Assembly (NCBI RefSeq): GCF_004698125.1
Contig: NZ_ML214298.1
Coordinates: 124,001-188,000, forward strand
Origin: Halosimplex halophilum
GTDB lineage: Archaea; Halobacteriota; Halobacteria; Halobacteriales; Haloarculaceae
DNA: 64,000 nucleotides
Reading direction: 5' to 3'
Shown in pieces: positions 1 through 64,000 of the stretch. The translations under genes were made by a program, and so were the position numbers. The stretch's first letter is position 1. Each line of letters starts with the position of its first letter. Under the pieces are notes generated by a model. That model searched no databases, was not told where the DNA came from, and saw only the letters and a program-made list of their open reading frames with translations.

Positions 1-255
1 TAGTACACAAAGTCGTCGGCTGCTGGTGTCGGTCAAGCCATCACAGCCGATGCCGGCGATGCTCTCCGGTCGGTTGGCCCACTCGTCGTTGACAGAAAAC
101 CGCAGGTCGTCGTCGGTGGCAGTGACGGCCACGCGCTGGTACTCGTACCGCTCGCTGCCGGGTGATATAGCGTGGAGGTGGCCCACGTTCGCCAGGAGGA
201 CAGCACCGACTACGAAAAAGAACAGTCCTCGACGGGCGGGTGGGTCCAAAGCCAT
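1..255 (-). CDS. membrane-anchored hypothetical protein, N-terminal part (runs off window)
   Basis: On the reverse strand an ATG at 255 opens a frame that stays open to the window edge (85 codons). Its N-terminus MALDPPARRGLFFFVVGAVL shows an Arg-rich start followed by one hydrophobic segment (about residues 11-29), then a polar stretch with ERYEYQRVAVTATDDDLRF. This looks like a small exported or membrane-anchored protein with one N-terminal helix. I recognise no family. The gene is divergent from the epimerase gene, and the 245 bp between them hold a two-hairpin repeat. Confidence 0.6.
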   Translation of the reverse strand, partial: MALDPPARRGLFFFVVGAVLLANVGHLHAISPGSERYEYQRVAVTATDDDLRFSVNDEWANRPESIAGIGCDGLTDTSSRRLCVL

Positions 256-356
256 GAACTACCGGTACTGTGTCGAACGGTTATTCATTCGGTCCGTACA
301 GTATGTACTCTGCACTGAGCACTCGCCGAGCGAAGCTCTCTCGAACCACGAGGGCT

Positions 357-460
357 CGTCAGAGCTCCGCTCTGACGGTGTTTTTCACCCCCGTTTTTGC
401 CGGAGGGATACCCGCAGCGCACCCCCGGCGCGCGAGGATACCTCTCCGGCAAAAAGATGG
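357..460 (+). repeat. two-hairpin dispersed repeat, copy E1
   Basis: Hairpin 1 is CGTCAGAG-ctccg-CTCTGACG (357-377). It is followed by a T-run, CACCC, then GTTTTTGCCGGAGGGATACC, which pairs imperfectly with the right arm ending GGCAAAAAGATGG (448-460). The same architecture recurs at 2003-2103, 47162-47274, 55617-55729 and 63189-63299. This copy lies 40 bp upstream of the epimerase start in the same orientation, so it could sit in its leader or promoter region. The function is unknown. Confidence 0.75.
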
Positions 461-500
461 ATGTCGAAACCGACAAGCGGCGCCCGGCGGGACGGCGGGT

Positions 501-1919
501 ATGGACGCCGACCCGACGATCTACGACGACCGGCTCGCGGCGGAGATGGACCGCGGCGAGTTCGTCCTCGCGGTCGTCACCGCGACCAAGCCCGACTTCT
601 ACAAGCAGGCGCCGGTCGTCGCCGCCGCCCGCGAACGGGGCCTGCCCTGCTTCGTGGTCCACACCGGCCAGCACTACGACGACCTGCTCGGCCACGGACT
701 AGAGGAGTACGACCTCGAACCGGCGATCGCCGCCGACCTGGGCATCCGCGGCGACCTGAGCGAGAAGACCGCCCAGACGATGCTCGCGGTCAGGCAACTG
801 GCCGAGCGACTCGACGAGTGGCCCGACACCACCGTCCTCCCGCTGGTCCACGGCGACACCCACGCCGCCGCGATCTTCCCCCAGGCCTGGCTGTTCGCCA
901 CGAACCAGGGGGTGGCCCACAACGAGGCCGGCCTCCGCGGGATGGCGCCCGACTACGACGCCGTCCGCGGAGCGGCGGGGGAACGGTCGGACGCCGGCGG
1001 GGCCGCCGACCTCGACCCCGCGGCGCTCGTCGACGCCCAGTGGGACGGCGAGTGGTCTGTCGACCGCACGGAGCCGTTCCCCGAGCAGTACGACACCTTC
1101 GTCGGTTCGGCCGCGGCCCGCTACCAGTTCGCGCCCGTCGAACTCAACCGCGAGCACCTCGAATCGGAGGGCTACCCCCGGACGGTCGACGGCGACGAGC
1201 GCGTCCCGGTCGTCGGCAACTCCGTCGTCGACGCCATCGAGATGAAAGCCGACCACGGCGGCGAGAGCGTCTTCGACGTGTATCCCGTGCTGGCGGAGCG
1301 CGACGACTGGATCCGCGTCGACATCCACCGCCGCGCGAACCTCCTGCCCGGCCGGTTCCGGGCGCTCGTCGAGGGCGTGGTCGCACTCGTCGAGGACGGA
1401 TACAACGTCAACTTCGTCGAACTCACGGCCACGCGCCACGCGCTCGAACGGCACGGCTACCGCGACCGCCTCCGGCGGCTGGCCGACGAGCGCGAGAACT
1501 TCCTCTTCACCGGCCTCTGGAAGAAACACGCCCACGTCTACGAGTTCCTCCGCTCGGGGCAGTGTCTCGCCGAACTCACCGACTCGGGCAGCATGCAGGA
1601 GGAGCTGAACCACATCGACGAGGCGGCCTGTCTGACCGCCCGGTTCAACACCGACCGCCCGGAGACGGTCTTCGACGCCGAGACGAACCTGCTCGTCCCG
1701 CCCGTCTCCGGCGAGTTCGTCCACGACATGGTCACGCACGCCCTCGAAACCGACGCCGTCCGCGAGCGCCTCCGGTCGGGCCCGGACCTCTACGGCGAGA
1801 ACGTCGGCGAGCGCATCGTCGACTTCCTCGCCGAGCGCCGCGACGCCGGCGTCTTCGAGTGGTCGCACGAACGGCAGGGCTTCGACGGCCTCGACGGGGA
1901 GTCCGTCGACTACCTGTAG
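501..1919 (+). CDS. UDP-N-acetylglucosamine 2-epimerase-like protein (WecB family)
   Basis: The 472-residue product looks like a non-hydrolysing UDP-GlcNAc 2-epimerase, which would make UDP-ManNAc for surface glycans or protein N-glycans. Near the N-terminus it has FVLAVVTATKPDFYKQAPVV and VVHTGQHYDD, then VHGDTHAA and HNEAGLRG (the VHGDT...HVEAGLR region of WecB), and NSVVDAI followed by DIHRRANLL (equivalent of the HRREN motif). It is about 100 residues longer than bacterial WecB, with an acidic insertion of roughly 90 residues after AGLRG. I chose the ATG at 501 because coding-like, acidic sequence begins there; an in-frame start at 270 would run through the repeat at 357-460. Substrate is inferred. 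Confidence 0.8.
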   Translation: MDADPTIYDDRLAAEMDRGEFVLAVVTATKPDFYKQAPVVAAARERGLPCFVVHTGQHYDDLLGHGLEEYDLEPAIAADLGIRGDLSEKTAQTMLAVRQLAERLDEWPDTTVLPLVHGDTHAAAIFPQAWLFATNQGVAHNEAGLRGMAPDYDAVRGAAGERSDAGGAADLDPAALVDAQWDGEWSVDRTEPFPEQYDTFVGSAAARYQFAPVELNREHLESEGYPRTVDGDERVPVVGNSVVDAIEMKADHGGESVFDVYPVLAERDDWIRVDIHRRANLLPGRFRALVEGVVALVEDGYNVNFVELTATRHALERHGYRDRLRRLADERENFLFTGLWKKHAHVYEFLRSGQCLAELTDSGSMQEELNHIDEAACLTARFNTDRPETVFDAETNLLVPPVSGEFVHDMVTHALETDAVRERLRSGPDLYGENVGERIVDFLAERRDAGVFEWSHERQGFDGLDGESVDYL

Positions 1920-1963
1920 CGGCGCGGCTCGGCGGTGAGGGCAGCAGAAAACGGCGTCACGTT

Positions 1964-2000
1964 AGCTGCCGTACTCCGCTTCGGGGTACTCGACGATGTC
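1964..2000 (-). pseudogene. duplicated 3' end of the glutaredoxin gene
   Basis: These 37 bp match 2107-2143 at 34 of 37 positions. Read on the reverse strand they encode DIVEYPEAEYGS followed by a stop (TAA), against DIVEYLEAEYGS and TGA in the intact gene. Only this C-terminal fragment is present. The two copies flank the repeat element at 2003-2103, so the duplication is probably linked to the arrival of that element. Confidence 0.8.
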
Positions 2001-2002
2001 AG

Positions 2003-2103
2003 TCCCACGTTTTTCCGCTCGGGTGTCCTCGCTCGCCTCGCTCGCTGCGGGTGCCACTCGCGCAAAAACGTGGGCGAAAAAGCGCTCGCTCCGCTCGCGG
2101 CCG
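2003..2103 (-). repeat. two-hairpin dispersed repeat, copy E2
   Basis: Reverse-oriented copy. GGCCGCGAGCGGAGCGAGCG (the hairpin-1 position, here poorly self-complementary) leads to CTTTTTCGCCCACGTTTTTGC, whose stem pairs back to the arm ending near CGGAAAAACGTGGG. It begins immediately after the glutaredoxin stop codon and sits between that gene and the epimerase gene, which converge. Placement and T-runs would fit a transcription end signal, but that is inference. Confidence 0.7.
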
Positions 2104-2104
2104 A

Positions 2105-2353
2105 TCAGCTACCGTACTCGGCTTCGAGGTACTCGACGATGTCGTCGCTCTCGGGCATCCCCTCGACGCCGTTGTCGGGGTCGACGAGGACGGGGACGCC
2201 GGTCTGGCCGCTCACTTCCTCGACCTCGGTCCGCTCGTCGTGCGACCGGGGGACCATGTGCGACTCGTAGTCGAGGTCCAGTTCGTCGAGTTTCTTCTTG
2301 ACCTTCGCGCAGTAGGGACAGCCTTCGAGTTCGTACAGTTCGAGGTTCGCCAT
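2105..2353 (-). CDS. glutaredoxin (dithiol, CPYC)
   Basis: An 82-residue thioredoxin-fold protein. It has the dithiol active site CPYC at residues 9-15 (LEGCPYCAK), the cis-Pro segment TGVPVLVD and the C-terminal GMPESDDIVEYLE typical of glutaredoxin/NrdH-type proteins. It would act as a cytosolic thiol-disulfide reductant; the electron donor cannot be told from sequence. The ATG at 2353 is preferred over an upstream GTG-type extension because the fold begins at MANLELYELEG. The last 12 codons are duplicated downstream at 1964-2000. Confidence 0.85.
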   Translation of the reverse strand: MANLELYELEGCPYCAKVKKKLDELDLDYESHMVPRSHDERTEVEEVSGQTGVPVLVDPDNGVEGMPESDDIVEYLEAEYGS

Positions 2354-2443
2354 CACCGACGAGTCGGGACTCGACGGGCAAGAGCCCACCGGTCGTGTGT
2401 ACCCGCCGCGCAGGAGCGACGCCCGGTCGCCGGAGCCCCGGGA

Positions 2444-3724
2444 CTACTCGGCGAGGTGGTCGAGGACGGCCTCGGTGTCGTTGGGGACCGGTTCGGGGTC
2501 GCCGCCGGCCTCGTAGGCGGCGTCGGGGTCTTTGAGCAGGTGACCGGTCGTCAGGCAGACCACGTCCTCGTCGGCGTCGATCTCGCCCTCGTCGCGGAGC
2601 TTGCGGAGGCCGGCGACCGAGGCGGCCGAGGCGGGTTCGACGCCGACGCCTTCCTCGGCGAGGGAACGCTGGGCGTCGGTGATCGCCTCGTCGGAGACGG
2701 CGACGGCGGTGCCGCCCGTCTCGCGGATGCCCGGCAGCGCCTTCGGGGCGTTGACGGGGTTGCCGATGCGGATGGCGGTCGCGCGGGTCTCGACCTCCTC
2801 CCAGCGGCGGACCTCGTCGTTGCCCTCCTCGATGGCCTCGACCATCGGCGCCGAATGTTCGGCCTGGACGCCGGTGAGTTTCGGCACGTCGTCGTCGTCG
2901 ATGGCGCCGGCCTTCCGGAGCTCGCGGAAGCACTTGTACAGCGCCGCGGTGTTGCCGGCGTTGCCGACCGGGAGGACGATCCGGTCGGGGTACCGGCCCT
3001 CGTCGGCGTGGAACCGTTCCATGATCTCCAGGCCGATTGTCTTCTGGCCCTCCAGGCGGAACGGGTTGAGCGAGTTGAGCAGGTACGCCTCGCCGCGGCT
3101 GGCGAGGTCCTGGACGATGTCGAGACACGAATCGAAGTTGCCGTCGACTTCGAGGATGCGGGCGCCGTGGAGGCTGGCCTGGGCGACCTTGCCGGCGGCG
3201 ACCTTGCCGGCGGGCAGCAGGACCAGGGTTTCCATGCCGCCGCGGGCGCCGTACGCGGCGAGCGCAGCGCTGGTGTTGCCGGTCGAGGCGCAGGCCAGGC
3301 GGTCGACGCCGACCTCCTTCGCCACGCGGACGCCGACGGTCATCCCGCGGTCCTTGAAGCTCCCAGTCGGGTTCATCCCCTCGTGTTTGACCCGCAGGGT
3401 GTTGACGCCGACCTCCTCCTCGATGCGGGGGACGTAGTGCAGCGGCGTGCCGCCCTCGGGCAGCGAGACGCCCTCGTCGAACGGGAGCGCGGCCGAATAG
3501 CGCCAGACGCCGTAGGGGCCGCTCTCGGGCGAGCCGCCGGCGCCGAAGTCGTCCCAGGTGGGCAGGTCGGCGTAGCGGACCTCCAGCAGGCCGTCGCAGT
3601 CGTCGCAGGTGTAGCGGACCGCCTCGAAGGGGGCGAACCGCTCGCCGCACTCGATGCAGGTGAGCCAGACGCCGTCGTCGGCGACGGCGGGCTCGGACTC
3701 GTCGAGGGCCAGGTGTGCGCTCAT
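2444..3724 (-). CDS. thrC: threonine synthase
   Basis: A 426-residue PLP enzyme that converts O-phosphohomoserine to threonine and phosphate. An N-terminal zinc-ribbon-like segment (CIECGERF ... CDDCDG) precedes the fold-type II core. The PLP lysine is in GSFKDRGM and the cofactor phosphate loop is near ASTGNTSAALAAYGA. The C-terminal part has TGHLLKDP. Length is normal for archaeal ThrC. ATG at 3724 fits the start of the zinc ribbon. A second, shorter threonine-synthase-like gene lies at 50269-51354, so paralogue roles may differ. Confidence 0.9.
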   Translation of the reverse strand: MSAHLALDESEPAVADDGVWLTCIECGERFAPFEAVRYTCDDCDGLLEVRYADLPTWDDFGAGGSPESGPYGVWRYSAALPFDEGVSLPEGGTPLHYVPRIEEEVGVNTLRVKHEGMNPTGSFKDRGMTVGVRVAKEVGVDRLACASTGNTSAALAAYGARGGMETLVLLPAGKVAAGKVAQASLHGARILEVDGNFDSCLDIVQDLASRGEAYLLNSLNPFRLEGQKTIGLEIMERFHADEGRYPDRIVLPVGNAGNTAALYKCFRELRKAGAIDDDDVPKLTGVQAEHSAPMVEAIEEGNDEVRRWEEVETRATAIRIGNPVNAPKALPGIRETGGTAVAVSDEAITDAQRSLAEEGVGVEPASAASVAGLRKLRDEGEIDADEDVVCLTTGHLLKDPDAAYEAGGDPEPVPNDTEAVLDHLAE

Positions 3725-3809
3725 TGGAGGAACCTGAACGCCCGGCGACCAAAAGAGGGCCGATCGTTCGCGCCCCCCGACGCGGCGATCGGCCGCGCGT
3801 CCCCCTCGG

Positions 3810-4799
3810 CTACCCCACGGGCACCCGCAGCGCCTCGCCGTCGCGTTCGACGGTCGTCCCGAAGGCGGCCGAGCGCTCGGCCATCCGCTCGCGGACCCAC
3901 TCGGCGGCCGCGCCCTCGGCCGCGTAGACCGCACGGTCGCGGATCTCGATCGGTTCGAGCCGCAGGGACGTGACGCCCGACGCGTCGGCGTCGGCGACGA
4001 ACAGGAACCCGCGGTCGTTGTGCAGCTCGGGGTCGACGCGGTAGTCGTCGACGAAGTCCCCGCAGTCGTGGAGGACCGGGGTGCCGTCGACCGCCTCGAC
4101 GCCCTGAACGACGTGGGCGCTGTGGCCGTGGACGAGGTCGACCCGTTCGGCGAGCCACCGGTGGAACGCCCGGAGGGTGTCGTCGGGTTCGGTCTCCATG
4201 TTCGGCCCGCCGTGGACCGACGCGACCACGAGGTCGGGGTCCAGCGCCCGGGCGTCGGCGACCATCGACTCGACGGCCGCCCGCGTCGCCTCGTCGTCGG
4301 GGTCGAAGTCGAGGTGGACGACGCCGGCGCTGTCCGGGCCGGCGGCGTACTCCGGCGTGTTGTCCGTCGCGGCGACCACGGCGATGTCGAGCCCGTCGAC
4401 CTCGACGAGCGCCGGTGCTCGCGCCTCGGTCAGCGTCGCGCCCGCGCCGGCGTGGGCGACGCCGACCGCGTCGAGGTGGTCGAGCGTGTCGAGCAGCGCG
4501 GGCTCCTCGAAGTCGAGGAGGTGGTTGTTCGCCAGGCAGGCGAAGTCGACCCCCGCGGCGTCGAGCGCGTCGGTCGCCCAGTCCGGCGTCGCCCGGAAGT
4601 GGAACGGTCTCTCGGTTCGGGTCCACTTCCGCCCGCGCGTCGAGACGGCGCACTCGAGGTTGACCAGCAGGCCGTCGAGCGCGCGGAGCCGCTCGTGCAG
4701 GTCCCCCCAGACTCCCGCCGGCGCGACGCCCGGCTGGCCGTAGCGCTCGTCGACCAGCCGCCCCAGCATCACGTCCCCCGTCAGTCCGATCCGGGGCAT
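3810..4799 (-). CDS. CapA-family metallophosphatase-like protein
   Basis: The 329-residue protein carries features of the CapA/poly-gamma-glutamate family: GLTGDVMLGRLVDE near the N-terminus, LVNLECAVS, the LANNHLLDF signature and VASVHGG, followed by HGHSAHVVQG, all within the calcineurin-like fold. There is no evident signal peptide, so it is probably cytosolic. CapA homologues outside capsule operons have no settled role, and no capB/capC neighbours are seen here. The ATG at 4799 places the core motif at once, whereas the upstream in-frame extension is Arg-rich and unlikely. It is followed by threonine synthase on the same strand, 85 bp downstream. Confidence 0.8.
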   Translation of the reverse strand: MPRIGLTGDVMLGRLVDERYGQPGVAPAGVWGDLHERLRALDGLLVNLECAVSTRGRKWTRTERPFHFRATPDWATDALDAAGVDFACLANNHLLDFEEPALLDTLDHLDAVGVAHAGAGATLTEARAPALVEVDGLDIAVVAATDNTPEYAAGPDSAGVVHLDFDPDDEATRAAVESMVADARALDPDLVVASVHGGPNMETEPDDTLRAFHRWLAERVDLVHGHSAHVVQGVEAVDGTPVLHDCGDFVDDYRVDPELHNDRGFLFVADADASGVTSLRLEPIEIRDRAVYAAEGAAAEWVRERMAERSAAFGTTVERDGEALRVPVG

Positions 4800-4869
4800 A
4801 CCGTGTGGTACGTGACCGTACCGCAAGTACGTTCGGTCCGGCCCCCGAAAGCGCATTCGAGGACGGGGT

Positions 4870-5205
4870 CGCGGTGCGGTCGGCGTGCGCTGTCGCGCGT
4901 CTCGTCGCGCGACAGCATCGCGCGAGGGATGAGCGACGGCAGGAGCGAATCGGCTGGGGAGGTTCGTGGCCGCTTGCGGCGCTGTGCGGGGTGGTCGCGG
5001 TACCGTGCCGTGCGGTCGCGGTCCCTGGTGGACTGAAAGGGCGAGGCGCGCTCGCGTTTATGTAGTCGTCTGAGCGACCGCTACCCGAAGCGGCCTCTGG
5101 CCGCGAGGGTATGTCGCTCAGCGACCGCGAGCGCGGCGAGAGCTTTCAGCGCTTGCTGTCCTCTGCGATCGAGACGACTGCTAGCGAGCGGGCCGTGGGA
5201 CCTCA
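4870..5205. repeat. long modular dispersed repeat, copy R1 (with inner hairpin)
   Basis: The 552-bp divergent intergenic region contains no credible gene and is mostly this repeat. Modules in order: CGCGCGAGGGATGAGCG; the core CGAATCGGCTGGGGAGG (about 4946-4962); CGGTCCCTGGTGGACTGAAAG; a long hairpin from CTGAAAGGGCGAGGCGCGCT (5034) to GCGGCGAGAGCTTTCAG (to 5149); then TGCTAGCGAGCGGGCC. Within the hairpin, 5064-5133 (70 bp) is identical to 13057-13126. Related copies occur at 13004, 21952 and 63350. Confidence 0.85.
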
Positions 5206-5351
5206 TCACTCTCCGTCGAATGCAACGACGTTCATTCGACCACCGACGACCCAAACGCAACCCGAAACACCCGGCCAAACCGTACGCCGAATCGGGCAGC
5301 CCCGAACCCTGGGACCCAAATCCCGAAGTGGCTGTACTCGCTGGATAGCCC

Positions 5352-7172
5352 ATGGTACTCCCGCCGTGGCCGGTGGCGGCATCGTTGCTGGCCGGGGGCG
5401 GGACGCTGCTGTTGATCCGTTACCTGTGGCGCTACCGCGGCAAACCCGGGGCGGACTGGTTCCTGGCGAGCCTGGGGGCGCAGGCGACCTGGAGCCTCGC
5501 CTACGGGGTCGCGCTGGCGACGTTCGCCGAGCCGGTACGGTGGGCGCTGGAGGTGGTGTCGTGGGCGGCGATGGCCGGGACGGGCGTGTACTTCCTGGCG
5601 TTCGCGCTGGCGTACACCGGCCGCGGGGGCGTCGTCGACCGGGCGTGGTGGGGGTTCGCCGCCTTTCCCGGACTGGTCGGGCTGCTCGGGGCGACGAACC
5701 CGGTCCACGGGCTGGCGTGGACGGACTTCGAGGTGGTGCGGGTCCTGGGCGTCGCGGGCGCGACCTACGAGCTGCGGCTGTGGGCGCTGCTGGCGGCGAC
5801 GGCGGGCGTGTTGCTGATCACGGTCGGGAGCCTGCTGCTGTTCGACACGGTCGTCAGCTACGGGCCGCTGTACCGGCGGGAGGCCGTCGCGGTGGGGCTG
5901 TCGACGTTCCCGCCGGTCGCGGCGGTGCTGGCCTGGCTCCACGGCGTCGGCCCGGTCGGGGCGGTCAACTTCGTCACCGTCGCCTTCCTCCCGCACGTCG
6001 CGCTCGACGCCTACGCGTTCGTCGGCAGCGACATGTTCGAGTTCCACCCGGCGACCCGGCGGGTCGGCGAGCGGGCGGCCATCGACGACCTGGGCGCGCC
6101 GGTGGTGATCGTCGACGAACGCGGCCGGGTCGTGACGCTCAACGGCGCCGCCGAGGCGGCCTTCGGCGTCGGGAAGTCGGCGGCGCTCACCCGGCCGCTG
6201 TCGGCACTGCTCGGCGAGGACGGCGCCGGATCGATGGCGGCCGACGACCGGACGGCGGCCGACGACGCGACGGAGACGGAAAGCGTGAGGGAGACGGACG
6301 ACGTGACCGAGATGGAGACCGTGACGGTCCAGTCGGGCGGCCGGCGGCGGATCTTCACGGTGACGACGACGCCGCTTTCCGACGCGGGGGGCACCCACGT
6401 CGGCTACACCGTCGTCTTCCAGGACGTGACGGACGAGCGGCGCCGCGAACAGCGCCTCGACGTGCTCAACCGGGTGTTGCGGCACAACCTCCGCAACGAC
6501 ATGACGGTCGTCCAGGGGTTCACCGAGGCCGCCGCGAGGGAGGTCGACGACCCGGCGGTCGGCGACATGCTCGCCCGCGCCGAGGCGAAGGCGACCGAAC
6601 TGGTCGCGCTCGGGGAGAAGGCCCGGACCGTCGAGCGGGTCCTCGACAGCGAGCCCCGCGCCGAACGGGTCGACGTGGCCGACCTGCTGGCGACCGTGCG
6701 AGCCGAGCACGTCGACGCCGCCGACGTGGCCGGGGGGTCCGAGGCGGCCGACGTGGACGGCGAGTCCGACGCGGTCGAGACGGCCGACGGCGCGACCGTG
6801 ACCGTCGAGGCGACCGACGCGGCGGTCACGACCGACCCGGCGGTCCTGCAGGTCGTCGTCGGGACGCTGCTGGAGAACGCGCTGGAGCACGCCGGCGAGG
6901 CGCCGACGGTGACGCTGTCGGCGGAGCCCCGCGAGGGCGCGGTGGCGGTCACCGTCGCCGACGACGGCCCGGGCGTGCCCGACCACGAACTCGACGTGCT
7001 GACCGCCGGCGCGGAGTCGGCGCTCGAACACGGGTCGGGCCTGGGCCTGTGGCTGGCCGACTGGGGCGCGACGGCGCTGGGCGGCGACCTCGCGTTCGAC
7101 ACCGGCGACGGCACGCGGGCGACGCTCACCGTGCCCGACGGGGAGACGCGGGACCCGACGGGCGGGTCGTAG
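5352..7172 (+). CDS. 7TM-sensor histidine kinase with PAS domain
   Basis: A 606-residue membrane sensor kinase. Residues 1 to about 225 form seven hydrophobic segments like the N-terminal 7TM sensor of histidine kinases. A PAS-like domain follows (about 240-365: IDDLGAPVVIVDERGRVVTL ... VGYTVVFQDVTDERR), with an acidic, Thr-rich low-complexity insert around 300-325. The phosphoacceptor is His378 in VLRHNLRNDM, the usual haloarchaeal H-box. The ATPase domain shows LLENALEHA, DDGPGVP and GSGLGLWL. No response regulator is adjacent, so the partner is unknown. It is oriented away from the CapA gene across repeat R1. Confidence 0.9.
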   Translation: MVLPPWPVAASLLAGGGTLLLIRYLWRYRGKPGADWFLASLGAQATWSLAYGVALATFAEPVRWALEVVSWAAMAGTGVYFLAFALAYTGRGGVVDRAWWGFAAFPGLVGLLGATNPVHGLAWTDFEVVRVLGVAGATYELRLWALLAATAGVLLITVGSLLLFDTVVSYGPLYRREAVAVGLSTFPPVAAVLAWLHGVGPVGAVNFVTVAFLPHVALDAYAFVGSDMFEFHPATRRVGERAAIDDLGAPVVIVDERGRVVTLNGAAEAAFGVGKSAALTRPLSALLGEDGAGSMAADDRTAADDATETESVRETDDVTEMETVTVQSGGRRRIFTVTTTPLSDAGGTHVGYTVVFQDVTDERRREQRLDVLNRVLRHNLRNDMTVVQGFTEAAAREVDDPAVGDMLARAEAKATELVALGEKARTVERVLDSEPRAERVDVADLLATVRAEHVDAADVAGGSEAADVDGESDAVETADGATVTVEATDAAVTTDPAVLQVVVGTLLENALEHAGEAPTVTLSAEPREGAVAVTVADDGPGVPDHELDVLTAGAESALEHGSGLGLWLADWGATALGGDLAFDTGDGTRATLTVPDGETRDPTGGS

Positions 7173-7182
7173 GCCCGCGCGA

Positions 7183-7575
7183 CTACGCGCTCGCGTAGCC
7201 CGCGACCTCGGTCTCGTCGAGTTTGCGCTCGGCCTCGGCGACGGAGTCGGCGGTCTCGCCGCTGTAGCCAACGTCCCGCGAGCGCCGCTCGAAGGCGTTG
7301 ACGACGACCTGGCTCGTCTCCTCGTCGGTGACGCGGACGACGCGGTCGACGCCCATCTCCTTCAGTTCGGCCTGGGCGCGCTTGATCGGCTTGGCGGCCT
7401 CCGGCGACGGCGGCGTGAACCCCGACAGGTCGTTGACGATGTCGAACCCGTCGCGCAGCCGTTCGGCCGCCTCGACCGTCTCGTCGGCCGCGGTCTCCAT
7501 CTCCGCGCGGTCCAGCCGGCCGGTGAAGTCCAGGTGCAGTCGGTTCGCCTGCGGGTCCGCCTCTATCTCGTACAT
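7183..7575 (-). CDS. conserved hypothetical protein, possibly STAS/SpoIIAA-like fold
   Basis: A soluble 130-residue protein starting MYEIEADPQANRLHLDFTGR. The alternating strand-helix pattern, with a strand ending FDIVNDLSGF and then RVVRVTD, resembles STAS or SpoIIAA-like single-domain proteins. I make that comparison by pattern only. It converges with the histidine kinase gene with a gap of 10 bp. No catalytic motif is visible. Confidence 0.75.
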   Translation of the reverse strand: MYEIEADPQANRLHLDFTGRLDRAEMETAADETVEAAERLRDGFDIVNDLSGFTPPSPEAAKPIKRAQAELKEMGVDRVVRVTDEETSQVVVNAFERRSRDVGYSGETADSVAEAERKLDETEVAGYASA

Positions 7576-7663
7576 ACCAGAACCGACGGGGCGATTCTCA
7601 ATGGTAGGAATACCTTACTCGTTAGGGGCAGGGGGCCCCGCGAAGATCCGAGGGGAGAACCGC

Positions 7664-8173
7664 TCAGAGCCGGTCTTCGAGGACGGCGCCGAACCCGGCG
7701 GCCCCGATACAGAACGCGAGAATCCCGCCGACGCCGGTGAGGACGAGCCCGCCGTTGAGCGCGGCGGCGACGAGGAGCGGTTTCAGCCAGTCGTCGCCCT
7801 CGCGGTCGACGAGGCGGTCGGCGACCGCGAGGAAGGCGACCGTCGCGCCGACCGCCCAGACGAGGTACACGAGCAGGCCGAGACCGAGCGCGAACGGGAT
7901 GCCGATGAGCGTGAAAAAGAGGACGATAATCGCGAGCACGGCGAATATCAGGACGAGGAAGCCGTAGACGAACGAGCCGACGGGGTCGTCGACGACCGCG
8001 GCCATCCGGTCTTCGAGGAACGCGGGGGCGACGGCCGTGAGGATGGCGCCGACGACCAGCGTCGTCAGGGCGGATCCGACGGCGCTCTGGACGACGTTGG
8101 CCACCGGGTTCAGGTCGACGTCGACGTTCACCTGGAGCACCGCCTCGGCGACCGCCGTCAGCGCTGTGAGCAT
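7664..8173 (-). CDS. hypothetical multi-pass membrane protein
   Basis: A 169-residue protein with about four hydrophobic segments: residues 28-52 (SALTTLVVGAILTAVAPAF), 70-95 (GFLVLIFAVLAIIVLFFTLI), 96-120 (PFALGLGLLVYLVWAVGATV) and 135-165. GIPFALGLGLLVYL resembles the membrane half of haloarchaeal proteins that sit beside bactofilin-like factors. None is adjacent here, so function is open. Confidence 0.75.
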   Translation of the reverse strand: MLTALTAVAEAVLQVNVDVDLNPVANVVQSAVGSALTTLVVGAILTAVAPAFLEDRMAAVVDDPVGSFVYGFLVLIFAVLAIIVLFFTLIGIPFALGLGLLVYLVWAVGATVAFLAVADRLVDREGDDWLKPLLVAAALNGGLVLTGVGGILAFCIGAAGFGAVLEDRL

Positions 8174-8271
8174 GTTCGGCGGAGACGACGGCTGCCCTCA
8201 AGTAGCCACCGGCGCGGGCGATCCCGCCGCGTTCGTCCGACGCGGGCAGGAGCGGGCGCGACGACCCGACT

Positions 8272-8922
8272 TCACACGCCGTCGACGCAGATGTCGACGA
8301 AGTTCCGCAGGATGCGCAGGCCGGTCTCGCCGGACTTCTCGGGGTGGAACTGGGTGCCGAAGACGGTGCCCCGCTCGTTCGCGACGATCGAGGCGAAGTC
8401 CGTCCCGTAGTCAGTGGTGGCGACGGTCGCCTCGGGGTCGTCGGGCTCGGCGTAGTAGGAGTGGACGAAGTAGGCGTGGTCGCCGTCGACGCCCTCGACG
8501 AGCGGGTGGTCGCGGGCCACGTCGAGCTCGTTCCAGCCCATGTGGGGCACCTTCAGGTCGCCCCGGAAGCGGACGTTGCGACCGGGGACCAGGTCCAGTC
8601 CCTCCACATCGCCCTGACCCTCGCGTTCGGCCTCCTCGCTGGTCGTGAGCAGCATCTGCATCCCGAGGCAGATGCCGAACAGGGGCGTGTCGGCCTCGGC
8701 CTGCTCGACCAGCGCGTCGCGGAAGGGGCCGGCGTTGTCCATGCCCTCGGAGAAGGCGCCGACGCCCGGGAGGACGATCCCGTCGGCCCCCGAGAAGTCG
8801 GCCGGGTCGGCGCTGAGTTCGACCGCGGCGCCCGCGCGTTCGAGCCCGCGCGTGACGCTGCGGAGGTTTCCCAGCCCGTAGTCGACCACGACGACCTCGG
8901 CCGCGGTCTGTCGCGTGTTCAT
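8272..8922 (-). CDS. hisH: imidazole glycerol phosphate synthase, glutaminase subunit HisH
   Basis: A 216-residue class I glutamine amidotransferase that supplies ammonia to HisF in histidine synthesis. The oxyanion and nucleophile region is LFGICLGMQMLL with the catalytic Cys, and the His/Glu pair is in GTQFHPEKSG. The N-terminus VVVVDYGLGNLRSV is typical of HisH. ATG at 8922 is chosen because the family begins just before this strand; the upstream in-frame residues look non-coding. hisF is not in the window. Other his genes here are hisB, hisA and hisI, all unlinked. Confidence 0.93.
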   Translation of the reverse strand: MNTRQTAAEVVVVDYGLGNLRSVTRGLERAGAAVELSADPADFSGADGIVLPGVGAFSEGMDNAGPFRDALVEQAEADTPLFGICLGMQMLLTTSEEAEREGQGDVEGLDLVPGRNVRFRGDLKVPHMGWNELDVARDHPLVEGVDGDHAYFVHSYYAEPDDPEATVATTDYGTDFASIVANERGTVFGTQFHPEKSGETGLRILRNFVDICVDGV

Positions 8923-9027
8923 ACCGCGAGCTACGCACACCCCGGACAAGTCCCTTTCCGTCCGCGCAAGCTTCGGCGGGGCCGCTCCGGTCACGCCGGG
9001 CGCGCCCGGGCCGCCCCGCGGCCCCGC

Positions 9028-9831
9028 TCACTCGGACCGGTGGTCGTCGACGGCGCGGGCGGCGGCGACCGCCGCGTCGTGGTTGTGACCGCTGGAGGCG
9101 ACGAGCCCGCGGCTGTCGTGGCGCCAGCGGTCCCCGTCGAGGTCGGTGACGCGGCCGCCGGCCTGCCGGACGAGGAAGGCGCCGGCGACGGTGTCCCAGG
9201 CGTTGGTCTCGCGGTTGGTGAACGTGGCGTCGAGCGACCCGGCCGCGACCATCGCGAGTGTCGCCTGCGCCGACCGGAAGCGCACGAGGTCACCGAACCG
9301 CTCGACGATCTCCGTCGCGGCCGCGCCGTACTCGGCCCGGCGGTCCAGCCCCCACCAGAACGTCGGCGCGACCGACTGGGTGTCCGGGTCGGTCCGCGGG
9401 CTCACGCCGAGCGGCTCGCCGTTCAACCGCGCGCCCTCGCCGTCGGCGACGTAGGTGTCGTCGAGCGCGGGCAGGACGACCGCGGCGCCGACCGCCTCGC
9501 CGTCGACGACCGCGGCCACGGCGGTCGCCCACACGGGGATCCCGCGGACGAAGTTGTTCGTCCCGTCGATCGGGTCGACGATCCACGCCGGGCCCTCCTC
9601 GGGCACGGCGGCGCCGCTGGCGGTCTCCTCGGCGACGACCGGCTCCTCCGGGAACGACTCCGCGATCGCGTCGAGTACCGCCGCCTCCGCCTCGCGGTCG
9701 GCCCGCGTCACGAGGTCCGTCTTGCCGTCCTTGCGCTCGACGGCCAGGTCGTCGCGGAACAGCTCCGCCGCGACCGCCGCGCCCGCCGCCGCCGCCCGTC
9801 TCGCCGTCGCCGCCCGCTCGTCGTGTGCCAT
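9028..9831 (-). CDS. inositol monophosphatase-family phosphatase
   Basis: A 267-residue Mg2+-dependent sugar phosphatase. It has VAEETASG, then the metal-binding signature WIVDPIDGTNNFVRG, and a C-terminal NAWDTVAGAFLVRQAGG (second family signature, WDxAAG-like). Archaeal members often act on both inositol-1-phosphate and fructose-1,6-bisphosphate; the choice cannot be read from sequence. It is divergent from phnD, sharing the 138-bp AT-rich region 9832-9969. Confidence 0.88.
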   Translation of the reverse strand: MAHDERAATARRAAAAGAAVAAELFRDDLAVERKDGKTDLVTRADREAEAAVLDAIAESFPEEPVVAEETASGAAVPEEGPAWIVDPIDGTNNFVRGIPVWATAVAAVVDGEAVGAAVVLPALDDTYVADGEGARLNGEPLGVSPRTDPDTQSVAPTFWWGLDRRAEYGAAATEIVERFGDLVRFRSAQATLAMVAAGSLDATFTNRETNAWDTVAGAFLVRQAGGRVTDLDGDRWRHDSRGLVASSGHNHDAAVAAARAVDDHRSE

Positions 9832-9905
9832 CGTGCCCGCCCCTCGGGACCGACGGTCGATAGTCCCACCGATACGACCGAACGTCCGCCGATCCGGGCC
9901 AGCGG

Positions 9906-9957
9906 TTGATATATAGCACTAAATAGACGGGATTAAATCTATTATGAAAACTTAATC
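9906..9957 (+). promoter_or_regulatory. phnD promoter region with AT-rich inverted repeat
   Basis: Before phnD the sequence becomes AT-rich: TTGATATATAG (9906-9916) and then GATTAA (9931-9936) ... TTAATC (9952-9957), a perfect 6-bp inverted repeat with a 15-bp spacer ending 12 bp before the ATG at 9970. The TATA-like block is too far away for a leaderless start, so transcription may begin about 9935-9940. The inverted repeat would then overlap the start site and could be an operator. Regulator unknown. Confidence 0.5.
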
Positions 9958-9969
9958 TGGATTCGGTCG

Positions 9970-11025
9970 ATGGCTCACGCGATGCGCGACAGACGAACGT
10001 TTCTGAAGGGCATGGGCGTGCTCGCCGGCGCCGGGTCGCTCGCCGGCTGTACGAGCGGTAGTTCGACGGACACGCCGGGCGGCGGCGGGTCGACGGACGC
10101 GTCGGACGGCGGGTCGACGGCCACCGAGGCGGCCGGGGACACCCTCTCGTTCGGCGGCGACCGCGAGGTGAACATGGGGCTGTCGCCGAGCGTCCCCCAG
10201 CAGAACCTCTACGTCCAGTACGGTCCGATCCGGGACTACCTGGAGACCCACCTCGACGAGGAGTACGACGTGCCCCAGGGGCTGAGCGTCGACATGAACA
10301 TCGGCACCAACTACAGCACCGTCATCCAGGCGCTGGGCGAGGGGACCGCCGACATCGCCGAGACCGGCCCCTTCGCGGCCGCGCTGGGCGTCAACACCGA
10401 CAACGCCGAGGTGATCCTCCAGCGCAAGGGGTACGGCAGCTGGACCTACAAGAGCATCATCGCCGTGCCCAACGACAGCGACATCGAGAGCCTCTCGGAT
10501 CTCTCGGGCAAGACGGTCGCGTTCTCGGACCAGCTGTCGACCAGCGGCTGTCTGTACCCCCTCTACAGCATCTCTTCGGAGGGCGACCTCGACGTGGGCG
10601 AACTGCCCGAGGGCAACGGCTCGCAGGCGGAGTTCGAGGCGCGGTTCGCCGGCGGGCACGTCCAGTCGTACACGCTGCTCAACGAGGGGCGCGCCGACGC
10701 GGCCGCGATGGGCGCGTTCGTCCGCGACACCAAGACCGGCCCGACGCCCGACGAGTTCGAAAACACCGCGCGCACGCTCCACGAGGACTCGGGGCTGCCG
10801 CGGGCGCCGATCGTCGTCTCGCCTGAGCTGAGCGACGACGCCAAGGAGGCGCTGCGGCAGTCGTTCCTGAACGCGCCCGACCGCATCTACTACGGCGCCG
10901 ACGGCGAGGACGGCACCGACGACGACCTGTGGTTCAGCGCCGTCCGCGAGGCCGATGTGGACACCTACCAGTCGGTGATCGACGTGGCCGACGAGCTCGG
11001 CGTCGGCCCGGACATCTTCGAGTAA
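9970..11025 (+). CDS. phnD: phosphate/phosphonate ABC transporter substrate-binding lipoprotein (PhnD-like)
   Basis: A 351-residue exported protein. It has a Tat-type signal (RDRRTFLKGMGV) followed by a lipobox LAGC, then a Gly/Ser/Asp linker of about 40 residues, the usual haloarchaeal lipoprotein tether. The mature domain fits PhnD: NMGLSPSVPQQ, YSTVIQALGEGTADIAETGP and SLSDLSGKTVAFSDQLSTSG. It would bind phosphonate, phosphite or phosphate outside the cell and pass it to PhnE. An alternative ATG lies at 9982. It leads the phnD-phnC-phnE set; no C-P lyase genes are in the window. Confidence 0.9.
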   Translation: MAHAMRDRRTFLKGMGVLAGAGSLAGCTSGSSTDTPGGGGSTDASDGGSTATEAAGDTLSFGGDREVNMGLSPSVPQQNLYVQYGPIRDYLETHLDEEYDVPQGLSVDMNIGTNYSTVIQALGEGTADIAETGPFAAALGVNTDNAEVILQRKGYGSWTYKSIIAVPNDSDIESLSDLSGKTVAFSDQLSTSGCLYPLYSISSEGDLDVGELPEGNGSQAEFEARFAGGHVQSYTLLNEGRADAAAMGAFVRDTKTGPTPDEFENTARTLHEDSGLPRAPIVVSPELSDDAKEALRQSFLNAPDRIYYGADGEDGTDDDLWFSAVREADVDTYQSVIDVADELGVGPDIFE

Positions 11026-11088
11026 CGCGCGAGCGACGACCCGTCGGACGGCCGGCGGGTCCCAGCGGTTCACGTGGCAGTCCAACCC

Positions 11089-11931
11089 ATGACAACCGTC
11101 GAATTCGACAACGTGACGAAGGTGTACGGCGACGACACGGTGGCGCTCGACGACGTGTCCGTCGAGATCGAGGAGGGCGAGTTCGTGGTCCTGCTCGGCC
11201 CCTCCGGCGCGGGGAAGTCGACGTTCCTGCGGGTGCTCAACGGCCTCACGACGCCCAGCGCCGGGAGCGTCTCTATCGGCGGCCGCGCCGTCGAGGGCAA
11301 CCGCCGGGAGGTCGGGATGGTGTTCCAGGAGCACTACCTCGTCGAGAGCCTCAGCGCCTACGGCAACGCCCTGACCGGCGCGCTCTCGCGTAACGGTTTC
11401 TTCCGGAGCCTCGCGGGCGGTCACGACGAGGCGGACAAGCGGGCCGCCCTCGACGCGCTCGACACGGTGGGCCTGCTGGAGGACGCCGGCCAGCGCGCCG
11501 GGTCGATGAGCGGCGGCCAGAAACAGCGCGTCGGCATCGCACGCGCCTTGGTCCAGGAGCCCGAACTGCTGCTGGCCGACGAGCCCGTCGCCAGCCTCGA
11601 CCCCAAGGCCGCCCGCGACGTGATGGGCTACCTGAAACGCGCCGCCGACGAGCACGACCTGACGACGGTCACCAGCCTCCACCAGGTGAACATCGCCAGG
11701 GAGTTCGGCGACCGCTTCCTCGGCGTCAAGGACGGCCAACTGGTCTTCGACGGCCGCGAGGGCGACCTCACGATGGACGTGATCGACGACATCTACTACG
11801 ACGGCGACTCCCCCGAGGGTGTCGTCCCCGGCGACGCCGACGCGGACGACGGCGGCGACCTCGGCGGCGCCACCCCCGGTGACGCCTTCGACCAGTCGGC
11901 CACCGCCCACGAGGGAGGTGGGGGCGCGTGA
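11089..11931 (+). CDS. phnC: phosphonate-type ABC transporter ATPase (PhnC-like)
   Basis: A 280-residue ABC ATPase. Walker A is GPSGAGKST, the Q-loop region MVFQEHYLVESLS, the signature MSGGQKQRVGIARAL, Walker B LLLADEPVASLD and the H-loop SLHQVN. SLHQVNIAREFGDRFLG is characteristic of PhnC-type ATPases. The C-terminus carries a 45-residue Asp/Gly-rich tail. ATG at 11089 is preferred to an in-frame GTG five codons upstream. Its stop overlaps the phnE start by 4 bp, implying translational coupling. Confidence 0.93.
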   Translation: MTTVEFDNVTKVYGDDTVALDDVSVEIEEGEFVVLLGPSGAGKSTFLRVLNGLTTPSAGSVSIGGRAVEGNRREVGMVFQEHYLVESLSAYGNALTGALSRNGFFRSLAGGHDEADKRAALDALDTVGLLEDAGQRAGSMSGGQKQRVGIARALVQEPELLLADEPVASLDPKAARDVMGYLKRAADEHDLTTVTSLHQVNIAREFGDRFLGVKDGQLVFDGREGDLTMDVIDDIYYDGDSPEGVVPGDADADDGGDLGGATPGDAFDQSATAHEGGGGA

Positions 11932-12926
11932 GCGGCATCGACGAGACGTTCGAGCGGCTCGAACGCGCCCGCCGGGTCCGGCAGGTCCTCTGGCTGGCCT
12001 TCCTCGGGAGCGTCCTCGCGGTGACCTACTGGGGCCTGGGGTTCATCGAGTTCGAGTTCGGCCTCATCGTCGACCGCTACCCCGGGTTCATCGAGTTCCT
12101 GCTCAGCTTCTTCCCGCCGAACTTCGTCAACTTCACCGTCTACACGCAAAACGAGGGGATCACCGGACTGGCGGCGATCCCGGCGAGCTTCGGCGACGGC
12201 GGCGCCCACATCGTCGAGAGCCTGCAGTCGCCGCGGCTCTCGCTCGTCAAGGCCAGCCTCGTCACCGTCCTCCTGGGATTCCTCGGCACCGTCCTGGGCT
12301 TCCCGCTCGCGCTCGTGTTCGGCGTCCTCGGCAGCGAACGGGTCACCCCCTTCCCGTTCAACTTCATCTTCCGCGGGACGATGAGCGCCATCCGCGCCAT
12401 CCCCGCCATCGTCTGGATCTTCCTCTACATCCCCATCGGCCCGCCGAGCCAGGTGACCGCCGTGCTGGCCATCGCGACCGACAGCATCGGCAACCTCGGC
12501 CGGCTGTTCACCGACGAACTGGAGGAGATCGACGAGGGCCCCATCGAGGCGATCCGCTCGACGGGGGCCTCGCGCTCCCAGACCATCGGCTTCGGCATGC
12601 TGAGCCAGGTCTCCCGGTCGTACATCGCCTGGACGCTGTACATCCTGGAGATCAACACCCGCATCGCCATCTCGCTGGGCGTCGTCGGCGCCGGCGGCCT
12701 CGGCCTGATGATCCGCAACAGCCAGGACCTCCTGTACTACGGCCAGACCGCGGCCGGCGTCATCATGGTCTTCGTCGTCGTCCTCTCCATCGAGCTGCTG
12801 TCGACGCGCATCCGCGCGCGACTGCGCCCCAGCGAGCACGAGGACACCGGCTTCCTCGACCGCCTCCGGGACTTCTTCGACGCCCGCAAGTGGCTCGGCC
12901 TCGGCGTCCCCCGCGACCGGAAGTGA
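11928..12926 (+). CDS. phnE: phosphonate-type ABC transporter permease (PhnE-like)
   Basis: A 332-residue permease with about six membrane segments and the cytoplasmic coupling loop DEGPIEAIRSTGASRSQTIG (EAA-like loop of importer permeases). It starts at GTG 11928 inside the end of phnC. With PhnD and PhnC it completes an importer for phosphate, phosphite or phosphonates; the substrate is inferred. The first 120 residues hold an extended periplasm-facing stretch after the first helix. Confidence 0.9.
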   Translation: MSGIDETFERLERARRVRQVLWLAFLGSVLAVTYWGLGFIEFEFGLIVDRYPGFIEFLLSFFPPNFVNFTVYTQNEGITGLAAIPASFGDGGAHIVESLQSPRLSLVKASLVTVLLGFLGTVLGFPLALVFGVLGSERVTPFPFNFIFRGTMSAIRAIPAIVWIFLYIPIGPPSQVTAVLAIATDSIGNLGRLFTDELEEIDEGPIEAIRSTGASRSQTIGFGMLSQVSRSYIAWTLYILEINTRIAISLGVVGAGGLGLMIRNSQDLLYYGQTAAGVIMVFVVVLSIELLSTRIRARLRPSEHEDTGFLDRLRDFFDARKWLGLGVPRDRK

Positions 12927-13003
12927 ACGGTCCGACCCGGCTCTGATCGTCTTTTTCTGCGGTTCGTCTCCGCCGAGCGTGACGGCGACCGACTGTCCGT
13001 CAC

Positions 13004-13190
13004 GGCGCGCGCTGGAGCGCGCTCTCGTGCGCGCGACCGTAGCCGCGCGAGGTCTCAGTCGTCTGAGCGACCGCTACCCGAAGCGGCCTCTGGCCGCGAG
13101 GGTATGTCGCTCAGCGACCGCGAGCGGGCCGAGGGCGTTCAGCACTCACCCTCGGCCGCGGTCGATACTGTCACCGAACAGACCGGGGTC
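13004..13190. repeat. long modular dispersed repeat, copy R2 (core module missing)
   Basis: The 318-bp space between the convergent phnE and VOC genes holds this repeat and no gene. Module GGCGCGCGCTG...GTAGCCGCGCGAGG (13004-13052) matches 21952-22000 at 44 of 49 positions. It is joined directly to the hairpin module 13057-13126, which is identical over 70 bp to 5064-5133. The CGAATCGGCTGGGGAGG core and the left TGAAAG end present in R1, R3 and R4 are absent here. Confidence 0.85.
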
Positions 13191-13244
13191 GATCACCGTT
13201 CACCGACGGCGACGGTCGACCCGGCACAGACCCCCCGAACGCCG

Positions 13245-13631
13245 TCACTCCGAGTCGACGCCGAATATCTCGATCGTGTTGCCCTCGGTGTCCCGGACGT
13301 GGAAACAGCGGTAGCCGTCGACGTCGACGATCCCGTGGACGACCGCCGGGGCCAGCTCCGAGACGCGCTCGAACTCGGCCTCGACGTCCTCGACCTCGAA
13401 GTTCGGGACGCAGTTGTCGCCGAACGCGAATTCCCCGCCGTCGGCGCCGGCCCGATAGAGACCGAAGTCGACGCCGTCGAACGCGAACGTCGAGAAGCGG
13501 TCGTCGGCCGTCGCCGGGCCGGTCCCGAACAGTTCCGCGTAGAACTCCAGCGCCCGGTCCATGTCCTCGACGCCCACGTAGACGGTCGTCAGTTCCATCG
13601 CCGGCCCCGAATCCTGACTGTCTGTCGACAT
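13245..13631 (-). CDS. VOC-family (glyoxalase-like) protein
   Basis: A 128-residue vicinal-oxygen-chelate protein with the paired beta-alpha-beta-beta-beta pattern: LTTVYVGVEDMDRALEFYAE at the front and CFHVRDTEGNTIEIFG at the end. Proteins of this size act as isomerases, dioxygenases or binding proteins, and the substrate is not predictable. The C-terminal Glu of the IEIFG strand is a usual metal-ligand position. ATG at 13631; an internal ATG at 13598 is possible. Confidence 0.82.
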   Translation of the reverse strand: MSTDSQDSGPAMELTTVYVGVEDMDRALEFYAELFGTGPATADDRFSTFAFDGVDFGLYRAGADGGEFAFGDNCVPNFEVEDVEAEFERVSELAPAVVHGIVDVDGYRCFHVRDTEGNTIEIFGVDSE

Positions 13632-13787
13632 ACCCGCCGCTCCGACCCGCTGGCGGATAACGGCACGCCATGGACCGGAAGTGCCGGCCGGCCCGAAGTC
13701 ACGGCGTCGTCACGGCGTCTCGCGGTCGGCTCCGGGAGCGTTCCACACGAAACGGTGCCGTCGGGGCCGCCGCGTTCGCCTGCCCCG

Positions 13788-16700
13788 TCAGTCCGCCCCG
13801 GTGCCGGCGACGGTGTGGTCCTCGAAGAGGCGTTCGAGCAGGCGCTGCTGACCGACGCGGAGGTGGCGGTTGACCGTCGGCTGGCTCACGCCGAGCATCT
13901 CGGCCACGTCCTCGCCGGTGGAGGTGCGGGGCCACTCGAAGAAGCCGGCGTAGTAGGCGGTGCGCAACACCTCCAGTTGCCGGTCGGTCAGCGCGTCGAA
14001 GGCCGAGCCGGTCCGGCGGTCGTCCTCCCCGGAGCGGTCGACGGTCCGACGGCTCGCCAGCTCGACGCTGGGGTAGGTCTCGCCGAGCATCTCGACGAAC
14101 GCCCGCACGTCCGTCGCGGTCGACACGTCGACGACCGCCTCCAGCCCCCCGGGGTCGGCGCGGATCGACCGCGGCCTCGCCCCGTGGCGGACGAACTCGG
14201 CGGCGAGCGCGTCGCCCTCGACGGTCACCTCGAACAGCGCCTCGCCCGTCCCGCCGTCGGTGTCGGCGTCCCCCGCCGTCTCGGGCTCGCCGACCAGCCG
14301 GAACTCCCGCACGGAGACGAGGTCGTCCAGCGCGTCGGTGACGGCCTCGACCGGCGCGCCCGCGGTCGTGAGGAACAGCCCCGTCTCGGCGTCGGAGTGG
14401 GCGGCCAGCCCCTCGAAGGCGACCCGGCAGTCGGCCGTCCGGGCCAGCCGGCCCAGCACGTCGTCGTCGGCGTCGAACGACAGGGAGAGCTCGACCCGCT
14501 GGTCGGTGTGCAGCGCCCGCTGGGTCTCGACGGCGTTGATCGAGTGGGCGATGTTCTCGCCGAGCTCGGCGAACACCTCCCGTTCGAGGTCGCCGAAGTC
14601 GTCCGGTTCCGACGCGTACACCGTCAGCACGCCGTAGAAGTACTCCTCGAAGGCCAGCGGGACGCTCACGACGGAGTGGAACTCCCGGGCGAGCGCGGCC
14701 TTGCGCCAGTCCTCGCGCTGGAGGTCGTCGACGACGTTGCCGACGACCGTCGGCGTCTCGTCGACGGCGGTGCGGACGGCCGGTTCCGTCGCGCTCCCGC
14801 CGGTCGCGAGGTCGACCGCGTCGAGGTACTCGGCGCCGTCGCCCGCCCAGGCGCTGGGCTCGACGGCGTTGCCGGCGGCGTCGAGGCCGCCGATCCACGC
14901 GAAGGCCACGTCGTCGCTCTCGACGAGGCGGTCGCAGACCGCCGACTCGATGGCCTCGCGGGACTCCGCCTGGATGAGCGACTGGTCGATCCGGCGGATG
15001 AGGTCGGTGATCCCGATCTGGCGGCGCAGGCGGGCGTTCTGCTCGGCGAGCTCGGCGTCCCGTTCCCGGAGCGTCCGCTCGCTGGCCAGCCGGTCGAACG
15101 CGGCCTCGGTCGTCGCGACGAGCGTCTCGGCCAGCTGGCGGGTCGCGCCGCCGACCGCCCGCTCCTCGGTGGCGACGACGAACACGCCGTGGTCGCCGAC
15201 GGGGACGAGCAGCCCGCCGCTGACCGCGGGGCCGAACACCGCCGACTCGGCGACGGTGCCCGTGTCGTCGAACACCGTCGGGGTCCCGGTGACGTAGGTG
15301 TTCCACAGCAGCGAGTCGGCGGTGCCGGCGCGGACGGGGTCGGCGTCGCAGAGCCGCTCGAACCCCTCCGAGCAGGCGACGGCGTCGAGCCGGTTGGCGC
15401 TGTCGTCGAGCAGGTAGACGGCGACGCCGGCCACGTCCAGCACCGACCGGGCGGTCTCGACGACGAGTTCGGCGGTCTCCTCGTCGGTCTCGACGCCCAG
15501 CAGGCCCCGCGTCGCCTCGTGGAGCGACTCCAGGGCGAGCTCGCGTTCCTTCTGCTCGGTGATGTCCTGGATGGAGCCGCGCACGCGGACGACCTCGCCG
15601 TCCTCGCGGACGGGCTCGCCGATGGCGCGCACCCACCGGACCGACTCGTCGGTCCCGAGGCGCACCTCCATGTCGTAGCTCTCGCCGACCTCGACGGCCC
15701 GGCGGAAGTACTCCCGTATCTGCTCGCGGTCGTCGGGATGGTAGAACTCGACGGCCGTCTCCAGGTCGATGTCCGTGTCGGGGGAGACGCCGTGGAGCCG
15801 GTAGAGCTCGTCGGTCCAGGTCATCTCGGGGTCGTCGCCCGTCAGGTCCAGCTCCCAGCCGCCGATGGAAGCGATGCGGCCGGCCTGCTGGAGCAGGTCC
15901 CGCGTCCGTTCGAGCTCGCGCTCGCGGGCCTTGCGCTCGGTGATATCGCGGACCACGCAGACCTGCCGGCCGTCGTCGAGGACGGTCAGCGACAGCTCCT
16001 GGGGGAACGTCGAGCCGTCGGCCCGGCGGCCGACCGCCTCGCCGCGCCAGTCGCCCGCCTCGGCGAGGACGGGCAGCACCTCCCGTTCGAGGCGGTCGAC
16101 CTCCGCGTCCTCGTAGCACAGCTCCCACCGCTCGCCGAGGAACGCCCCGGGGTCGTCGTAGCCGTAGACCTCGGCGTGGGCGCGGTTGACGAACTCGTAG
16201 CGACCGTCCTCGTCGAGGATCGCCATCCCGTCGATGGACTGCTCCATCGCGGCCGACCGCGCGGCGAGCTCGCGCTCGCGCTCCTTGCGCTCGGTGATGT
16301 CCTCGATGTAGCCGACGACCTCCTCGACCTCGCCGTCGTCGTCGCGGACGGGCGCCGTCGACAGCGAGACGTCGATGCGCTCGCCGTCCTTCCGGACGCG
16401 CTCGCGCTCGACGCCCGTGACCGACTCCCCCGCGAGGACGCGCTGGCGGACCTCGTCGTCGCCCTCGCGGTCGGCGGGGACCGCGGGGTAGGGCTCGCCC
16501 AGCACCTCCTCGGCCGACCACCCGAAGATCGCCTCCATGGCGTCGTTCCACAGCGTGACCCGCCCCTCGGGGTCGGTCGCGACCACGCCGACCGGGGAGG
16601 TCTCGACGAACTTCTGCATGCGCTCTTTGGTCGCGCGTAGCTCCCGTTCCCGCTCCTTGCGCTCGGAGATGTCCCGGCCGATCCCGACGACCACCGGCTC

Positions 16701-18920
16701 GCCGTCGGGGCTCTCCAGCCGCGAGGCGACGAACTCGAAGGGGACGGCCTCGCCGTCGGCGGTCAGGAACGGCGCCTCGACGCGCGTGTCGCCCGACCGC
16801 AGCGCGGTCTCGATCGCCGCCGCGATCCGCGGCCGGTCGTCCTCGGCGAAGAAGTCCGTCGCGTGCATGTCGGCGATCTCCGAGTCGTCGTAGCCGGTCA
16901 CCGCCCGCAGCGACCCGTTCCACCGCTGGAGCCCCCCCTCGGCCGAGAGGACGTAGAACACGTCGTCGATGGCATCGAGGATCTCCTCGGTGTACTCCCG
17001 GTACTCCTGGAGGCGCCGCTCGCGCTCGCGGAGCTTCTCCTCGGCGGCCTTGCGCTCGGTGATGTCGCGGCTGATGCCCATCACCCCCGCGACCGCACCG
17101 TCCTCGTCGCGATATGGGTACTTGTGGTCGAGGAAGACGCGGTTCTCGCCGTCGACCGGGCGGGTCACCTCGCGGGAGACGTGCTCGCCGTCGTCGAGGA
17201 CGCGCCGGTCGTCGCCCCGGATGTCCTCGGCCGTCACCTCGTCGAACAGCTCCCCGTCGGTGGCGCCGGTGATCGCCGCCGGCGACTCCCCGAAGTACGA
17301 CGCGAACGCCTCGTTGACGAACCGGTAGCGGCCGTCGCGGTCCTTGATGTAGATCGGGTCCTCGGTGTTCTCGACGACGGCCGTCAGGCGGCGCTCGTGC
17401 TCCTTGCGCTCGGAGATGTCGCGGGCGACCCCGGCGATGATCCGCTCGCCGTCCGGGTTCTCCAGCGGCGAGGCGACGATCTCGAAGGGGACGGCCTCGC
17501 CGTCGCTCGTCTCGAAGCGGGCCTCCAGCGGGACGCCCGCCAGCTCCTCGATGTTCGCGATCCCGTTGCGGACCGCCTCGCGGTCGGCCTCGACGACGAA
17601 GTCGGTCGCTTGCATGTCGGCGATCTCCGAGTCGTCGTAGCCGGTCACCTCGGCGAGCGTCTCGTTCCAGCGCAGCAGGTCGCCGTCGTCGTCCAGCACG
17701 TAGAACACGTCGTCGATGGCGTCGAGGATGTCGTCCGTGAACTCGCGGTACTCGGCGAGCTCGCGCTCGCGCTCCTTGCGCTCGGTGACCTTCTGGGAGA
17801 CGCCGAACAGCCCGCGGACCTCCCCGTCGGGCCCCCGCCAGGGGACCTTCGTCGTGAGGTTCCACTCGTCGACGTCCGGGACGTACTCCTCCTTGCCGAC
17901 GATGGCCTCGCCGGTCTCGACGACCCGCAGGTCGTCGGCGTGGCTCTCCGCGGCCAGCTCGTCGTCGAACAGCTCTGGGTCGGTCCTGCCGACGAGCCGG
18001 TCGGGGTCCCAGCCGTAGGTCCCCTCGACGTAGGCGCTGCTGACCCGCTCGTAGCGGCCCTCCCGGTCCTTGACGTAGAGGTGGATCGGGACCTGCTCGA
18101 AGATGGAGTCCAGCAGCGACTTCTCGCGGGCGAGCTCGGCCCGGCGCTCGACGCGGTCGGTCACGTCCTCCTGGAAGCCGACGTAGTGGGTCACCTCGCC
18201 GTCGGCGTCCTCGACGGGCGCCAGCCGGACCCGGTTCCAGAACTCGGTGCCGTCGGCGCGGTAGTTGCGCAGCTCGACCGTCACCTCCTCCTCGGCGTCG
18301 ATGGCCTCGCGGAACTGCGCGACCCGCTCCTCGTCGGTGTCCTCGCCCTGGAGGAACCGGCAGTTGCGCCCGAGACACTCCGACTCCTCGTAGCCGGTCA
18401 GCTCTTCGAAGCGCTCGTTGACGGCGACCAGCGGGTTGTCCGGCTCCGTCGCGTCGGCGACCGCGACCCCGACCGGCGCCGACTCGATGACCCGCTCCTG
18501 CAGGCGCCGCTCGCGCTCGCACTCCCGGAGGTCGTCGACCAGCCCCTCGACGGCCGCCGCCAGCTCGCCCAGCCCGTCCTCGCGGTCGGTGTCGAAGCTC
18601 ACGTCCTCGCCGTCGCGCGCCCGCTCGATGTCGTCGACCAGCTCGGCGACCCCGTCGTCGCCGTCGCCCGACGCCGCCAGCCCGAGCAGTCCCGTCCCCG
18701 CGAGCCCCCCGAGCGGGCCGAGCGACTGCGCCGACGGCAGCCCCTCGACGGCGAGGCAGGCGACGAGCGCGGCGAGCGCCGCCGCGACGAGCGCGACGGG
18801 CGCGCGACCGCGGGTGTCGGGCGGCCCGCGGTCACGCCCGTTGACCGCCGTCGGTGTACGGTTCCCCCTGTCCGCGACCGCCCGGCCCGGCCCGGGGTCG
18901 CGCGTCGAACCAGCGTCCAT
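13788..18920 (-). CDS. giant Bat-like transcription regulator: LOV-type PAS, seven more PAS, two GAF, HTH
   Basis: A 1710-residue sensory transcription factor. After one or two hydrophobic segments (about residues 40-90) come eight PAS-type domains. The first has the LOV signature GRNCRFLQGEDTDEERV, with the flavin-adduct Cys, suggesting blue-light sensing. The third and fifth are near-duplicates (ILDAIDDVFYVL ... VTGYDDSEIADM). Linkers repeat ITERKERERELA coiled coils. Two GAF-like domains follow, then a Bat-type domain and a C-terminal HTH (LTDRQLEVLRTAYYAGFFEW ... VAEMLGVSQPTVNRHL). No kinase core is present. Start 18920 is chosen because TTAATT lies 25-30 bp upstream, consistent with a leaderless transcript. 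The target genes are unknown. Confidence 0.88.
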   Translation of the reverse strand: MDAGSTRDPGPGRAVADRGNRTPTAVNGRDRGPPDTRGRAPVALVAAALAALVACLAVEGLPSAQSLGPLGGLAGTGLLGLAASGDGDDGVAELVDDIERARDGEDVSFDTDREDGLGELAAAVEGLVDDLRECERERRLQERVIESAPVGVAVADATEPDNPLVAVNERFEELTGYEESECLGRNCRFLQGEDTDEERVAQFREAIDAEEEVTVELRNYRADGTEFWNRVRLAPVEDADGEVTHYVGFQEDVTDRVERRAELAREKSLLDSIFEQVPIHLYVKDREGRYERVSSAYVEGTYGWDPDRLVGRTDPELFDDELAAESHADDLRVVETGEAIVGKEEYVPDVDEWNLTTKVPWRGPDGEVRGLFGVSQKVTERKERERELAEYREFTDDILDAIDDVFYVLDDDGDLLRWNETLAEVTGYDDSEIADMQATDFVVEADREAVRNGIANIEELAGVPLEARFETSDGEAVPFEIVASPLENPDGERIIAGVARDISERKEHERRLTAVVENTEDPIYIKDRDGRYRFVNEAFASYFGESPAAITGATDGELFDEVTAEDIRGDDRRVLDDGEHVSREVTRPVDGENRVFLDHKYPYRDEDGAVAGVMGISRDITERKAAEEKLRERERRLQEYREYTEEILDAIDDVFYVLSAEGGLQRWNGSLRAVTGYDDSEIADMHATDFFAEDDRPRIAAAIETALRSGDTRVEAPFLTADGEAVPFEFVASRLESPDGEPVVVGIGRDISERKERERELRATKERMQKFVETSPVGVVATDPEGRVTLWNDAMEAIFGWSAEEVLGEPYPAVPADREGDDEVRQRVLAGESVTGVERERVRKDGERIDVSLSTAPVRDDDGEVEEVVGYIEDITERKERERELAARSAAMEQSIDGMAILDEDGRYEFVNRAHAEVYGYDDPGAFLGERWELCYEDAEVDRLEREVLPVLAEAGDWRGEAVGRRADGSTFPQELSLTVLDDGRQVCVVRDITERKARERELERTRDLLQQAGRIASIGGWELDLTGDDPEMTWTDELYRLHGVSPDTDIDLETAVEFYHPDDREQIREYFRRAVEVGESYDMEVRLGTDESVRWVRAIGEPVREDGEVVRVRGSIQDITEQKERELALESLHEATRGLLGVETDEETAELVVETARSVLDVAGVAVYLLDDSANRLDAVACSEGFERLCDADPVRAGTADSLLWNTYVTGTPTVFDDTGTVAESAVFGPAVSGGLLVPVGDHGVFVVATEERAVGGATRQLAETLVATTEAAFDRLASERTLRERDAELAEQNARLRRQIGITDLIRRIDQSLIQAESREAIESAVCDRLVESDDVAFAWIGGLDAAGNAVEPSAWAGDGAEYLDAVDLATGGSATEPAVRTAVDETPTVVGNVVDDLQREDWRKAALAREFHSVVSVPLAFEEYFYGVLTVYASEPDDFGDLEREVFAELGENIAHSINAVETQRALHTDQRVELSLSFDADDDVLGRLARTADCRVAFEGLAAHSDAETGLFLTTAGAPVEAVTDALDDLVSVREFRLVGEPETAGDADTDGGTGEALFEVTVEGDALAAEFVRHGARPRSIRADPGGLEAVVDVSTATDVRAFVEMLGETYPSVELASRRTVDRSGEDDRRTGSAFDALTDRQLEVLRTAYYAGFFEWPRTSTGEDVAEMLGVSQPTVNRHLRVGQQRLLERLFEDHTVAGTGAD

Positions 18921-19163
18921 TGTCGGCCATTGCGAGGGCGCGCAATTAAGGTCTCCGCCGACCGACACGTCGCCGGGACTCGGGGTCGGGGCGGTCCGCG
19001 GCGCCGACTCGCGGCCGGTCGAGGGCCCGCCGCGGTGACCGGCGACCGGGACGCCTGTTCGACCGTGTCGGACGCGAACCCGCGATCCCGAACGTCGAGC
19101 CCGCCGTCCCGGATACGCGACGGCTGTCCCCGGCCCGTCGGCACCGGCACTCCTCCGGGGACG

Positions 19164-19175
19164 CTATACATATTA
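19164..19175 (+). promoter_or_regulatory. TATA-like box of the HalOD1 gene
   Basis: CTATACATATTA ends 22 bp before the ATG at 19198, the spacing expected of a leaderless haloarchaeal transcript. It shares the 277-bp divergent region with the large Bat-like regulator. Confidence 0.55.
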
Positions 19176-19197
19176 CCCCGGGGTCGCCGGTCGCGGT

Positions 19198-19494
19198 ATG
19201 CACGTAGCGGACAGTTCGATACCGGCAGTGGTCCTATCCGGTGACAGGATGGACGGCATAGCAGTACACGGATCGAGCGGGCAGGTCAGTATCGACGTGA
19301 TCGAGGCGATAGCGGACGAGACCGGGAGCGACCCGCTTCGGATGGAACCGCCGCTGTACGAGGTCGTGGACACGGACGCGCTGGACGCGATCTACGAGAG
19401 CGGGGCGGCGACGGTGGAGTTCGAGTACGACGGCCACAGCGTCGTGATCGCCGACGACGGGACGGTCACCGTCGACGGCGAGGGAGGCGTCTGA
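19198..19494 (+). CDS. HalOD1 output-domain protein
   Basis: A 98-residue protein whose C-terminal 70 residues match the haloarchaeal output domain HalOD1: VSIDVIEAIADETGSDPLRM, PPLYEVVDTDALDAIYES and VEFEYDGHSVVI. HalOD1 proteins are thought to act as signalling output or regulatory modules; the mechanism is not established. The start agrees with the TATA box at 19164. It is followed after 1 bp by a 51-codon gene and then a REC-PAS protein, probably one transcript. Confidence 0.85.
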   Translation: MHVADSSIPAVVLSGDRMDGIAVHGSSGQVSIDVIEAIADETGSDPLRMEPPLYEVVDTDALDAIYESGAATVEFEYDGHSVVIADDGTVTVDGEGGV

Positions 19495-19495
19495 G

Positions 19496-19651
19496 ATGGC
19501 CTCGACGGGCTCGACGGAGGACGCCGAGGGTGCGATCCGGGAGACCTACGAGGAGTACGACGTGGGCGACACGCGCCTGGCGATGATCGCCGACCCGGAG
19601 AACGAGCACGCCTGGATCCAGTCGGACGTGACCGAGCCGATCGAGCAATGA
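19496..19651 (+). CDS. small haloarchaeal protein (DUF7331-like)
   Basis: A 51-residue frame, 1 bp after the HalOD1 gene. ETYEEYDVGDTRLAMIADPE followed by NEHAWIQSDVTEP matches what I know as a short, conserved haloarchaeal family (DUF7331) often found beside signalling genes. It is very acidic, with a single compact domain and no known role. Its position between HalOD1 and a response regulator suggests participation in the same pathway, which is inference. Confidence 0.8.
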   Translation: MASTGSTEDAEGAIRETYEEYDVGDTRLAMIADPENEHAWIQSDVTEPIEQ

Positions 19652-19763
19652 GGAGTCCGGAGGCGGTGGGCGCCGGGGCGGCGACCGCGGGTCCCGAGCC
19701 GGCGACCGACCGGACCGAACGCGCGGCCGACGCGCCGTCGGGTCCGACGGCGCACCGACACCT

Positions 19764-20543
19764 GTGACAGCCGTGATCGACGACATCGCTCCGGCGACGG
19801 CGAGCGCACCGGCGGGCAGTGACGAGTCGATCGACGTGCTCTGTGTCGACGACGACCCCGACTACCTGGACCTGATCGAGCTGCACCTCTCTGAGCACGA
19901 CGACATCGCGGTGCGGACCGAGACGGTCCCCGCCGAGGCGCTCGCCCACGTCGAGGACGTCGACTGCGTCGTCAGCGACTACGACATGCCCGGGACGAAC
20001 GGCCTGGAGTTCCTCTCCGACGTGCGCGCGCGGGCGCCGACGCTCCCGTTCGTCCTCTTCACGGGGTCGGAACGGGCAGCCATCGCCGAGGAGATCCCCG
20101 ACGCCACGTGGACGGAGTTCCTCCGGAAGGACAGCCCCGCGACCACCATGTCGATCCTCGCCGGGCGGATCCGGCGGCTGGTCCACCACCGCCGCACGAT
20201 GCGGACCGCCGAGCGGAGCCTCACCGCCATCGAGGCCACCGGCGACGCCGTCGCCGTCGTCGACCCCGACGGCGCGTTCTCCTTCGTCAACAGGGTGTTC
20301 GCCAGCCGCTTCGGGGCCGACCCCGACGACCTGGTCGGGCGCCCCTGGCGGGCGTGTTTCCCCGACGAGGAGGTCCAGCGGCTCGAGTCCACGGCCCTGG
20401 AGACCGTCCGCGACGACTGGCAGTGGACCGGCGGCACCGTCTGCGAGACCGACGGCGGCGACACCTTCACCGCACAGACCCGCGTCGCCGGCCTCGACGA
20501 CGGCTCGCTCGTCTTCTGTCTCACCGGCGCCGCCGAGGAGTAG
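19764..20543 (+). CDS. response regulator: receiver plus PAS domain
   Basis: A 259-residue protein. The receiver (about 20-145) has the acidic triad in VLCVDDDPDY, phosphoacceptor Asp in CVVSDYDMPG, Thr in VLFTGSE and Lys in FLRKDS. A PAS domain follows (about 150-255: AIEATGDAVAVVDPDG ... FVNRVFASRFGADP). There is no DNA-binding or kinase domain, so it is a typical haloarchaeal REC-PAS relay. Start is a GTG at 19764, with a second GTG at 19773. The sensor partner may be the kinase at 5352 or lie elsewhere. Confidence 0.85.
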   Translation: MTAVIDDIAPATASAPAGSDESIDVLCVDDDPDYLDLIELHLSEHDDIAVRTETVPAEALAHVEDVDCVVSDYDMPGTNGLEFLSDVRARAPTLPFVLFTGSERAAIAEEIPDATWTEFLRKDSPATTMSILAGRIRRLVHHRRTMRTAERSLTAIEATGDAVAVVDPDGAFSFVNRVFASRFGADPDDLVGRPWRACFPDEEVQRLESTALETVRDDWQWTGGTVCETDGGDTFTAQTRVAGLDDGSLVFCLTGAAEE

Positions 20544-20586
20544 CCGCGCCGCTCGACGGGCCGCGGCCCGAAAATTTTCGACCGTT

Positions 20587-21864
20587 CTACGTCCCGTGCT
20601 GCCAGGAGCCCATGTACTCCTCCTGGGTCTCGGTCAGCGAGTCGAAGTCGACGCCCTCCGCGTCGAGCTTGATCTCCGCGACCTCCCGGTCGAGCCGGTC
20701 GGGCACGTCGTGGACGCCGGCGTCGTACTCGTCGCCCGACTCGACGAGTTCGCGCACGCAGACCGCCTGCACGCCGAAGCTCTGGTCCATCACCTCGACC
20801 GGGTGGCCCAGCGCCACCGGCGTCGCGAGGTTGACGAGCCGCCCCTCCGCCAGCACGTTCAGCCGGCGACCGTCCGCCAGCTCGTAGGCCCGCACGCCGT
20901 CGCGGGCCTCGTACTCGTCGACCGCCAGCTCCGAGAGGGCGTCCAGGTCGATCTCCACGTCGAAGTGGCCCGCGTTCGCGAGCAGGACCCCGTCCTGCAT
21001 CTCCTCGAAGTGCTCGGAGACGATCACGTCGCGGTTGCCGGTGGTCGTGATGAACACGTCGCCCTCGGCGGCGGCCTCGTCCATGGGCAGCACGTCGTAG
21101 CCCTCCATGTGCGCCTCCAGCGCGCGGCGGGGCTCGACCTCCGTGACGACCACGTTGGCGTTCTGGCCGCTGGCCTTCTTCGCGACGCCCTTGCCGCAGT
21201 GGCCGTAGCCCGCCACGACGACGGTCTTGCCGGCCCACGAGAGGTTGGTGGTCATCGCGATCGAGGCCAGCGAGGACTCGCCGGTGCCGTGGACGTTGTC
21301 GAACAGCCGCTTCATCGGCGTGTCGTTGACCGCGAACATCGGGTAGGCGAGTTCGCCGTCGTCGTCCATCGCGCGCAGGCGGTGGACGCCCGTCGTCGTC
21401 TCCTCGCAGCCGCCGACGATGGTGTCGATGAGCTCGGGGTAGTCCTCGTGGATCGCCGCCACCAGGTCCATCCCGTCGTCGACGGTGACGGTCGGCTCGT
21501 GTTCGATGACCGCCTCGATGGCGGCGTAGTACGCCTCGTCGTCGACGCCGCGCTCGGCGTAGGAGGTCACGCCCTCCACCGCGTCGAGGGCGACGCTCAC
21601 GTCGTCGTGCGTCGAGAGGGGGTTACAGCCGGTGATCGCGACCTCCGCGCCCCCGACCGCGAGCAGTTCGGCGAGGATCGCGGTCTTGGCCTCGACGTGC
21701 ATCGCCATCCCGACGACTTCGCCGGCGAACGGCCGGTTCTCCTCGAAGTCCTCGCGCAGCGACTCGCAGATCGGCATGTGCTGGCGCGCCCACTCCATCT
21801 TCCGGCGGCCCGACTCCCGTTTCGCCTCCGGGTCGTCGACGCGCTCGGTGATCGGCTCGGTCAT
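20587..21864 (-). CDS. ahcY: adenosylhomocysteinase
   Basis: A 425-residue NAD-dependent hydrolase of S-adenosylhomocysteine, which keeps methylation going. It shows NPLSTHDDV (substrate region), the VGGCEETTTGVHRL signature, the Rossmann motif VVAGYGHCGKG and ITTTGNRDVI. Archaeal length, ending at EEYMGSWQHGT. The start at 21864 gives MTEPITERVDD. It is followed downstream by nothing on its strand for 43 bp and converges with the REC-PAS gene. Confidence 0.95.
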   Translation of the reverse strand: MTEPITERVDDPEAKRESGRRKMEWARQHMPICESLREDFEENRPFAGEVVGMAMHVEAKTAILAELLAVGGAEVAITGCNPLSTHDDVSVALDAVEGVTSYAERGVDDEAYYAAIEAVIEHEPTVTVDDGMDLVAAIHEDYPELIDTIVGGCEETTTGVHRLRAMDDDGELAYPMFAVNDTPMKRLFDNVHGTGESSLASIAMTTNLSWAGKTVVVAGYGHCGKGVAKKASGQNANVVVTEVEPRRALEAHMEGYDVLPMDEAAAEGDVFITTTGNRDVIVSEHFEEMQDGVLLANAGHFDVEIDLDALSELAVDEYEARDGVRAYELADGRRLNVLAEGRLVNLATPVALGHPVEVMDQSFGVQAVCVRELVESGDEYDAGVHDVPDRLDREVAEIKLDAEGVDFDSLTETQEEYMGSWQHGT

Positions 21865-21951
21865 GGCCCAACGAACGTGTAGCCCCGGGAAAACCCCACC
21901 GGATCGGCGGTCGACGCGTCCGACCGCGACGCTCGATCGTCCGGCCGAACT

Positions 21952-22275
21952 GGCGCGCGCTGAAGCGCGCGTTCATGCGCGCGACTGTAGCCGCGCGAGG
22001 GATGAGGGAGCGACCGGTGGGAGCGAGCGAATCGGCTGGGGAGGCTCGTGGCCGTCTGCGGTGCTGTGCGGTTGCGGTGCCGTGCGGTGCCGAGCGGGGC
22101 GGTTGCCGTCCGGTGCGGTGCCGTTGCGGTCCCTGGCGGACTGAAAGGGCGAGGCGCGCTCGCGCTCGTATAGTCGTCTGAGCGGGCCGAGGGATTTCAG
22201 CGCCTGCTGTCTCCTGCGGTACTGATCCCTGCTAGCGAGCGCGGCGGGGGCGTTCATCACTCACTGTCGAGTGCA
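21952..22275. repeat. long modular dispersed repeat, copy R3 (inner hairpin deleted)
   Basis: The 517 bp between ahcY and tatC2 contain this copy and no convincing gene. Modules: 21952-22000 (shared with R2), CGAATCGGCTGGGGAGGCTC (from 22028), CGGTCCCTGGCGGACTGAAAG, GGCGAGGCGCGCTCGCG, then AGTCGTCTGAGCG joined straight to GGCCGAGGGATTTCAG, and finally TGCTAGCGAGCG. The 70-bp inner hairpin of R1/R2 is missing exactly between GAGCG repeats. Confidence 0.85.
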
Positions 22276-22381
22276 GTAGAGCCGACAGCTAGCGGGCGGG
22301 CTGGGACTCGCGACGAGCGGACACAGCCGCGACACTCGCGACGCGAGCCGAACAGACACACGCATTCACGGCGGGGAGTCC

Positions 22382-24586
22382 TCAGTCGGCGGCTTCGCCC
22401 TCGCGGCTGGGCGTGCGGCGGCCGCCGAGGGTGTACACCCACAGGAGTCCGAGGCCGACCATGTAGGCGACGGCGACGGGGATGGCGAACACGAGCATCG
22501 TCAGGAGGCTGGAGGGGGTGATGAACGCGGCGAAGACGACGATGGCCATGACGACCGTCCGCCAGCGGTCGAACATCGTCTGGAAGGAGACCAGGCCGCC
22601 GCGGTGGAACAGGAACATCGTCACGGGGACCTCGACGAGCAGGCCGAAGCCGACGGTCGTGAGCACGACCAGCCAGCCGAAGTTGTTGATCCGGTAGTAG
22701 ATGACCATGCTCGACTCGATGGCGTCGGCGGCCAGCCAGGAGATGATCGCCGGCGCGACGTAGAGGAAGCCGACGACCGACCCGCCGACGATGCCGACCA
22801 GCAGCGTCACGGCCCACAGGCCGAGCAGCCGGCGGTCGCCGCCGACCAGCCCCCGCTCTTTCAGCCGCGGCCAGGCGTAGTAGAGGATCAGCGGGAGCGT
22901 CGCGACCAGCCCCAAAAGCGTCGCGAACTTGATCTCGAAGATGAGCGCCTCCGCGGGGTGCAGCGTCACGATGTCGGCCTGGGCGATCTGGCCTTCGGGC
23001 ATCCGCCCGAAGAAGATCTGCCGGAGCCGTCCGATCCCGCCCTGGTAGAGGAAGACGAACGTCGCGGCCATGACGATCCCGAACAGGCCGACGATGCGGA
23101 AGGCTCGGGAGGTGAGACTCTCCAGGATAAAGGCGATGTCGTAGTAGTAGCCGCCGATGTCGTCCTCGGTGGTCTCCTCCTCGGTGAACGAGTCGACGAC
23201 GCCGGCCGTCGTCGAGGTGAGGACGCCCCCCTCCTCCTCGTCGCCGGCCGCGCCGTCACCGGCGGCCGCTTCGCCGCCGGCCGCCTCGCCGCCCTCCGCG
23301 GCCTCGGCGCGGGCCTCTTGGGCCTCCTGGACCTCGTCGAAGCGGTCGAGGATGGCCTGTGCCTTGTCGGGGTCCTCCTGCTCTTCCATGGCCTCCCGGG
23401 CGAGTTCGGTCGCCTCGGCCTCGTCCATCTCCTCGAACCGCTCCGGAGGTGCGGCGGGGATGGCCGCCGCCGACAGCGAGAGCAGGTCGATGTCGGTCGG
23501 CGAGCCGGTCGGTTCCGTCGGGTCCCGCGCGGCGTCGAGTTCCTTGATGGAGAAGTAGAAGACCGCGGCGCCGAGCGCGACCAGCGCCAGCCCCGCGCCG
23601 ACGAGCGCGGCGACGACCTGGGTGTCCAGCCCCGTCAGTTCCGTGAGCGTCGGGAAGGGACCGACGCGGTCCGATATCGAGGTGACGAGGTCGTTGACGG
23701 CGGGGACGCCGTAGCGGGTGACGAAGAGGTAGCCGGCGCCGCCGGCCAGCAGGGCGACGGCGAGGAGCTTGTTCCAGTAGCGGCGGGCGACCATCCCGGC
23801 GGAGACCTCGTCGGCCGACCGCCGCAGCAGCTCCGCGAAGCGGGCGAGCGCGAGGCTGAACCCGTAGAGACCGATCAGCGGGAGCGCCCACATGATCTGG
23901 GTGAGCGGGTCCGGCGGCGAGAAGAAGGCGCCGAACACGAAGATACCCAGCACGGCGTAGCGCCAGCGGTCGCGCATCGCCTGGTAGCTCAGCACGCGCA
24001 GGTAGGCGAGCGAGCTCATCGCCAGCGGCAGCTGCGCGGCCAGCCCGAACGAGAACCCGAGGAAGGCGATGAACTGGGTCCACTTGACGATCGACCACGC
24101 GGGCTCGAAGCCGGCGTTGGCGGCGTTGCCGGCGAGGAAGCCGAGCATGAGCGGGAAGAAGAGGTAGTAGGCGTAGGCGAGGCCGGCCGCGAACAGGACC
24201 GCCGAGAGCACCGCCGGGAAGACCAGTTTCCAGCGGGGGATGTCCTCGGCGGGCCACCAGCCCCGCGCCCGGAGGGCGTCGCGGCCGAAGTAGATCACGA
24301 CCGGGATCGCCATCAGGACCCCGATGAACATCCCGATCTTCGCCTGCAGGAGGATCACGTCGAACGGCGTCGTGGCGACGATGCGGATGTTCTCGTTCTG
24401 GTTGAGGTCGGCCTTGAGCGCGTCCCAGATGTAGAGCCGCAGCGCGTAGAACGTCCCCATGAAACCGATCACGAAGACCATGAACGCCTTCTGGAGGTCC
24501 TCGCGGGCGCTGCCGATCATGGACCCGAGGGTCGCGCGACCCTGTGCGACGGTCCGCTTCGTGTCCTCGTCGATCGCGGCAGCCAT
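22382..24586 (-). CDS. tatC2: Tat translocase subunit, fused double TatC (haloarchaeal TatC2/TatCt)
   Basis: A 734-residue membrane protein of two TatC units joined by a long Glu/Ala-rich linker (about residues 385-480, AEGGEAAGGEAAAGDGAAGD). Unit 1 has QKAFMVFVIGFMGTFYALRL and unit 2 RIVGLFGIVMAATFVFLYQG with FEIKFATLLGLVATLPLILY. This duplicated TatC is specific to halophilic archaea, where most secretion uses Tat. It would recognise twin-arginine substrates with the single-unit TatC encoded divergently. ATG at 24586 matches the family start MAAAIDEDTKR; an ATG at 24628 is the alternative. Confidence 0.92.
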   Translation of the reverse strand: MAAAIDEDTKRTVAQGRATLGSMIGSAREDLQKAFMVFVIGFMGTFYALRLYIWDALKADLNQNENIRIVATTPFDVILLQAKIGMFIGVLMAIPVVIYFGRDALRARGWWPAEDIPRWKLVFPAVLSAVLFAAGLAYAYYLFFPLMLGFLAGNAANAGFEPAWSIVKWTQFIAFLGFSFGLAAQLPLAMSSLAYLRVLSYQAMRDRWRYAVLGIFVFGAFFSPPDPLTQIMWALPLIGLYGFSLALARFAELLRRSADEVSAGMVARRYWNKLLAVALLAGGAGYLFVTRYGVPAVNDLVTSISDRVGPFPTLTELTGLDTQVVAALVGAGLALVALGAAVFYFSIKELDAARDPTEPTGSPTDIDLLSLSAAAIPAAPPERFEEMDEAEATELAREAMEEQEDPDKAQAILDRFDEVQEAQEARAEAAEGGEAAGGEAAAGDGAAGDEEEGGVLTSTTAGVVDSFTEEETTEDDIGGYYYDIAFILESLTSRAFRIVGLFGIVMAATFVFLYQGGIGRLRQIFFGRMPEGQIAQADIVTLHPAEALIFEIKFATLLGLVATLPLILYYAWPRLKERGLVGGDRRLLGLWAVTLLVGIVGGSVVGFLYVAPAIISWLAADAIESSMVIYYRINNFGWLVVLTTVGFGLLVEVPVTMFLFHRGGLVSFQTMFDRWRTVVMAIVVFAAFITPSSLLTMLVFAIPVAVAYMVGLGLLWVYTLGGRRTPSREGEAAD

Positions 24587-24715
24587 CTCGGGGAGTGGTA
24601 ACCGAGTGACTGTTATCAATCTATTCATCACGGGAGTCCGCGTGGGCCGGGACGGCCGCCCGAGCGCCCGAGCGCGGCCCGCTCGCCCCGGTCGACGGGG
24701 CGGGCGAAAAGAAGG

Positions 24716-24724
24716 CTTACAATA
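24716..24724 (+). promoter_or_regulatory. TATA-like box of tatC1
   Basis: CTTACAATA, centred 28 bp before the tatC1 ATG at 24748, in a 161-bp divergent region shared with tatC2. Spacing suggests a leaderless transcript. Confidence 0.5.
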
Positions 24725-24747
24725 GGGGAGCGCAAACCCGGCCACGA

Positions 24748-26535
24748 ATGACTGACGAGCGGTCCGGCGACGGCGACGCGGAGGGGGGAGCCGCCGGTCC
24801 GCCCGACGAGGAACAGGGTGATGACTCGCCCGACGAGTCCGCGGGACCGCCCGACGAACCGATCCCGGGCGGCCCCGACGACCCCGACCGCGACGACTCT
24901 GCCGACGAACACCGACCCGACGCCAACCCCTCGCCGGCGCCCGACAACCTCCCCGACGACGACAGCTCCGGCGACGACAGCTCCGGCGACGACTCCGAGG
25001 GGGCCGGTGTCGCCGACGACGCGGGGCTGCCCGGCGTCTCCGACGACGAGACGCCGGGCGACCCCAGCGAGTGGGTCGACGACGCCGACGGCGACGCCGG
25101 TGCCGACTCCAGTGATAGTGCCGCAGACGACGCCGACGCCGACGACGAGGGGTCGCCCTCGGCGGACCCGACGGAGGCGGCGCCGGTCAACACCGTCGAG
25201 GAGGGCGCCGCGGCCGACGGCGGCGACGCCACGGAGTTCGGCGGCGACATCAACCCCCACGCGAACCCGTCCTCGGGCGGGCCGGCGGAGGGCGCGCCGG
25301 CCGCGCCAGCCGGCGAGGGACTGGGCGGCGCCCCCGACGATCAGGAGATGCCGCTGGCCCAGCACATCGAAGAGATGGTCCGCCGGCTGGGCGTGGTCGT
25401 CGTCGCGATGGCGCTGGTCAGCGGGCTCACCTTCCCGTTCGCCGACCGCCTGATCAACTTCCTGTGGTACTCCTTCCTGTCGGGGTCGCCGGAGGCCTGC
25501 CCGACGACCGCGCCCTCCGCCGACGCGGCGTGTCCGTACCTGTTCCACCCGCTCGCGCTGATGTTCGCCCGGCTGAAGGTCGCCTCGCTGGTCGGGTTCG
25601 TCGTCGCCCTCCCCGTGACCGTCTACGAGTCGTACCTGTTCATGCGCCCCGGGCTCTACCCCCGCGAACGCCGCTACTACCTCGCCTCCGTGCCGACGAG
25701 CCTCGTCCTCGCCGGCGTCGGCATCCTCTTCGCGTACCTGCTCGTCCTCCCGACGCTGTTCGTCTACTTCACCGGCTACACCGCCCAGGCCGCCGAGGTC
25801 ACGTTCAGCCTCACCGAGACGTTCAACCTCATCGTGATGATGCTGGGCTTTTTCGCCCTGGTCTTCCAGATCCCCCTGCTCATCATGCTCGCGGTGATGA
25901 TGGGCGTCACCTCCCGGCGGTGGCTGGCGGCCCGCCGCATCTACTTCTGGGGCGGGTTCGCCACCGTCGCCTTCCTGTTCTCGCCGGACCCGACCGGGAT
26001 GGCGCCCATCCTCGTCGCCGCGACGATGATCGTCCTCTTCGAGGGCACCCTGCTGCTGCTGTACTGGACCGGCGAGGCGGCGGCGGTCACGGCCGAGGAC
26101 CTGGCGGCCCGCCGGCCGTTCGTCTGGCTCGGCGCCGCCGCCGTCGGCTACCTCGTCTCGACCGCGCCGCTACCGGGGAGCTACTACGAGCAGCTCCCTC
26201 CCGCGGTCACGTCGGCGCTTGCTGACTTCGGCGTCACCCGGCTGACGCCGCTGCTCGTCGGTCTCGGCCTCATCGCGGTCTACGAGGCGGTCCTCTACGT
26301 CGACCGGCGGTTCGGCGGTCGCTCGGGGGCCTACGGCTACCTCGCCCGGGCCCGCGTCGGCGTCTGGCCGCTGTCGCTGTTCGTCGGCTACCTCGGCAGC
26401 CCCGACCCCGCACTCCTCCGGCGGGTCGACGCGGTCGACCTCTCGACGGTCGAGGCCGCCGGCGTCGCCGTCGGGTTGATCGTCACCTACGAGTTCGTCC
26501 TCGTGGTCCTCGACTGGTACGAGAACCGGGGGTGA
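24748..26535 (+). CDS. tatC1: Tat translocase subunit TatC with acidic N-terminal extension (TatC1/TatCo)
   Basis: A 595-residue protein. Residues 1 to about 205 are a disordered Asp/Ser/Gly/Pro tail with repeats such as DDSSGDDSSGDDSEG. The TatC core follows (about 208-450): PLAQHIEEMVRRLGVVVV, LMFARLKVASLVGFVVALPV and FVYFTGYTAQAAEVTFSLTE. After it come three or four further hydrophobic segments. It is the single-unit TatC that pairs with the divergent double TatC. Its end overlaps the next gene by 4 bp. Confidence 0.9.
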   Translation: MTDERSGDGDAEGGAAGPPDEEQGDDSPDESAGPPDEPIPGGPDDPDRDDSADEHRPDANPSPAPDNLPDDDSSGDDSSGDDSEGAGVADDAGLPGVSDDETPGDPSEWVDDADGDAGADSSDSAADDADADDEGSPSADPTEAAPVNTVEEGAAADGGDATEFGGDINPHANPSSGGPAEGAPAAPAGEGLGGAPDDQEMPLAQHIEEMVRRLGVVVVAMALVSGLTFPFADRLINFLWYSFLSGSPEACPTTAPSADAACPYLFHPLALMFARLKVASLVGFVVALPVTVYESYLFMRPGLYPRERRYYLASVPTSLVLAGVGILFAYLLVLPTLFVYFTGYTAQAAEVTFSLTETFNLIVMMLGFFALVFQIPLLIMLAVMMGVTSRRWLAARRIYFWGGFATVAFLFSPDPTGMAPILVAATMIVLFEGTLLLLYWTGEAAAVTAEDLAARRPFVWLGAAAVGYLVSTAPLPGSYYEQLPPAVTSALADFGVTRLTPLLVGLGLIAVYEAVLYVDRRFGGRSGAYGYLARARVGVWPLSLFVGYLGSPDPALLRRVDAVDLSTVEAAGVAVGLIVTYEFVLVVLDWYENRG

Positions 26536-27161
26536 CCGGCGGGGCCATGACCGGGCGGGTGCTGCTGGTCAGACACGGCGAGACGACGTGGAACCGCGAC
26601 GGCCGGATCCAGGGATGGGCCGACGCGACGCTCACCGAGACCGGCCGCGAGCAGGCCCGCGCCGTCGGCGCCCACCTCGCCGACGGCCACGACCTCGACC
26701 GGCTCGTAGTCTCGGATCTGAAGCGGACGCTGGAGACCGCCGCGGAGCTCCGGGCGGCCGGCGTCGCGGCCGAGCCCGAGCGGGCCCGCGCCTGGCGCGA
26801 GCGGGACTTCGGCGACCTCCAGGGGCTGACCCGGACCGCCATCGCCACCCGCCACCCCGAGTACCACCGCGAGGGGTCGCTGCTCGCCGTGCGGTCGGTC
26901 GAGGGCGGCGAGTCCCTGTCGGCGTTCGAGACCAGGGTTCGAGAGGGCTGGGAGCGGCTCGTCGATGAACTGGACGGGGACGAGACCGCGGCGGTCATCA
27001 CCCACGGCGGGCCGATCCGGGCCGTGCTGGCGGCGGTGACCGGCCGCGAGCTGGCGGCGCTCGCGCCGGAATTCTCGCCCGCGAACTGCGGCGTGACCGA
27101 ACTCGCCGTCGACGGGGCGGCGTGCTCGGTCGTCGACCGCGACGGCACCGACCACCTCTAG
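26532..27161 (+). CDS. histidine phosphatase (phosphoglycerate-mutase-like)
   Basis: A 209-residue histidine phosphatase. The phosphoacceptor motif is LLVRHGETTWNRDGRIQGW, with the second catalytic His in AVITHGGPIRAVL and Glu in WRERDFGDLQG. Members include cobalamin and sugar phosphatases, so substrate is not assigned. GTG start at 26532 overlaps the tatC1 stop, implying coupling; ATG at 26547 is the alternative. Confidence 0.87.
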   Translation: MTGGAMTGRVLLVRHGETTWNRDGRIQGWADATLTETGREQARAVGAHLADGHDLDRLVVSDLKRTLETAAELRAAGVAAEPERARAWRERDFGDLQGLTRTAIATRHPEYHREGSLLAVRSVEGGESLSAFETRVREGWERLVDELDGDETAAVITHGGPIRAVLAAVTGRELAALAPEFSPANCGVTELAVDGAACSVVDRDGTDHL

Positions 27162-27239
27162 CGCTCCCCTGCCCGGCCCGCTCGCCGGGCGGCCGAACCG
27201 TGCGAACGACGCGCCGACCGCGTCGGCCGCGACCGCACG

Positions 27240-27249
27240 AATATTTAAA
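27240..27249 (+). promoter_or_regulatory. TATA box of the pilin-like gene
   Basis: AATATTTAAA-type box (AATATTTAAATCC from 27239) sits 26-35 bp ahead of the GTG at 27275, the classic haloarchaeal distance. It fixes the start of the pilin-like gene. Confidence 0.65.
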
Positions 27250-27274
27250 TCCGAACGGGCGACCAGCCCGGCGC

Positions 27275-27841
27275 GTGACCGACGACCCGCCGGCCTCCCC
27301 GCCTCGCGAGCCCCTCCGGAGCGACCGCGCCGCCACGCCGGTCGTGGGCGTCGTCCTGCTGGTCGGGGTGACCGTCCTGCTCGCCGCCGTCGCCGCCGCG
27401 GCGGTCGGGTTCGAGGGCGCCCGTCCGGAGCCGGCCCCGCAGGCCAGCCTGGACGCGGAGCTGTCGGCGACGGACGGCTGGCCGGACGGCCAGCGGCTCC
27501 GACTCGTCCACGAAGGGGGTGATACCCTGGCGGTCGCGGACCTGGCCGTCGTCGTCGCGTTCGAGCGCACGGGCGACCGCGCGCGGCTCTCGGGGTTCCC
27601 GACCAGGCGCCTCACCGACGAGCACGTCCGAGGTGCGGACCTGTTCGACCGGACCTACGCCGGCGTCGACGGGGCGCTGGACGCTGCCCACACGGACGGT
27701 CAGTGGGCCGCGGGCGAGACCGCCTCCGTCCGGATCGCCCAGAACGAACTGGACGTGCGGCCGGGCGACCGGGCGGCGGTCCGGGTGATTCACCGGCCGA
27801 CCGGCGCACAGTTGACCCGGACCGAGGTGGGGGCGTCGTGA
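27275..27841 (+). CDS. type IV pilin-like protein, haloarchaeal
   Basis: A 188-residue protein with a short charged leader, then the class III-type signal RSDRAATPVVGVVLLVGVTV and a hydrophobic helix to about residue 42. The soluble domain is about 145 residues. This is the N-terminal pattern of archaeal type IV pilins, cut by a PibD-type peptidase such as the one encoded at 39204-40325. GTG start is chosen from the TATA box at 27240. It could be an adhesion pilin or a minor pseudopilin. Confidence 0.75.
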   Translation: MTDDPPASPPREPLRSDRAATPVVGVVLLVGVTVLLAAVAAAAVGFEGARPEPAPQASLDAELSATDGWPDGQRLRLVHEGGDTLAVADLAVVVAFERTGDRARLSGFPTRRLTDEHVRGADLFDRTYAGVDGALDAAHTDGQWAAGETASVRIAQNELDVRPGDRAAVRVIHRPTGAQLTRTEVGAS

Positions 27842-27995
27842 CGGGGAACGGGCGACCGACGGTTCACGGTGGACGATCCCGGAGCCGGAATCACGACTCG
27901 GGCGGGAGACGGACGGGAACTGCCCCGATCGCTCGATATTATAAAGGGCCGGTATGACAAGCCTTAATTCCGCCCCCCGACAAGTCTCGTCGTCG

Positions 27996-29408
27996 ATGGG
28001 TATACCCGCAGCGGCGTGGCCGCAGTTGGCGCCGGTCGCACAGCAGACGATCGACGTGTTCGGAAACGCCGTCCCGAAGAGCTACATCGCCATCGCCGGC
28101 GCGCTCCTGATCCTCGTGCTGATCGGGCTGTCGGCGTTTTTCTCCTCGTCGGAGATCGCGCTGTTCTCGCTGCAGTCCCACCGGATCGAGGCGCTCGTCG
28201 AGGAGGGGCGGTACGGGGCCGAGACGCTCAAGAGCCTCAAGTCCGACCCCCACCGTCTGCTGGTGACGATCCTCGTGGGGAACAACCTGGTCAACATCGC
28301 GATGTCGTCGATCGCGACCGGCCTGTTCGGCCTCTACATGAGCCAGGGGCAGGCGGTGGCCGCGGCGACGTTCGGGATCACCGCGATCGTCCTGCTGTTC
28401 GGCGAGAGCGCGCCCAAGTCCTACGCGGTCGAGAACACCGAGTCGTGGGCGCTGCGGGTCTCGCGCCCGCTGAAGCTCTCGGAGTACGTCCTGCTGCCGC
28501 TGGTCGTCCTGTTCGACTACCTCACCCGGGTCGTCAACAAGGTGACGGGCGGCCGCTCGGCCATCGAGACGTCATACGTCACCCGCGAGGAGATCCAGGA
28601 CATGATCGAGACCGGCGAGCGCGAGGGCGTCCTCGACGAGGAGGAGCGGGAGATGCTCCAGCGCACCCTCCGGTTCAACAACACCATCGCCAAGGAGGTC
28701 ATGACGCCGCGGCTGGACATGGACGCCATCTCGACCGAGTCCTCGATCGACGAGGCCATCGAGCAGTGCATCCAGAGCGGCCACGCTCGCCTGCCGGTCT
28801 ACGAGGGGAGTCTGGACAACGTCATCGGCGTCGTCAACATCCGCGACCTGGTCCGGGACCGCAACTACGGCGAGACCGAGGACGGCGACCTCGCGCTCGA
28901 GGACCTCATCGAGCCGACCCTGCACGTCCCCGAGTCGAAGAACGTCGACGACCTGCTAACCGAGATGCGGAAGGAGCGGCTACACATGGTCATCGTCATC
29001 GACGAGTTCGGGACCACCGAGGGGCTGGTGACGATGGAGGACCTCACCGAGGAGATCGTCGGCGAGATCCTGGAGGGCGGCGAGGAGGAGCCCATCGAGT
29101 ACGAGGGCGACGACACCATCGTCGTCAAGGGCGAGGTCAACATCGAGGAGGTCAACGAGGCGCTCGACATCGACATCCCCGAGGGCGAGGAGTTCGAGAC
29201 CATCGCCGGGTTCATCTTCAACCTCGCCGGCCGCCTCGTCGAGGAGGGCGAGGTGATCGACTACGACGGGGTCGAGATCGCCGTCGAGGGCGTCGAGAAC
29301 ACCCGCATCATGAAGGCCAGGGTCACCCGCACCGAGGCGTACGACCCCGACGAGGCGACCGAAGTCGGCGAGGGCGAACCCGACGCCGACGAGGTCCCCT
29401 CCGAGTAG
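27996..29408 (+). CDS. HlyC/CorC-family membrane protein (DUF21-CBS-CorC)
   Basis: A 470-residue membrane protein. The DUF21/CNNM domain has four hydrophobic segments (residues 30-190, IGLSAFFSSSEIALFSLQSH). Two CBS motifs follow (EVMTPRLDMDAISTESSIDE ... PVYEGSLDNVIGVVNIRDLV; VIDEFGTTEGLVTMEDLTEE), then a CorC_HlyC domain with GEVNIEEVNEALDIDIP. The family is tied to Mg2+ or other ion transport or homeostasis. I chose ATG 27996 because CCTTAATTCC lies 27 bp upstream; an ATG at 27954 would be too close to its TATA box at about 27938. Confidence 0.88.
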   Translation: MGIPAAAWPQLAPVAQQTIDVFGNAVPKSYIAIAGALLILVLIGLSAFFSSSEIALFSLQSHRIEALVEEGRYGAETLKSLKSDPHRLLVTILVGNNLVNIAMSSIATGLFGLYMSQGQAVAAATFGITAIVLLFGESAPKSYAVENTESWALRVSRPLKLSEYVLLPLVVLFDYLTRVVNKVTGGRSAIETSYVTREEIQDMIETGEREGVLDEEEREMLQRTLRFNNTIAKEVMTPRLDMDAISTESSIDEAIEQCIQSGHARLPVYEGSLDNVIGVVNIRDLVRDRNYGETEDGDLALEDLIEPTLHVPESKNVDDLLTEMRKERLHMVIVIDEFGTTEGLVTMEDLTEEIVGEILEGGEEEPIEYEGDDTIVVKGEVNIEEVNEALDIDIPEGEEFETIAGFIFNLAGRLVEEGEVIDYDGVEIAVEGVENTRIMKARVTRTEAYDPDEATEVGEGEPDADEVPSE

Positions 29409-29643
29409 CCGCGACGGTCCGGCCGTACCGATCCGTCGGCGTCCGGTGGGCCGCGAGCGGCCGCCGGTCGCCCGCCGTGTGACCCCGTCTCGAATCCCTT
29501 CGTTTCGGCTGGAGATCCGACCGAGAGCGGCGGATCCGCGCCGCTGTTCGGAGTCGGTGTTCCACGCCGGCGGCCCCCGGAACTGACTGCCGGGAGCGAC
29601 GGACGGTGCGACGGCCGGGGTCGGCGGACGGCGCGGCCACCGG

Positions 29644-30258
29644 TCACCGGTCGATCTCGGCGCGGCCGCTGGTGGCGCTGCGGATGCGGTCGCGGAGGGC
29701 GGCTCCGTCTGCGACCGGGACGCGCACGTCGAAGGCGACCCGCTCGGCGTAGTCGGCGTCGAACTCGACGGCCTCGCTCTCCAGGATGCCGCGGACGGTG
29801 CCGGAGTCGTCGTAGTCGACGGCGACGGCGAACCGCTCGTGGGGGCGCTCGGTGGTCGTCCCGGCGGCGTCGAGGCCGTCCTTGACGGCGCGGGAGTACG
29901 CCCGCGCCAGCCCGCCGACGCCGAGGTTCGTCCCGCCGTAGTAGCGGGTGACGACGGCGACGACGTTCTCGACCCCCTCCTGCTGGAGGACGTTCAGCGC
30001 GGGGTCGCCCGCCGACCCGGAGGGCTCGCCGTCGTCGCTGGCCCACTCGCGAAAGGGGTCCGCGCGGACGCGGTAGGCCGGCACGTTGTGGGTCGCGTCG
30101 GCGTACTCGCCGCGGATCTCGGCGACGAAGTCCTCGGCGGCCTCGACCGTCCGGGCGGGCGCGACGTGACCGAGAAACTCCGATCCCCGGACCTCGAAGC
30201 GGGCCTCCCCGCGACCGGCGACCGTCCGGTAGGGCTCGCGCTGGCTCACACCGCTCAC
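29644..30258 (-). CDS. IMPACT/YigZ-family protein
   Basis: A 204-residue protein with the UPF0029 signature: GSEFLGHVAP, ATHNVPAYRV, SDDGEPSGSAGDPALNVLQQ and VVAVVTRYYGGTNLGVGGLA, then a C-terminal ferredoxin-like domain. In eukaryotes IMPACT modulates GCN1-dependent translation control; the archaeal role is unknown. GTG start. It converges with the CorC gene across 235 bp in which I see no gene. Confidence 0.9.
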   Translation of the reverse strand: MSGVSQREPYRTVAGRGEARFEVRGSEFLGHVAPARTVEAAEDFVAEIRGEYADATHNVPAYRVRADPFREWASDDGEPSGSAGDPALNVLQQEGVENVVAVVTRYYGGTNLGVGGLARAYSRAVKDGLDAAGTTTERPHERFAVAVDYDDSGTVRGILESEAVEFDADYAERVAFDVRVPVADGAALRDRIRSATSGRAEIDR

Positions 30259-30286
30259 TTCCGGGGGGAGCCGAAAAGCGCTTGCG

Positions 30287-30619
30287 CTACTCGCCGTCGG
30301 ACAGCCGCTCGCCCCACACCCGCTTGTCGAGCAGTTTCACCGTCGTCCCGTCGCGGACGCGGAGCTGGCAGGACAGCCGCGGGTAGCCGAAGCGGTCCGC
30401 CAGGTCGTCGTGCCAGTGGTCGGGGTCCGGCGGCTCGGCGAGGCGGACGCCGCAGGTCGCACAGAGGCCGCGGCCGCCGCAGTTGACCCGCCGGGCGTAC
30501 CGGCCGTGGGGGGACAGCCCCGCCGCCAGCAGGGCGTCGCGGAGTATCGTCCCCTCGCTCGCGGTCACCTCGCGGCGCTCGCCGCCGGGCAGCTCGACCG
30601 TGACGGTCGCGTCGCTCAC
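30287..30619 (-). CDS. 2Fe-2S ferredoxin-like protein
   Basis: A protein of about 110 residues with a beta-grasp 2Fe-2S pattern: RRVNCGGRGLCATCGV gives C-X5-C-X2-C, and the fourth Cys is in PRLSCQLRV. The X5 spacing differs from the plant-type X4 and resembles the ferredoxin domain of corrinoid-activation (RACo-like) proteins. It is a likely small electron carrier. I prefer the GTG at 30619; an in-frame GTG at 30670 would add 17 residues. Its redox partner is unknown. Confidence 0.78.
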   Translation of the reverse strand: MSDATVTVELPGGERREVTASEGTILRDALLAAGLSPHGRYARRVNCGGRGLCATCGVRLAEPPDPDHWHDDLADRFGYPRLSCQLRVRDGTTVKLLDKRVWGERLSDGE

Positions 30620-30716
30620 GGCGACACTCCGGACGCCAGCGACAGGAACCTGCCGGTCGTCCCGGGCCACCGGTCGGTCGGGCTCCCGGTCGCCCCACTC
30701 CGTCGGCGGCTCCGGG

Positions 30717-30905
30717 TCATCGCCGGCGACGGGCGAGGACGGCGACCCCGGCGGCCAGCCCCGCGGCGACGACCGCGGCGGCCGCCTCCGCCGGGACGCC
30801 CGCCCCGAGGACCGTCGAGGCCACGACCGCGACCAGGAAGACGGTGCCCGCGACCGCGGCTATCGGCGAGACGTCGAGGTGGCGAAGCGGCGGCGAGTCG
30901 CTCAC
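30717..30905 (-). CDS. small two-helix membrane protein
   Basis: A frame of about 62 residues with two hydrophobic stretches: SPIAAVAGTVFLVAVVAS and EAAAAVVAAGLAAGVAVLA, ending RRRR. It lies 31 bp downstream of the ACT-domain gene on the same strand. Start is taken as GTG 30905. The family is not recognised, and small size plus high GC keep confidence moderate. Confidence 0.55.
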   Translation of the reverse strand: MSDSPPLRHLDVSPIAAVAGTVFLVAVVASTVLGAGVPAEAAAAVVAAGLAAGVAVLARRRR

Positions 30906-30936
30906 GGCGGGGGCGACGGTCGGGCGCGGCAAAAAC

Positions 30937-31530
30937 TCACCGCAGCTCGATGCTGTGGACGAACTCCATATCGCGGATCTCCGTCAGGAGGTCGCCCGGG
31001 ATCGACCCGTCGGTGATGACGTACAGCTTCGGCTCGTCGGTGAACTCGGGGTCCTCGCTGATGGTCTGGCGGATGGAGATCCCGCGGTCGGCGATGGCGC
31101 CGGTGACCGTGGCCACGATGCCGGTCTCCTCGGCGTCCCGCACTGTTATCGCCAGCGCCGACAGATCGAGCACCGGAGCCAGGTCCATCAGGCTCGGGAT
31201 GGCGGAGATGTTCTGGAAGATCCGGCGGAGCTGGTCGTCGGCGAGGATCGCGTCGGTGGTGGCGTCGACGACGCGGCGGTCCACGTCGACCTCCCGGGCG
31301 ATGCCGGTGTTGGGGATCTCGATGCCGCCCGAGACCACCCGCCCCTCGTCGTTGACGGAGAAGCCCCGCTCCAGCAGCAGCCGGATGACCGCCTGCTGGC
31401 TGGGCGAGTCGGCGAACTTCTCCATGATCGCGTCGAAGGTGGCCCCTTCGTCGGGGGCTCCGCCGTCGGTGCGAAGGTCGGGGGCCGTCCCCTCGGCGCC
31501 GAGGGCGGCGGAATCGCGCTCCTCGCGCAT
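30937..31530 (-). CDS. ACT-domain regulator of amino-acid metabolism
   Basis: A 197-residue protein. An N-terminal HTH-like helical region (SPSQQAVIRLLLERGFSVND ... VSGGIEIPNTGIAREVDVDR) is followed by a C-terminal ACT domain (ALAITVRDAEETGIVATVTG). Archaeal proteins of this layout are predicted amino-acid-responsive regulators. The ATG abuts the hisB stop codon with no gap, so it is co-transcribed with hisB and may sense histidine or another amino acid (inference). Confidence 0.85.
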   Translation of the reverse strand: MREERDSAALGAEGTAPDLRTDGGAPDEGATFDAIMEKFADSPSQQAVIRLLLERGFSVNDEGRVVSGGIEIPNTGIAREVDVDRRVVDATTDAILADDQLRRIFQNISAIPSLMDLAPVLDLSALAITVRDAEETGIVATVTGAIADRGISIRQTISEDPEFTDEPKLYVITDGSIPGDLLTEIRDMEFVHSIELR

Positions 31531-32118
31531 CTATAGCTCGCCCTTCGTGCTGGCCACGTCCGTCCGGCGCTCGTCGATCCGGGTGGCGTCGTCGAGCGCG
31601 CGGGCCAGTCCCTTGAACAGCGCCTCGACCTCGTGGTGGGCGTTCTCGCCGTCGACGCCCGCGTGGAGCGTCAGCCCGGCGTTCGTGGCCAGCGACCGGC
31701 AGAAGTGCTGGGCCATGTGGCTGGTCATCCCGCCGACCTCGCCCTGGGAGAACGCGCCGTCGAACGCGAAGTAGGGGCGGCCGCTCACGTCGACGACGAC
31801 GCTCGCTACGGCCTCGTCGAGCGGGACCTTCCGGTCGGCGAAGCGGCGGATGCCGCGCTTGTCGCCCAGCGCCTCGGAGAAGGCCTCGCCGAGGGTGATG
31901 GCCACGTCCTCGACGGTGTGGTGGTCGTCGATCTCCAGGTCGCCGTCGCACTGGACCGTGAGGTCGAACAGGCCGTGGGTGGCGAACGACTCCAGCATGT
32001 GGTCGAAGAAGCCGATCCCCGTGTCGACGGTCGCGTCGCCGTCGCCGTCCACGTCGAGGGTCACCTCGATCGCCGTCTCGGCGGTCTCGCGGGTCACCGC
32101 CGCCGTCCGCTCGGTCAT
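31531..32118 (-). CDS. hisB: imidazoleglycerol-phosphate dehydratase
   Basis: A 195-residue enzyme for step 6 of histidine synthesis. The two duplicated metal-binding motifs are visible: [14 protein letters not shown] with [11 protein letters not shown], and [14 protein letters not shown] with [16 protein letters not shown]. Length is that of the monofunctional dehydratase, without the phosphatase domain of enterobacterial HisB. The ACT regulator follows directly. Confidence 0.95.
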
Positions 32119-32265
32119 ACGTCGACCAAGCGCGCCCGCCTATTTGGCCGTTGTGTTCGTTCGAGCGCCGTTTCCGCCGGCGGTCCCGATATCCGCCGCT
32201 CCCCGCGACCGTCGGCCGCCCGACGGCGGCCCGTCCGTCGCGCGTCAGACGCGCGTCTGCCCGGG

Positions 32266-32273
32266 CTTTATTT
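32266..32273 (+). promoter_or_regulatory. TATA-like box of the 56-residue membrane gene
   Basis: CTTTATTT lies 24-31 bp before the GTG at 32297, consistent with a leaderless transcript. It supports the small gene downstream. Confidence 0.5.
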
Positions 32274-32296
32274 CCGGTTGTGACAATGACAGGATC

Positions 32297-32467
32297 GTGG
32301 ACCGACACTGGACGCACGAACTGGTCGCCCTGTCGGGGGTCCTCGCCGGCGCCGTCATCTTCGCGGCCGGCGACGCGGGCCGGCTCGCCGCCGGCGTGGC
32401 CGCCGTCAGCGCCGCCGCCCTCCTCCTCCCGGCGCTGTCGTCCGGTCGTCGGACCAGTCCCCGCTGA
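32297..32467 (+). CDS. small membrane protein
   Basis: A 56-residue product starting at GTG with MDRHWTHELVALSGVLAG. Two hydrophobic segments, ALSGVLAGAVIFAAG and AAGVAAVSAAALLLPALS, end in a basic tail GRRTSPR. A well-placed TATA box supports it. It converges with the MFS gene, with 3 bp between the stops. No family assigned. Confidence 0.6.
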   Translation: MDRHWTHELVALSGVLAGAVIFAAGDAGRLAAGVAAVSAAALLLPALSSGRRTSPR

Positions 32468-32470
32468 CGC

Positions 32471-33763
32471 TCAGTCGTCGCCCGGCGCCGACCCGCCCGC
32501 GGCCCGCGCGGTCCGGCGCCGCTCTGCGACCCGCGCCAGCACGACCACGCCCAGCGCGGCCACCAGCGGCGCGACGAGCAGCCGCATCGCCGCCGCGGCG
32601 TCCGCGCCGCCGACGACGACGCCCATCAGCGCCGGCACGCCCCCGACCGAGACCGACGAGACCGCCGACGCCAGGGCGTTGACGGGGCCGCTGTGCTCGG
32701 GGACGGCGTCGGTCGCGTAGGCCATCATCGTCGGGAACACGCCCGATATCAGCAGGCCGATGGCGACGACGCCGGCCAGCACGGCGAGGCCGTCCGCGAC
32801 GAAGAACGTGAACGCGAACGCGGGGACGAGCAGCCCGAGCACGCCGACGAGGAGCGCGAGCGGGCCCAGCCGGTCGGTCAGCGCGCCGCAGGCGAACCGG
32901 CCGGGGACGTACGCGACGAGCATCGCCGTCAGCGTCAGCTCCGCCCAGCCGGCCGGCAGCTCGGCCCGCGCGTAGTAGGGCAGCCAGGTGAACAGGCCGC
33001 CCTCGACGCCGGTCACGAAGAAGAGGGCGGCCAGCAGCGCGAGCACCTCCGGGCGGCGGACCAGCTCGGCCAGGTCCGCGCGGGTGAGCGGCTCCTCGTC
33101 CGACTCGACGGCGGGCGACCGGAGCGACCGGAAGACGAGCGCGAGCGCGAGCACGGCGAGGCCGACCGCGCCGTAGGCGAGCCGCCACGACCCCGCCCGC
33201 AGCGCGAGGACGACCGCCAGCGGGCCCAGCGCGGCGCCGACCGCCCAGGTGCCGTCGTAGCGGTTGTAGACGCGCCCGCGCTGGCTCGGGTAGAAGTGGC
33301 TGAGCAGCGGCCGGTCGAGCGCGCGAAAGACTCCGACGGCCGCCCCCTGGACGACCAGCGCGGCGAGAAACAGGGGGAACGAGGGCGCCAGCCCCATCGC
33401 GAGCAGCGCGCCCCCGGCGAGGGCGGCGCCGCCGGCGATGAACCGCCGCGCGTCGACCCGGCCCGCGCTCGACCCGACGGCGAGGATGACCAGCAGGTAG
33501 CCGACCGTTCCCGCCGGCGCGACGAGCCCCAGCTGCCACTCGGGGACGGTGAACGAGCCTTCCAGCGTCGGCAGCACGGCACCGCGGATCTGCATCACGG
33601 CGCCGGTACACGCCATCGTCAGGAAGATGGCCGCCGTCCACAGTCGGCGGTTGCGGGCGTCCGTCTCGGTCGGGCCGTCGCTGTCGGTGTCGCCGCCCGG
33701 TGGTGTGCCGCCGTCGGCGGGCGCGCCGCCCGTCCCGTTGCCGTCCGTCGCCGGCCCGCTCAC
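32471..33763 (-). CDS. MFS transporter
   Basis: A 430-residue permease with 12 hydrophobic segments. The loop-2/3 motif is weak (GSSAGRVDARRF), and the second half has CGALTDRLGPLALLVG. The N-terminal tail (about 40 residues) is Gly/Asp/Thr-rich. No ATG exists in frame before TM1; the best start is GTG 33763. It overlaps the stop of an 18-codon upstream frame (GTGA). The substrate is unknown. A TrmB-type regulator is divergent, hinting at sugar-linked control. Confidence 0.82.
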   Translation of the reverse strand: MSGPATDGNGTGGAPADGGTPPGGDTDSDGPTETDARNRRLWTAAIFLTMACTGAVMQIRGAVLPTLEGSFTVPEWQLGLVAPAGTVGYLLVILAVGSSAGRVDARRFIAGGAALAGGALLAMGLAPSFPLFLAALVVQGAAVGVFRALDRPLLSHFYPSQRGRVYNRYDGTWAVGAALGPLAVVLALRAGSWRLAYGAVGLAVLALALVFRSLRSPAVESDEEPLTRADLAELVRRPEVLALLAALFFVTGVEGGLFTWLPYYARAELPAGWAELTLTAMLVAYVPGRFACGALTDRLGPLALLVGVLGLLVPAFAFTFFVADGLAVLAGVVAIGLLISGVFPTMMAYATDAVPEHSGPVNALASAVSSVSVGGVPALMGVVVGGADAAAAMRLLVAPLVAALGVVVLARVAERRRTARAAGGSAPGDD

Positions 33764-33813
33764 CGGGCGCGCCTCCCCGGTCGCGGTCCGTCCCGCTCGC
33801 TCGTCGGATACAT
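33760..33813 (-). CDS. possible 17-residue leader peptide before the MFS gene
   Basis: An ATG at 33813 opens a frame MYPTSERDGPRPGRRAR whose TGA overlaps the GTG start of the MFS gene by GTGA. It is Arg-rich with no known motif. It may couple translation, or may simply mean the true MFS start lies elsewhere. Confidence 0.25.
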   Translation of the reverse strand: MYPTSERDGPRPGRRAR

Positions 33814-33874
33814 ACCCCTCCCTCCCCGTTCGATCCGGAAAACGTTTTTGTAGACAGTCCAAGAATCCTCGAAG

Positions 33875-34948
33875 ATGAGCGAATCGCGGATCAGGGACCA
33901 CCTGGGGGCGTTCGGGCTGTCGGCGACGGAGGTGGAGACCTACCTGGCGGTCCTCCGCCGGGGGGAGGCGACGACGGGTGAGGTGGCGGCCGCGGCGGAC
34001 GTGTCCCAGGGGTACGTCTACGACGTGGCGGAGACGCTGGTCGACCGCGGGCTGGTCACCGTCGACGAGGGCGCGAGCCCGACCGTGCTGCGCGCGCGGC
34101 CGGCCGCGGAGGCCGTCGCGGAGCTGTCGACGCGGGTGTCGGACCTGCAATCCGCGATCGCGGACGTGTACAGCGAGCCGGCGGCGGCCGACGTGGGATT
34201 CGAGGTGGTCCGCTCGCGGCGGACCGTCGAGCGCCGCGCCGAGCGCTTCCTCGCGGACGCGACCCACGAGGCGTTCGTCGTCGTCCCCGCGACGGCCTTC
34301 GCCAGCGTCAGGGACGCGATGGCCGCGGCGGTCGACCGTGGCGTCTTCGTCTACTGTATGCTCCTGGCGCCCGACACGGACGTTGTCGCCGACGCGGTCG
34401 ACGACTTCGGCCGGTACGCCCACGTCGTCCGGACGTGGGAGGCCCGCCCGCAGGTGTTCGTCCTCCGGGACGCCCGCGCCGGGCTCGTCGGCTCCCACGG
34501 CGTCCTGACGGGCCGCCACGGCGACGAGTACGCCGTCACCTTCGGCCAACCCGAGGTCGCCAACGGCTTCTACGGCAACATGGTCAGCAACGTCTGGCCG
34601 ATGGGGCAGGTCCGCCACGTCTCGGAGCCGCCCGAGCTGCCGGCCACCTTCGAGTACTTCCGCAACGGCGTCACGACCGCCGCCCAGCACCTGGCGGCCG
34701 ACCGCGAGCTCGTCGCGGACCTGACCGTCGCCGACACCGGCGGCGACCACGAACTCGACTTCGAGGGCGTCCCCGTCCGCGAGGCCAGCCAGACGCTGGT
34801 CCCGCCGGTCACCAGCTCCTTCCCCGTCGAGAACGCACTCGTGGTCGAGACCGACAGCGGCCCGGTCAGCGTCGGCGGCGACTCGCCGGGCTTCGACCCC
34901 TACTTCGAGGACTTCGCCGCCCGGCGGGTCACGCTTCGGGCGGCGTAG
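33875..34948 (+). CDS. TrmB-family transcriptional regulator
   Basis: A 357-residue regulator. The N-terminal winged helix (about residues 5-75: FGLSATEVETYLAVLRRGEA, VSQGYVYDVAETLVDRGLV) is followed by a coiled segment and the TrmB effector domain (residues 110-357). TrmB proteins bind sugars and control sugar transport and central carbon genes. I do not see the Halobacterium TrmB box (TACT-N7/8-GAGTA) between 33764 and 33874, so this is probably a different paralogue. The start fits a T-rich block 20-35 bp upstream. It is divergent from the MFS gene. Confidence 0.88.
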   Translation: MSESRIRDHLGAFGLSATEVETYLAVLRRGEATTGEVAAAADVSQGYVYDVAETLVDRGLVTVDEGASPTVLRARPAAEAVAELSTRVSDLQSAIADVYSEPAAADVGFEVVRSRRTVERRAERFLADATHEAFVVVPATAFASVRDAMAAAVDRGVFVYCMLLAPDTDVVADAVDDFGRYAHVVRTWEARPQVFVLRDARAGLVGSHGVLTGRHGDEYAVTFGQPEVANGFYGNMVSNVWPMGQVRHVSEPPELPATFEYFRNGVTTAAQHLAADRELVADLTVADTGGDHELDFEGVPVREASQTLVPPVTSSFPVENALVVETDSGPVSVGGDSPGFDPYFEDFAARRVTLRAA

Positions 34949-35153
34949 CGTCGGGGCCGGCCGCGGGGCCGTCGTCACCGCCGTCGCTCGCCTCGCCGCC
35001 GTCCCGCTCCTCGGCGGCGCGGTTCGCGAGCCGGTCCAGCCCGAGCGTCGCCAGGAAGCAGACCGCCCCCACGTACAGCAGCGAACTCGGGTCGGCCACC
35101 AGCCGGCTCACGACGCTGTTGCCGTAGCCCAGGACCGTGCCCAGAAAGCCCAT
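34929..35153 (-). CDS. small membrane protein
   Basis: A 74-residue product, MGFLGTVLGYGNSVVSRLVA at the front, with one clear hydrophobic helix (PSSLLYVGAVCFLATLGLD) and an acidic Gly/Pro tail. Its last 20 bp overlap the end of the TrmB gene on the other strand. AT-rich promoter-like sequence (AATTTAGTCTAAAATTTC read on the reverse strand) lies just before the ATG. Family unknown. Confidence 0.6.
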   Translation of the reverse strand: MGFLGTVLGYGNSVVSRLVADPSSLLYVGAVCFLATLGLDRLANRAAEERDGGEASDGGDDGPAAGPDATPPEA

Positions 35154-35221
35154 AGAAATTTTAGACTAAATTGAACCGGGTATTCTTTCATTTTCGCTTA
35201 ATAGAGAAACTGATTATACCA

Positions 35222-35231
35222 CTTAATATTT
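35222..35231 (+). promoter_or_regulatory. TATA box of the AT-rich orphan gene
   Basis: CTTAATATTT is centred about 30 bp before the ATG at 35258, matching a leaderless arrangement. It decides the start of the downstream gene against the TTG at 35234. Confidence 0.55.
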
Positions 35232-35257
35232 GATTGTCTAAAGTGTACTCACTCACT

Positions 35258-36151
35258 ATGGTACGTATGGATCTTAGAGATAAAGAGAAGAACGAAGAAG
35301 TAGCAGATACGGTATCCTCAACCGTCCCATTAAATGATAGAGAAATCCAGAGTGATGATATCCTGAGTAAATTCACCATCGAAGAATTTGTGGTGAAAAA
35401 ATATCAGGATGCAAACGAGTGGGAAAACAGAATCGGCGGAAAACACATCGCTACATTGATGTTGACATATCTGTCGTTTGTTTTGGTTTCTTATTCACTC
35501 GATAACCATATCAGCGTCTCAGACCAGCAAGAATCAATAATATATCTGATCGCGGTTGGGGTTCCGATGCTCGTTTCTATTTCTCTTTGGTTCTCGAAAA
35601 AGATATTTAATAACAGAGCGGAGAAGCAGCTAACCGACCATGATGAGGCCATATATCATCGATTATCCCGTAGTATCAAAGAATTTGAACGTGGGAATAT
35701 AACAAATTCGCGGGAAGAACTTGAAGAATGCCGCAAACTCATGTCGTACGACGGTCCTTACGCTCTACCGCCAGAATTTTCCAAAGAGCTTCAGGTGTAT
35801 ATGAAATCAGTTGAAGACCGCAATTCCGATCAGTACTTCACTGATACGTTCCCCGAGGTCGCGAATAAAATCTTACAGTGTTTAGCTACTGTCTACGTGT
35901 CTGATCTTAAGTACTTATATACAGAAGACACTCAACTTGAGCAAGCAGATGGATATACTCCTGTTGAAATGATTAAATCATATCTGGGGGATCGGACAAA
36001 GAGTCGAGCAGTACGGATCGTAGTTCCATATATAATAGTATCTCCGATAATTTATGCAATTTATTTACAAAACACTGTACTGGCACAAATTCTAACTGTG
36101 ATTGTTGTTGGTGTTGTCCAAACATACAACCGACCTGATAACGAGAACTGA
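35258..36151 (+). CDS. orphan membrane protein, AT-rich, probably acquired
   Basis: A 297-residue product of no family I recognise. It is Lys/Asn/Ile-rich, unlike all neighbours, and its codons are AT-ended. Two hydrophobic segments lie near residues 58-78 (TLMLTYLSFVLVSYSL) and 90-110 (IIYLIAVGVPMLVSISLWF). A soluble helical middle of about 140 residues follows (EFERGNITNSREELEECRKL), then a C-terminal hydrophobic pair (VVPYIIVSPIIYAIYL ... ILTVIVVGVVQTY). Low GC, isolation and the adjacent MITE-like sequence point to horizontal transfer. Defence or mobile-element genes often look like this, but nothing proves it here. Confidence 0.75.
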   Translation: MVRMDLRDKEKNEEVADTVSSTVPLNDREIQSDDILSKFTIEEFVVKKYQDANEWENRIGGKHIATLMLTYLSFVLVSYSLDNHISVSDQQESIIYLIAVGVPMLVSISLWFSKKIFNNRAEKQLTDHDEAIYHRLSRSIKEFERGNITNSREELEECRKLMSYDGPYALPPEFSKELQVYMKSVEDRNSDQYFTDTFPEVANKILQCLATVYVSDLKYLYTEDTQLEQADGYTPVEMIKSYLGDRTKSRAVRIVVPYIIVSPIIYAIYLQNTVLAQILTVIVVGVVQTYNRPDNEN

Positions 36152-36180
36152 ATGTGTTCTTCTCTAAAACATAGGGCCGC

Positions 36181-36374
36181 GTTTAGACGGCAGTTAGAGC
36201 GGCTGGAAAAATTGTTCCGCTCCTGCGGATCCGAATTATCGGCGAATCTCGACAGTTTCTGAGTCGTGATCGATCTGCTGGTACAAAAAACGATTGGGTG
36301 AGTCGAACTAGTGGCGTCTGTTTATTGCTGATCGCGACACAGCCCCTTAGCAGGCTGCGATTCAGCGTCTAAAC
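36181..36374. mobile_element. MITE-like element with GTTTAGACG inverted ends
   Basis: A 194-bp AT-rich non-coding stretch begins GTTTAGACG (36181-36189) and ends CGTCTAAAC (36366-36374), perfect 9-bp inverted termini. Inside, GCTGATCGCGACACAGCC and GGCTGCGATTCAGC form an imperfect hairpin next to the right end. It lies between the acquired gene and hisA, 14 bp beyond the hisA stop. I see no clear target duplication and no transposase. It could be a MITE or an IS remnant. Confidence 0.5.
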
Positions 36375-36388
36375 AAGGCTAAGTCTAT

Positions 36389-37117
36389 CTATCTCTGTTG
36401 AACTCCCTCAATCGCCTCTTCGAGCGTGAACTCCCCCTCGTAGAGCGCGCTCCCGACGACGACCGCGGCGGCGCCCGCGTCCTTCAGCGCGCGCACGTCC
36501 TCCAGGGTCGCGACGCCGCCGCTGGCGACCACCGGGATGTCCACCGCCTCGACCACCCGCTCGACGGGCTCGGTCCGGACCCCGTCCAGTTGCCCTTCCA
36601 CGTCCACGTCGGTGAAGAGGATCCCGCCGGCGCCCAGATCCTCGTAGCGGGCGGCGGCCTCGGCTGGGTCCAGCCCCGTCCCCTCGGTCCACCCGGAGAC
36701 GACGACCTCGCCGTCCTTCGCGTCGAGGCTGACGAGGACCGTCCCGGGGTAGTCCTCGCTGATCTCGGCGACGATGTCGGGGGTCTCGACGGCGGCGGTG
36801 CCGAGGATCACCCGGTCGACCCCGGCGTCTAGCAGGCCCGTGGCGTCCTCGACGGTGCGGATGCCGCCGCCCAGTTGCGTCTCGACATCGACGGCGTCGA
36901 CGACGGCCTCGATGGCCGCGGCGTTCGCGCGCTCGCCCTCGAAGGCGCCGTCCAGGTCGACGAGGTGCAAGGTGTCCGCGCCCTGTTCGACCCACCCCTC
37001 GGCGGCCTCGACGGGGTCGCCGTAGGCCTTCCCGGTACCGCGCTCGCCGCCGACCAGCTGGACGACCTGCCCGTCCTGTACGTCCACGGCGGGCACGACC
37101 TCGAACTCGGGGAACAT
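36389..37117 (-). CDS. hisA: phosphoribosylformimino-AICAR ribotide isomerase HisA
   Basis: A 242-residue TIM-barrel isomerase of histidine synthesis. It has the start FEVVPAVDVQDGQVVQLVGG with the first catalytic Asp, LHLVDLDGAF, QLGGGIRTVED, SLDAKDGEVVVSGWTEGTG and VVASGGVATLEDVRAL, which are the HisA half-barrel repeats and phosphate sites. ATG at 37117. The gene end touches the AT-rich island. Confidence 0.94.
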   Translation of the reverse strand: MFPEFEVVPAVDVQDGQVVQLVGGERGTGKAYGDPVEAAEGWVEQGADTLHLVDLDGAFEGERANAAAIEAVVDAVDVETQLGGGIRTVEDATGLLDAGVDRVILGTAAVETPDIVAEISEDYPGTVLVSLDAKDGEVVVSGWTEGTGLDPAEAAARYEDLGAGGILFTDVDVEGQLDGVRTEPVERVVEAVDIPVVASGGVATLEDVRALKDAGAAAVVVGSALYEGEFTLEEAIEGVQQR

Positions 37118-37273
37118 ACCCGTCCGTGGGCGAGCGGGGGGCGAAAGCGTGTCGGTCGACCCCGGCCTCGCCCGGTCGCCGTCCCGGTCGACCCCCGTCA
37201 GTTCGCGCCGGCGTCGCCGCCGGACGCGGCGACTGTCGGTAGGTTTTACTCGCCGGTGGGTCAGGGGATCGGT

Positions 37274-38473
37274 ATGGTCGAGGCCCTCCTCCTCGTCGGG
37301 CTCGCGGTCGCCGTCTTCGTCGGGTTCAACATCGGGGGCTCCTCGACGGGGGTCGCCTTCGGCCCGGCCGTCGGGAGCAACACGATCTCGAAGGTGACGG
37401 CGGCGGGCCTGATGACGGTGTTCGCGCTGCTGGGCGGCTGGACCGTCGGCCGCGAGGTGGTCGACACGCTCGGCAGCGACATCGTCACGACGACGTTCAC
37501 GCTGGAGATCAGCATCGGCGTCCTCTTTTTCATCGGGCTGGCGCTGTTCCTCTCGAACGTCGCCGGCGTCCCCGCCTCCACGTCGATGACGGCGGTCGGC
37601 GCGATGGCGGGACTGGGGCTGGCCCGCGGGACGCTCAACTGGGCGGAGATGGGCCAGATCGTCACCTGGTGGCTCGTCTCCCCGGTGCTGGCGTTCTGGG
37701 TCAGCGCCGTCGTCGGCCGCTACTACTACCCGCGGCTCGTCGAGTGGTTCGCGGTCACCCAGACCGAGGGAGCGCTCCTGGAACTCGACCGGTCGGGCGG
37801 CCTCCCGAAGCCGGTGCTGGGGCCGAACACGACCCGCCGGGAGTTCGTCGGGACGCTCTCGGTCGTCGGCATCGGCTGTTACATGGCCTTCTCGGCGGGC
37901 GCCTCGAACGTCGCCAACGCCGTCGCGCCGCTGGTCGGCAGCGAGTCCGTCGGGATGAACCCCGCCATCCTGCTCGGCGGGGGCGCCATCGGCCTCGGCG
38001 CCTTCACCATCGCCCGCCGGACGATGGACACCGTCGGCAACGACCTGACCGACCTGCCGCTGCTCGCGGCGCTGGTCGTCGCCGCGGTCAGCTCGACTAT
38101 CGTCACCGGCCTCTCGGCGCTGGGCGTGCCCGCGAGCTTCGTCATCATCGCGACGATGAGCATCGTCGGCCTCGGCTGGGGCCGGGCGACCCGGACGGTC
38201 ACGCTCTCCGAGGCCCGGAAGGGCGACGCCCCGGAGGTCTCGGTCGGCGCGCTCGCGGCCGACGCGCCCGACGCCCCCACCGTCGGCGGCGAGGGCGGGA
38301 CGCCCGAGCCGACGGACTCGCCGGCCATCGGCGACGAGGAGAGCGAGGACATCCCACGGGCCGCGGATCTGTTCGAGCCCGAGACCACCGCCCGGGTCAT
38401 CTTCCTCCAGAACGTCGTCCCCGGGATCGCGACCGTCGCCTCGTTCCTGCTCTTCCGGTTCGTCCCGCTGTGA
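37274..38473 (+). CDS. inorganic phosphate transporter, PiT family
   Basis: A 399-residue permease with about ten hydrophobic segments and the duplicated PiT signature: GFNIGGSSTGVAFGPAVGSN near the N-terminus and AFSAGASNVANAVAPLVGS in the second half. A cytoplasmic acidic loop (about residues 320-370) precedes the last helix. It would be a low-affinity, cation-coupled phosphate importer, complementing the ABC system at 9970-12926. No PhoU-type gene is adjacent. Confidence 0.9.
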   Translation: MVEALLLVGLAVAVFVGFNIGGSSTGVAFGPAVGSNTISKVTAAGLMTVFALLGGWTVGREVVDTLGSDIVTTTFTLEISIGVLFFIGLALFLSNVAGVPASTSMTAVGAMAGLGLARGTLNWAEMGQIVTWWLVSPVLAFWVSAVVGRYYYPRLVEWFAVTQTEGALLELDRSGGLPKPVLGPNTTRREFVGTLSVVGIGCYMAFSAGASNVANAVAPLVGSESVGMNPAILLGGGAIGLGAFTIARRTMDTVGNDLTDLPLLAALVVAAVSSTIVTGLSALGVPASFVIIATMSIVGLGWGRATRTVTLSEARKGDAPEVSVGALAADAPDAPTVGGEGGTPEPTDSPAIGDEESEDIPRAADLFEPETTARVIFLQNVVPGIATVASFLLFRFVPL

Positions 38474-38636
38474 CCCGGTCCGGCTCGTCCCCGTGAACCC
38501 CTCCGCGTCGGCCGGAACACGTTCGGACGTACGTCCACCACAGGACCCGCGCGGCCGGCAGATATTGCGCTCGCGGCCGCGAAACGGTCCGACGAACAGC
38601 AAGGTCTAACAGTCAGGGGGGCGAACTTGGCAAGTG

Positions 38637-39026
38637 ATGCCCACCGTAGAGTACCTGAATTACGAAGTACTGGACGACAAGGGTTGGGACATGTACGACG
38701 ACGAGACCTTCGAGAAGGCCGCCGATGCCGACCTCGACGACGAGGACTACGGCACACTCGAGGTCAACGAGGGCGAGTACATCCTCGAGGCCGCCGAGGC
38801 CCAGGGCTACGACTGGCCCTTCTCGTGTCGCGCCGGCGCGTGTGCCAACTGCGCCGCCATCGCCGTCGAGGGCGACATCGACATGGACATGCAGCAGATC
38901 CTCTCCGACGAAGAGGTGGAGGAGAAGAACGTCCGCCTGACCTGCATCGGCAGCGCCGCGACCGACGAGGTCAAGATCGTCTACAACGCCAAGCACCTCG
39001 ACTACCTGCAGAACCGCGTCATATAA
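38637..39026 (+). CDS. fer: haloarchaeal 2Fe-2S ferredoxin
   Basis: A 129-residue ferredoxin almost matching the known halobacterial [2Fe-2S] ferredoxin. The N-terminal acidic insertion (residues 10-45, [20 protein letters not shown]) is the halophilic adaptation, and the cluster ligands are Cys64, Cys69, Cys72 and Cys103 ([10 protein letters not shown] ... LTCIG). It serves 2-oxoacid:ferredoxin oxidoreductases and other partners in the cytosol. ATG at 38637 follows an in-frame GTG at 38634; the ATG agrees with the mature [10 protein letters not shown] start. Confidence 0.95.
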
Positions 39027-39203
39027 TCGGCCCCTCCGGGCCGACGCTTCTGGGCGGGGCGACTCGCCCCCACTCTCCGCCGCCCCAGCGGCCGCGCCGT
39101 CGATTCGCGGCCCGGGACCGTCCGGTCGCGGCCCGGCGGCCGTCCCCGGCCGGGGCCCGCCGCCGTCGAAACCACTAATTGCCGCCGGCGCGCTGGTTCG
39201 GTC

Positions 39204-40325
39204 GTGCTCGACTGGCTGGGAACCGTCCTGACGGAGAGCTCGCCGCCGGACCTGCTGCGGCTGGCGGCCGTCCCCGTCTTCGCCTGGGCCGCCTACCGGG
39301 ACGTGCGAACCCGGCGGGTGCCCAACGCCACGTGGCTGCCGCTGGCCCTGCTGGGGATCGCCCTGCTCGCGTGGGACGTCTCGCGGGTGTCGGCCGGCGA
39401 CCTCCCCGGGGGGCTCGTCGCCCGCGAGCGGTTCTACCTCCGCGTCGCGCTCTCGCTCGGGATGGTCGGGTCCATCGGCTACCTCTTCTACTGGTTCGGC
39501 GGCTTCGGCGGCGCCGACGCGAAGGCGCTGATCGTCCTCGCCGTCCTCTTCCCGACCTTCCCGACCTACTACCTCCCCGCCGAGTCGCTGCCGCTGACCC
39601 GGACGACCGTCGGCGTCTTCTCGCTGACCGTCCTCTCGAACACGGTGCTCGTCGGCGCCGCCTACCCCGTCGCCGTCACGCTGCGCAACGCCGTCTCGGG
39701 CCACCTCGCGCCGATCATGTTCATCGGCAGACCGATCCGCGCCGAGGAGGCGACCGCCGAGTACGGCTCCCTGCTCCAGACGCCCGACGGCTTCACCCGC
39801 GGCGGCCTCGACCTGGACGCCCTCCGGATGTACCTGCGCTGGCGCGGGGCGACGCTGGCCGCCCTCCGCGAGGACCCGGAGCGGTACCGCGACCCCGCGA
39901 GCCTCCCCGACGACCCCGACCCGCCCGGCGACGGCTCGATCCCCGAGAGCGGTGAACTCGCGACCGAGAGCGACGGCGGGGCGGCCGAAGGCGACGACGG
40001 GGCGGCCGCCGACGGCGGCCGCGGGAGCGAAGCGAGCGGTGGCGACGGGTCGGCCACCGACGGGCGCGACGACGGCGAGCCGGCAGCCGACGGGGGTGGC
40101 GACTACGACGACCCCTGGGGCGCGGGGGCGTTCCTCGACGACATCGAGGGGTCGGCCTACGGGACGACCCCCGAGGGGCTGCGCGACGGCCTCGACGTGC
40201 TCACCGAGGAGGACGTGGTGTGGATCTCCCCGGGGATGCCCTTCATCGTCCCCATGTTCGTCGCCCTCGTCGTCAGCCTCGTCTACGGCGATCTCTTCTT
40301 CCAGCTCGTCTCCGTGCTCGTGTGA
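39204..40325 (+). CDS. A24 prepilin/prearchaellin peptidase (PibD/FlaK-like)
   Basis: A 373-residue membrane aspartyl protease. The first catalytic Asp is in [12 protein letters not shown] and the second in the FGGADAKAL motif (GxHxD-type GGAD). About six hydrophobic segments lie in residues 1-165 and two at the C-terminus. Between them is a low-complexity Gly/Asp/Glu/Ala stretch (about residues 235-300), an unusually long insert. It would process pilin-like signals such as that of the protein at 27275. GTG start. Confidence 0.88.
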
Positions 40326-40350
40326 AGGGCGCTTGCACGGGCTGTCCGCA

Positions 40351-40608
40351 TTACTCCTCGGGGACGAGTCGTTCGTAGAGCGGCCCGATGGTGAAGATGG
40401 AGACGAGCCACAGGACGGCGACGGCGATGTAGGCGAGCAGGGCCCCGCGCTGGAAGCCGGGCGCGTTCGTCACGACCAGCAGTGCGAACGCCCCGACGAG
40501 CAGCCCGACCGCGACGACGGTGTTGCCCGCGTTCCAGAGCAGGAACGCCCGGGTCCGCGCGTCTTCCTCGGCCATCGCCGCGAGGAACCGCCGGACGGAT
40601 CCGATCAT
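40351..40608 (-). CDS. small two-helix membrane protein
   Basis: An 85-residue protein with [20 protein letters not shown] and [19 protein letters not shown] as hydrophobic segments and an acidic N-terminal helix ([17 protein letters not shown]). The family is known to me only as a haloarchaeal hypothetical. It converges with the prepilin peptidase gene with a 25-bp gap. Confidence 0.72.
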
Positions 40609-40754
40609 CGCCCGTGGGTTGTGTCCCGCCCGGCATAAGTGTGGGCGACGCCGCGGGACCGGCGGTCGCGACGCCGCCGTCAGCGGGTCGGGCGCCGGTC
40701 CGGCCGCCTCGCCGACGACAAAAGACCTATTCGGCGGTCGGACCCAGGTGGGGT

Positions 40755-41120
40755 ATGAGCGACGTCGACCTGGCGTTCGACGAGAACGAGCGCCTCCCCG
40801 CGGTCGCGCAGGACGCCGACACGGGCGAGGTGCTCATGCTCGCGTACGTCACCCCCGAGGCCGTCGAGCGCAGCCGCGAGACGGGGCTGGCCCACTACTA
40901 CTCGCGCAGTCGCGAGGAACTCTGGAAGAAGGGCGGCTCCAGCGGCCACGTCCAGGAGATCGAGGAGATCCGCGTCGACTGCGACGGCGACGCGCTCCTG
41001 TATCTCGTCGACCAGACGGGCGGGGCCTGCCACACCGGCTACGAGTCGTGTTTCCACCGCACCGTCGACGGCGAGACCGTCGGCGAACAGGTGTTCGACC
41101 CCGACGAAGTCTACGAGTGA
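40755..41120 (+). CDS. hisI: phosphoribosyl-AMP cyclohydrolase
   Basis: A 121-residue enzyme for step 3 of histidine synthesis. It shows [20 protein letters not shown], the [16 protein letters not shown] motif, the Mg-binding [10 protein letters not shown] and zinc Cys residues in [14 protein letters not shown]. It is monofunctional (no HisE domain). The next gene starts 1 bp after its stop, so the two are probably co-transcribed. Confidence 0.95.
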
Positions 41121-41121
41121 G

Positions 41122-42294
41122 ATGAGCGACGCCGCCCAGTCCCCGGCCGACGACCCCCGCGCCGCCGCCGACGACCTCGTCGCCGACCTGCGGGAGGCCC
41201 GCGACGCCCTCCAGCGCGCCCGCGAGCGCGTCGACGAGGTCGGCGAGTCCGAACTCCGGACCGTCGCCGACACGTACGACGACCTCACCCGGCTGTTCGA
41301 CCGCTACGAGGAGGAGGTCACCGGCGACGGCGACTTCAAGACGTTCATCGAGTTCCAGAGCCAGATCGCCGCCGTCGTCGAGGAGATGCCCGACGACATC
41401 CGCCACCAGGAGGTCTTCGAGGAGGTCGACGACCTGCTCCAGCAGCGCCGGCTCACCGAGTCCGACTGGGCGAAGGTCCGCTCGGCGCTGGAGCCCGTCC
41501 GCGAGGACGTGCGCCGGATCGACGACCGCGACGAGGCCCGGGAACGCTACGAGGACGCCCGGTTCGCCGTCGAACGCCGCCTGGACGACTTCGCGGACCG
41601 GATCGAGGACCTGGAGGACCTGCAGCGCCTGGGCGACGCGGACCTCGACGCCCCGACCGAGCGGCTGCGCGACCCCATCGAGACCTACAACGACCGCGTC
41701 CGCGACGCGTTCGCCGACTTCCGCTCGTCGGCGAGCGCCCGCGACCTGCTGGCGTTCGTCGCCAAGACCGATGCCTTTCCGCTCGTGCCCTTCGAGTCGC
41801 CGCCCGCGGACCTCCGGGAGTACGTCGAGAGCCACGCCGCCGGCGAGGAGCCGGTCGGGCAACTGCTGGAGTACGCGGAGTACTCGAAGTCGAAGCTCGA
41901 CCATTACGTCGACGACCCGGCGGCGCTGAAGCGCAACGTCTCGACCCGGCGGACCTACCTGCGGCGGCTGGACGCCGAGCCGCTGACCGTCGACTGGCCG
42001 CCCGTCGAGGCCGAGACGCTCCGGTTCCGGGCACGCGAACTGACCAGCGTCGTCGCGCGCTTCGCCGACCGCGTCGAGGAGGGGGAGGCGGTGCTCGTGG
42101 CGCTGCGCGAGGTGCGGGAGTTGCCCCGGGAGACGGACTACGAGCGGCTCCGCAACAGCGCGCAGGCCCGCGCCCAGCTGGGCCCCGAGGAGCGCGAGCG
42201 GCTGGCGAGCGGGGACGTGGCCGACGAACTGGAGGCGTGCCGCGACGCGACGGAACGGCTGGAGGACGCGCTGGAGGAGTACCCACGGCTTTGA
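41122..42294 (+). CDS. coiled-coil conserved haloarchaeal protein
   Basis: A 390-residue, almost wholly helical, acidic protein with long heptad-like regions (ADLREARDALQRARERVDEV; DARFAVERRLDDFADRIEDL). No membrane segment, metal site or enzyme motif is visible. It resembles a haloarchaeal family of unknown function (I believe DUF7118, not certain). Placement 1 bp after hisI suggests shared transcription rather than shared function. Confidence 0.78.
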   Translation: MSDAAQSPADDPRAAADDLVADLREARDALQRARERVDEVGESELRTVADTYDDLTRLFDRYEEEVTGDGDFKTFIEFQSQIAAVVEEMPDDIRHQEVFEEVDDLLQQRRLTESDWAKVRSALEPVREDVRRIDDRDEARERYEDARFAVERRLDDFADRIEDLEDLQRLGDADLDAPTERLRDPIETYNDRVRDAFADFRSSASARDLLAFVAKTDAFPLVPFESPPADLREYVESHAAGEEPVGQLLEYAEYSKSKLDHYVDDPAALKRNVSTRRTYLRRLDAEPLTVDWPPVEAETLRFRARELTSVVARFADRVEEGEAVLVALREVRELPRETDYERLRNSAQARAQLGPEERERLASGDVADELEACRDATERLEDALEEYPRL

Positions 42295-42360
42295 GCGGCT
42301 GGTCGGTGAGTTTCGGTGACTCTCTCGGCGCCAGCACCGCGACCGGAGCGATCGAGAACA

Positions 42361-42652
42361 GCACCGCAGAACAGCGTGAAAGCCCCAGCCGGTTCGACTT
42401 GAGGGGCTCGCTGCGCTCCTCGCTCACTGTGTTCGCTGCGGTGCTTGCGTCGCCCGTCTGCGTCGAACCGGCTGCCCCTTTCATTCCCGCCCGCATAGAC
42501 TGGTCGGTCAGTAGAAACGGGCGGGAATGAAAGGGGCGACCGTCTCGGCGACGGCCGGGGAAGCAAGCACCGCAGCCGAGTGAAACGAGGCGAGGCGCGC
42601 AGCGAGCCGCCCGAGCCGAGACGGTCGGGGCTTTCACGCTGTTCTGCGGTGC
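42361..42652. repeat. 292-bp four-stem (cloverleaf-like) palindromic element
   Basis: The 405 bp between the convergent genes ending at 42294 and 42700 hold this element and no gene. Four perfectly paired stems join without gaps: outer 42361-42386 with 42627-42652 (26 bp, GCACCGCAGAACAGCGTGAA...); stem A 42387-42398 with 42462-42473 (AGCCGGTTCGAC); inner 42474-42493 with 42518-42537 (GCCCCTTTCATTCCCGCCCG); stem B 42538-42549 with 42615-42626 (GACCGTCTCGGC). Loops A and B are inverted near-copies. The stem A and stem B sequences differ, yet each is self-paired. It shares TGAAAG/CTTTCA ends with the R repeats. Confidence 0.92.
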
Positions 42653-42699
42653 GGTCGAACGGATCGCTGCGGTAGACTCGCTCCCGGTTCCTCCGGAGA

Positions 42700-42945
42700 C
42701 TACTCCTCGCGTTCCTCGGGTGTGTAGGTCTCGACCTCCAGGGCGTGGATGTCGGTGGTCATGCGGTCGCCGAGGGCGTCGTAGACCATCTGGTGGCGGT
42801 CGACGAGCGACTCGTCGGCGAAGGCGGGCGAGACGACGGTGGCGGCGAGGTGGTCGTCGTCGTCGGCGCCGCGGGCGCGGGTGACGGCCGCCTCGGCGTC
42901 GGGGATGGACTCCTCGATGAGCGCCTCGATGTCGGCGAGATCCAT
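42700..42945 (-). CDS. BolA-family protein
   Basis: An 81-residue protein with BolA features: IEALIEESIPDAEAAVTR, an ATVVSPAFADESLVDRHQMV strand-helix (the F.G.S.V.RHR region of BolA) and VYDALGDRM. BolA proteins partner monothiol glutaredoxins in Fe-S handling; one such glutaredoxin is encoded at 53621-53962. ATG at 42945 gives a standard-length BolA. Confidence 0.85.
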   Translation of the reverse strand: MDLADIEALIEESIPDAEAAVTRARGADDDDHLAATVVSPAFADESLVDRHQMVYDALGDRMTTDIHALEVETYTPEEREE

Positions 42946-43170
42946 GCCCGGAGCGAGGCGGGCGAGCGGAAAAACGCTTGTCACTGTCCGCGCGGGAGAC
43001 GGGAGTTTCATACGCCGGCGCCGCCTTCCTCCGCGTGGCGGCGATGACGAATGGTTACCCCTCCGAGCCCCTTGTGACGACACGGGACTCCGAGCCGCCA
43101 CGTCTCCGAACCCGGTAGCGGCGGCGCGGGCGCTATCCATCCTGCCGCGCTCGCACCAGCACTGCCGCGC

Positions 43171-44382
43171 TCAGACCAGCACGTCGACCTCGTAGCCCTC
43201 TTCGCGCAACGCTTCCAGCAGCGCGTCGGCGTGGTCCGGCCCCTTCGTCTCCAGGTCCAGCTCCACCTCGGCGGCGTTCATGGCCACGTCCTTGCCGGCG
43301 CGGTCGTGCTCGATGGCGTGGATGTTCGCGCGGGCGTCGCTGATGACCTCGACGAGCCGTTCGAGTTCGCCCGGCCGGTCCTTGAGCGTGGTCCGGATCC
43401 GGAGATAGCGGCCGGTCTCGACGAGTCCGCGCATGATGACCGTGGTGAGGACGTTCAGGTCGATGTTGCCGCCGCAGAGACAGGGGACGACCACCTCGTC
43501 GTCCTCGTAGTCGAACTTGCCCTCCAGCAGGGCCGCCAGCGGCACCGCGCCGGCGCCCTCGACGAGGGTCTTCCCTCGCTCCAGCAGCGTGGTGAGCGCG
43601 ACCGCGGTCTCGTCGTCTGTGACGGTGACGACCTCGTCGACGCGCTCGCGGATCACCTCGAAGGTCCGCGTGCCGACCTTCCGGGTGGCGATGCCGTCGG
43701 CGATGGTGTCGACGCTGTCGCGTTCGACGATCTGGCCCTTCTGCAGGGAGTCGGCGACGCTGGAGGCCCCCTCCGCCTGGACGCCGACGACCCGGGCGTC
43801 GGGGTTTTTCGCCTTGACCGCGGTGGCGATACCGGAGATGAGCCCGCCGCCGCCGATGGGGACGACGAGCGTCTCGACCTCGGGGAGGTCTTCGAGAACC
43901 TCCAGACCGATGGTGCCCTGGCCGGCCATCACCATCGGGTCGTCGAAGGCGTGGACGTAGACGCGGCCCTCCTCGCGCTCGATCTCGTGGGCCTTCTCGG
44001 CGGCCTCGTCGTAGTCGGCGCCGTGGAGGACGACCTCCGCGCCGTAGTTGCGGGTGGCCTTGACCTTCGAGACGGGGGCGTGCTCGGGCATGACGATCTT
44101 CGAGTCGACGCCGATGCGGGTGGCCGCGAGCGCGACGCCCTGGGCGTGGTTGCCGGCCGAGGCGGTGACGACGCCGGCGTCCTGCTGTTCGTCGGAGAGC
44201 GTCGCGATCTTGTTGGTCGCGCCGCGGATCTTGAACGAGCCGGTCCGCTGGAACGTCTCCAGTTTCAGGTGCACGTCGGCGCCGGTCATCGCCGAGAACG
44301 TGTGGGAGTAGTCCAGCGGCGTGTGCCGGGCGGTCGCCGCGACCCGCTCGCGCGCGTCGAGCACGTCCGCGAGTTCGATCAT
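43171..44382 (-). CDS. ilvA: threonine ammonia-lyase (dehydratase) with ACT domain
   Basis: A 403-residue PLP enzyme converting threonine to 2-oxobutanoate and ammonia. The PLP lysine is in GSFKIRGATNK, followed by ASAGNHAQGVALAA and the phosphate loop PIGGGGLISGIATAVK. A single C-terminal ACT domain (about 325-403: YLRIRTTLKDRPGELERLVE) indicates amino-acid control. The size is that of the one-ACT form. RidA at 54675 could dispose of the imine product. Confidence 0.92.
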   Translation of the reverse strand: MIELADVLDARERVAATARHTPLDYSHTFSAMTGADVHLKLETFQRTGSFKIRGATNKIATLSDEQQDAGVVTASAGNHAQGVALAATRIGVDSKIVMPEHAPVSKVKATRNYGAEVVLHGADYDEAAEKAHEIEREEGRVYVHAFDDPMVMAGQGTIGLEVLEDLPEVETLVVPIGGGGLISGIATAVKAKNPDARVVGVQAEGASSVADSLQKGQIVERDSVDTIADGIATRKVGTRTFEVIRERVDEVVTVTDDETAVALTTLLERGKTLVEGAGAVPLAALLEGKFDYEDDEVVVPCLCGGNIDLNVLTTVIMRGLVETGRYLRIRTTLKDRPGELERLVEVISDARANIHAIEHDRAGKDVAMNAAEVELDLETKGPDHADALLEALREEGYEVDVLV

Positions 44383-44540
44383 ACCACAGCTACCGCTCGA
44401 CGGGAGTTAGATGTGGGGGAAAGAGCGTGTGACACCACCGACTACCGCGCGATAGTACTTGAAGGCGAGCCACCCGGAGTGAAAGTGAAACCGCGGGACT
44501 GCGGAGGGAACCGCCGTCGTCCCGGGGGCGCTCCCAGCGT

Positions 44541-45035
44541 CTACTCGATCCCCCACTTGTCGTGGTTCGCGGTCGCGTCGGTCGACTCGTTCCCCTCGTA
44601 CCCGTCGAAATCGGTGAACGTACCGTCTCGCTGTCGGATGGTCACATCGTTCCTCCGGACGTACCGCCGAACCCGCTCGGCGAACCCGTCTTCGCCGGGC
44701 CACTCCGCGGGCGCGTCCAGCCGCTCGGGGTCGCCGACGTAGGTCTCGACGGTCGCGTCCTCGCCGCTCCCGTCGCTGTCCGCTCCGTCGTCCGCCAGCG
44801 GCACCGACACGCGGACGTACAGCCCGCTGTCGACGCCCTCGTAGCGGTCGAGCGCAGCGATGTCGTCGGTCCGGAGGATCCGGCCCTCGACGGACCCGCC
44901 GGGGGCGAGCGTCGGGTACTCCCCCTCGACGCGGCGGAGCCCGTCCAGCACGGCCGACTCGCGGAACTCGAAGTCGTCCAAGACCGTCCGGGCGCGCTCG
45001 GGGTCGGTGAGCGTCCCGTAGACGAACACGTCCAT
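44541..45035 (-). CDS. gamma-glutamylcyclotransferase-like protein
   Basis: A 164-residue protein of the GGCT/AIG2 fold: MDVFVYGTLTDPERARTVLD holds the YGTL substrate loop, VEGRILRTDDIAALDRYEGV has the catalytic-type Glu, and YVRVSVPL follows. Families with this fold act on gamma-glutamyl or gamma-glutamylamine substrates, so the exact reaction is open. ATG at 45035 starts at the first strand. The 158 bp before ilvA on this side contain no gene. Confidence 0.85.
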   Translation of the reverse strand: MDVFVYGTLTDPERARTVLDDFEFRESAVLDGLRRVEGEYPTLAPGGSVEGRILRTDDIAALDRYEGVDSGLYVRVSVPLADDGADSDGSGEDATVETYVGDPERLDAPAEWPGEDGFAERVRRYVRRNDVTIRQRDGTFTDFDGYEGNESTDATANHDKWGIE

Positions 45036-45163
45036 TGGCGGGTGGATAGCCGGCGAGCCGTATCGGCGTTGCGGTGGTCTGGGCCCCGGCGGTCGCGGGA
45101 CAGGACCGCGACGACCTATCGGCCATCGATAGCTTGAATCGGGCCGAGTCCGGAGCACGGGCA

Positions 45164-46585
45164 ATGTCGGCGGCGAGCGCCCGCGAGCGCGTGCTGGCGG
45201 TCTGGCGGCGAGTCCTCTCGCTGTCGTGGCCGATGATGGTCCAGCACGTCTTCCGCACGCTCATGCGGACGACCGACGTGGTCGTCACCGGCCTGTTCTC
45301 GCCGGCGGCGGTCGCGGCGGTCGGCCTCGCGGACCTGTACGCCCGCTTCCCGCTGCGGATCGGCCTCGGGCTCGGCAGCGGCGCCATCGCGCTGTCCAGC
45401 CAGGACACGGGGAGCGCGGCCGTCGAGAACCGCGACCAGGCGGTCACCCAGGCCGTCCTGCTGGGGCTGCTCTCGGGGGTCCCGTTCGTCGCCTTCGGCT
45501 TCCTGTTCGGCGAGCAGGCCATCGCGCTGCTCGGCGCGCCCGCCGACGTAGCGTCGATGGGCGGCACCTACCTCGCCGTCGTCTTCGCGAGCGCGCCGGC
45601 GCGACACGTCGCGCTGGTCGCCGCGCGTGCGCTCCAGGGCACCGGCGACACCCGGACGCCGATGTACGTCGACGTGACCTCCTCGATGCTCAACATCGTC
45701 GGCTCGCTCGTGCTGGGGCTGGGCCTGTTCGGCGCGCCCAGGCTCGCCATCGTCGGCGTCGGGATCGCGACCGCGGTCGGCAACGCGTTCACCGCGGGCG
45801 TCCTCTCCGTCGCCATCTGGAGCGACCGGACCGAGGCGTCGTTCGCCCGGCCGCGGGACCTCGTGATCGCCAAGCAGCTGCTGGCCGTCAGCGCCCCCCG
45901 GATCGGCGAGGGACTGGCGACGACGCTGGCCGAGTTCCCGTTCAACGCGCTGCTGCTGACGTTCGGGACGGACGTGAACGCCGCCTACCAGATCGGTCGG
46001 CGGATGTACCAGCAGGTCACCTCGCCGCTGGGGCGGGCCTACCACACCGCCGCCAGCGTCGTCGTCGGGCAGTCGCTGGGCGAGGGCGACGTGGCCGCCG
46101 CGCGCTTCCAGGGGTGGGCGACGACCGCCCTCGCGGTCCTGACGATGGGCGCCATCGCCGTCGCGCTCTTTCTCGGCGCCGACTGGTTCGTCTCGCTGTT
46201 CACGAGCGACCCGCCGACCGCGGGGTACGCGGTCGGGTTCGCCCGCGCCTACGCGGTGGCGGCGCCGGCCATCGGCGCCTACCTCGCTATCTCGGGGTCG
46301 CTCCAGGGCGGCAGCGACACCCGGACCCCCTTCGTCGCGCGGACGACCGGGATGTTCGGCTTCCTGCTCGGGTTCGGCTACCTCTCCAGCGTCGTCCTCG
46401 GGTGGGGCGTCCCCGGCATCTACGCCGCGGTCGCGCTCCAGCAGTTCTGGGCGCTGGCGGTCGTCACCTGGGGGTTCGCCCGCGGCGACTGGGCCGAGAA
46501 GGCCGCCGCGATGATGGACGAGCGCGGGAGCGCGAGCGGCGGCGACGGCGACACCGAGCCGCCGGACCCTGATCCGACCGACTGA
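45164..46585 (+). CDS. MATE-family efflux transporter
   Basis: A 473-residue permease with 12 hydrophobic segments in two halves: [20 protein letters not shown] and [20 protein letters not shown] begin the two lobes, each typical of [22 protein letters not shown] and [18 protein letters not shown] are the duplicated family motif. It would export organic cations or drugs with Na+ or H+. ATG at 45164 is preferred, since the in-frame upstream residues overlap the divergent cyclotransferase promoter. Confidence 0.9.
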
Positions 46586-46638
46586 GCGGCCGCGGGGGAG
46601 ACGGGGGCCGTTATGACCGTCGCACCCGAACGACCGGT

Positions 46639-47124
46639 ATGGAGCTGATATCGGTCGCCGCGGTCGCCGAGAACGGCGTCATCGGGCGCGACGACGAGGT
46701 GCCCTGGGACCTCCCCGCGGACAAGGAGCAGTACCGCGCGCGCGTCGCCGGCCACCCGACCGTCTACGGGCGACGCACCTACGAGATGTTCTCGGACCCG
46801 CCGGGGTCGGCGCACGTCGTCCTCAGCCGGACGGAGCGGAGATACGACCGCGAGAACGCGCATCACGCCGCCTCCGTCGCGGAGGCCGTCGAAATCCTCG
46901 AATCGCTGGGGGCCGACCGCGCCTACGTCCTCGGCGGCGCCGGCATCTACGCCCTGTTCCAGCCCCACCTCGACCGGATGGTCCTGACGCGGGTCCCCGG
47001 CGAGTACGAGGGCGACACCTACTACCCCGAGTGGGACGAGGCCGACTGGCGGCTGGTCGAGACCGACGAGTACGAGAACTTCACCGTCGAGACGTGGGAG
47101 CGACGAGGGGAAGACGAGGAGTAG
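46639..47124 (+). CDS. folA: dihydrofolate reductase
   Basis: A 161-residue NADPH-dependent reductase. It has the N-terminal strand [20 protein letters not shown] with the [12 protein letters not shown] substrate helix (acidic residue for the pteridine), [10 protein letters not shown] and [20 protein letters not shown]. It is 54 bp after the MATE gene. It ends just before repeat E3. Confidence 0.92.
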
Positions 47125-47161
47125 CGGAGGCGGTGCGGGCAAGCATTCGGCGCGGAGCGCC

Positions 47162-47274
47162 GGTTCACCGGAATCGAGCGAAGCGAGATTCCGGCTTTTT
47201 CACCCATGTTTTTGCCGCCGGGGTTCCCGCAGGCGCGCTCCGCGCGCCGAGGAGACCCCGGTGGAAAAAGATGG
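47162..47274 (+). repeat. two-hairpin dispersed repeat, copy E3
   Basis: GGTTCACCG leads to hairpin 1 (CCGGAATC ... GATTCCGG, about 47168-47194), CTTTTTCACCCATGTTTTTGC, and a stem whose right arm ends GGTGGAAAAAGATGG. It sits between convergent folA and the aspartoacylase-like gene, and the stop codon of the latter starts 2 bp beyond the edge. The orientation is that of folA. Confidence 0.75.
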
Positions 47275-47275
47275 T

Positions 47276-48232
47276 CTAGTAGCTGTCCACGTCGGTCCCG
47301 ACCGAACAGACGTACTCGCCGGTGGCGACCTGGGGGAGCCGGCGGGCGCGCCAGAAGACGCCCGAGGAGTCGGCGGTGACGGTCTCCTTGACGCCGCCGA
47401 AGGTGTCGGTGACCTCGAAGAGGGTGTCGCCGCGGGAGACGCGCTGGCCGAGTTCGGCCTGCATGGAGACGAGGCCGCCGGCGGGGGCGCCGTACTGCTC
47501 GAAGCCGCTGGCGCGGGTCTGCGGGGACAGGTCGACCGAGCCGTCGGCGAACCCGTAGTAGGAAAGGACGTTGAACACGCCCTCGACGCCGGCCTGGATG
47601 GACTCCTCGTCCCAGCCGACACACCCCCCCAATTCGGGGTCGATAGTGGGGATGCCCTCGTCGGGGGCCGCCCGGGCCAGCTGGCCGTCGGGGCCCTTCT
47701 GGTCGAGGACGTAGCCGCAGTCGAAGACCTTCGCGAGTTCGAGGCAGGCGTCGTGGAGGCGGTGCCGTTTCCCGCAGCGGACGCGACACTCGTCGATCAT
47801 CCGGGAGGTCGACCCCTGGTGGAGGTCGAGGATCAGGTCGGCGCGGCGGGCGGCCTCGAAGGTGGCGGCGGCGATGCGTTCGGTGGAGGTGCCCGTCTCG
47901 TCGCCGGGGTAGGCGCGGTTGGTCTTGGTGTCGTCGATGGGGTTGCGGTGTTCGGCCACCTGGAAGGCGTGGTAGTTGACGACCCCGACGACGAGGATCG
48001 TCCCCGACAGCTCGGCGGGGTCGAGCTGGGGGACGACCCGCTGTACGACGCCGACGCCGTTGAGCTCGTCGCCGTCGCTGGCCGCCTGCATGTAGAGCGT
48101 GTCACCGTCGCCCGCGCCGTTGATGACCGCGACCGGGAGCCCCACCTCCGTCCCGTCGCGCGTCTCGCCGACCGACAGGCGCCCCGTGTCCATCTCGCCG
48201 GGGGCCGCCTGGGCCGTACCGAGCGTCGTCAT
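47276..48232 (-). CDS. succinylglutamate desuccinylase/aspartoacylase-family protein
   Basis: A 318-residue M14-like zinc hydrolase. The usual GxHGxE zinc motif appears as QAASDGDELNGVGVV, so the first ligand position is Asp rather than His. NYHAFQVAEHRNPIDD, NRAYPGDETGT and LDLHQGSTSRM (third zinc ligand His) follow. The C-terminal 100 residues form a beta domain (YGAPAGGLVSMQAELGQRVS) like a biotinyl/lipoyl-type barrel. It is a deacylase by family, with an unassigned substrate. Confidence 0.85.
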   Translation of the reverse strand: MTTLGTAQAAPGEMDTGRLSVGETRDGTEVGLPVAVINGAGDGDTLYMQAASDGDELNGVGVVQRVVPQLDPAELSGTILVVGVVNYHAFQVAEHRNPIDDTKTNRAYPGDETGTSTERIAAATFEAARRADLILDLHQGSTSRMIDECRVRCGKRHRLHDACLELAKVFDCGYVLDQKGPDGQLARAAPDEGIPTIDPELGGCVGWDEESIQAGVEGVFNVLSYYGFADGSVDLSPQTRASGFEQYGAPAGGLVSMQAELGQRVSRGDTLFEVTDTFGGVKETVTADSSGVFWRARRLPQVATGEYVCSVGTDVDSY

Positions 48233-48379
48233 TACCAACACTGCGGGACCGCCCGTTCTTTAGCGGTTCGGTGTCTCCCGGCCGCCGGGACCGGCGCCGC
48301 CGCGGCGCTCCGCCTCGCCCGGGCGTCGCGGCGGCCGTCGATCGACGCGACTTTGCCGGTCGTGGCCCAACGGACGGAC

Positions 48380-48697
48380 ATGGCCGGCGACCGACCGGAC
48401 CGCGACGCCGCTCCGCCCGGGGCAGCCGACGCAGTCCCGGCAGAAGCCGCCGACGCGGACAGCGGCAAGGCCGCCTTCGTCGCCGCGCTCCGGGTCCGCC
48501 GCAACGCCAAGTGGGGCCTGGCTGCCGGCCTCGCGCTCGCGCTCGCGGCGTTCGTCCTGTTCGTCGCCCTCCCCGGGTCGCGGCGCTCGCCCGCGCTGTA
48601 CGTCGGTCTCGGGTTCGTCCTCGCGATGTCGACGGCCGGCCTCGTCGCCTTCCTCCTGACGCTGGGCCGGGCCGTCCGCCTCTCGCGGCGGCTGTGA
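48380..48697 (+). CDS. small two-helix membrane protein
   Basis: A 105-residue product. A 35-residue acidic, Ala-rich tail is followed by VRRNAKWGLAAGLALALAAF and YVGLGFVLAMSTAGLVAFLL, two membrane helices, ending RLSRRL. A haloarchaeal-type hypothetical. It is divergent from the aspartoacylase-like gene with 147 bp between. Confidence 0.7.
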   Translation: MAGDRPDRDAAPPGAADAVPAEAADADSGKAAFVAALRVRRNAKWGLAAGLALALAAFVLFVALPGSRRSPALYVGLGFVLAMSTAGLVAFLLTLGRAVRLSRRL

Positions 48698-49059
48698 CCG
48701 CTCTCCCCGACGCGACCGTCTCACTGCGCCAGACCGCCCCGACGACCCGCCAGATGCCCGTAAATCGACCCCGAACCGCCGCGAAACCGGTCCGTGCGAC
48801 CGGTCCGGCCCGCCGCAACACGGGCGTTCGCGAGAATCGAACATCTCCGGCTCTCGTCGCCGCGATAACGACGATCGACGAAACATATATCGACGACTGG
48901 ATCGCTGGTTCGTCGGGGGCTGCGGTTCGGAGGGCGGCGATCCGTGTGCGGTGTCGCGATCGCGGCGGTGTACGTTCGTCCAGTGAACGTTCGGTGATTC
49001 CGTACGCGTCCACCGGAGAACGGTAACCCTTTTGGCCGGTCCAGGCGAACGAGTGGGGT
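48698..49059. other. 362-bp intergenic region upstream of citrate synthase, no gene seen
   Basis: No credible frame is visible. One AT-rich block, AAACATATATCG (48881-48892), looks like a promoter and could give a 150-nt citrate synthase leader or an RNA. GTAACCCTTTT (49022-49032) is the nearer candidate box, about 28 bp before the citrate synthase ATG. Confidence 0.5.
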
Positions 49060-50196
49060 ATGACCGACGAGCTACGGAAGGGCCTCGAGGGCGTGCTCGT
49101 CGCCGAGTCCGATCTCAGCCAGATCGACGGCGACGAGGGGCGACTCATCTACCGCGGCTACGCGATCGAGGACCTCGCAAGACACGCGAGTTACGAGGAG
49201 GTCATCCACCTGCTGTGGCACGGCGAGCTGCCCGACGCCGACCGCCTCGACGCCTTCACCGACTCGATGGTCGCCGAGCGGTCGGTCGACGAGGACGTGC
49301 TCGAGACGGTGGGCCAGCTGGCCGCCGCCGACGAGAACCCCATGGCCGCGCTCCGCACGGCCGTCTCGATGCTCTCGGCGTACGACCCCGACGCCGGCGA
49401 GCCCGCCACCGACCGCGAGGCGACGCTCCGCAAGGGCCGGCGCATCACCGCCAAGATCCCCACGATCCTCGCCGCGTTCACCCGGATGCGCGACGGCGAC
49501 GACCCCGTCGAGCCCCGCGAGGACCTGAGCCACGCCGCCAACTTCCTCTACATGCTCAACGGCGAGGAGCCCGACGACGTGCTCGCGGAGACGTTCGACA
49601 TGGCGCTGGTCCTCCACGCCGACCACGGGTTCAACGCCTCGACGTTCTCCGCCATCACCACCGCCTCGACGCTCTCGGACCTGCACAGCTCCGTCACCTC
49701 GGCCATCGGGACGCTGAAGGGCCCGCTGCACGGCGGCGCCAACCAGGACGTGATGGAGATGCTCAAGGAGGTCGACGAGAGCGACCGCGACCCCGTCGGC
49801 TGGGTCGAGAAGGCCCTGGACGAGGGGCGGCGCATCTCCGGGTTCGGCCACCGCGTCTACAACGTCAAGGACCCCCGCGCGAAGATCCTCGGCGAGCGCT
49901 CCCAGGAACTCGGCGAGGCCGCGGGCACCCCCAAGTGGTACGAGTACTCCACCAAGATCGAACAGTTCATGGCCGAGGAGAAGGGCCTGGCGCCCAACGT
50001 CGACTTCTACTCGGCGTCGACGTACTACCAGATGGGCATCCCCGTCGACATCTACACCCCCATCTTCGCGATGAGCCGCGCCGCCGGCTGGATCGCCCAC
50101 GCCGCCGAGTACGTCGAGGACAACCGCCTGATCCGCCCGCGCGCCCGCTACACCGGCCCCGAGGACCTCGAGTTCCCCGATCTCGACGAGCGGTAG
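49060..50196 (+). CDS. citZ: citrate synthase
   Basis: A 378-residue type II-like archaeal citrate synthase, making citrate from oxaloacetate and acetyl-CoA. Catalytic residues appear in GPLHGGANQDVMEM (His), SGFGHRVYNVKDPRA (His) and NVDFYSASTYYQMG (Asp). The length equals other haloarchaeal enzymes. The start gives MTDELRKGLEGVLVAES. Confidence 0.96.
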   Translation: MTDELRKGLEGVLVAESDLSQIDGDEGRLIYRGYAIEDLARHASYEEVIHLLWHGELPDADRLDAFTDSMVAERSVDEDVLETVGQLAAADENPMAALRTAVSMLSAYDPDAGEPATDREATLRKGRRITAKIPTILAAFTRMRDGDDPVEPREDLSHAANFLYMLNGEEPDDVLAETFDMALVLHADHGFNASTFSAITTASTLSDLHSSVTSAIGTLKGPLHGGANQDVMEMLKEVDESDRDPVGWVEKALDEGRRISGFGHRVYNVKDPRAKILGERSQELGEAAGTPKWYEYSTKIEQFMAEEKGLAPNVDFYSASTYYQMGIPVDIYTPIFAMSRAAGWIAHAAEYVEDNRLIRPRARYTGPEDLEFPDLDER

Positions 50197-50268
50197 CGCG
50201 GCCCCGACCGGAGTGAACGAGCCGCCGCGACCGACACCTTCTGGACCGCCCGCGTCGATAGTTCCCCC

Positions 50269-51354
50269 ATGCTCACCTGCGGCGACTGCGGCCGCGAGTA
50301 CGCCGACGGCGCCGACGCCCCCTGGCGCTGCGAGTGCGGGGGCCCACTGGACTACGCCGACCGGCCCCTGCCCGACGCCGATACCCCACCCGACCACCTC
50401 GACCGCGACCGCGGCCTCTGGGCGTTCGAACCGTTCCTCGATACCGAACGCGCGGTCACGCTGGGCGAAGGGTGGACGCCGGTCGTCGACGCGCCCGCGT
50501 GGGACGCCGCCTTCAAACTCGAATCGGTGTTCCCGACCGGGAGTTTCAAGGACCGCGGTGCGGCGCTGACGATATCGCGAGCGGCCGGGCTCGGCGTCGA
50601 CCGGGTCCTCGAAGACTCCTCGGGCAACGCCGGCCTCGCCATCGCGACCTACGCCGCCCGCGCGGGCGTCGACGCCGAGATCTACGTCCCGGCCGAGGCC
50701 AAACCCGGCAAGCTCCGGGCCATCGAGCGGACCGGCGCCGACGTGGTCCGCGTCGAGGGTACCCGGGGCGACGTGACCGACGCCTGCGTCGAGGCGGTCG
50801 AACGCGGCGAGGGCTGGTACGCCAGCCACGCCTGGAACCCCGCGTTCTTCCGCGGGACGGCGACGTTCGCGCTCGAACTCGCCGCCCAGCGGGGCTGGGA
50901 AGTCCCGGACGCCGTCGTCACGCCGCTGGGCCACGGGACCCTCTTTCTCGGCGCCTACCGCGGCTTCCGGGCGCTCCGCGAGGCCGGCTGGACCGACGGG
51001 ATGCCGCGGCTGCTCGGCGCGCAGGCGACCGGGGCCGCGCCGGTCGCCGACGCGCTCGGCCGGGATGCACCCGACAACGCGCCCTCGAACACCGCCGCCG
51101 ACGGCATCCAGATCCGCGAGCCCGCCCGGCTGGACAGGATCCTGGCGGCCGTCGAGGAGACGGACGGCGACGCGGTCGCGGTCGGTCCGGAGGCCACCGA
51201 GCGCGAACACGACCGCCTCGCCCGGGCAGGCTTCCACGTGGAGCCGACTTGCGCGACAGCCACGGCGGCCCTGGCCGACTACCGCGAGCGTGGCGTCCTT
51301 GCGCCGGACGACGACGTGGTCGTCGCGCTCACCGGGACGGGACTGAAGGGATGA
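50269..51354 (+). CDS. threonine-synthase-like PLP enzyme (second paralogue)
   Basis: A 361-residue fold-type II PLP protein. An N-terminal zinc ribbon (MLTCGDCGREY ... WRCECGG) precedes LGEGWTPVVDAP, the PLP lysine motif PTGSFKDRGAAL, SSGNAGLAIATYAARAG and TPLGHGTLFLGAYRGF. It is 65 residues shorter than the thrC product at 2444 and lacks parts of its C-terminus. It may be a second threonine synthase, a diaminopropionate- or cysteate-type lyase, or another beta-replacement enzyme. I leave the symbol blank. Confidence 0.82.
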   Translation: MLTCGDCGREYADGADAPWRCECGGPLDYADRPLPDADTPPDHLDRDRGLWAFEPFLDTERAVTLGEGWTPVVDAPAWDAAFKLESVFPTGSFKDRGAALTISRAAGLGVDRVLEDSSGNAGLAIATYAARAGVDAEIYVPAEAKPGKLRAIERTGADVVRVEGTRGDVTDACVEAVERGEGWYASHAWNPAFFRGTATFALELAAQRGWEVPDAVVTPLGHGTLFLGAYRGFRALREAGWTDGMPRLLGAQATGAAPVADALGRDAPDNAPSNTAADGIQIREPARLDRILAAVEETDGDAVAVGPEATEREHDRLARAGFHVEPTCATATAALADYRERGVLAPDDDVVVALTGTGLKG

Positions 51355-51369
51355 ACCGACCGAACGATT

Positions 51370-51393
51370 TTGTGTCTGTGTGCACAAACACAA
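51370..51393. promoter_or_regulatory. palindromic operator at the VapBC promoter
   Basis: TTGTGTCTGTG-TG-CACAAACACAA is a near-perfect inverted repeat (20 of 24 positions symmetric) ending 3 bp before the antitoxin ATG at 51397. It covers the expected TATA and start site. Autorepression by the antitoxin-toxin complex through such a site is known for the family; here it is inferred. Confidence 0.6.
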
Positions 51394-51396
51394 TAC

Positions 51397-51696
51397 ATGG
51401 GAACGAAGACGATCGGGCTCGACGACGAGGCCTACGAGCGACTCAGCGCCGAAAAGCGCGAGGGTGAGAGCTTCAGCGACGTGGTCAAGCGAGTGACCGA
51501 AGCGGTTCGGACCGACTGGCGACGGGGCTTCGGGAAGTACGAGGACGCGGACGGCGAACGACTGGAGCGGGCGGCCCGGGAGAGTCGGGAACGCCGCGGG
51601 GCAGGACTCGCGGCCAGGCAGTCCGACGTGTTCGACGCGCTGGCCGGTGAGGGCGACGAGAGTCCGCGACGGGACGACGACGAGGGCGACGCGTGA
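51397..51696 (+). CDS. VapB-type antitoxin
   Basis: A 99-residue protein. MGTKTIGLDDEAYERLSAEK and GESFSDVVKRVTEAV form a ribbon-helix-helix-like DNA-binding N-terminus common in archaeal VapB. The rest is a charged, disordered tail (toxin-binding region) rich in Arg and Asp. The stop overlaps the VapC start by 4 bp, a usual toxin-antitoxin arrangement. Confidence 0.85.
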   Translation: MGTKTIGLDDEAYERLSAEKREGESFSDVVKRVTEAVRTDWRRGFGKYEDADGERLERAARESRERRGAGLAARQSDVFDALAGEGDESPRRDDDEGDA

Positions 51697-52097
51697 AGCT
51701 GCTCGACACGACGTTTCTGGCCCACTACTACCGCGGCGACGCCCGCATCGAGTCGTTCCTCGAAGCCCACGAGGACGAGGAGGATCTGGTCACCTCGACG
51801 GTCAACGTCGAGGAGATCGCCGTCGGTGTTCACGCCGTCGAAAACGATCCGTCGCTTGAGTCGATCCTCGCGGAGCTGGGCTGGCTCACCGTCTTCCCGT
51901 TCAGTCCGGACGACGCGTTCGCCGCCGCCGGGATCGAGGCGGACCTCCACGCGGACGATACCGTCGCGCAGGACCGGATCAACGCGCTGGCTGGCGACGT
52001 GTTGATCGCGGGCGTCGCCGAGAACCGCGGTGCGACGGTCGTCACCGAGAACGTCGACGACTTCGAGGCGCTCGGCGTCCCGGTCGAATCCTACTGA
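51693..52097 (+). CDS. VapC-type PIN-domain toxin
   Basis: A 134-residue PIN ribonuclease. Acidic catalytic residues are visible at Asp5 (MKLLDTTFLA), Glu40/41 (VNVEEIAVG), Asp102 (GDVLIAG) and the C-terminal TENVDDF motif (Asp122/123), so it looks active. It would cleave RNA, typically tRNA or rRNA, when the antitoxin is lost. GTG start overlaps vapB; the stop overlaps the Nudix start by 1 bp. Confidence 0.88.
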   Translation: MKLLDTTFLAHYYRGDARIESFLEAHEDEEDLVTSTVNVEEIAVGVHAVENDPSLESILAELGWLTVFPFSPDDAFAAAGIEADLHADDTVAQDRINALAGDVLIAGVAENRGATVVTENVDDFEALGVPVESY

Positions 52098-52693
52098 TGA
52101 CCAAGCGCAAAGCCGACTACTGTCCGTACTGCGGGACCGCGCTGGAGACGGCGGTCTTCGAGGGGCGGGACCGCCGATACTGTCCCGACTGCGAGGAGAT
52201 AATCTTCCAGAACCCGACGCCCGGGGGGAGCGTCGTCGTCCTCGACAGCGGGGGACGGAGTGCCCCGGGCAGTGCGGCGAAGCCACAGGATGGCGACGCG
52301 GCGCTGCTGATCGAGCGCGCCAACGAGCCCCATCGGGGCGCCTGGGCGGTCCCCGGCGGGATCCTCGAAGTCGACGAGTCCGCCCGCGCCGGCGCCGCGC
52401 GCGAACTCGAAGAGGAGACCGGGCTGGCGGTCGACCCCGACGCGCTCGAACTCGTCCGCACCGACTTCACGGTCGCCGACCCGGCCGACGGTTCGTATCT
52501 CTCGGTCTGTTTCGCCGTCGAGCGGGCCGCGACGACGGGGTCGCTCGACCCCGGTCCGGAGGCCGCCGACGCGCGCTGGTGGCCGTTCGCGGAGCTGTCG
52601 GCCACCGACGCCTGGATCCGCTCGGTCGACCGCCGGCGGGTCGAGGCCGCCGTCGACCGGCTGCGGGACGGTTCGGTTCGCTTCGGCGAGTGA
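52097..52693 (+). CDS. Nudix hydrolase with zinc ribbon
   Basis: A 198-residue protein. A zinc ribbon CPYCGTALE ... RRYCPDCEEI starts it, followed by a Nudix domain with the box GGILEVDESARAGAARELEE-ETGLA, intact REXXEE residues. NADH pyrophosphatase (NudC)-like proteins have the same arrangement, so NAD(H) or capped-RNA substrates are possible. It overlaps vapC by 1 bp, making a three-gene unit, though a functional tie to the toxin is not shown. Confidence 0.88.
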   Translation: MTKRKADYCPYCGTALETAVFEGRDRRYCPDCEEIIFQNPTPGGSVVVLDSGGRSAPGSAAKPQDGDAALLIERANEPHRGAWAVPGGILEVDESARAGAARELEEETGLAVDPDALELVRTDFTVADPADGSYLSVCFAVERAATTGSLDPGPEAADARWWPFAELSATDAWIRSVDRRRVEAAVDRLRDGSVRFGE

Positions 52694-52694
52694 A

Positions 52695-52946
52695 CTACCG
52701 CCACAGCTCCCGCTCGACGACGGCGTCGGTGTCGACCGACAGCCGCGTCTCGGCGACGCCGTCGTACTCCGGGGCGGCGGAGTAACAGATGTACCGCTCG
52801 CTGTCGTCGCTGCGCGTCCGGACGACCGCCGGGAGCACGTCCGCGGGCGCGGCGGCCGGCGGCGGCGGCGGCCCGACGATGACTCTCCCGTCCGGCGGGT
52901 CGGAGTGTTCCTCTCGCACGACCGGGCCTACGCCGTCCCCGATCAT
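52695..52946 (-). CDS. hypothetical protein with proline-rich centre
   Basis: An 83-residue frame, MIGDGVGPVVREEHSDPPDG with a Pro/Ala stretch (VGPPPPPAAAPADVLPAVV) and a C-terminal half VRTRSDDSERYICYSAAPEY that looks folded. It ends 1 bp beyond the converging Nudix gene. No family recognised. Confidence 0.6.
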   Translation of the reverse strand: MIGDGVGPVVREEHSDPPDGRVIVGPPPPPAAAPADVLPAVVRTRSDDSERYICYSAAPEYDGVAETRLSVDTDAVVERELWR

Positions 52947-53103
52947 TGTTACGGGTCAGTTACCGGCGATCAGGGGCGTATAACCGCTGATTCGGCCGTC
53001 CCTACCGGCCCGGAGGGTCGACCCCGTCTCGCCGGAGTTCGATCGGTTCGGGCGCCCGCTCGGGACCGACACCGTTTCGGCGCTGGCCCGCGCCCACCCG
53101 CCC

Positions 53104-53520
53104 ATGACCGGAAGCGTCCACCACACCGGAACGACCGTCGCCGACCTGGACCGGGCCGTCGAGTTCTACACCGAGGTCTTCGATCTCGAAGTCCTCGCCG
53201 AGTTCGAATCGTCGGGCGAGAACTTCTCCCGGGGCGTCGGCGTCGAGAACGCCACCGGTCGGTTCGCCCACCTCGACGGCGACGGCACCCGCGTCGAACT
53301 CGTCGAGTACGACCCGGAGGGTGGCGAGGCCGTCGCCGAGGCCGTCAACGACCGCGGCGCCAAACACCTCGGCTTCGGCGTCGACGACGTGGAGGCCTTC
53401 TACGAGGGACTACCCGACGACGTGGAGACCGTCAGCGAACCCCAGACCTCCTCGACCGGCACGACGATCCTCTTCCTCCGCGACCCCGAGGGCAACCTGA
53501 TCGAGGTCCTCGACGCGTAG
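53104..53520 (+). CDS. VOC-family (glyoxalase-like) protein
   Basis: A 138-residue VOC protein: VHHTGTTVADLDRAVEFYTE with an N-terminal His ligand, RVELVEYDPEGG (Glu), KHLGFGVDDVEAFYEGL (His) and FLRDPEGNLIEVLDA (Glu). The four usual metal-ligand positions are all there, suggesting an active metal enzyme such as methylmalonyl-CoA epimerase or a lyase. No substrate assigned. Confidence 0.85.
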   Translation: MTGSVHHTGTTVADLDRAVEFYTEVFDLEVLAEFESSGENFSRGVGVENATGRFAHLDGDGTRVELVEYDPEGGEAVAEAVNDRGAKHLGFGVDDVEAFYEGLPDDVETVSEPQTSSTGTTILFLRDPEGNLIEVLDA

Positions 53521-53620
53521 ACGCCGGCCACGCCGACCGGCCACCTGCATCGCGATCGGGACGGCGACTGCGACCCCGCCCGTCGCAAGAGGTATCCACG
53601 AGGGGACCCAGACCACGGGT

Positions 53621-53962
53621 ATGACGTTCCAACCCGACGAGGGCCTCCCGCAGGAGGAGGTCGACCAGCGCGTCGACGAGGCCATCGAGGACAACGAGGT
53701 CGTGCTGTTCATGAAGGGCACGGAGATCATGCCCCAGTGCGGCTACTCCGACCGCGCGCTGACGCTGCTCAAACAGTACCGCGACGACGTCGAGGTCGTC
53801 GACACGCTGGAGTCGCTCGACGAGTTCCGCGCCGCGCTCGAACGCCACAGCGACCGCGAGACCATCCCCCAGACGTTCGTCGACGGCGACTTCGTCGGCG
53901 GCAGCGACATCCTCAAACAGCTCGACGAGCGGGGCGACCTCGAACCGAAACTGACCGCCTGA
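53621..53962 (+). CDS. monothiol glutaredoxin (CGYS)
   Basis: A 113-residue Grx4/Grx5-type protein. VVLFMKGTEIMPQCGYSDRA contains the single active Cys40, followed by IPQTFVDGDFVGGSDILKQL, the glutathione-site region. Such proteins carry [2Fe-2S] clusters and pair with BolA; a BolA gene is at 42700. Haloarchaea use gamma-glutamylcysteine rather than glutathione, so the ligand may differ. Confidence 0.88.
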   Translation: MTFQPDEGLPQEEVDQRVDEAIEDNEVVLFMKGTEIMPQCGYSDRALTLLKQYRDDVEVVDTLESLDEFRAALERHSDRETIPQTFVDGDFVGGSDILKQLDERGDLEPKLTA

Positions 53963-54061
53963 CCGCCTGGCTGCCCGACCGCGAGACCGTCGGTTCACCG
54001 GCGAACCGAACCCGTTAGTTCCTCCACAAGACCTTTCTCGGGAGTGGACGCACCCGCCCGC

Positions 54062-54595
54062 ATGGTCCCTCTCCCGCCGTTCGCGGATCCGTCACCGGCG
54101 TCCCCGGTACCGACGGCGGTGGCTCCGCCGTTGTTCGCCTCCCCGGTCGACGAGATCGTCGACACGTTCTACGGACTGGCCTTCCTCCTCGCCGTGTTCG
54201 TCGCGGCCGGCGTCGGGCTGGCGGCGCTGTGGCTCCCGTTCCTGATATCCCGGCGCGTCCGTGCGCTCTTCGCGGTCGGCCCGCTGGGCCACTGGGCGGC
54301 GAACTACGGGCTGGCCTTCCTCGCGCTGGCGACGCTACAGGTATCGTTCCTGTTCGCGGCGCTGACGAACGCCCCCAGCGACGACGCCGTCGCCACTATC
54401 GTCATCTTCACCGGCCCGCTCATCGCGCTGGCCTGCTGGGCCGTCGCCGCCTTCGGCCTCCCCGCGCTCGGCTACGACTGGCTCGAAGACCCCGTGGTCA
54501 CGCGCGCCCTGCTGTTCGCCGGCGCCGTCTGGTACGCCGTCGTGACGACGGTCCCGCCGTTCGTCGCGATGGTCTTCTACTATCTGCCGACGTAA
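54062..54595 (+). CDS. hypothetical multi-pass membrane protein
   Basis: A 177-residue protein with about four membrane segments (YGLAFLLAVFVAAGVGLAAL; NYGLAFLALATLQVSFLFAA; IVIFTGPLIALACWAVAAFG; LLFAGAVWYAVVTTVPPFVA). Start taken as ATG 54062, with a GTG six codons upstream. Haloarchaeal hypothetical. Confidence 0.75.
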   Translation: MVPLPPFADPSPASPVPTAVAPPLFASPVDEIVDTFYGLAFLLAVFVAAGVGLAALWLPFLISRRVRALFAVGPLGHWAANYGLAFLALATLQVSFLFAALTNAPSDDAVATIVIFTGPLIALACWAVAAFGLPALGYDWLEDPVVTRALLFAGAVWYAVVTTVPPFVAMVFYYLPT

Positions 54596-54674
54596 GACCG
54601 GGCCCCGCCGGTGGCACACCGTCGCCCGTCCGCTCGTCACCGAGTTTAAGCCGCTCGCGGTCGCCCCTCCCGGT

Positions 54675-55052
54675 ATGAAGCGCATCGTCAGCACCGACGC
54701 GGCGCCCGCGGCCGTGGGCGCGTACAGCCAGGCGACCGAGACCGACGATCTGGTCTTCACCGCGGGCCAGATCCCGCTGACCCCTGACGGCGAACTCTTA
54801 GACGACGCCGCCATCGACGTCCAGACTCAGCAGGCGCTGGAGAACGTCGAGGCCGTCCTCGACGAGGCGGGCGCGGGCATGGCGGACGTGCTGAAGGTGA
54901 CGGTCTATCTCGACGACATCGACGACTTCGACGGGATGAACGACACCTACGAGACCTTCTTCGACGACGAGCCGCCCGCCCGCAGCGCCGTCGGCGTCGA
55001 CGAACTCCCCAAGGGCGTCGGCGTCGAGATCGAGGCCATCGCGACGAAGTGA
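54675..55052 (+). CDS. ridA: RidA family enamine/imine deaminase
   Basis: A 125-residue RidA protein: GAYSQATETDDLVFTAGQIP, LENVEAVLDEAGAGMADVLK, VYLDDIDDFDGMNDTYETFF and PARSAVGVDELPKGVGVEIE with the key Arg. It hydrolyses reactive 2-aminoacrylate-type imines made by PLP enzymes such as the threonine dehydratase at 43171. GAGTTTAAG about 25 bp upstream suggests a leaderless transcript. Confidence 0.93.
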   Translation: MKRIVSTDAAPAAVGAYSQATETDDLVFTAGQIPLTPDGELLDDAAIDVQTQQALENVEAVLDEAGAGMADVLKVTVYLDDIDDFDGMNDTYETFFDDEPPARSAVGVDELPKGVGVEIEAIATK

Positions 55053-55342
55053 TGGCCGACGAGGCGGACTCCCCCGGCGACCGCGCGTCCGACGAGCGCC
55101 CGGACGCGGCGGCGACGGCTCCGCGAGAACCGCTGGTCGCCCCCGCCGCCAAGTCGAGCCTGCTGTGGGGGCTGGTCGGCGGGCTCTCCTTCCTCGTGCT
55201 CGCGCAGGGCTACGAGCTCCTCGGCGACCTGGGCGTCGGGTTCGCGCCGAAACTCGGGGTCGCCGCGGTCGTCGCCGTCGCCGCGGCGACGGCGACCCAC
55301 CTGACCCGGGACCGGCTGCCGACCGAGAACGAAAGCCCTTAA
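55052..55342 (+). CDS. small membrane protein
   Basis: A 96-residue protein, its ATG overlapping the ridA stop (ATGA-like TGATG). An acidic tail of 30 residues is followed by LLWGLVGGLSFLVLAQGYEL and KLGVAAVVAVAAATATHLT. Family unknown; co-transcribed with ridA by position. Confidence 0.7.
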   Translation: MADEADSPGDRASDERPDAAATAPREPLVAPAAKSSLLWGLVGGLSFLVLAQGYELLGDLGVGFAPKLGVAAVVAVAAATATHLTRDRLPTENESP

Positions 55343-55369
55343 CCACCCGACCGCGGTATTTCCACCTGA

Positions 55370-55450
55370 GCCAGGATGGCCGAACGGTAAGGCGCACGCC
55401 TGGAAAGCGTGTTCCCTTTGGGATTCTGGGTTCAAATCCCAGTCCTGGCG
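55370..55450 (+). tRNA. tRNA-Ser (anticodon GGA)
   Basis: Acceptor arms GCCAGGA and TCCTGGC pair perfectly. The anticodon stem CACGC/GCGTG encloses CTGGAAA with anticodon GGA. A long variable arm (TTCCCTTTGGGA) makes it class II, and GGGTTCAAATCCC is the T arm. CCA is not encoded. It reads UCC/UCU codons. Confidence 0.96.
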
Positions 55451-55511
55451 CTTCTGACGCGAACAACTTCGGCGAGCACCTCGTGTGCTCGCCATCGTGA
55501 GCGCGCGAACT

Positions 55512-55534
55512 GTCTCTGACCGGGATTTGAACCC
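55512..55534 (-). pseudogene. tRNA T-arm-like fragment on the reverse strand
   Basis: Read on the reverse strand, GGGGTTCAAATCCCGGTCAGA is a complete T stem-loop plus the start of an acceptor 3' strand. No 5' half is seen. It lies between tRNA-Ser and its duplicated 3' end, so it may be a remnant of a second integration event. Confidence 0.5.
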
Positions 55535-55592
55535 CTGGAAGTCGCAGCCCCGGAACGGCCCGGAGGGCCGCACGCCCGGAACGTCTTCCTCC

Positions 55593-55614
55593 GGTTCAAA
55601 TCCCAGTCCTGGCG
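55593..55614 (+). repeat. duplicated 3' end of tRNA-Ser (att-like)
   Basis: GGTTCAAATCCCAGTCCTGGCG is an exact 22-bp copy of 55429-55450. Such copies mark the far end of elements integrated by tyrosine recombinases into tRNA genes. Only 142 bp lie between the copies and no integrase gene is present, so it is a decayed scar. Repeat E4 starts 3 bp further on. Confidence 0.75.
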
Positions 55615-55616
55615 TA

Positions 55617-55729
55617 CCACCTTTTTCCGACGGGGGTGTCCTCGCGCCGCGGAGCGGCGCTGCGGGCACCCCCGCCGCAAAAACGTGGGCGAAAAAGGCC
55701 GAGCGCGCTCCGCGCGCTCGGTGGAAACC
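55617..55729 (-). repeat. two-hairpin dispersed repeat, copy E4
   Basis: Reverse-oriented. Hairpin 1 CCGAGCGCG...CGCGCTCGG (55699-55721) leads to CCTTTTTCGCCCACGTTTTTGC and GGCGGGGGTGCCCGCAGCGC, which pairs with the arm ending GTCGGAAAAAAGGTGG. It lies between the tRNA-derived scar and the lipoprotein gene. Confidence 0.75.
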
Positions 55730-55816
55730 GCGCTCGCTGCGCTCGCGCGGTACAGTGGCGGCGCTCGTCTCCACGCCCCCACAAGACCTATTGTTTCGGT
55801 TGGGTGTTGTCGGAAC

Positions 55817-57205
55817 ATGGATAGACGCTCGTTTTGCCGGCGGCTGGCCGCACTCGGTGGTACTTTCGGCCTGGCCGGCTGTCTGAGCCGGCCGGACGAG
55901 CCGGGGACGGCGACGGCGCCGAGGGCTGCCGGGGGGACCGACGCGACGGAAACCGCGACGGCCACGGACGCCGAGGCGACGGACGAGCCGACGGACAGTG
56001 ACGCGGCCGAGACGACGGCGTCCGGAGATGCCCAGGCGTCGGACGCGCACTGGCCGACGTTCGGGGGTGACGACGGACACACCGGGTACCGCCCGGACGG
56101 CGCGGGGCCGGTCGACGGGCGGATCGCGTGGTCAGCGATCGGCGACGCGCCGACGGTCCTCTGTCCGCCGACGGTCGCCGACGGCGTCGTCTACACCGGG
56201 AGCGCGGCGGACGCGGTCCACGCCTTCGACGCGGAGACGGGCGAGGCCCGCTGGGAGTTCCCCACGAGCAGCTACGTCGAGACGGCGCCGACGGTCCGCG
56301 ACGGGCGCGTCTACACGGCCGACGCCGACGGCGTCGTCTACGCGCTGACGACCGACGGCGAAGCGGCCTGGCGCCACGAGACCGAGCAGAACCTCCACAG
56401 CAGGACGCTCGCAGTCCGCGACGGGACCGTCTACGTCGGAACCGCGGGGAACATGCCGATGGTAGTCAGCGGCGACACGGACAAGTCGAAGGCCGGCAAA
56501 GTCCTCGCGCTCGACGCCGACTCCGGCGAGGAGCTGTGGTCGTTCGAGGGGCCGGAGGACTGGTTCACCGGCCCGGCGCTCGGCGACGGGCGGGTCTACG
56601 TCGGCAACCACACCGGCGAGGTGTTCGCGCTCGACGCGGCCAGCGGCGAGGAACGCTGGTCCCGGTCGGCGACCGCGGCCGAGGACGACAGCGCGACCGT
56701 CCTCGTTCCGCCGACGTACGACGACGGCTCGGTGTACGTCGCCGTCCACGCCGCCGGACGAGTCGCCGCGCTCGACGCCGAATCGGGAGAGCCGGAGTGG
56801 CGGGTCTCGCTCCCCGAAGCGAACGTCAAGTCCTCGCCGGCGGTGACCGACGACCGGGTGTTCGTCGCGTCGTACGGCTACCGCGGCGCCGCGCTGACCG
56901 GCGGGGAGACACCTACGGCGGAGGAATCCGGCACGGTGGGCGTCCTCTCGGCGCTCGACCGCGCGGACGGGAGCGAGGACTGGACCCACGAGACCGACCA
57001 CGACTTCCGCTCGTCGCCCGCCGTCGCCGGCGACCGCGTCTACGTCGGCGGCGGGGACGGCGTCCTGGCCGTCGCTCGCGACGATGGGACCGAGCGGTGG
57101 CGCGTGACCTTCGACGACTACGTCGACTCCTCGCCCGCCGTCGCGGCCGGCCGGCTGTTCGTCGGCTCGGCGGACGGCTCGCTCTACTGCGTCGCCGAGG
57201 AATGA
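55817..57205 (+). CDS. exported PQQ-type beta-propeller lipoprotein
   Basis: A 462-residue exported protein. The signal MDRRSFCRRLAALGG has an Arg pair and is followed by a lipobox LAGC, then a 60-residue Thr/Asp/Glu/Ala linker. The rest is a PQQ/outer-membrane-BamB-type propeller with repeats such as VVYTGSAADAVHAFDAETGE, VYVGNHTGEVFALDAASGEE and VYVGGGDGVLAVARDDGTER (6-8 blades). No catalytic PQQ ligand is evident, so it is more likely a binding or scaffold protein. ATG at 55817. Confidence 0.88.
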   Translation: MDRRSFCRRLAALGGTFGLAGCLSRPDEPGTATAPRAAGGTDATETATATDAEATDEPTDSDAAETTASGDAQASDAHWPTFGGDDGHTGYRPDGAGPVDGRIAWSAIGDAPTVLCPPTVADGVVYTGSAADAVHAFDAETGEARWEFPTSSYVETAPTVRDGRVYTADADGVVYALTTDGEAAWRHETEQNLHSRTLAVRDGTVYVGTAGNMPMVVSGDTDKSKAGKVLALDADSGEELWSFEGPEDWFTGPALGDGRVYVGNHTGEVFALDAASGEERWSRSATAAEDDSATVLVPPTYDDGSVYVAVHAAGRVAALDAESGEPEWRVSLPEANVKSSPAVTDDRVFVASYGYRGAALTGGETPTAEESGTVGVLSALDRADGSEDWTHETDHDFRSSPAVAGDRVYVGGGDGVLAVARDDGTERWRVTFDDYVDSSPAVAAGRLFVGSADGSLYCVAEE

Positions 57206-57206
57206 A

Positions 57207-58397
57207 TCACTCCACGAACGTCGCGGTCCGGCCGATGTCCAGCCGCAGGAAGACCGGCAGCGTCGCGGCGGCGACGACGATCTCCAGGCCGCCGGCGACG
57301 AGGAACGCCTCGGGGTAGCCGTAGGCGCTCGCGACGCCCCCGCCGACGACGACGCCGGCTAGGAAGCCCAGGCTACCGAAGACGTTGAACCCGGCCATCG
57401 CGACGCCGCGCTCGGTGTCGGCGGCGAGGTCGGTCACAAGCGCCATCGTCGCCGGCGACATCAGCGCACCCAGGATACCGACGGCGAGCATCCCGGCGCC
57501 GGCGAGCGCGACCGTCGGCGCGCGGCCGACGCCGATCACGACCAGGCCGTAACACGCCGACCCGGCGACGATGGGCACCGTCCGCCCCACCTTGTCCGAG
57601 AGGATGCCCATCGGGTACTGCAGGAGGGCGAAGGGGGCGAAAAAGAGGGCGAGCATCAGCCCGGTGGCGCCGGGGCCGAGGCCGAACGCCGACCGGAAGT
57701 AGAGGGTGCCGACGAGGGCGAAGAAGCCGGCCGTGAGGCGGTCGAGGAAGCCGAAGGCGTAGGGGACGGCCAGCGTCGGCGTCCCGCGGAGGCTCGCGAC
57801 TGCGCGGGCCAGCGAGTCGCGCTCGCCGTCGGGCGCGCGGTCGTCGACCGCCAGCGCGAGGGCGGCCACGGCCGCCAGCAGCGCGCTCGCGAGATAGAGC
57901 GGGACGAACGGGCCGACCTCGTAGAGCTGGCCGCCGAGCGGGGCGCCCAGCGCGGTGCCGCCGCCGATGGCCGCGCCGGCGGCGGCCATGTTCCGGCCGT
58001 GGCCGCCCTCCAGGTCCATCAGCATCGTCATCGCCAGCGAGAAGGCGCCGATAGTCGCTGCGCCCTGGGCCGCGCGGACGACCAGCACGCCCTCGAAGGA
58101 GAGGCTGGTGAACCCCGGGAGGACGGCGAGCGCGAGATAGCCCGCCGACCCCCCGAGCGCGCCGGCGGCGATGAAGGGCGTCCGCCGGCCGGCGCGGTCG
58201 CTGGCGGCGCCCCAGACGCCGGCGAAGGCGACGAACGCCGCGAACTCCGCCGCGAGGAACCACATGCTCGCGTCGAGGTCCGTCGTCGCGCCGAGCGCGC
58301 CGACCAGCCGGTCGACGCCCGGGTACAGCAGCACCTGCGCGAGCAGGACGGCGAACACCATCGCCGCGAGCCAGGCGCGGTCGCGCGAGCCCGTCAT
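57207..58397 (-). CDS. MFS transporter
   Basis: A 396-residue permease with 12 hydrophobic segments. Motif A is GVWGAASDRAGRRTPFIAAG, with a second-half counterpart YPMGILSDKVGRTVPIVAGS. It resembles drug or metabolite exporters of the DHA type. The stop is 1 bp from the stop of the converging lipoprotein gene. Confidence 0.87.
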   Translation of the reverse strand: MTGSRDRAWLAAMVFAVLLAQVLLYPGVDRLVGALGATTDLDASMWFLAAEFAAFVAFAGVWGAASDRAGRRTPFIAAGALGGSAGYLALAVLPGFTSLSFEGVLVVRAAQGAATIGAFSLAMTMLMDLEGGHGRNMAAAGAAIGGGTALGAPLGGQLYEVGPFVPLYLASALLAAVAALALAVDDRAPDGERDSLARAVASLRGTPTLAVPYAFGFLDRLTAGFFALVGTLYFRSAFGLGPGATGLMLALFFAPFALLQYPMGILSDKVGRTVPIVAGSACYGLVVIGVGRAPTVALAGAGMLAVGILGALMSPATMALVTDLAADTERGVAMAGFNVFGSLGFLAGVVVGGGVASAYGYPEAFLVAGGLEIVVAAATLPVFLRLDIGRTATFVE

Positions 58398-58479
58398 CGA
58401 CCGGGGCTAAGGGACCAGTGGGATATCCTACTGTCGGAACCGATGCGACGGAAGGGTCCGTATCGGAGGCCGCGCCCGC

Positions 58480-59130
58480 TCAGAACGGCGCACGGGACCC
58501 GTCGCGACCCGCCGACCCCGGGACGGCGTCGTCGTCGAACCCGTCGCCGGGGGTTCCGGCGTCGCTCCCGTCGTCGGGGTCGGGTAGCTCCCCGGTCTCG
58601 ACGAGCGTCGCCTCCATGTCCCGGAGCGCGGCGTTGATCTGACTCGCGCGCTGGTGCATCGGCGCGACGCGGACCCGCACGAGGTCGAACTCGTGGCGGT
58701 CGGCCAGGCCGTTCCAGGCGCGCAGCGACCCCCTGGTGAGCGTGTCGCTCTGCGGGCAGAAGGCGGTCGTCGGCGTGAACTCCGCCCGCAGGACGCGGGC
58801 CGGCTCGTCCCCCTCGCGTCCCGACCCGTCTGGCGTCGGCAGGTCGTCGTCGACCGCCTCTGCCCGCTCGACGGCGTAGCGGTACCCCGCGTCGGGGTGG
58901 CGCTGGTCGTTGTTCAGCCGCGCGAGGTTGTAGCCGAAGGTCATGTCGTAGACCGCCCGCTCCTCGAACAGTTCGCGCGCCAGCCGGTGGACCGCGAGGT
59001 GCTCGCGGCCGTCGAGCACGTCGTGCTCGGCGAGGAAGTCACCGGGCGCCGGCGCGTGCCCGGGGACGAACTCGTCGTAGGGGTCGAAGGTGTCGTCGCT
59101 CCCGCCGAACGGCGACGGAACGTTGACCAT
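58480..59130 (-). CDS. conserved haloarchaeal hypothetical protein
   Basis: A 216-residue acidic, soluble protein. The front is MVNVPSPFGGSDDTFDPYDE; the core has REHLAVHRLARELFEERAVY, YNLARLNNDQRH and TPTTAFCPQSDTLTRGSLRA with one conserved-looking Cys. The last 40 residues are disordered (DPDDGSDAGTPGDGFDDDAV). CPQSDTL recalls a metal-sulfur (DUF59-like) assembly motif, but this is weak. No family named. Confidence 0.72.
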   Translation of the reverse strand: MVNVPSPFGGSDDTFDPYDEFVPGHAPAPGDFLAEHDVLDGREHLAVHRLARELFEERAVYDMTFGYNLARLNNDQRHPDAGYRYAVERAEAVDDDLPTPDGSGREGDEPARVLRAEFTPTTAFCPQSDTLTRGSLRAWNGLADRHEFDLVRVRVAPMHQRASQINAALRDMEATLVETGELPDPDDGSDAGTPGDGFDDDAVPGSAGRDGSRAPF

Positions 59131-59234
59131 ACCGACAGTCGGGTCGCTATCCCGCTATGTCCCGTCCCGAACTTGTTCGCCCCCTCCCGGAGGAGCGAGC
59201 GTGCGGGGGCGACTGGCCGCGTGCAGGCGCGCCG

Positions 59235-59471
59235 TCACTCGGCGGGGGTGATGTAGACGTGGAACTCGTCGTCGGCGACGCGCTCGGTCTCGTGGTCGAA
59301 TCCGCGGTCGTCGAGCACGTCGTACAGCGGCTCCGGCTCGAAACTGTTGACGAGTTCGAGGGTCCCCTCCACCGGGAGGTCGTCCAGCGCGGCCATGATG
59401 TCGCCGAACGGTTCGCCGTCGATCTCCCGGGCGTCGAGCGTCCGCGTCGCCTCTCTCGATACGTCGGCCAT
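59235..59471 (-). CDS. DUF2249-domain protein
   Basis: A 78-residue protein, RTLDAREIDGEPFGDIMAAL followed by EGTLELVNSFEPEPLYDVLD, the DUF2249 (TusA-like fold) signature. Such proteins cluster with nitrogen-oxide and sulfur genes, but no such gene is adjacent. ATG at 59471 gives normal size. Confidence 0.85.
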   Translation of the reverse strand: MADVSREATRTLDAREIDGEPFGDIMAALDDLPVEGTLELVNSFEPEPLYDVLDDRGFDHETERVADDEFHVYITPAE

Positions 59472-59647
59472 ACCCGTACTTGCGGGTCCGCGGGCGAGCG
59501 CGTTGTCCCGAAGACGTTCGGGCGGGTCGTCGCCGCCTGGGAGCCGACGCCGCGGTCGGTCGGGTCGCGCGGTTCGGGCCGCGAGCGGCGACCTCGCCGA
59601 ACCGGTGCGGCGTGACACTGACGGGGCTGGAGCGTGTCCGGACGCGT

Positions 59648-60061
59648 ATGCAGACGGTCACGGTCTCGCGACGAGTCGACGCCCCGCCCGAGCGCGTGCG
59701 CGACGCGATGGGGGACCTGGAGGCGTTCATGCTCGCCGCCGGATTCACCGAGGTGACCGTCGACGGCGACGACATGCACCTGGAGAACCAGGTCGGGCTC
59801 GCCACGGTGACGCTCGACCTGCGCCTGGTCGACACCGAGGCCGACCTGGCCTACGAGCAGGCCGAGGGCTTCTTCGAGACGATGGACACCGAGTACCGCG
59901 TGGAAGCCGTCGACGGCGGCTCGGAGGTCACGGCGACGACCGACTTCGAACTCGACGTGGCGCTCGTCGGGCAGGTGCTCGACGCGACCGTGATCAAGCG
60001 CCAGCGACGCCACGAGCTGGAGTCGCAGTTCGACTGGCTGGAAGCGCAGTTCGCGGAGTGA
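59648..60061 (+). CDS. SRPBCC-family protein
   Basis: A 137-residue START/polyketide-cyclase-like fold: VTVSRRVDAPPERVRDAMGD begins it and VLDATVIKRQRRHELESQFD forms the long C-terminal helix. The family binds hydrophobic ligands in a cavity; no ligand predicted. ATG at 59648. Confidence 0.78.
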   Translation: MQTVTVSRRVDAPPERVRDAMGDLEAFMLAAGFTEVTVDGDDMHLENQVGLATVTLDLRLVDTEADLAYEQAEGFFETMDTEYRVEAVDGGSEVTATTDFELDVALVGQVLDATVIKRQRRHELESQFDWLEAQFAE

Positions 60062-60068
60062 GCCGGGT

Positions 60069-61349
60069 CTATCGCTCGGGGTGGACGGGCGCGTCGAACC
60101 CGCCGCGGACGAGCGGTTTCGCGACGTGCCGGCGGGCGCAGGGCGGCACCTCGTACCACCCGAGTTCCAGGTCGCGCTCGACGGGGGCATCGACCTTGCC
60201 GTCGGCGCTCGTCCCGCAGTCCCGGCAGCGGTATCCCTGGCCGGCGCCCGCCGACCCCATCGACCGGCCACACTCCGGGCACTCCGGGTTCGCCGGTTCG
60301 GTCCGCACCAGTTCCCTGACCGCGAACTTCTCCAGTTTCAGCGTCCCGTCGCTCAGCTCCCCGCAGACGGTCAGCCGGTCGCCAGGGCGCAGCGCCCGCA
60401 CGCGGTCACGGAACCGCTTCGTGGGCTCGAAGGCGGCGATCTCGGCGGTCTCGCCGTCGTCGCTCCGCAGGGCGGTGAACACGTGGCCGCCCTCCCGGGT
60501 CTCCGGGTCGGCGACGACCTCGCCGTCGACCCGGTAGGCCCGTCCGTCGGCGGCGCTCCCGAATCCGTCGACCTGCCGCAGGTGGGCGTCGGTCCCCTGG
60601 TTGGTGACGAACAGCGCCCGGCTCGCGACCGGTTCGCCGTCGATTGCCCTCGCCACGGACCGCACCGTCTCGGCGTCGTCGCCGCGGATCCCGTGGAGGA
60701 TCGGGCAGGGCGTCCGCGGGGCGCAGACGGGGTAGCTCTCGCCCCGGTCCACGGTGTCCCATGCGTCCGGGTAGGCGCGCCCGGCGGCGGCGAACACCGA
60801 CTCCTCGTTCACGTCCCGCTCGGTCCCCCAGCGGTCGCGCTCGCGGTAGGAGATACACTCGAAGGTCCACTCGTCGAAGGCCCGCCACGCGCCCACGGCG
60901 GCCAGCGCGCCGACCCGGCCGCGGCCGTTGCCGGCGTGGGCACTCCGGTAGCCCGCCTCCGCGGCCAGGTCGACCGCGTCGTCGATCCCGTGGTAATCCC
61001 GCACCGCCGCCCGCGCGAACGCGGCCACCTCCTCCGGGACCGCACCGGGGTCGCCCGGCGCGACGACGACGCCCGGATTCGTCCGGGGGTCCGCGGTCTC
61101 GGCCAGGTCGAGGTGGTCGCGGGCGAGTTCGAGCGCGCGGTCGGCGTCGAGGTCGGTGTGGACGGCCAGCGCGGCGTTACCCCGGGTCTTGTGCTCGACG
61201 CCGGGATTGAGCCGTACCAGCAGGCGCCGCTCGACGGTTCCACCCACGTCTTCGATCCGCTCGGCGAGGGTGGCGGCGACGAAGGTGGTACACATCCCGC
61301 GCTCGCGGGAATCCGTGTCGTCGAGCCCGATGACGGTCACACGGGCCAT
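60069..61349 (-). CDS. tiaS: tRNA(Ile2) 2-agmatinylcytidine synthetase TiaS
   Basis: A 426-residue enzyme that attaches agmatine to C34 of tRNA-Ile2 so that it reads AUA. It has GLDDTDSRERGMCTTFVAAT at the front (catalytic domain), RLVRLNPGVEHKTRGNAAL-like LLVRLNPGVEHKTRGN, CPILHGIRGDD, an OB-fold (GGHVFTALRSDD) and a C-terminal zinc ribbon CPECGRSM ... CRDCGTS. Archaea-specific and near-universal there. A TATA-like GATATAGAATT lies upstream on the reverse strand. Confidence 0.94.
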   Translation of the reverse strand: MARVTVIGLDDTDSRERGMCTTFVAATLAERIEDVGGTVERRLLVRLNPGVEHKTRGNAALAVHTDLDADRALELARDHLDLAETADPRTNPGVVVAPGDPGAVPEEVAAFARAAVRDYHGIDDAVDLAAEAGYRSAHAGNGRGRVGALAAVGAWRAFDEWTFECISYRERDRWGTERDVNEESVFAAAGRAYPDAWDTVDRGESYPVCAPRTPCPILHGIRGDDAETVRSVARAIDGEPVASRALFVTNQGTDAHLRQVDGFGSAADGRAYRVDGEVVADPETREGGHVFTALRSDDGETAEIAAFEPTKRFRDRVRALRPGDRLTVCGELSDGTLKLEKFAVRELVRTEPANPECPECGRSMGSAGAGQGYRCRDCGTSADGKVDAPVERDLELGWYEVPPCARRHVAKPLVRGGFDAPVHPER

Positions 61350-61482
61350 AACGCGAGGGCGGGCAAACGGGTTTCGACCGGGAAATTCTATATCAATCTA
61401 TCGGTCGGCGTGAAAAAACGGGAGGCACGGCGGGTCTACGGGGGCACAACGCATATATGCGAAGACCTACTTACCTCACACC

Positions 61483-62451
61483 ATGTCACGGTCGGCACTG
61501 GTCGGCAACGTCACCGCGATGTTGGAGGACGCGGGCTTCGTGGTGAGCGAGCGCTGCGCCATCCGGCCGAAGAGCTTCGACGTCGCGGCCCGCCGCGGGG
61601 AGGAGGTCCTCCTCGTGAAGATCCTCGGCAACATCGACGCGTTCGACGGCCACACCGGCGCCGAGATGCGCCGCCTCGGGAAGTACCTGGGCGCCACGCC
61701 GCTGGTCATCGGCCTGCGCACCCGCGACGAGGAGCTCAAACCGGGCGTCACCTACTTCCGCCACGGCGTCCCGGTGCTCTCGCCCGACACCGCCATGGAT
61801 CTCTTCGTCGAGGAGGTCCCGCCGCTCATCTACGCGGCGCCGGGCGGCCTCTACGTCAACATCGACAGCGAGGTGCTCGCGGACGCCCGCGAGGACCGCG
61901 ACTGGTCGCTCGGCCGCCTCGCCAACGAGCTCGGCGTCTCCCGGCGGACCGTCTCGAAGTACGAGGACGGCATGGACGCCTCCGTCGAGGTCGCCAGCCA
62001 GCTGCAGGAACTGTTCGACGCGCCGCTCACGTCGCCCGTCGAGGTGCTCGACGGCGCCGAGGAGGTCCGCGAGGACGAGGAGACCCCCGACGACCCCGAG
62101 GTCGACCCCGAGGACGAGCCCATCGTCGCCGTCCTCACCCGCGTCGGCTTCGACGTCCACCCGACGGACCGGGCGCCATTTAAGACCGTCAGCGAGAACG
62201 AGCGCCGCGAGGAGGAGATGCTGACGGGCCACTCGGAGCTCACCAAGACCGCAGAGAAGCGCGCCCGCATCATGTCCTCGGTCGGGCGGGTCACCCGGAC
62301 CCGGTCGGTGTACGTCGTCGACCGCGCCACCCGCGAGTCCGTCGAGGGCACCGCCATCGTCGAGGAGGCCGAGATGGAGAACATCGAGGAGGCCGACGAA
62401 CTCCGGGACATCATCCGCGAGCGGGCCGACCCCGAGGGCAGTTCCGCGTGA
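61483..62451 (+). CDS. archaeal HTH-type transcriptional regulator
   Basis: A 322-residue protein of the conserved archaeal family with an N-terminal nuclease-like fold ([20 protein letters not shown] resembles a restriction-type beta strand) and an Xre-type HTH at about residues 130-185 ([20 protein letters not shown]). The C-terminal 120 residues are acidic and helical. Targets unknown. CATATATGCG (about 61451-61460) is a fitting TATA box for the start. Confidence 0.87.
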
Positions 62452-62492
62452 CCGCCTCTCCCTGAAGGCGCCCGTTCGGCCCGTGCCCCGTC

Positions 62493-63146
62493 TCACAACA
62501 TGGACTTCAGCGACCGCGTCGTCACGCCGCACTGGCCCTGGTACTCGCATGGCGAGCACTTCTCGCGGTTCGCGGTCCGGGAGGGCGGGCCGTCGACGGC
62601 GGCGGCGGTGCGGACGGCCGAGCGATAGGTCGCTTTCCGGCGCGTCGTGAGCGGTACCTCGCGGACGACGCCGAAGGCGGGGTACTCGGCGAAGGCGGTC
62701 TCGACGGTCGTCTCGCGCTCCCAGGCCAGCGCCTTCGCGGCGGCGACCAGCCGGACGGTCTGTGGCTCCCAGACCCCCTGTTCGGGCGGGGAGCCGGCGA
62801 ACACCAGCGACGGCCGCGGCGGCCCGTCGAGCACCTTGTGCGCGACCCCGCGACACTCCCGCCCCTCCAGCAGCACCTCTCGGCCCGCGGGGTCGACCAG
62901 GTCGTCCCAGGCGTCGAGGCTCGCCCGCAGGCGGCCGAGCCGCGAGCGGTACTGCGTGGGCGTGATCTCGATCGGCGCGGCCTGGATCTCGGGGTCGGAG
63001 TCGAGCAGTTCGGGGTAGCGGAAGGCCAGGTCCCGGCGGGCGCGGACCTCCTGGGGGACATCCTCGTCGGCCGCCGGGTCGCGCCGGCGGTAGTAGAGCT
63101 TCCGCGGGCAGTACGCCGCCGTTGCCACGTCGCGGAACGTGTGCAT
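62493..63146 (-). CDS. Cas4/Dna2-like (RecB-fold) protein, probably catalytically altered
   Basis: A 217-residue protein. A Cys near the N-terminus (FRDVATAAYCPRKLYYRRRD) and three at the C-terminus (KCSPCEYQGQC) are the Fe-S ligands of Cas4-type nucleases. The middle has LLEGRECRGVAHKVLDGPPR, but the ExK/DxxK metal site expected next is not visible (SLVFAGSPPEQGVWEPQTVR). No CRISPR array or cas gene is present. It is therefore a solitary haloarchaeal Cas4-like protein, perhaps non-nucleolytic. Confidence 0.8.
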   Translation of the reverse strand: MHTFRDVATAAYCPRKLYYRRRDPAADEDVPQEVRARRDLAFRYPELLDSDPEIQAAPIEITPTQYRSRLGRLRASLDAWDDLVDPAGREVLLEGRECRGVAHKVLDGPPRPSLVFAGSPPEQGVWEPQTVRLVAAAKALAWERETTVETAFAEYPAFGVVREVPLTTRRKATYRSAVRTAAAVDGPPSRTANREKCSPCEYQGQCGVTTRSLKSML

Positions 63147-63188
63147 ACCCGGCGGTGGTCCCGCTTTCGGTCTTAAACTCTTGCGCCG

Positions 63189-63299
63189 CCATCTGTTTGC
63201 CACCCGGGTTTCCTCGTCGCTGCGCTCTCTGCGGGGAACCCGGTGGCAAAGACAGGGGTGAAAAGGCCGCTCGCGCCGCCGGCGCGAGCGGTGAACCGG
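63189..63299 (-). repeat. two-hairpin dispersed repeat, copy E5
   Basis: Reverse-oriented. GGTTCACCG and hairpin 1 CCGCTCGCGCC-ggc-GGCGCGAGCGG (63267-63291, 11 perfect pairs) lead to CCTTTTCACCCCTGTCTTTGCC, whose stem pairs with the arm ending GGCAAACAGATGG. It lies 43 bp upstream of the Cas4-like gene in its orientation. Confidence 0.75.
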
Positions 63300-63349
63300 T
63301 GCCGCAGGCGCCGGATGCTCAGTACAGGTTACGGCCGTTGCGTCGAGCG

Positions 63350-63690
63350 GTTGCGGTGCTGTTGGCGCGCGCTGTCGTCTCGGAATCGCTTGCGATTCCG
63401 ATGGGCCGTCAGCGCTTGCTCTGACGTTGGCGGCCTCCGTGCCGCGACGGAACCGCGCGAGGTCTTCGTGAACTGTGTGAACGAAGGCTCGTCGGAGCTT
63501 GCTCCGACGGTGGATTCGCGACTCGCGGGTCGCGAATCGGCTGGGGAGGCCCGTGGCTGTCTGCGGTGTCGTGCGGGGCGGGCGCGGTGCCGAGCGGTGC
63601 TGTGCGGTCCCTGGTGGACTGAACGGGCGACCGCGAGCGCGCCGAGGGCGTTCAGCGCACACTATCGAGTGCGGTCGCGCTCGAAACACT
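63350..63690. repeat. long modular dispersed repeat, copy R4 (inner hairpin absent)
   Basis: The 657-bp space before the edge gene holds E5 and this copy and no gene. CGCGAATCGGCTGGGGAGGC (from about 63531), GGTCCCTGGTGGACTGAACG, then GGGCGACCGCGAGCGCGCCG joined to GAGGGCGTTCAG. Upstream are two small perfect hairpins: GGAATCGCTTGCGATTCC and GTCGGAGCTTGCTCCGAC. The R1/R2 inner hairpin is missing. Confidence 0.75.
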
Positions 63691-63803
63691 TCCACGGCAG
63701 ACCCACCAGAAACAACGACTCGACTCACACGCGAAACCCGTCAGTACGAGTCGGGCACGGGCTGAGGCTCCGATGCCGGAAAAATCGAGGTCGGTGCCGC
63801 CGC

Positions 63804-64000
63804 TCAGAACGACACGTCGGTCTCGATGTCCTCGGCGGCCTCGTCGAGGCCGTCCTCCTTGACGCTCTCGGTGAGCTGGCCCGAGATGGCGGCGTCGGTG
63901 AGGATCTCGTCGAACTCGGTCTGGTAGCGGTGGTTCGCGGCCCGGGCGGCGTCCTGGGCGTCGACGACGCGGCGGTAGTGGGCCAGCGTTGACTCCTCGA
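63804..64000 (-). CDS. C-terminal part of an acidic helical protein (runs off window)
   Basis: On the reverse strand a frame open from the window edge to a TGA at 63804 encodes 64 residues, beginning EESTLAHYRRVVDAQDAARA and ending EDIETDVSF. It is acidic and helical, typical of haloarchaeal coding sequence. I cannot name the family from this fragment. Confidence 0.7.
   Translation of the reverse strand, partial: EESTLAHYRRVVDAQDAARAANHRYQTEFDEILTDAAISGQLTESVKEDGLDEAAEDIETDVSF

Follow-up and report, generated by a model that had tools for sequence, protein, structure and literature searches.

The palindromic stretch at positions 42361-42652 of the window, the 64,000-nucleotide piece of Halosimplex halophilum DNA that was analysed, is on balance probably a member of a family of non-coding, non-autonomous, REPIN-like foldback DNA elements that occurs across the haloarchaeal class. 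The copies are dispersed, they are present or absent at the same site in different species, and they display Watson-Crick covariation, GNA tips, inversion and sharing of half-cassettes. The family is present in most sequenced haloarchaea and supplies thousands of naturally covarying DNA hairpins, which makes selection on chromosomal DNA structure directly testable. The element is also a marker of recombination, in the form of inversion and cassette exchange, between haloarchaeal species.

All four helices of the preliminary description are found in the window copy (26/26, 12/12, 20/20 and 12/12 bp), and they abut directly, leaving no base unpaired where they meet. As had been noted, the left half is related to the reverse complement of the right half, yet the two contain different self-paired stems. 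The element lies between converging genes, a DUF7118 gene on the plus strand and a BolA gene on the minus strand, and it has no coding potential. The approximately 14 copies in its own Halosimplex genome (identity 75-83%) carry no coding content. The features of the region are as follows.

41122..42294, plus strand: neighbouring gene for a DUF7118 protein (PF23432; Pfam E-value 3.9e-149)
42325..42360, plus strand: left ACCGC/ACAGC-rich flank, probably in the unit, upstream limit uncertain (at most ~70 bp)
42361..42386, plus strand: left outer arm (O), GCACCGCAGAACAGCGTGAAAGCCCC, exact complement of 42627-42652
42387..42398, plus strand: 5' strand of stem A, AGCCGGTTCGAC, 12/12 paired with 42462-42473
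42399..42461, plus strand: upper part of hairpin A, with CTCGCTGCGC and GTGCTTGCG boxes; GNA tip lost
42462..42473, plus strand: 3' strand of stem A, GTCGAACCGGCT
42474..42493, plus strand: inner arm (I), GCCCCTTTCATTCCCGCCCG, near-invariant in the family, 20/20 paired with 42518-42537
42494..42517, no strand: variable centre of the inverted dimer, from the alignment
42518..42537, minus strand: right copy of the inner arm, pairs with 42474-42493
42538..42549, minus strand: first strand of stem B, GACCGTCTCGGC, 12/12 paired with 42615-42626
42550..42614, minus strand: upper part of hairpin B, with a GAA triloop tip (CCGAGTGAAACGAGG), from the sequence and the GNA survey
42615..42626, minus strand: second strand of stem B, GCCGAGACGGTC
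42627..42652, minus strand: right outer arm, pairs with 42361-42386
42653..42690, minus strand: right GCGGT-rich flank (ACCGC on the minus strand), limit uncertain
42700..42945, minus strand: neighbouring gene for a BolA-like protein (PF01722; Pfam E-value 6.5e-18)

Folded as a single strand of DNA, the window element has a z-score of -14.6, and none of the dinucleotide shuffles folds as well (0/100). The four abutting helices are compatible with the four-way cloverleaf proposed earlier, but the predicted DNA minimum of this copy, when trimmed, is an extended foldback hairpin at -116.5 kcal/mol, compared with -101.8 kcal/mol for the cloverleaf. The cloverleaf is the predicted minimum in 14 of the 32 complete copies. 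In a repeat search that allowed mismatches, the outer repeat of the window copy reaches 42358-42423/42590-42655.

Sister Halosimplex genomes with the element include H. salinum YPL4, H. aquaticum XZYJT29 and H. pelagicum R2. Complete copies follow a common layout, with an outer arm containing AACAGCGTGAAAGCCCC, a hairpin, an inner arm containing GCCCCTTTCATTCCC and a centre, after which the order is reversed. The two palindromes thereby form one unit in inverted orientation, as seen in 32 complete copies. The AACAGCGTGAAAGCCCC segment of the outer arm is near-invariant across the family (33 copies aligned), and the spacing, approximately O-102-I-49-I'-102-O' in bp, is conserved in seven species. 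In decayed copies, a hairpin, one of the inner arms or an entire half is missing. A covariance model for a single half, built on 62 sequences of which 16 are from outside Halosimplex, matches 245 of 292 Halobacteria genomes and 65 of 77 genera, which confirms that other genomes carry the element. The other 47 genomes have no match at the sensitivity of this model, and the copy number is highly variable. Both inverted dimers and single halves occur in other haloarchaeal families.

Among the copies with confident calls, 24 are located between tandem genes, 10 between divergent genes and 1 between convergent genes (approximate counts, from a codon-based predictor whose training set was a few genes of the window). 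The convergent setting is particular to the window copy, and copies are usually not found between convergent genes. A plasmid search gave 11 partial matches, all of them haloarchaeal, and a phage collection searched with the element gave none. Rfam returned no match above the threshold, only sub-threshold chance matches driven by the palindrome, and no description of the family was found in Rfam or by keyword and sequence-word searches of the literature accessible without subscription.

The unit seems to run about 60-70 bp past both ends, through ACCGC-rich flanks. Reading into the element, ACCGC is enriched within approximately 70 bp on either side and is strand-polar (56 copies), with about 240 ACCGC compared with about 10 GCGGT in the inner 80 bp of the flanks. 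These flanks are probably part of the unit because they are also missing at empty sites. In several copies, a further outer arm in direct orientation lies about 62 bp upstream. In the flanks of L055, L068, L076, L040 and L044, exact 9- or 15-bp tandem repeats with ACCGC abut the element.

Many sites are common to several Halosimplex species, with flanks that are 77-96% identical, and sites are shared by up to five species with contents that differ. Except for a few pairs, orthologous copies resemble each other no more than random pairs do (medians 0.787 vs 0.786). Among the four most similar orthologous pairs, with 89-98.5% identity, three are inverted relative to their flanks (L028/L056, L041/L061 and L040/L074) and one is not (L001/L039). 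Furthermore, the half cores L027R, L053L and L058R, which come from three non-orthologous loci in two species, have 98.8-100% identity to one another, and the other half differs. Such flips and half swaps could result from ordinary recombination between the repeated arms. A comparison of filled and empty sites, which the preliminary description had proposed, reveals that the window site is filled in some Halosimplex species and empty or decayed in others. The element is present in three species, only 33-40 bp separate the genes in two, one sister species keeps a solo right outer arm, and another contains differently stemmed arms. At the window site in genome G003 (L206), the element is replaced by 541 bp of unrelated sequence. 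Separate remnants are found at L207 and L326 in genome G006, where only GGGGCTTTCACGCTGTT and flank are kept, and both break exactly at the junction of the outer arm and the stem, which is the position of the would-be four-way junction.

The persistence of sites across the genus could alternatively mean that the element has a host function. It would then be a chromosomal site at fixed intergenic places, where the cloverleaf serves as a binding or recombination site (for a nucleoid protein or a structure-specific nuclease, or as a hot spot) and cassettes are exchanged. We consider this unlikely. While it agrees with the sharing of sites by up to five Halosimplex species despite differing contents, with the near-invariant outer and inner arms, and with the strand-polar ACCGC repeats at the flanks, which resemble protein-binding iterons, it is at odds with the highly variable copy number and the genomes in which the half model, at its sensitivity, has no match. 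The window site is also empty or decayed in several sister species, and there is no fixed gene context among the copies.

The pairing in the hairpins is kept while the sequence varies. The 12-bp stem is paired at 12/12 positions, or nearly so, in almost all of 90 Halosimplex halves. In the 32 complete Halosimplex copies, with 64 stems of which 46 are distinct, 96.6% of the stem pairs are Watson-Crick, compared with 55% in shuffled stems and 63.5% in the best of 1000 shuffles, and stem changes thus do not break the pairing as often as they keep it. In an alignment of 62 halves with 30 pairs, 415 cells are doubly changed with the pair kept, compared with 128 when shuffled and 40-76 when the structure is slid. 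Double changes are seen at 22 of the 30 pairs, and only five cells contain one-sided changes to G·U. Most elements have one stem of the CG...CTCCGG class and one of the GAC...TCGAC class, and within a copy stem A matches stem B at only 40% of positions. It is therefore each hairpin that keeps its own pairing, and not the full-length foldback.

The hairpin tip on one strand is a GNA triloop closed by a Watson-Crick pair in 83 of the 90 Halosimplex halves, and the left half of the window copy (hairpin A) is one of the 7 exceptions. The N of the triloop is A in 35 halves, C in 22, G in 16 and T in 10, and the closing pair varies. These tips match the motif of the very stable DNA mini-hairpin d(GCGNAGC). 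G·T pairs account for 0.4% of the 12-bp stems, compared with 7.9% in shuffles, and in tRNAs from the same genome, used as a control, 31 of 626 pairs (5.0%) are G·U (Fisher p = 2e-8). The near absence of wobble pairs argues against a functional RNA, and in combination with the GNA tips we read it as suggesting that the structure is kept at the DNA level rather than at the RNA level.

The earlier claim of selection on structure in each half holds in that self-pairing is kept despite sequence change (415 vs 128 cells). Selection itself is not proven, because templated copying from arm to arm would leave an equal mark, and double changes exceed single changes already between halves that are 93-97% identical (8 two-sided stem changes compared with 4 one-sided). 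This excess fits either strong selection or templated copying. In the latter case, template switching during replication (quasi-palindrome correction) would copy one arm to the other without any selection on structure, and the pairing would be a side effect of mutation in an old repeat that is inherited passively. The equal rarity of every kind of mismatch in the 12-bp stems also fits such copying. However, stems A and B of one copy are not homogenised, although the foldback would pair them, and the GNA tips and loop boxes are conserved along with the pairing. Half-cassettes are moreover found at unrelated loci, and inheritance is therefore not passive alone. Template switching is in our view quite unlikely as the full explanation.

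For the REPIN-like element, the building block is a hairpin cassette of about 110 bp. The Halosimplex unit consists of two such cassettes joined head to head via the near-invariant inner arm and bounded by the near-invariant outer arms, giving an inverted dimer that may extrude as a four-way cloverleaf. The working form is presumably single-stranded or cruciform DNA, and the arms may act as recombination or recognition sites for the flipping and swapping of cassettes. The family would persist as selfish repeats that are mobilised or copied in trans by a host or transposon enzyme, as bacterial REPINs are. It is possible, if rather doubtful, that this is a new kind of mobile or recombining archaeal DNA, in which hairpin cassettes, their stems free to vary yet always complementary, are turned around and swapped between constant arms by a dedicated enzyme that responds to DNA shape (the GNA tip and the four-way junction) more than to sequence.

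Among the functions proposed earlier, the best fit is a non-autonomous element that folds as single-stranded DNA. Neither a mobiliser nor an insertion event was found. No fresh transposition was caught, and near-identical complete copies are located at orthologous sites only. There was no target duplication or clean insertion junction at three sites, where the flanks are too diverged or the whole spacer is replaced. No recurrent gene was found beside the copies, the sole large cluster consisting of spurious reading frames. The transposase with matching ends that the preliminary description had suggested was not found, and there was no transposon or gene bounded by the ends of the element at the copies and solo ends inspected in four genomes. 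A Y1 transposase was rejected as the mobiliser: PF01797 is absent from the element-rich genomes G005, G009, G029, G037 and G058, and it is present in the element-poor genomes G010 and G026, without association to the element. The possibility that the hairpin is an insert with a 5-bp GCCCC target duplication was also rejected, as the predicted empty site GTGAAAGCCCCTTTC is absent from the DNA examined and arm-less copies retain both CCCC blocks. Solo matches to CAGGGTGAAAGCCCC were discarded as elements, since they appear to resemble 23S rRNA genes.

The perfect terminal inverted repeats, the intergenic location and the empty sites are also features of a MITE that belongs to a conventional (DDE) transposon and is recognised through its terminal inverted repeats. 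This is very unlikely given that the copies and solo ends inspected in the four genomes include no transposon or gene with such ends, that a target duplication and a clean junction were not seen, and that the sequence beyond the arms varies widely while preserving the structure, something a DDE transposase would not need. The earlier suggestion of a structured RNA or a bidirectional transcription terminator is the least probable of all, because even though there is extensive covariation, TNC/UNCG-like loops on one strand and a window copy between convergent genes, it fits poorly with 0.4% G·T compared with 5.0% G·U in the tRNAs, the lack of an Rfam match above the threshold, a palindrome without a preferred strand, and contexts with 1 convergent case among the confident calls (24 tandem, 10 divergent).

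Among known relatives, the element would work most like the bacterial REPINs. Similar to REPINs and REP-BIME, it is a non-coding, intergenic and dispersed palindrome that forms inverted dimers and has no gene of its own, and these repeats are thought to move via single-stranded DNA, as proposed here for the element. REPs are 20-40 bp in length and contain GTAG or CGTC tags, the GTAG type being associated with a RAYT (Y1) transposase whose gene the repeats flank (PMC3116915, PMC3733652). The half of the element differs from a REP in its length of about 110 bp, its variable 12-bp stem, its GNA tip and its base motifs GAAAGCCCC/GCCCCTTTC, with no GTAG/CGTC tag. Archaeal Y1 proteins have been reported only as the IS200 subclass (PMC6006769). 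Unlike in REPINs, Y1 genes do not track the element, which thus departs from REPINs in size, tag and transposase alike.

The PATEs and SMRs of Haloquadratum are transposase-free mobile repeats of a haloarchaeon (PMC3119063). PATEs contain palindromes, as does the element, and SMRs have inverted termini and no target duplication. According to their description, PATEs have no terminal inverted repeats but near-terminal palindromes like those of IS605 transposons, to which they are linked (PMC3119063), and the element is not a PATE as defined in Haloquadratum because of its perfect 26-bp terminal inverted repeat. SMRs are described as approximately 80-110 bp long and highly uniform within each type, whereas the element is approximately 290 bp with copies that are 75-83% identical, and the description of PATEs and SMRs mentions, for neither of them, an inverted dimer whose paired stems vary freely (PMC3119063). 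With respect to SMR-type features, the element has terminal repeats, and a target duplication was not seen.

The inverted terminal repeats of parvoviruses (AAV) are also palindromes with internal hairpin arms, and they occur in flip and flop orientations. They are located at the ends of a viral genome and are resolved by the Rep nickase, whereas the element is internal chromosomal DNA without a known nickase. We know of no head-to-head four-helix unit among the mitochondrial mobile hairpin elements. Like the element, these are gene-less hairpin repeats that invade intergenic DNA (sponge repetitive hairpin-forming elements, PMC2800124), but they are organellar and lineage-scattered, whereas the element is a head-to-head four-helix unit with inversion and half-cassette exchange.

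At L258, L259, L261 and L267, which represent another haloarchaeal family, a half-cassette is joined, upstream of the match, to a different hairpin repeat ending in ...GACGAGGCTGGGGAGGCGTGAGGTGCGG, which may be a different partner half. The copy at L214:2990-3220 is a monomer whose loop contains small extra nested hairpins, as though these had built up inside the hairpin. A second, unrelated family of palindromic repeats (GGCCGGGTTCCCGCAGGTCG...CGACCGAGGAAACCCGGCC) with GAACGAAGTGAGC-type tips adjoins a tRNA-Arg at L066:740-915, and stretches of this repeat region recur in several Halosimplex genomes.
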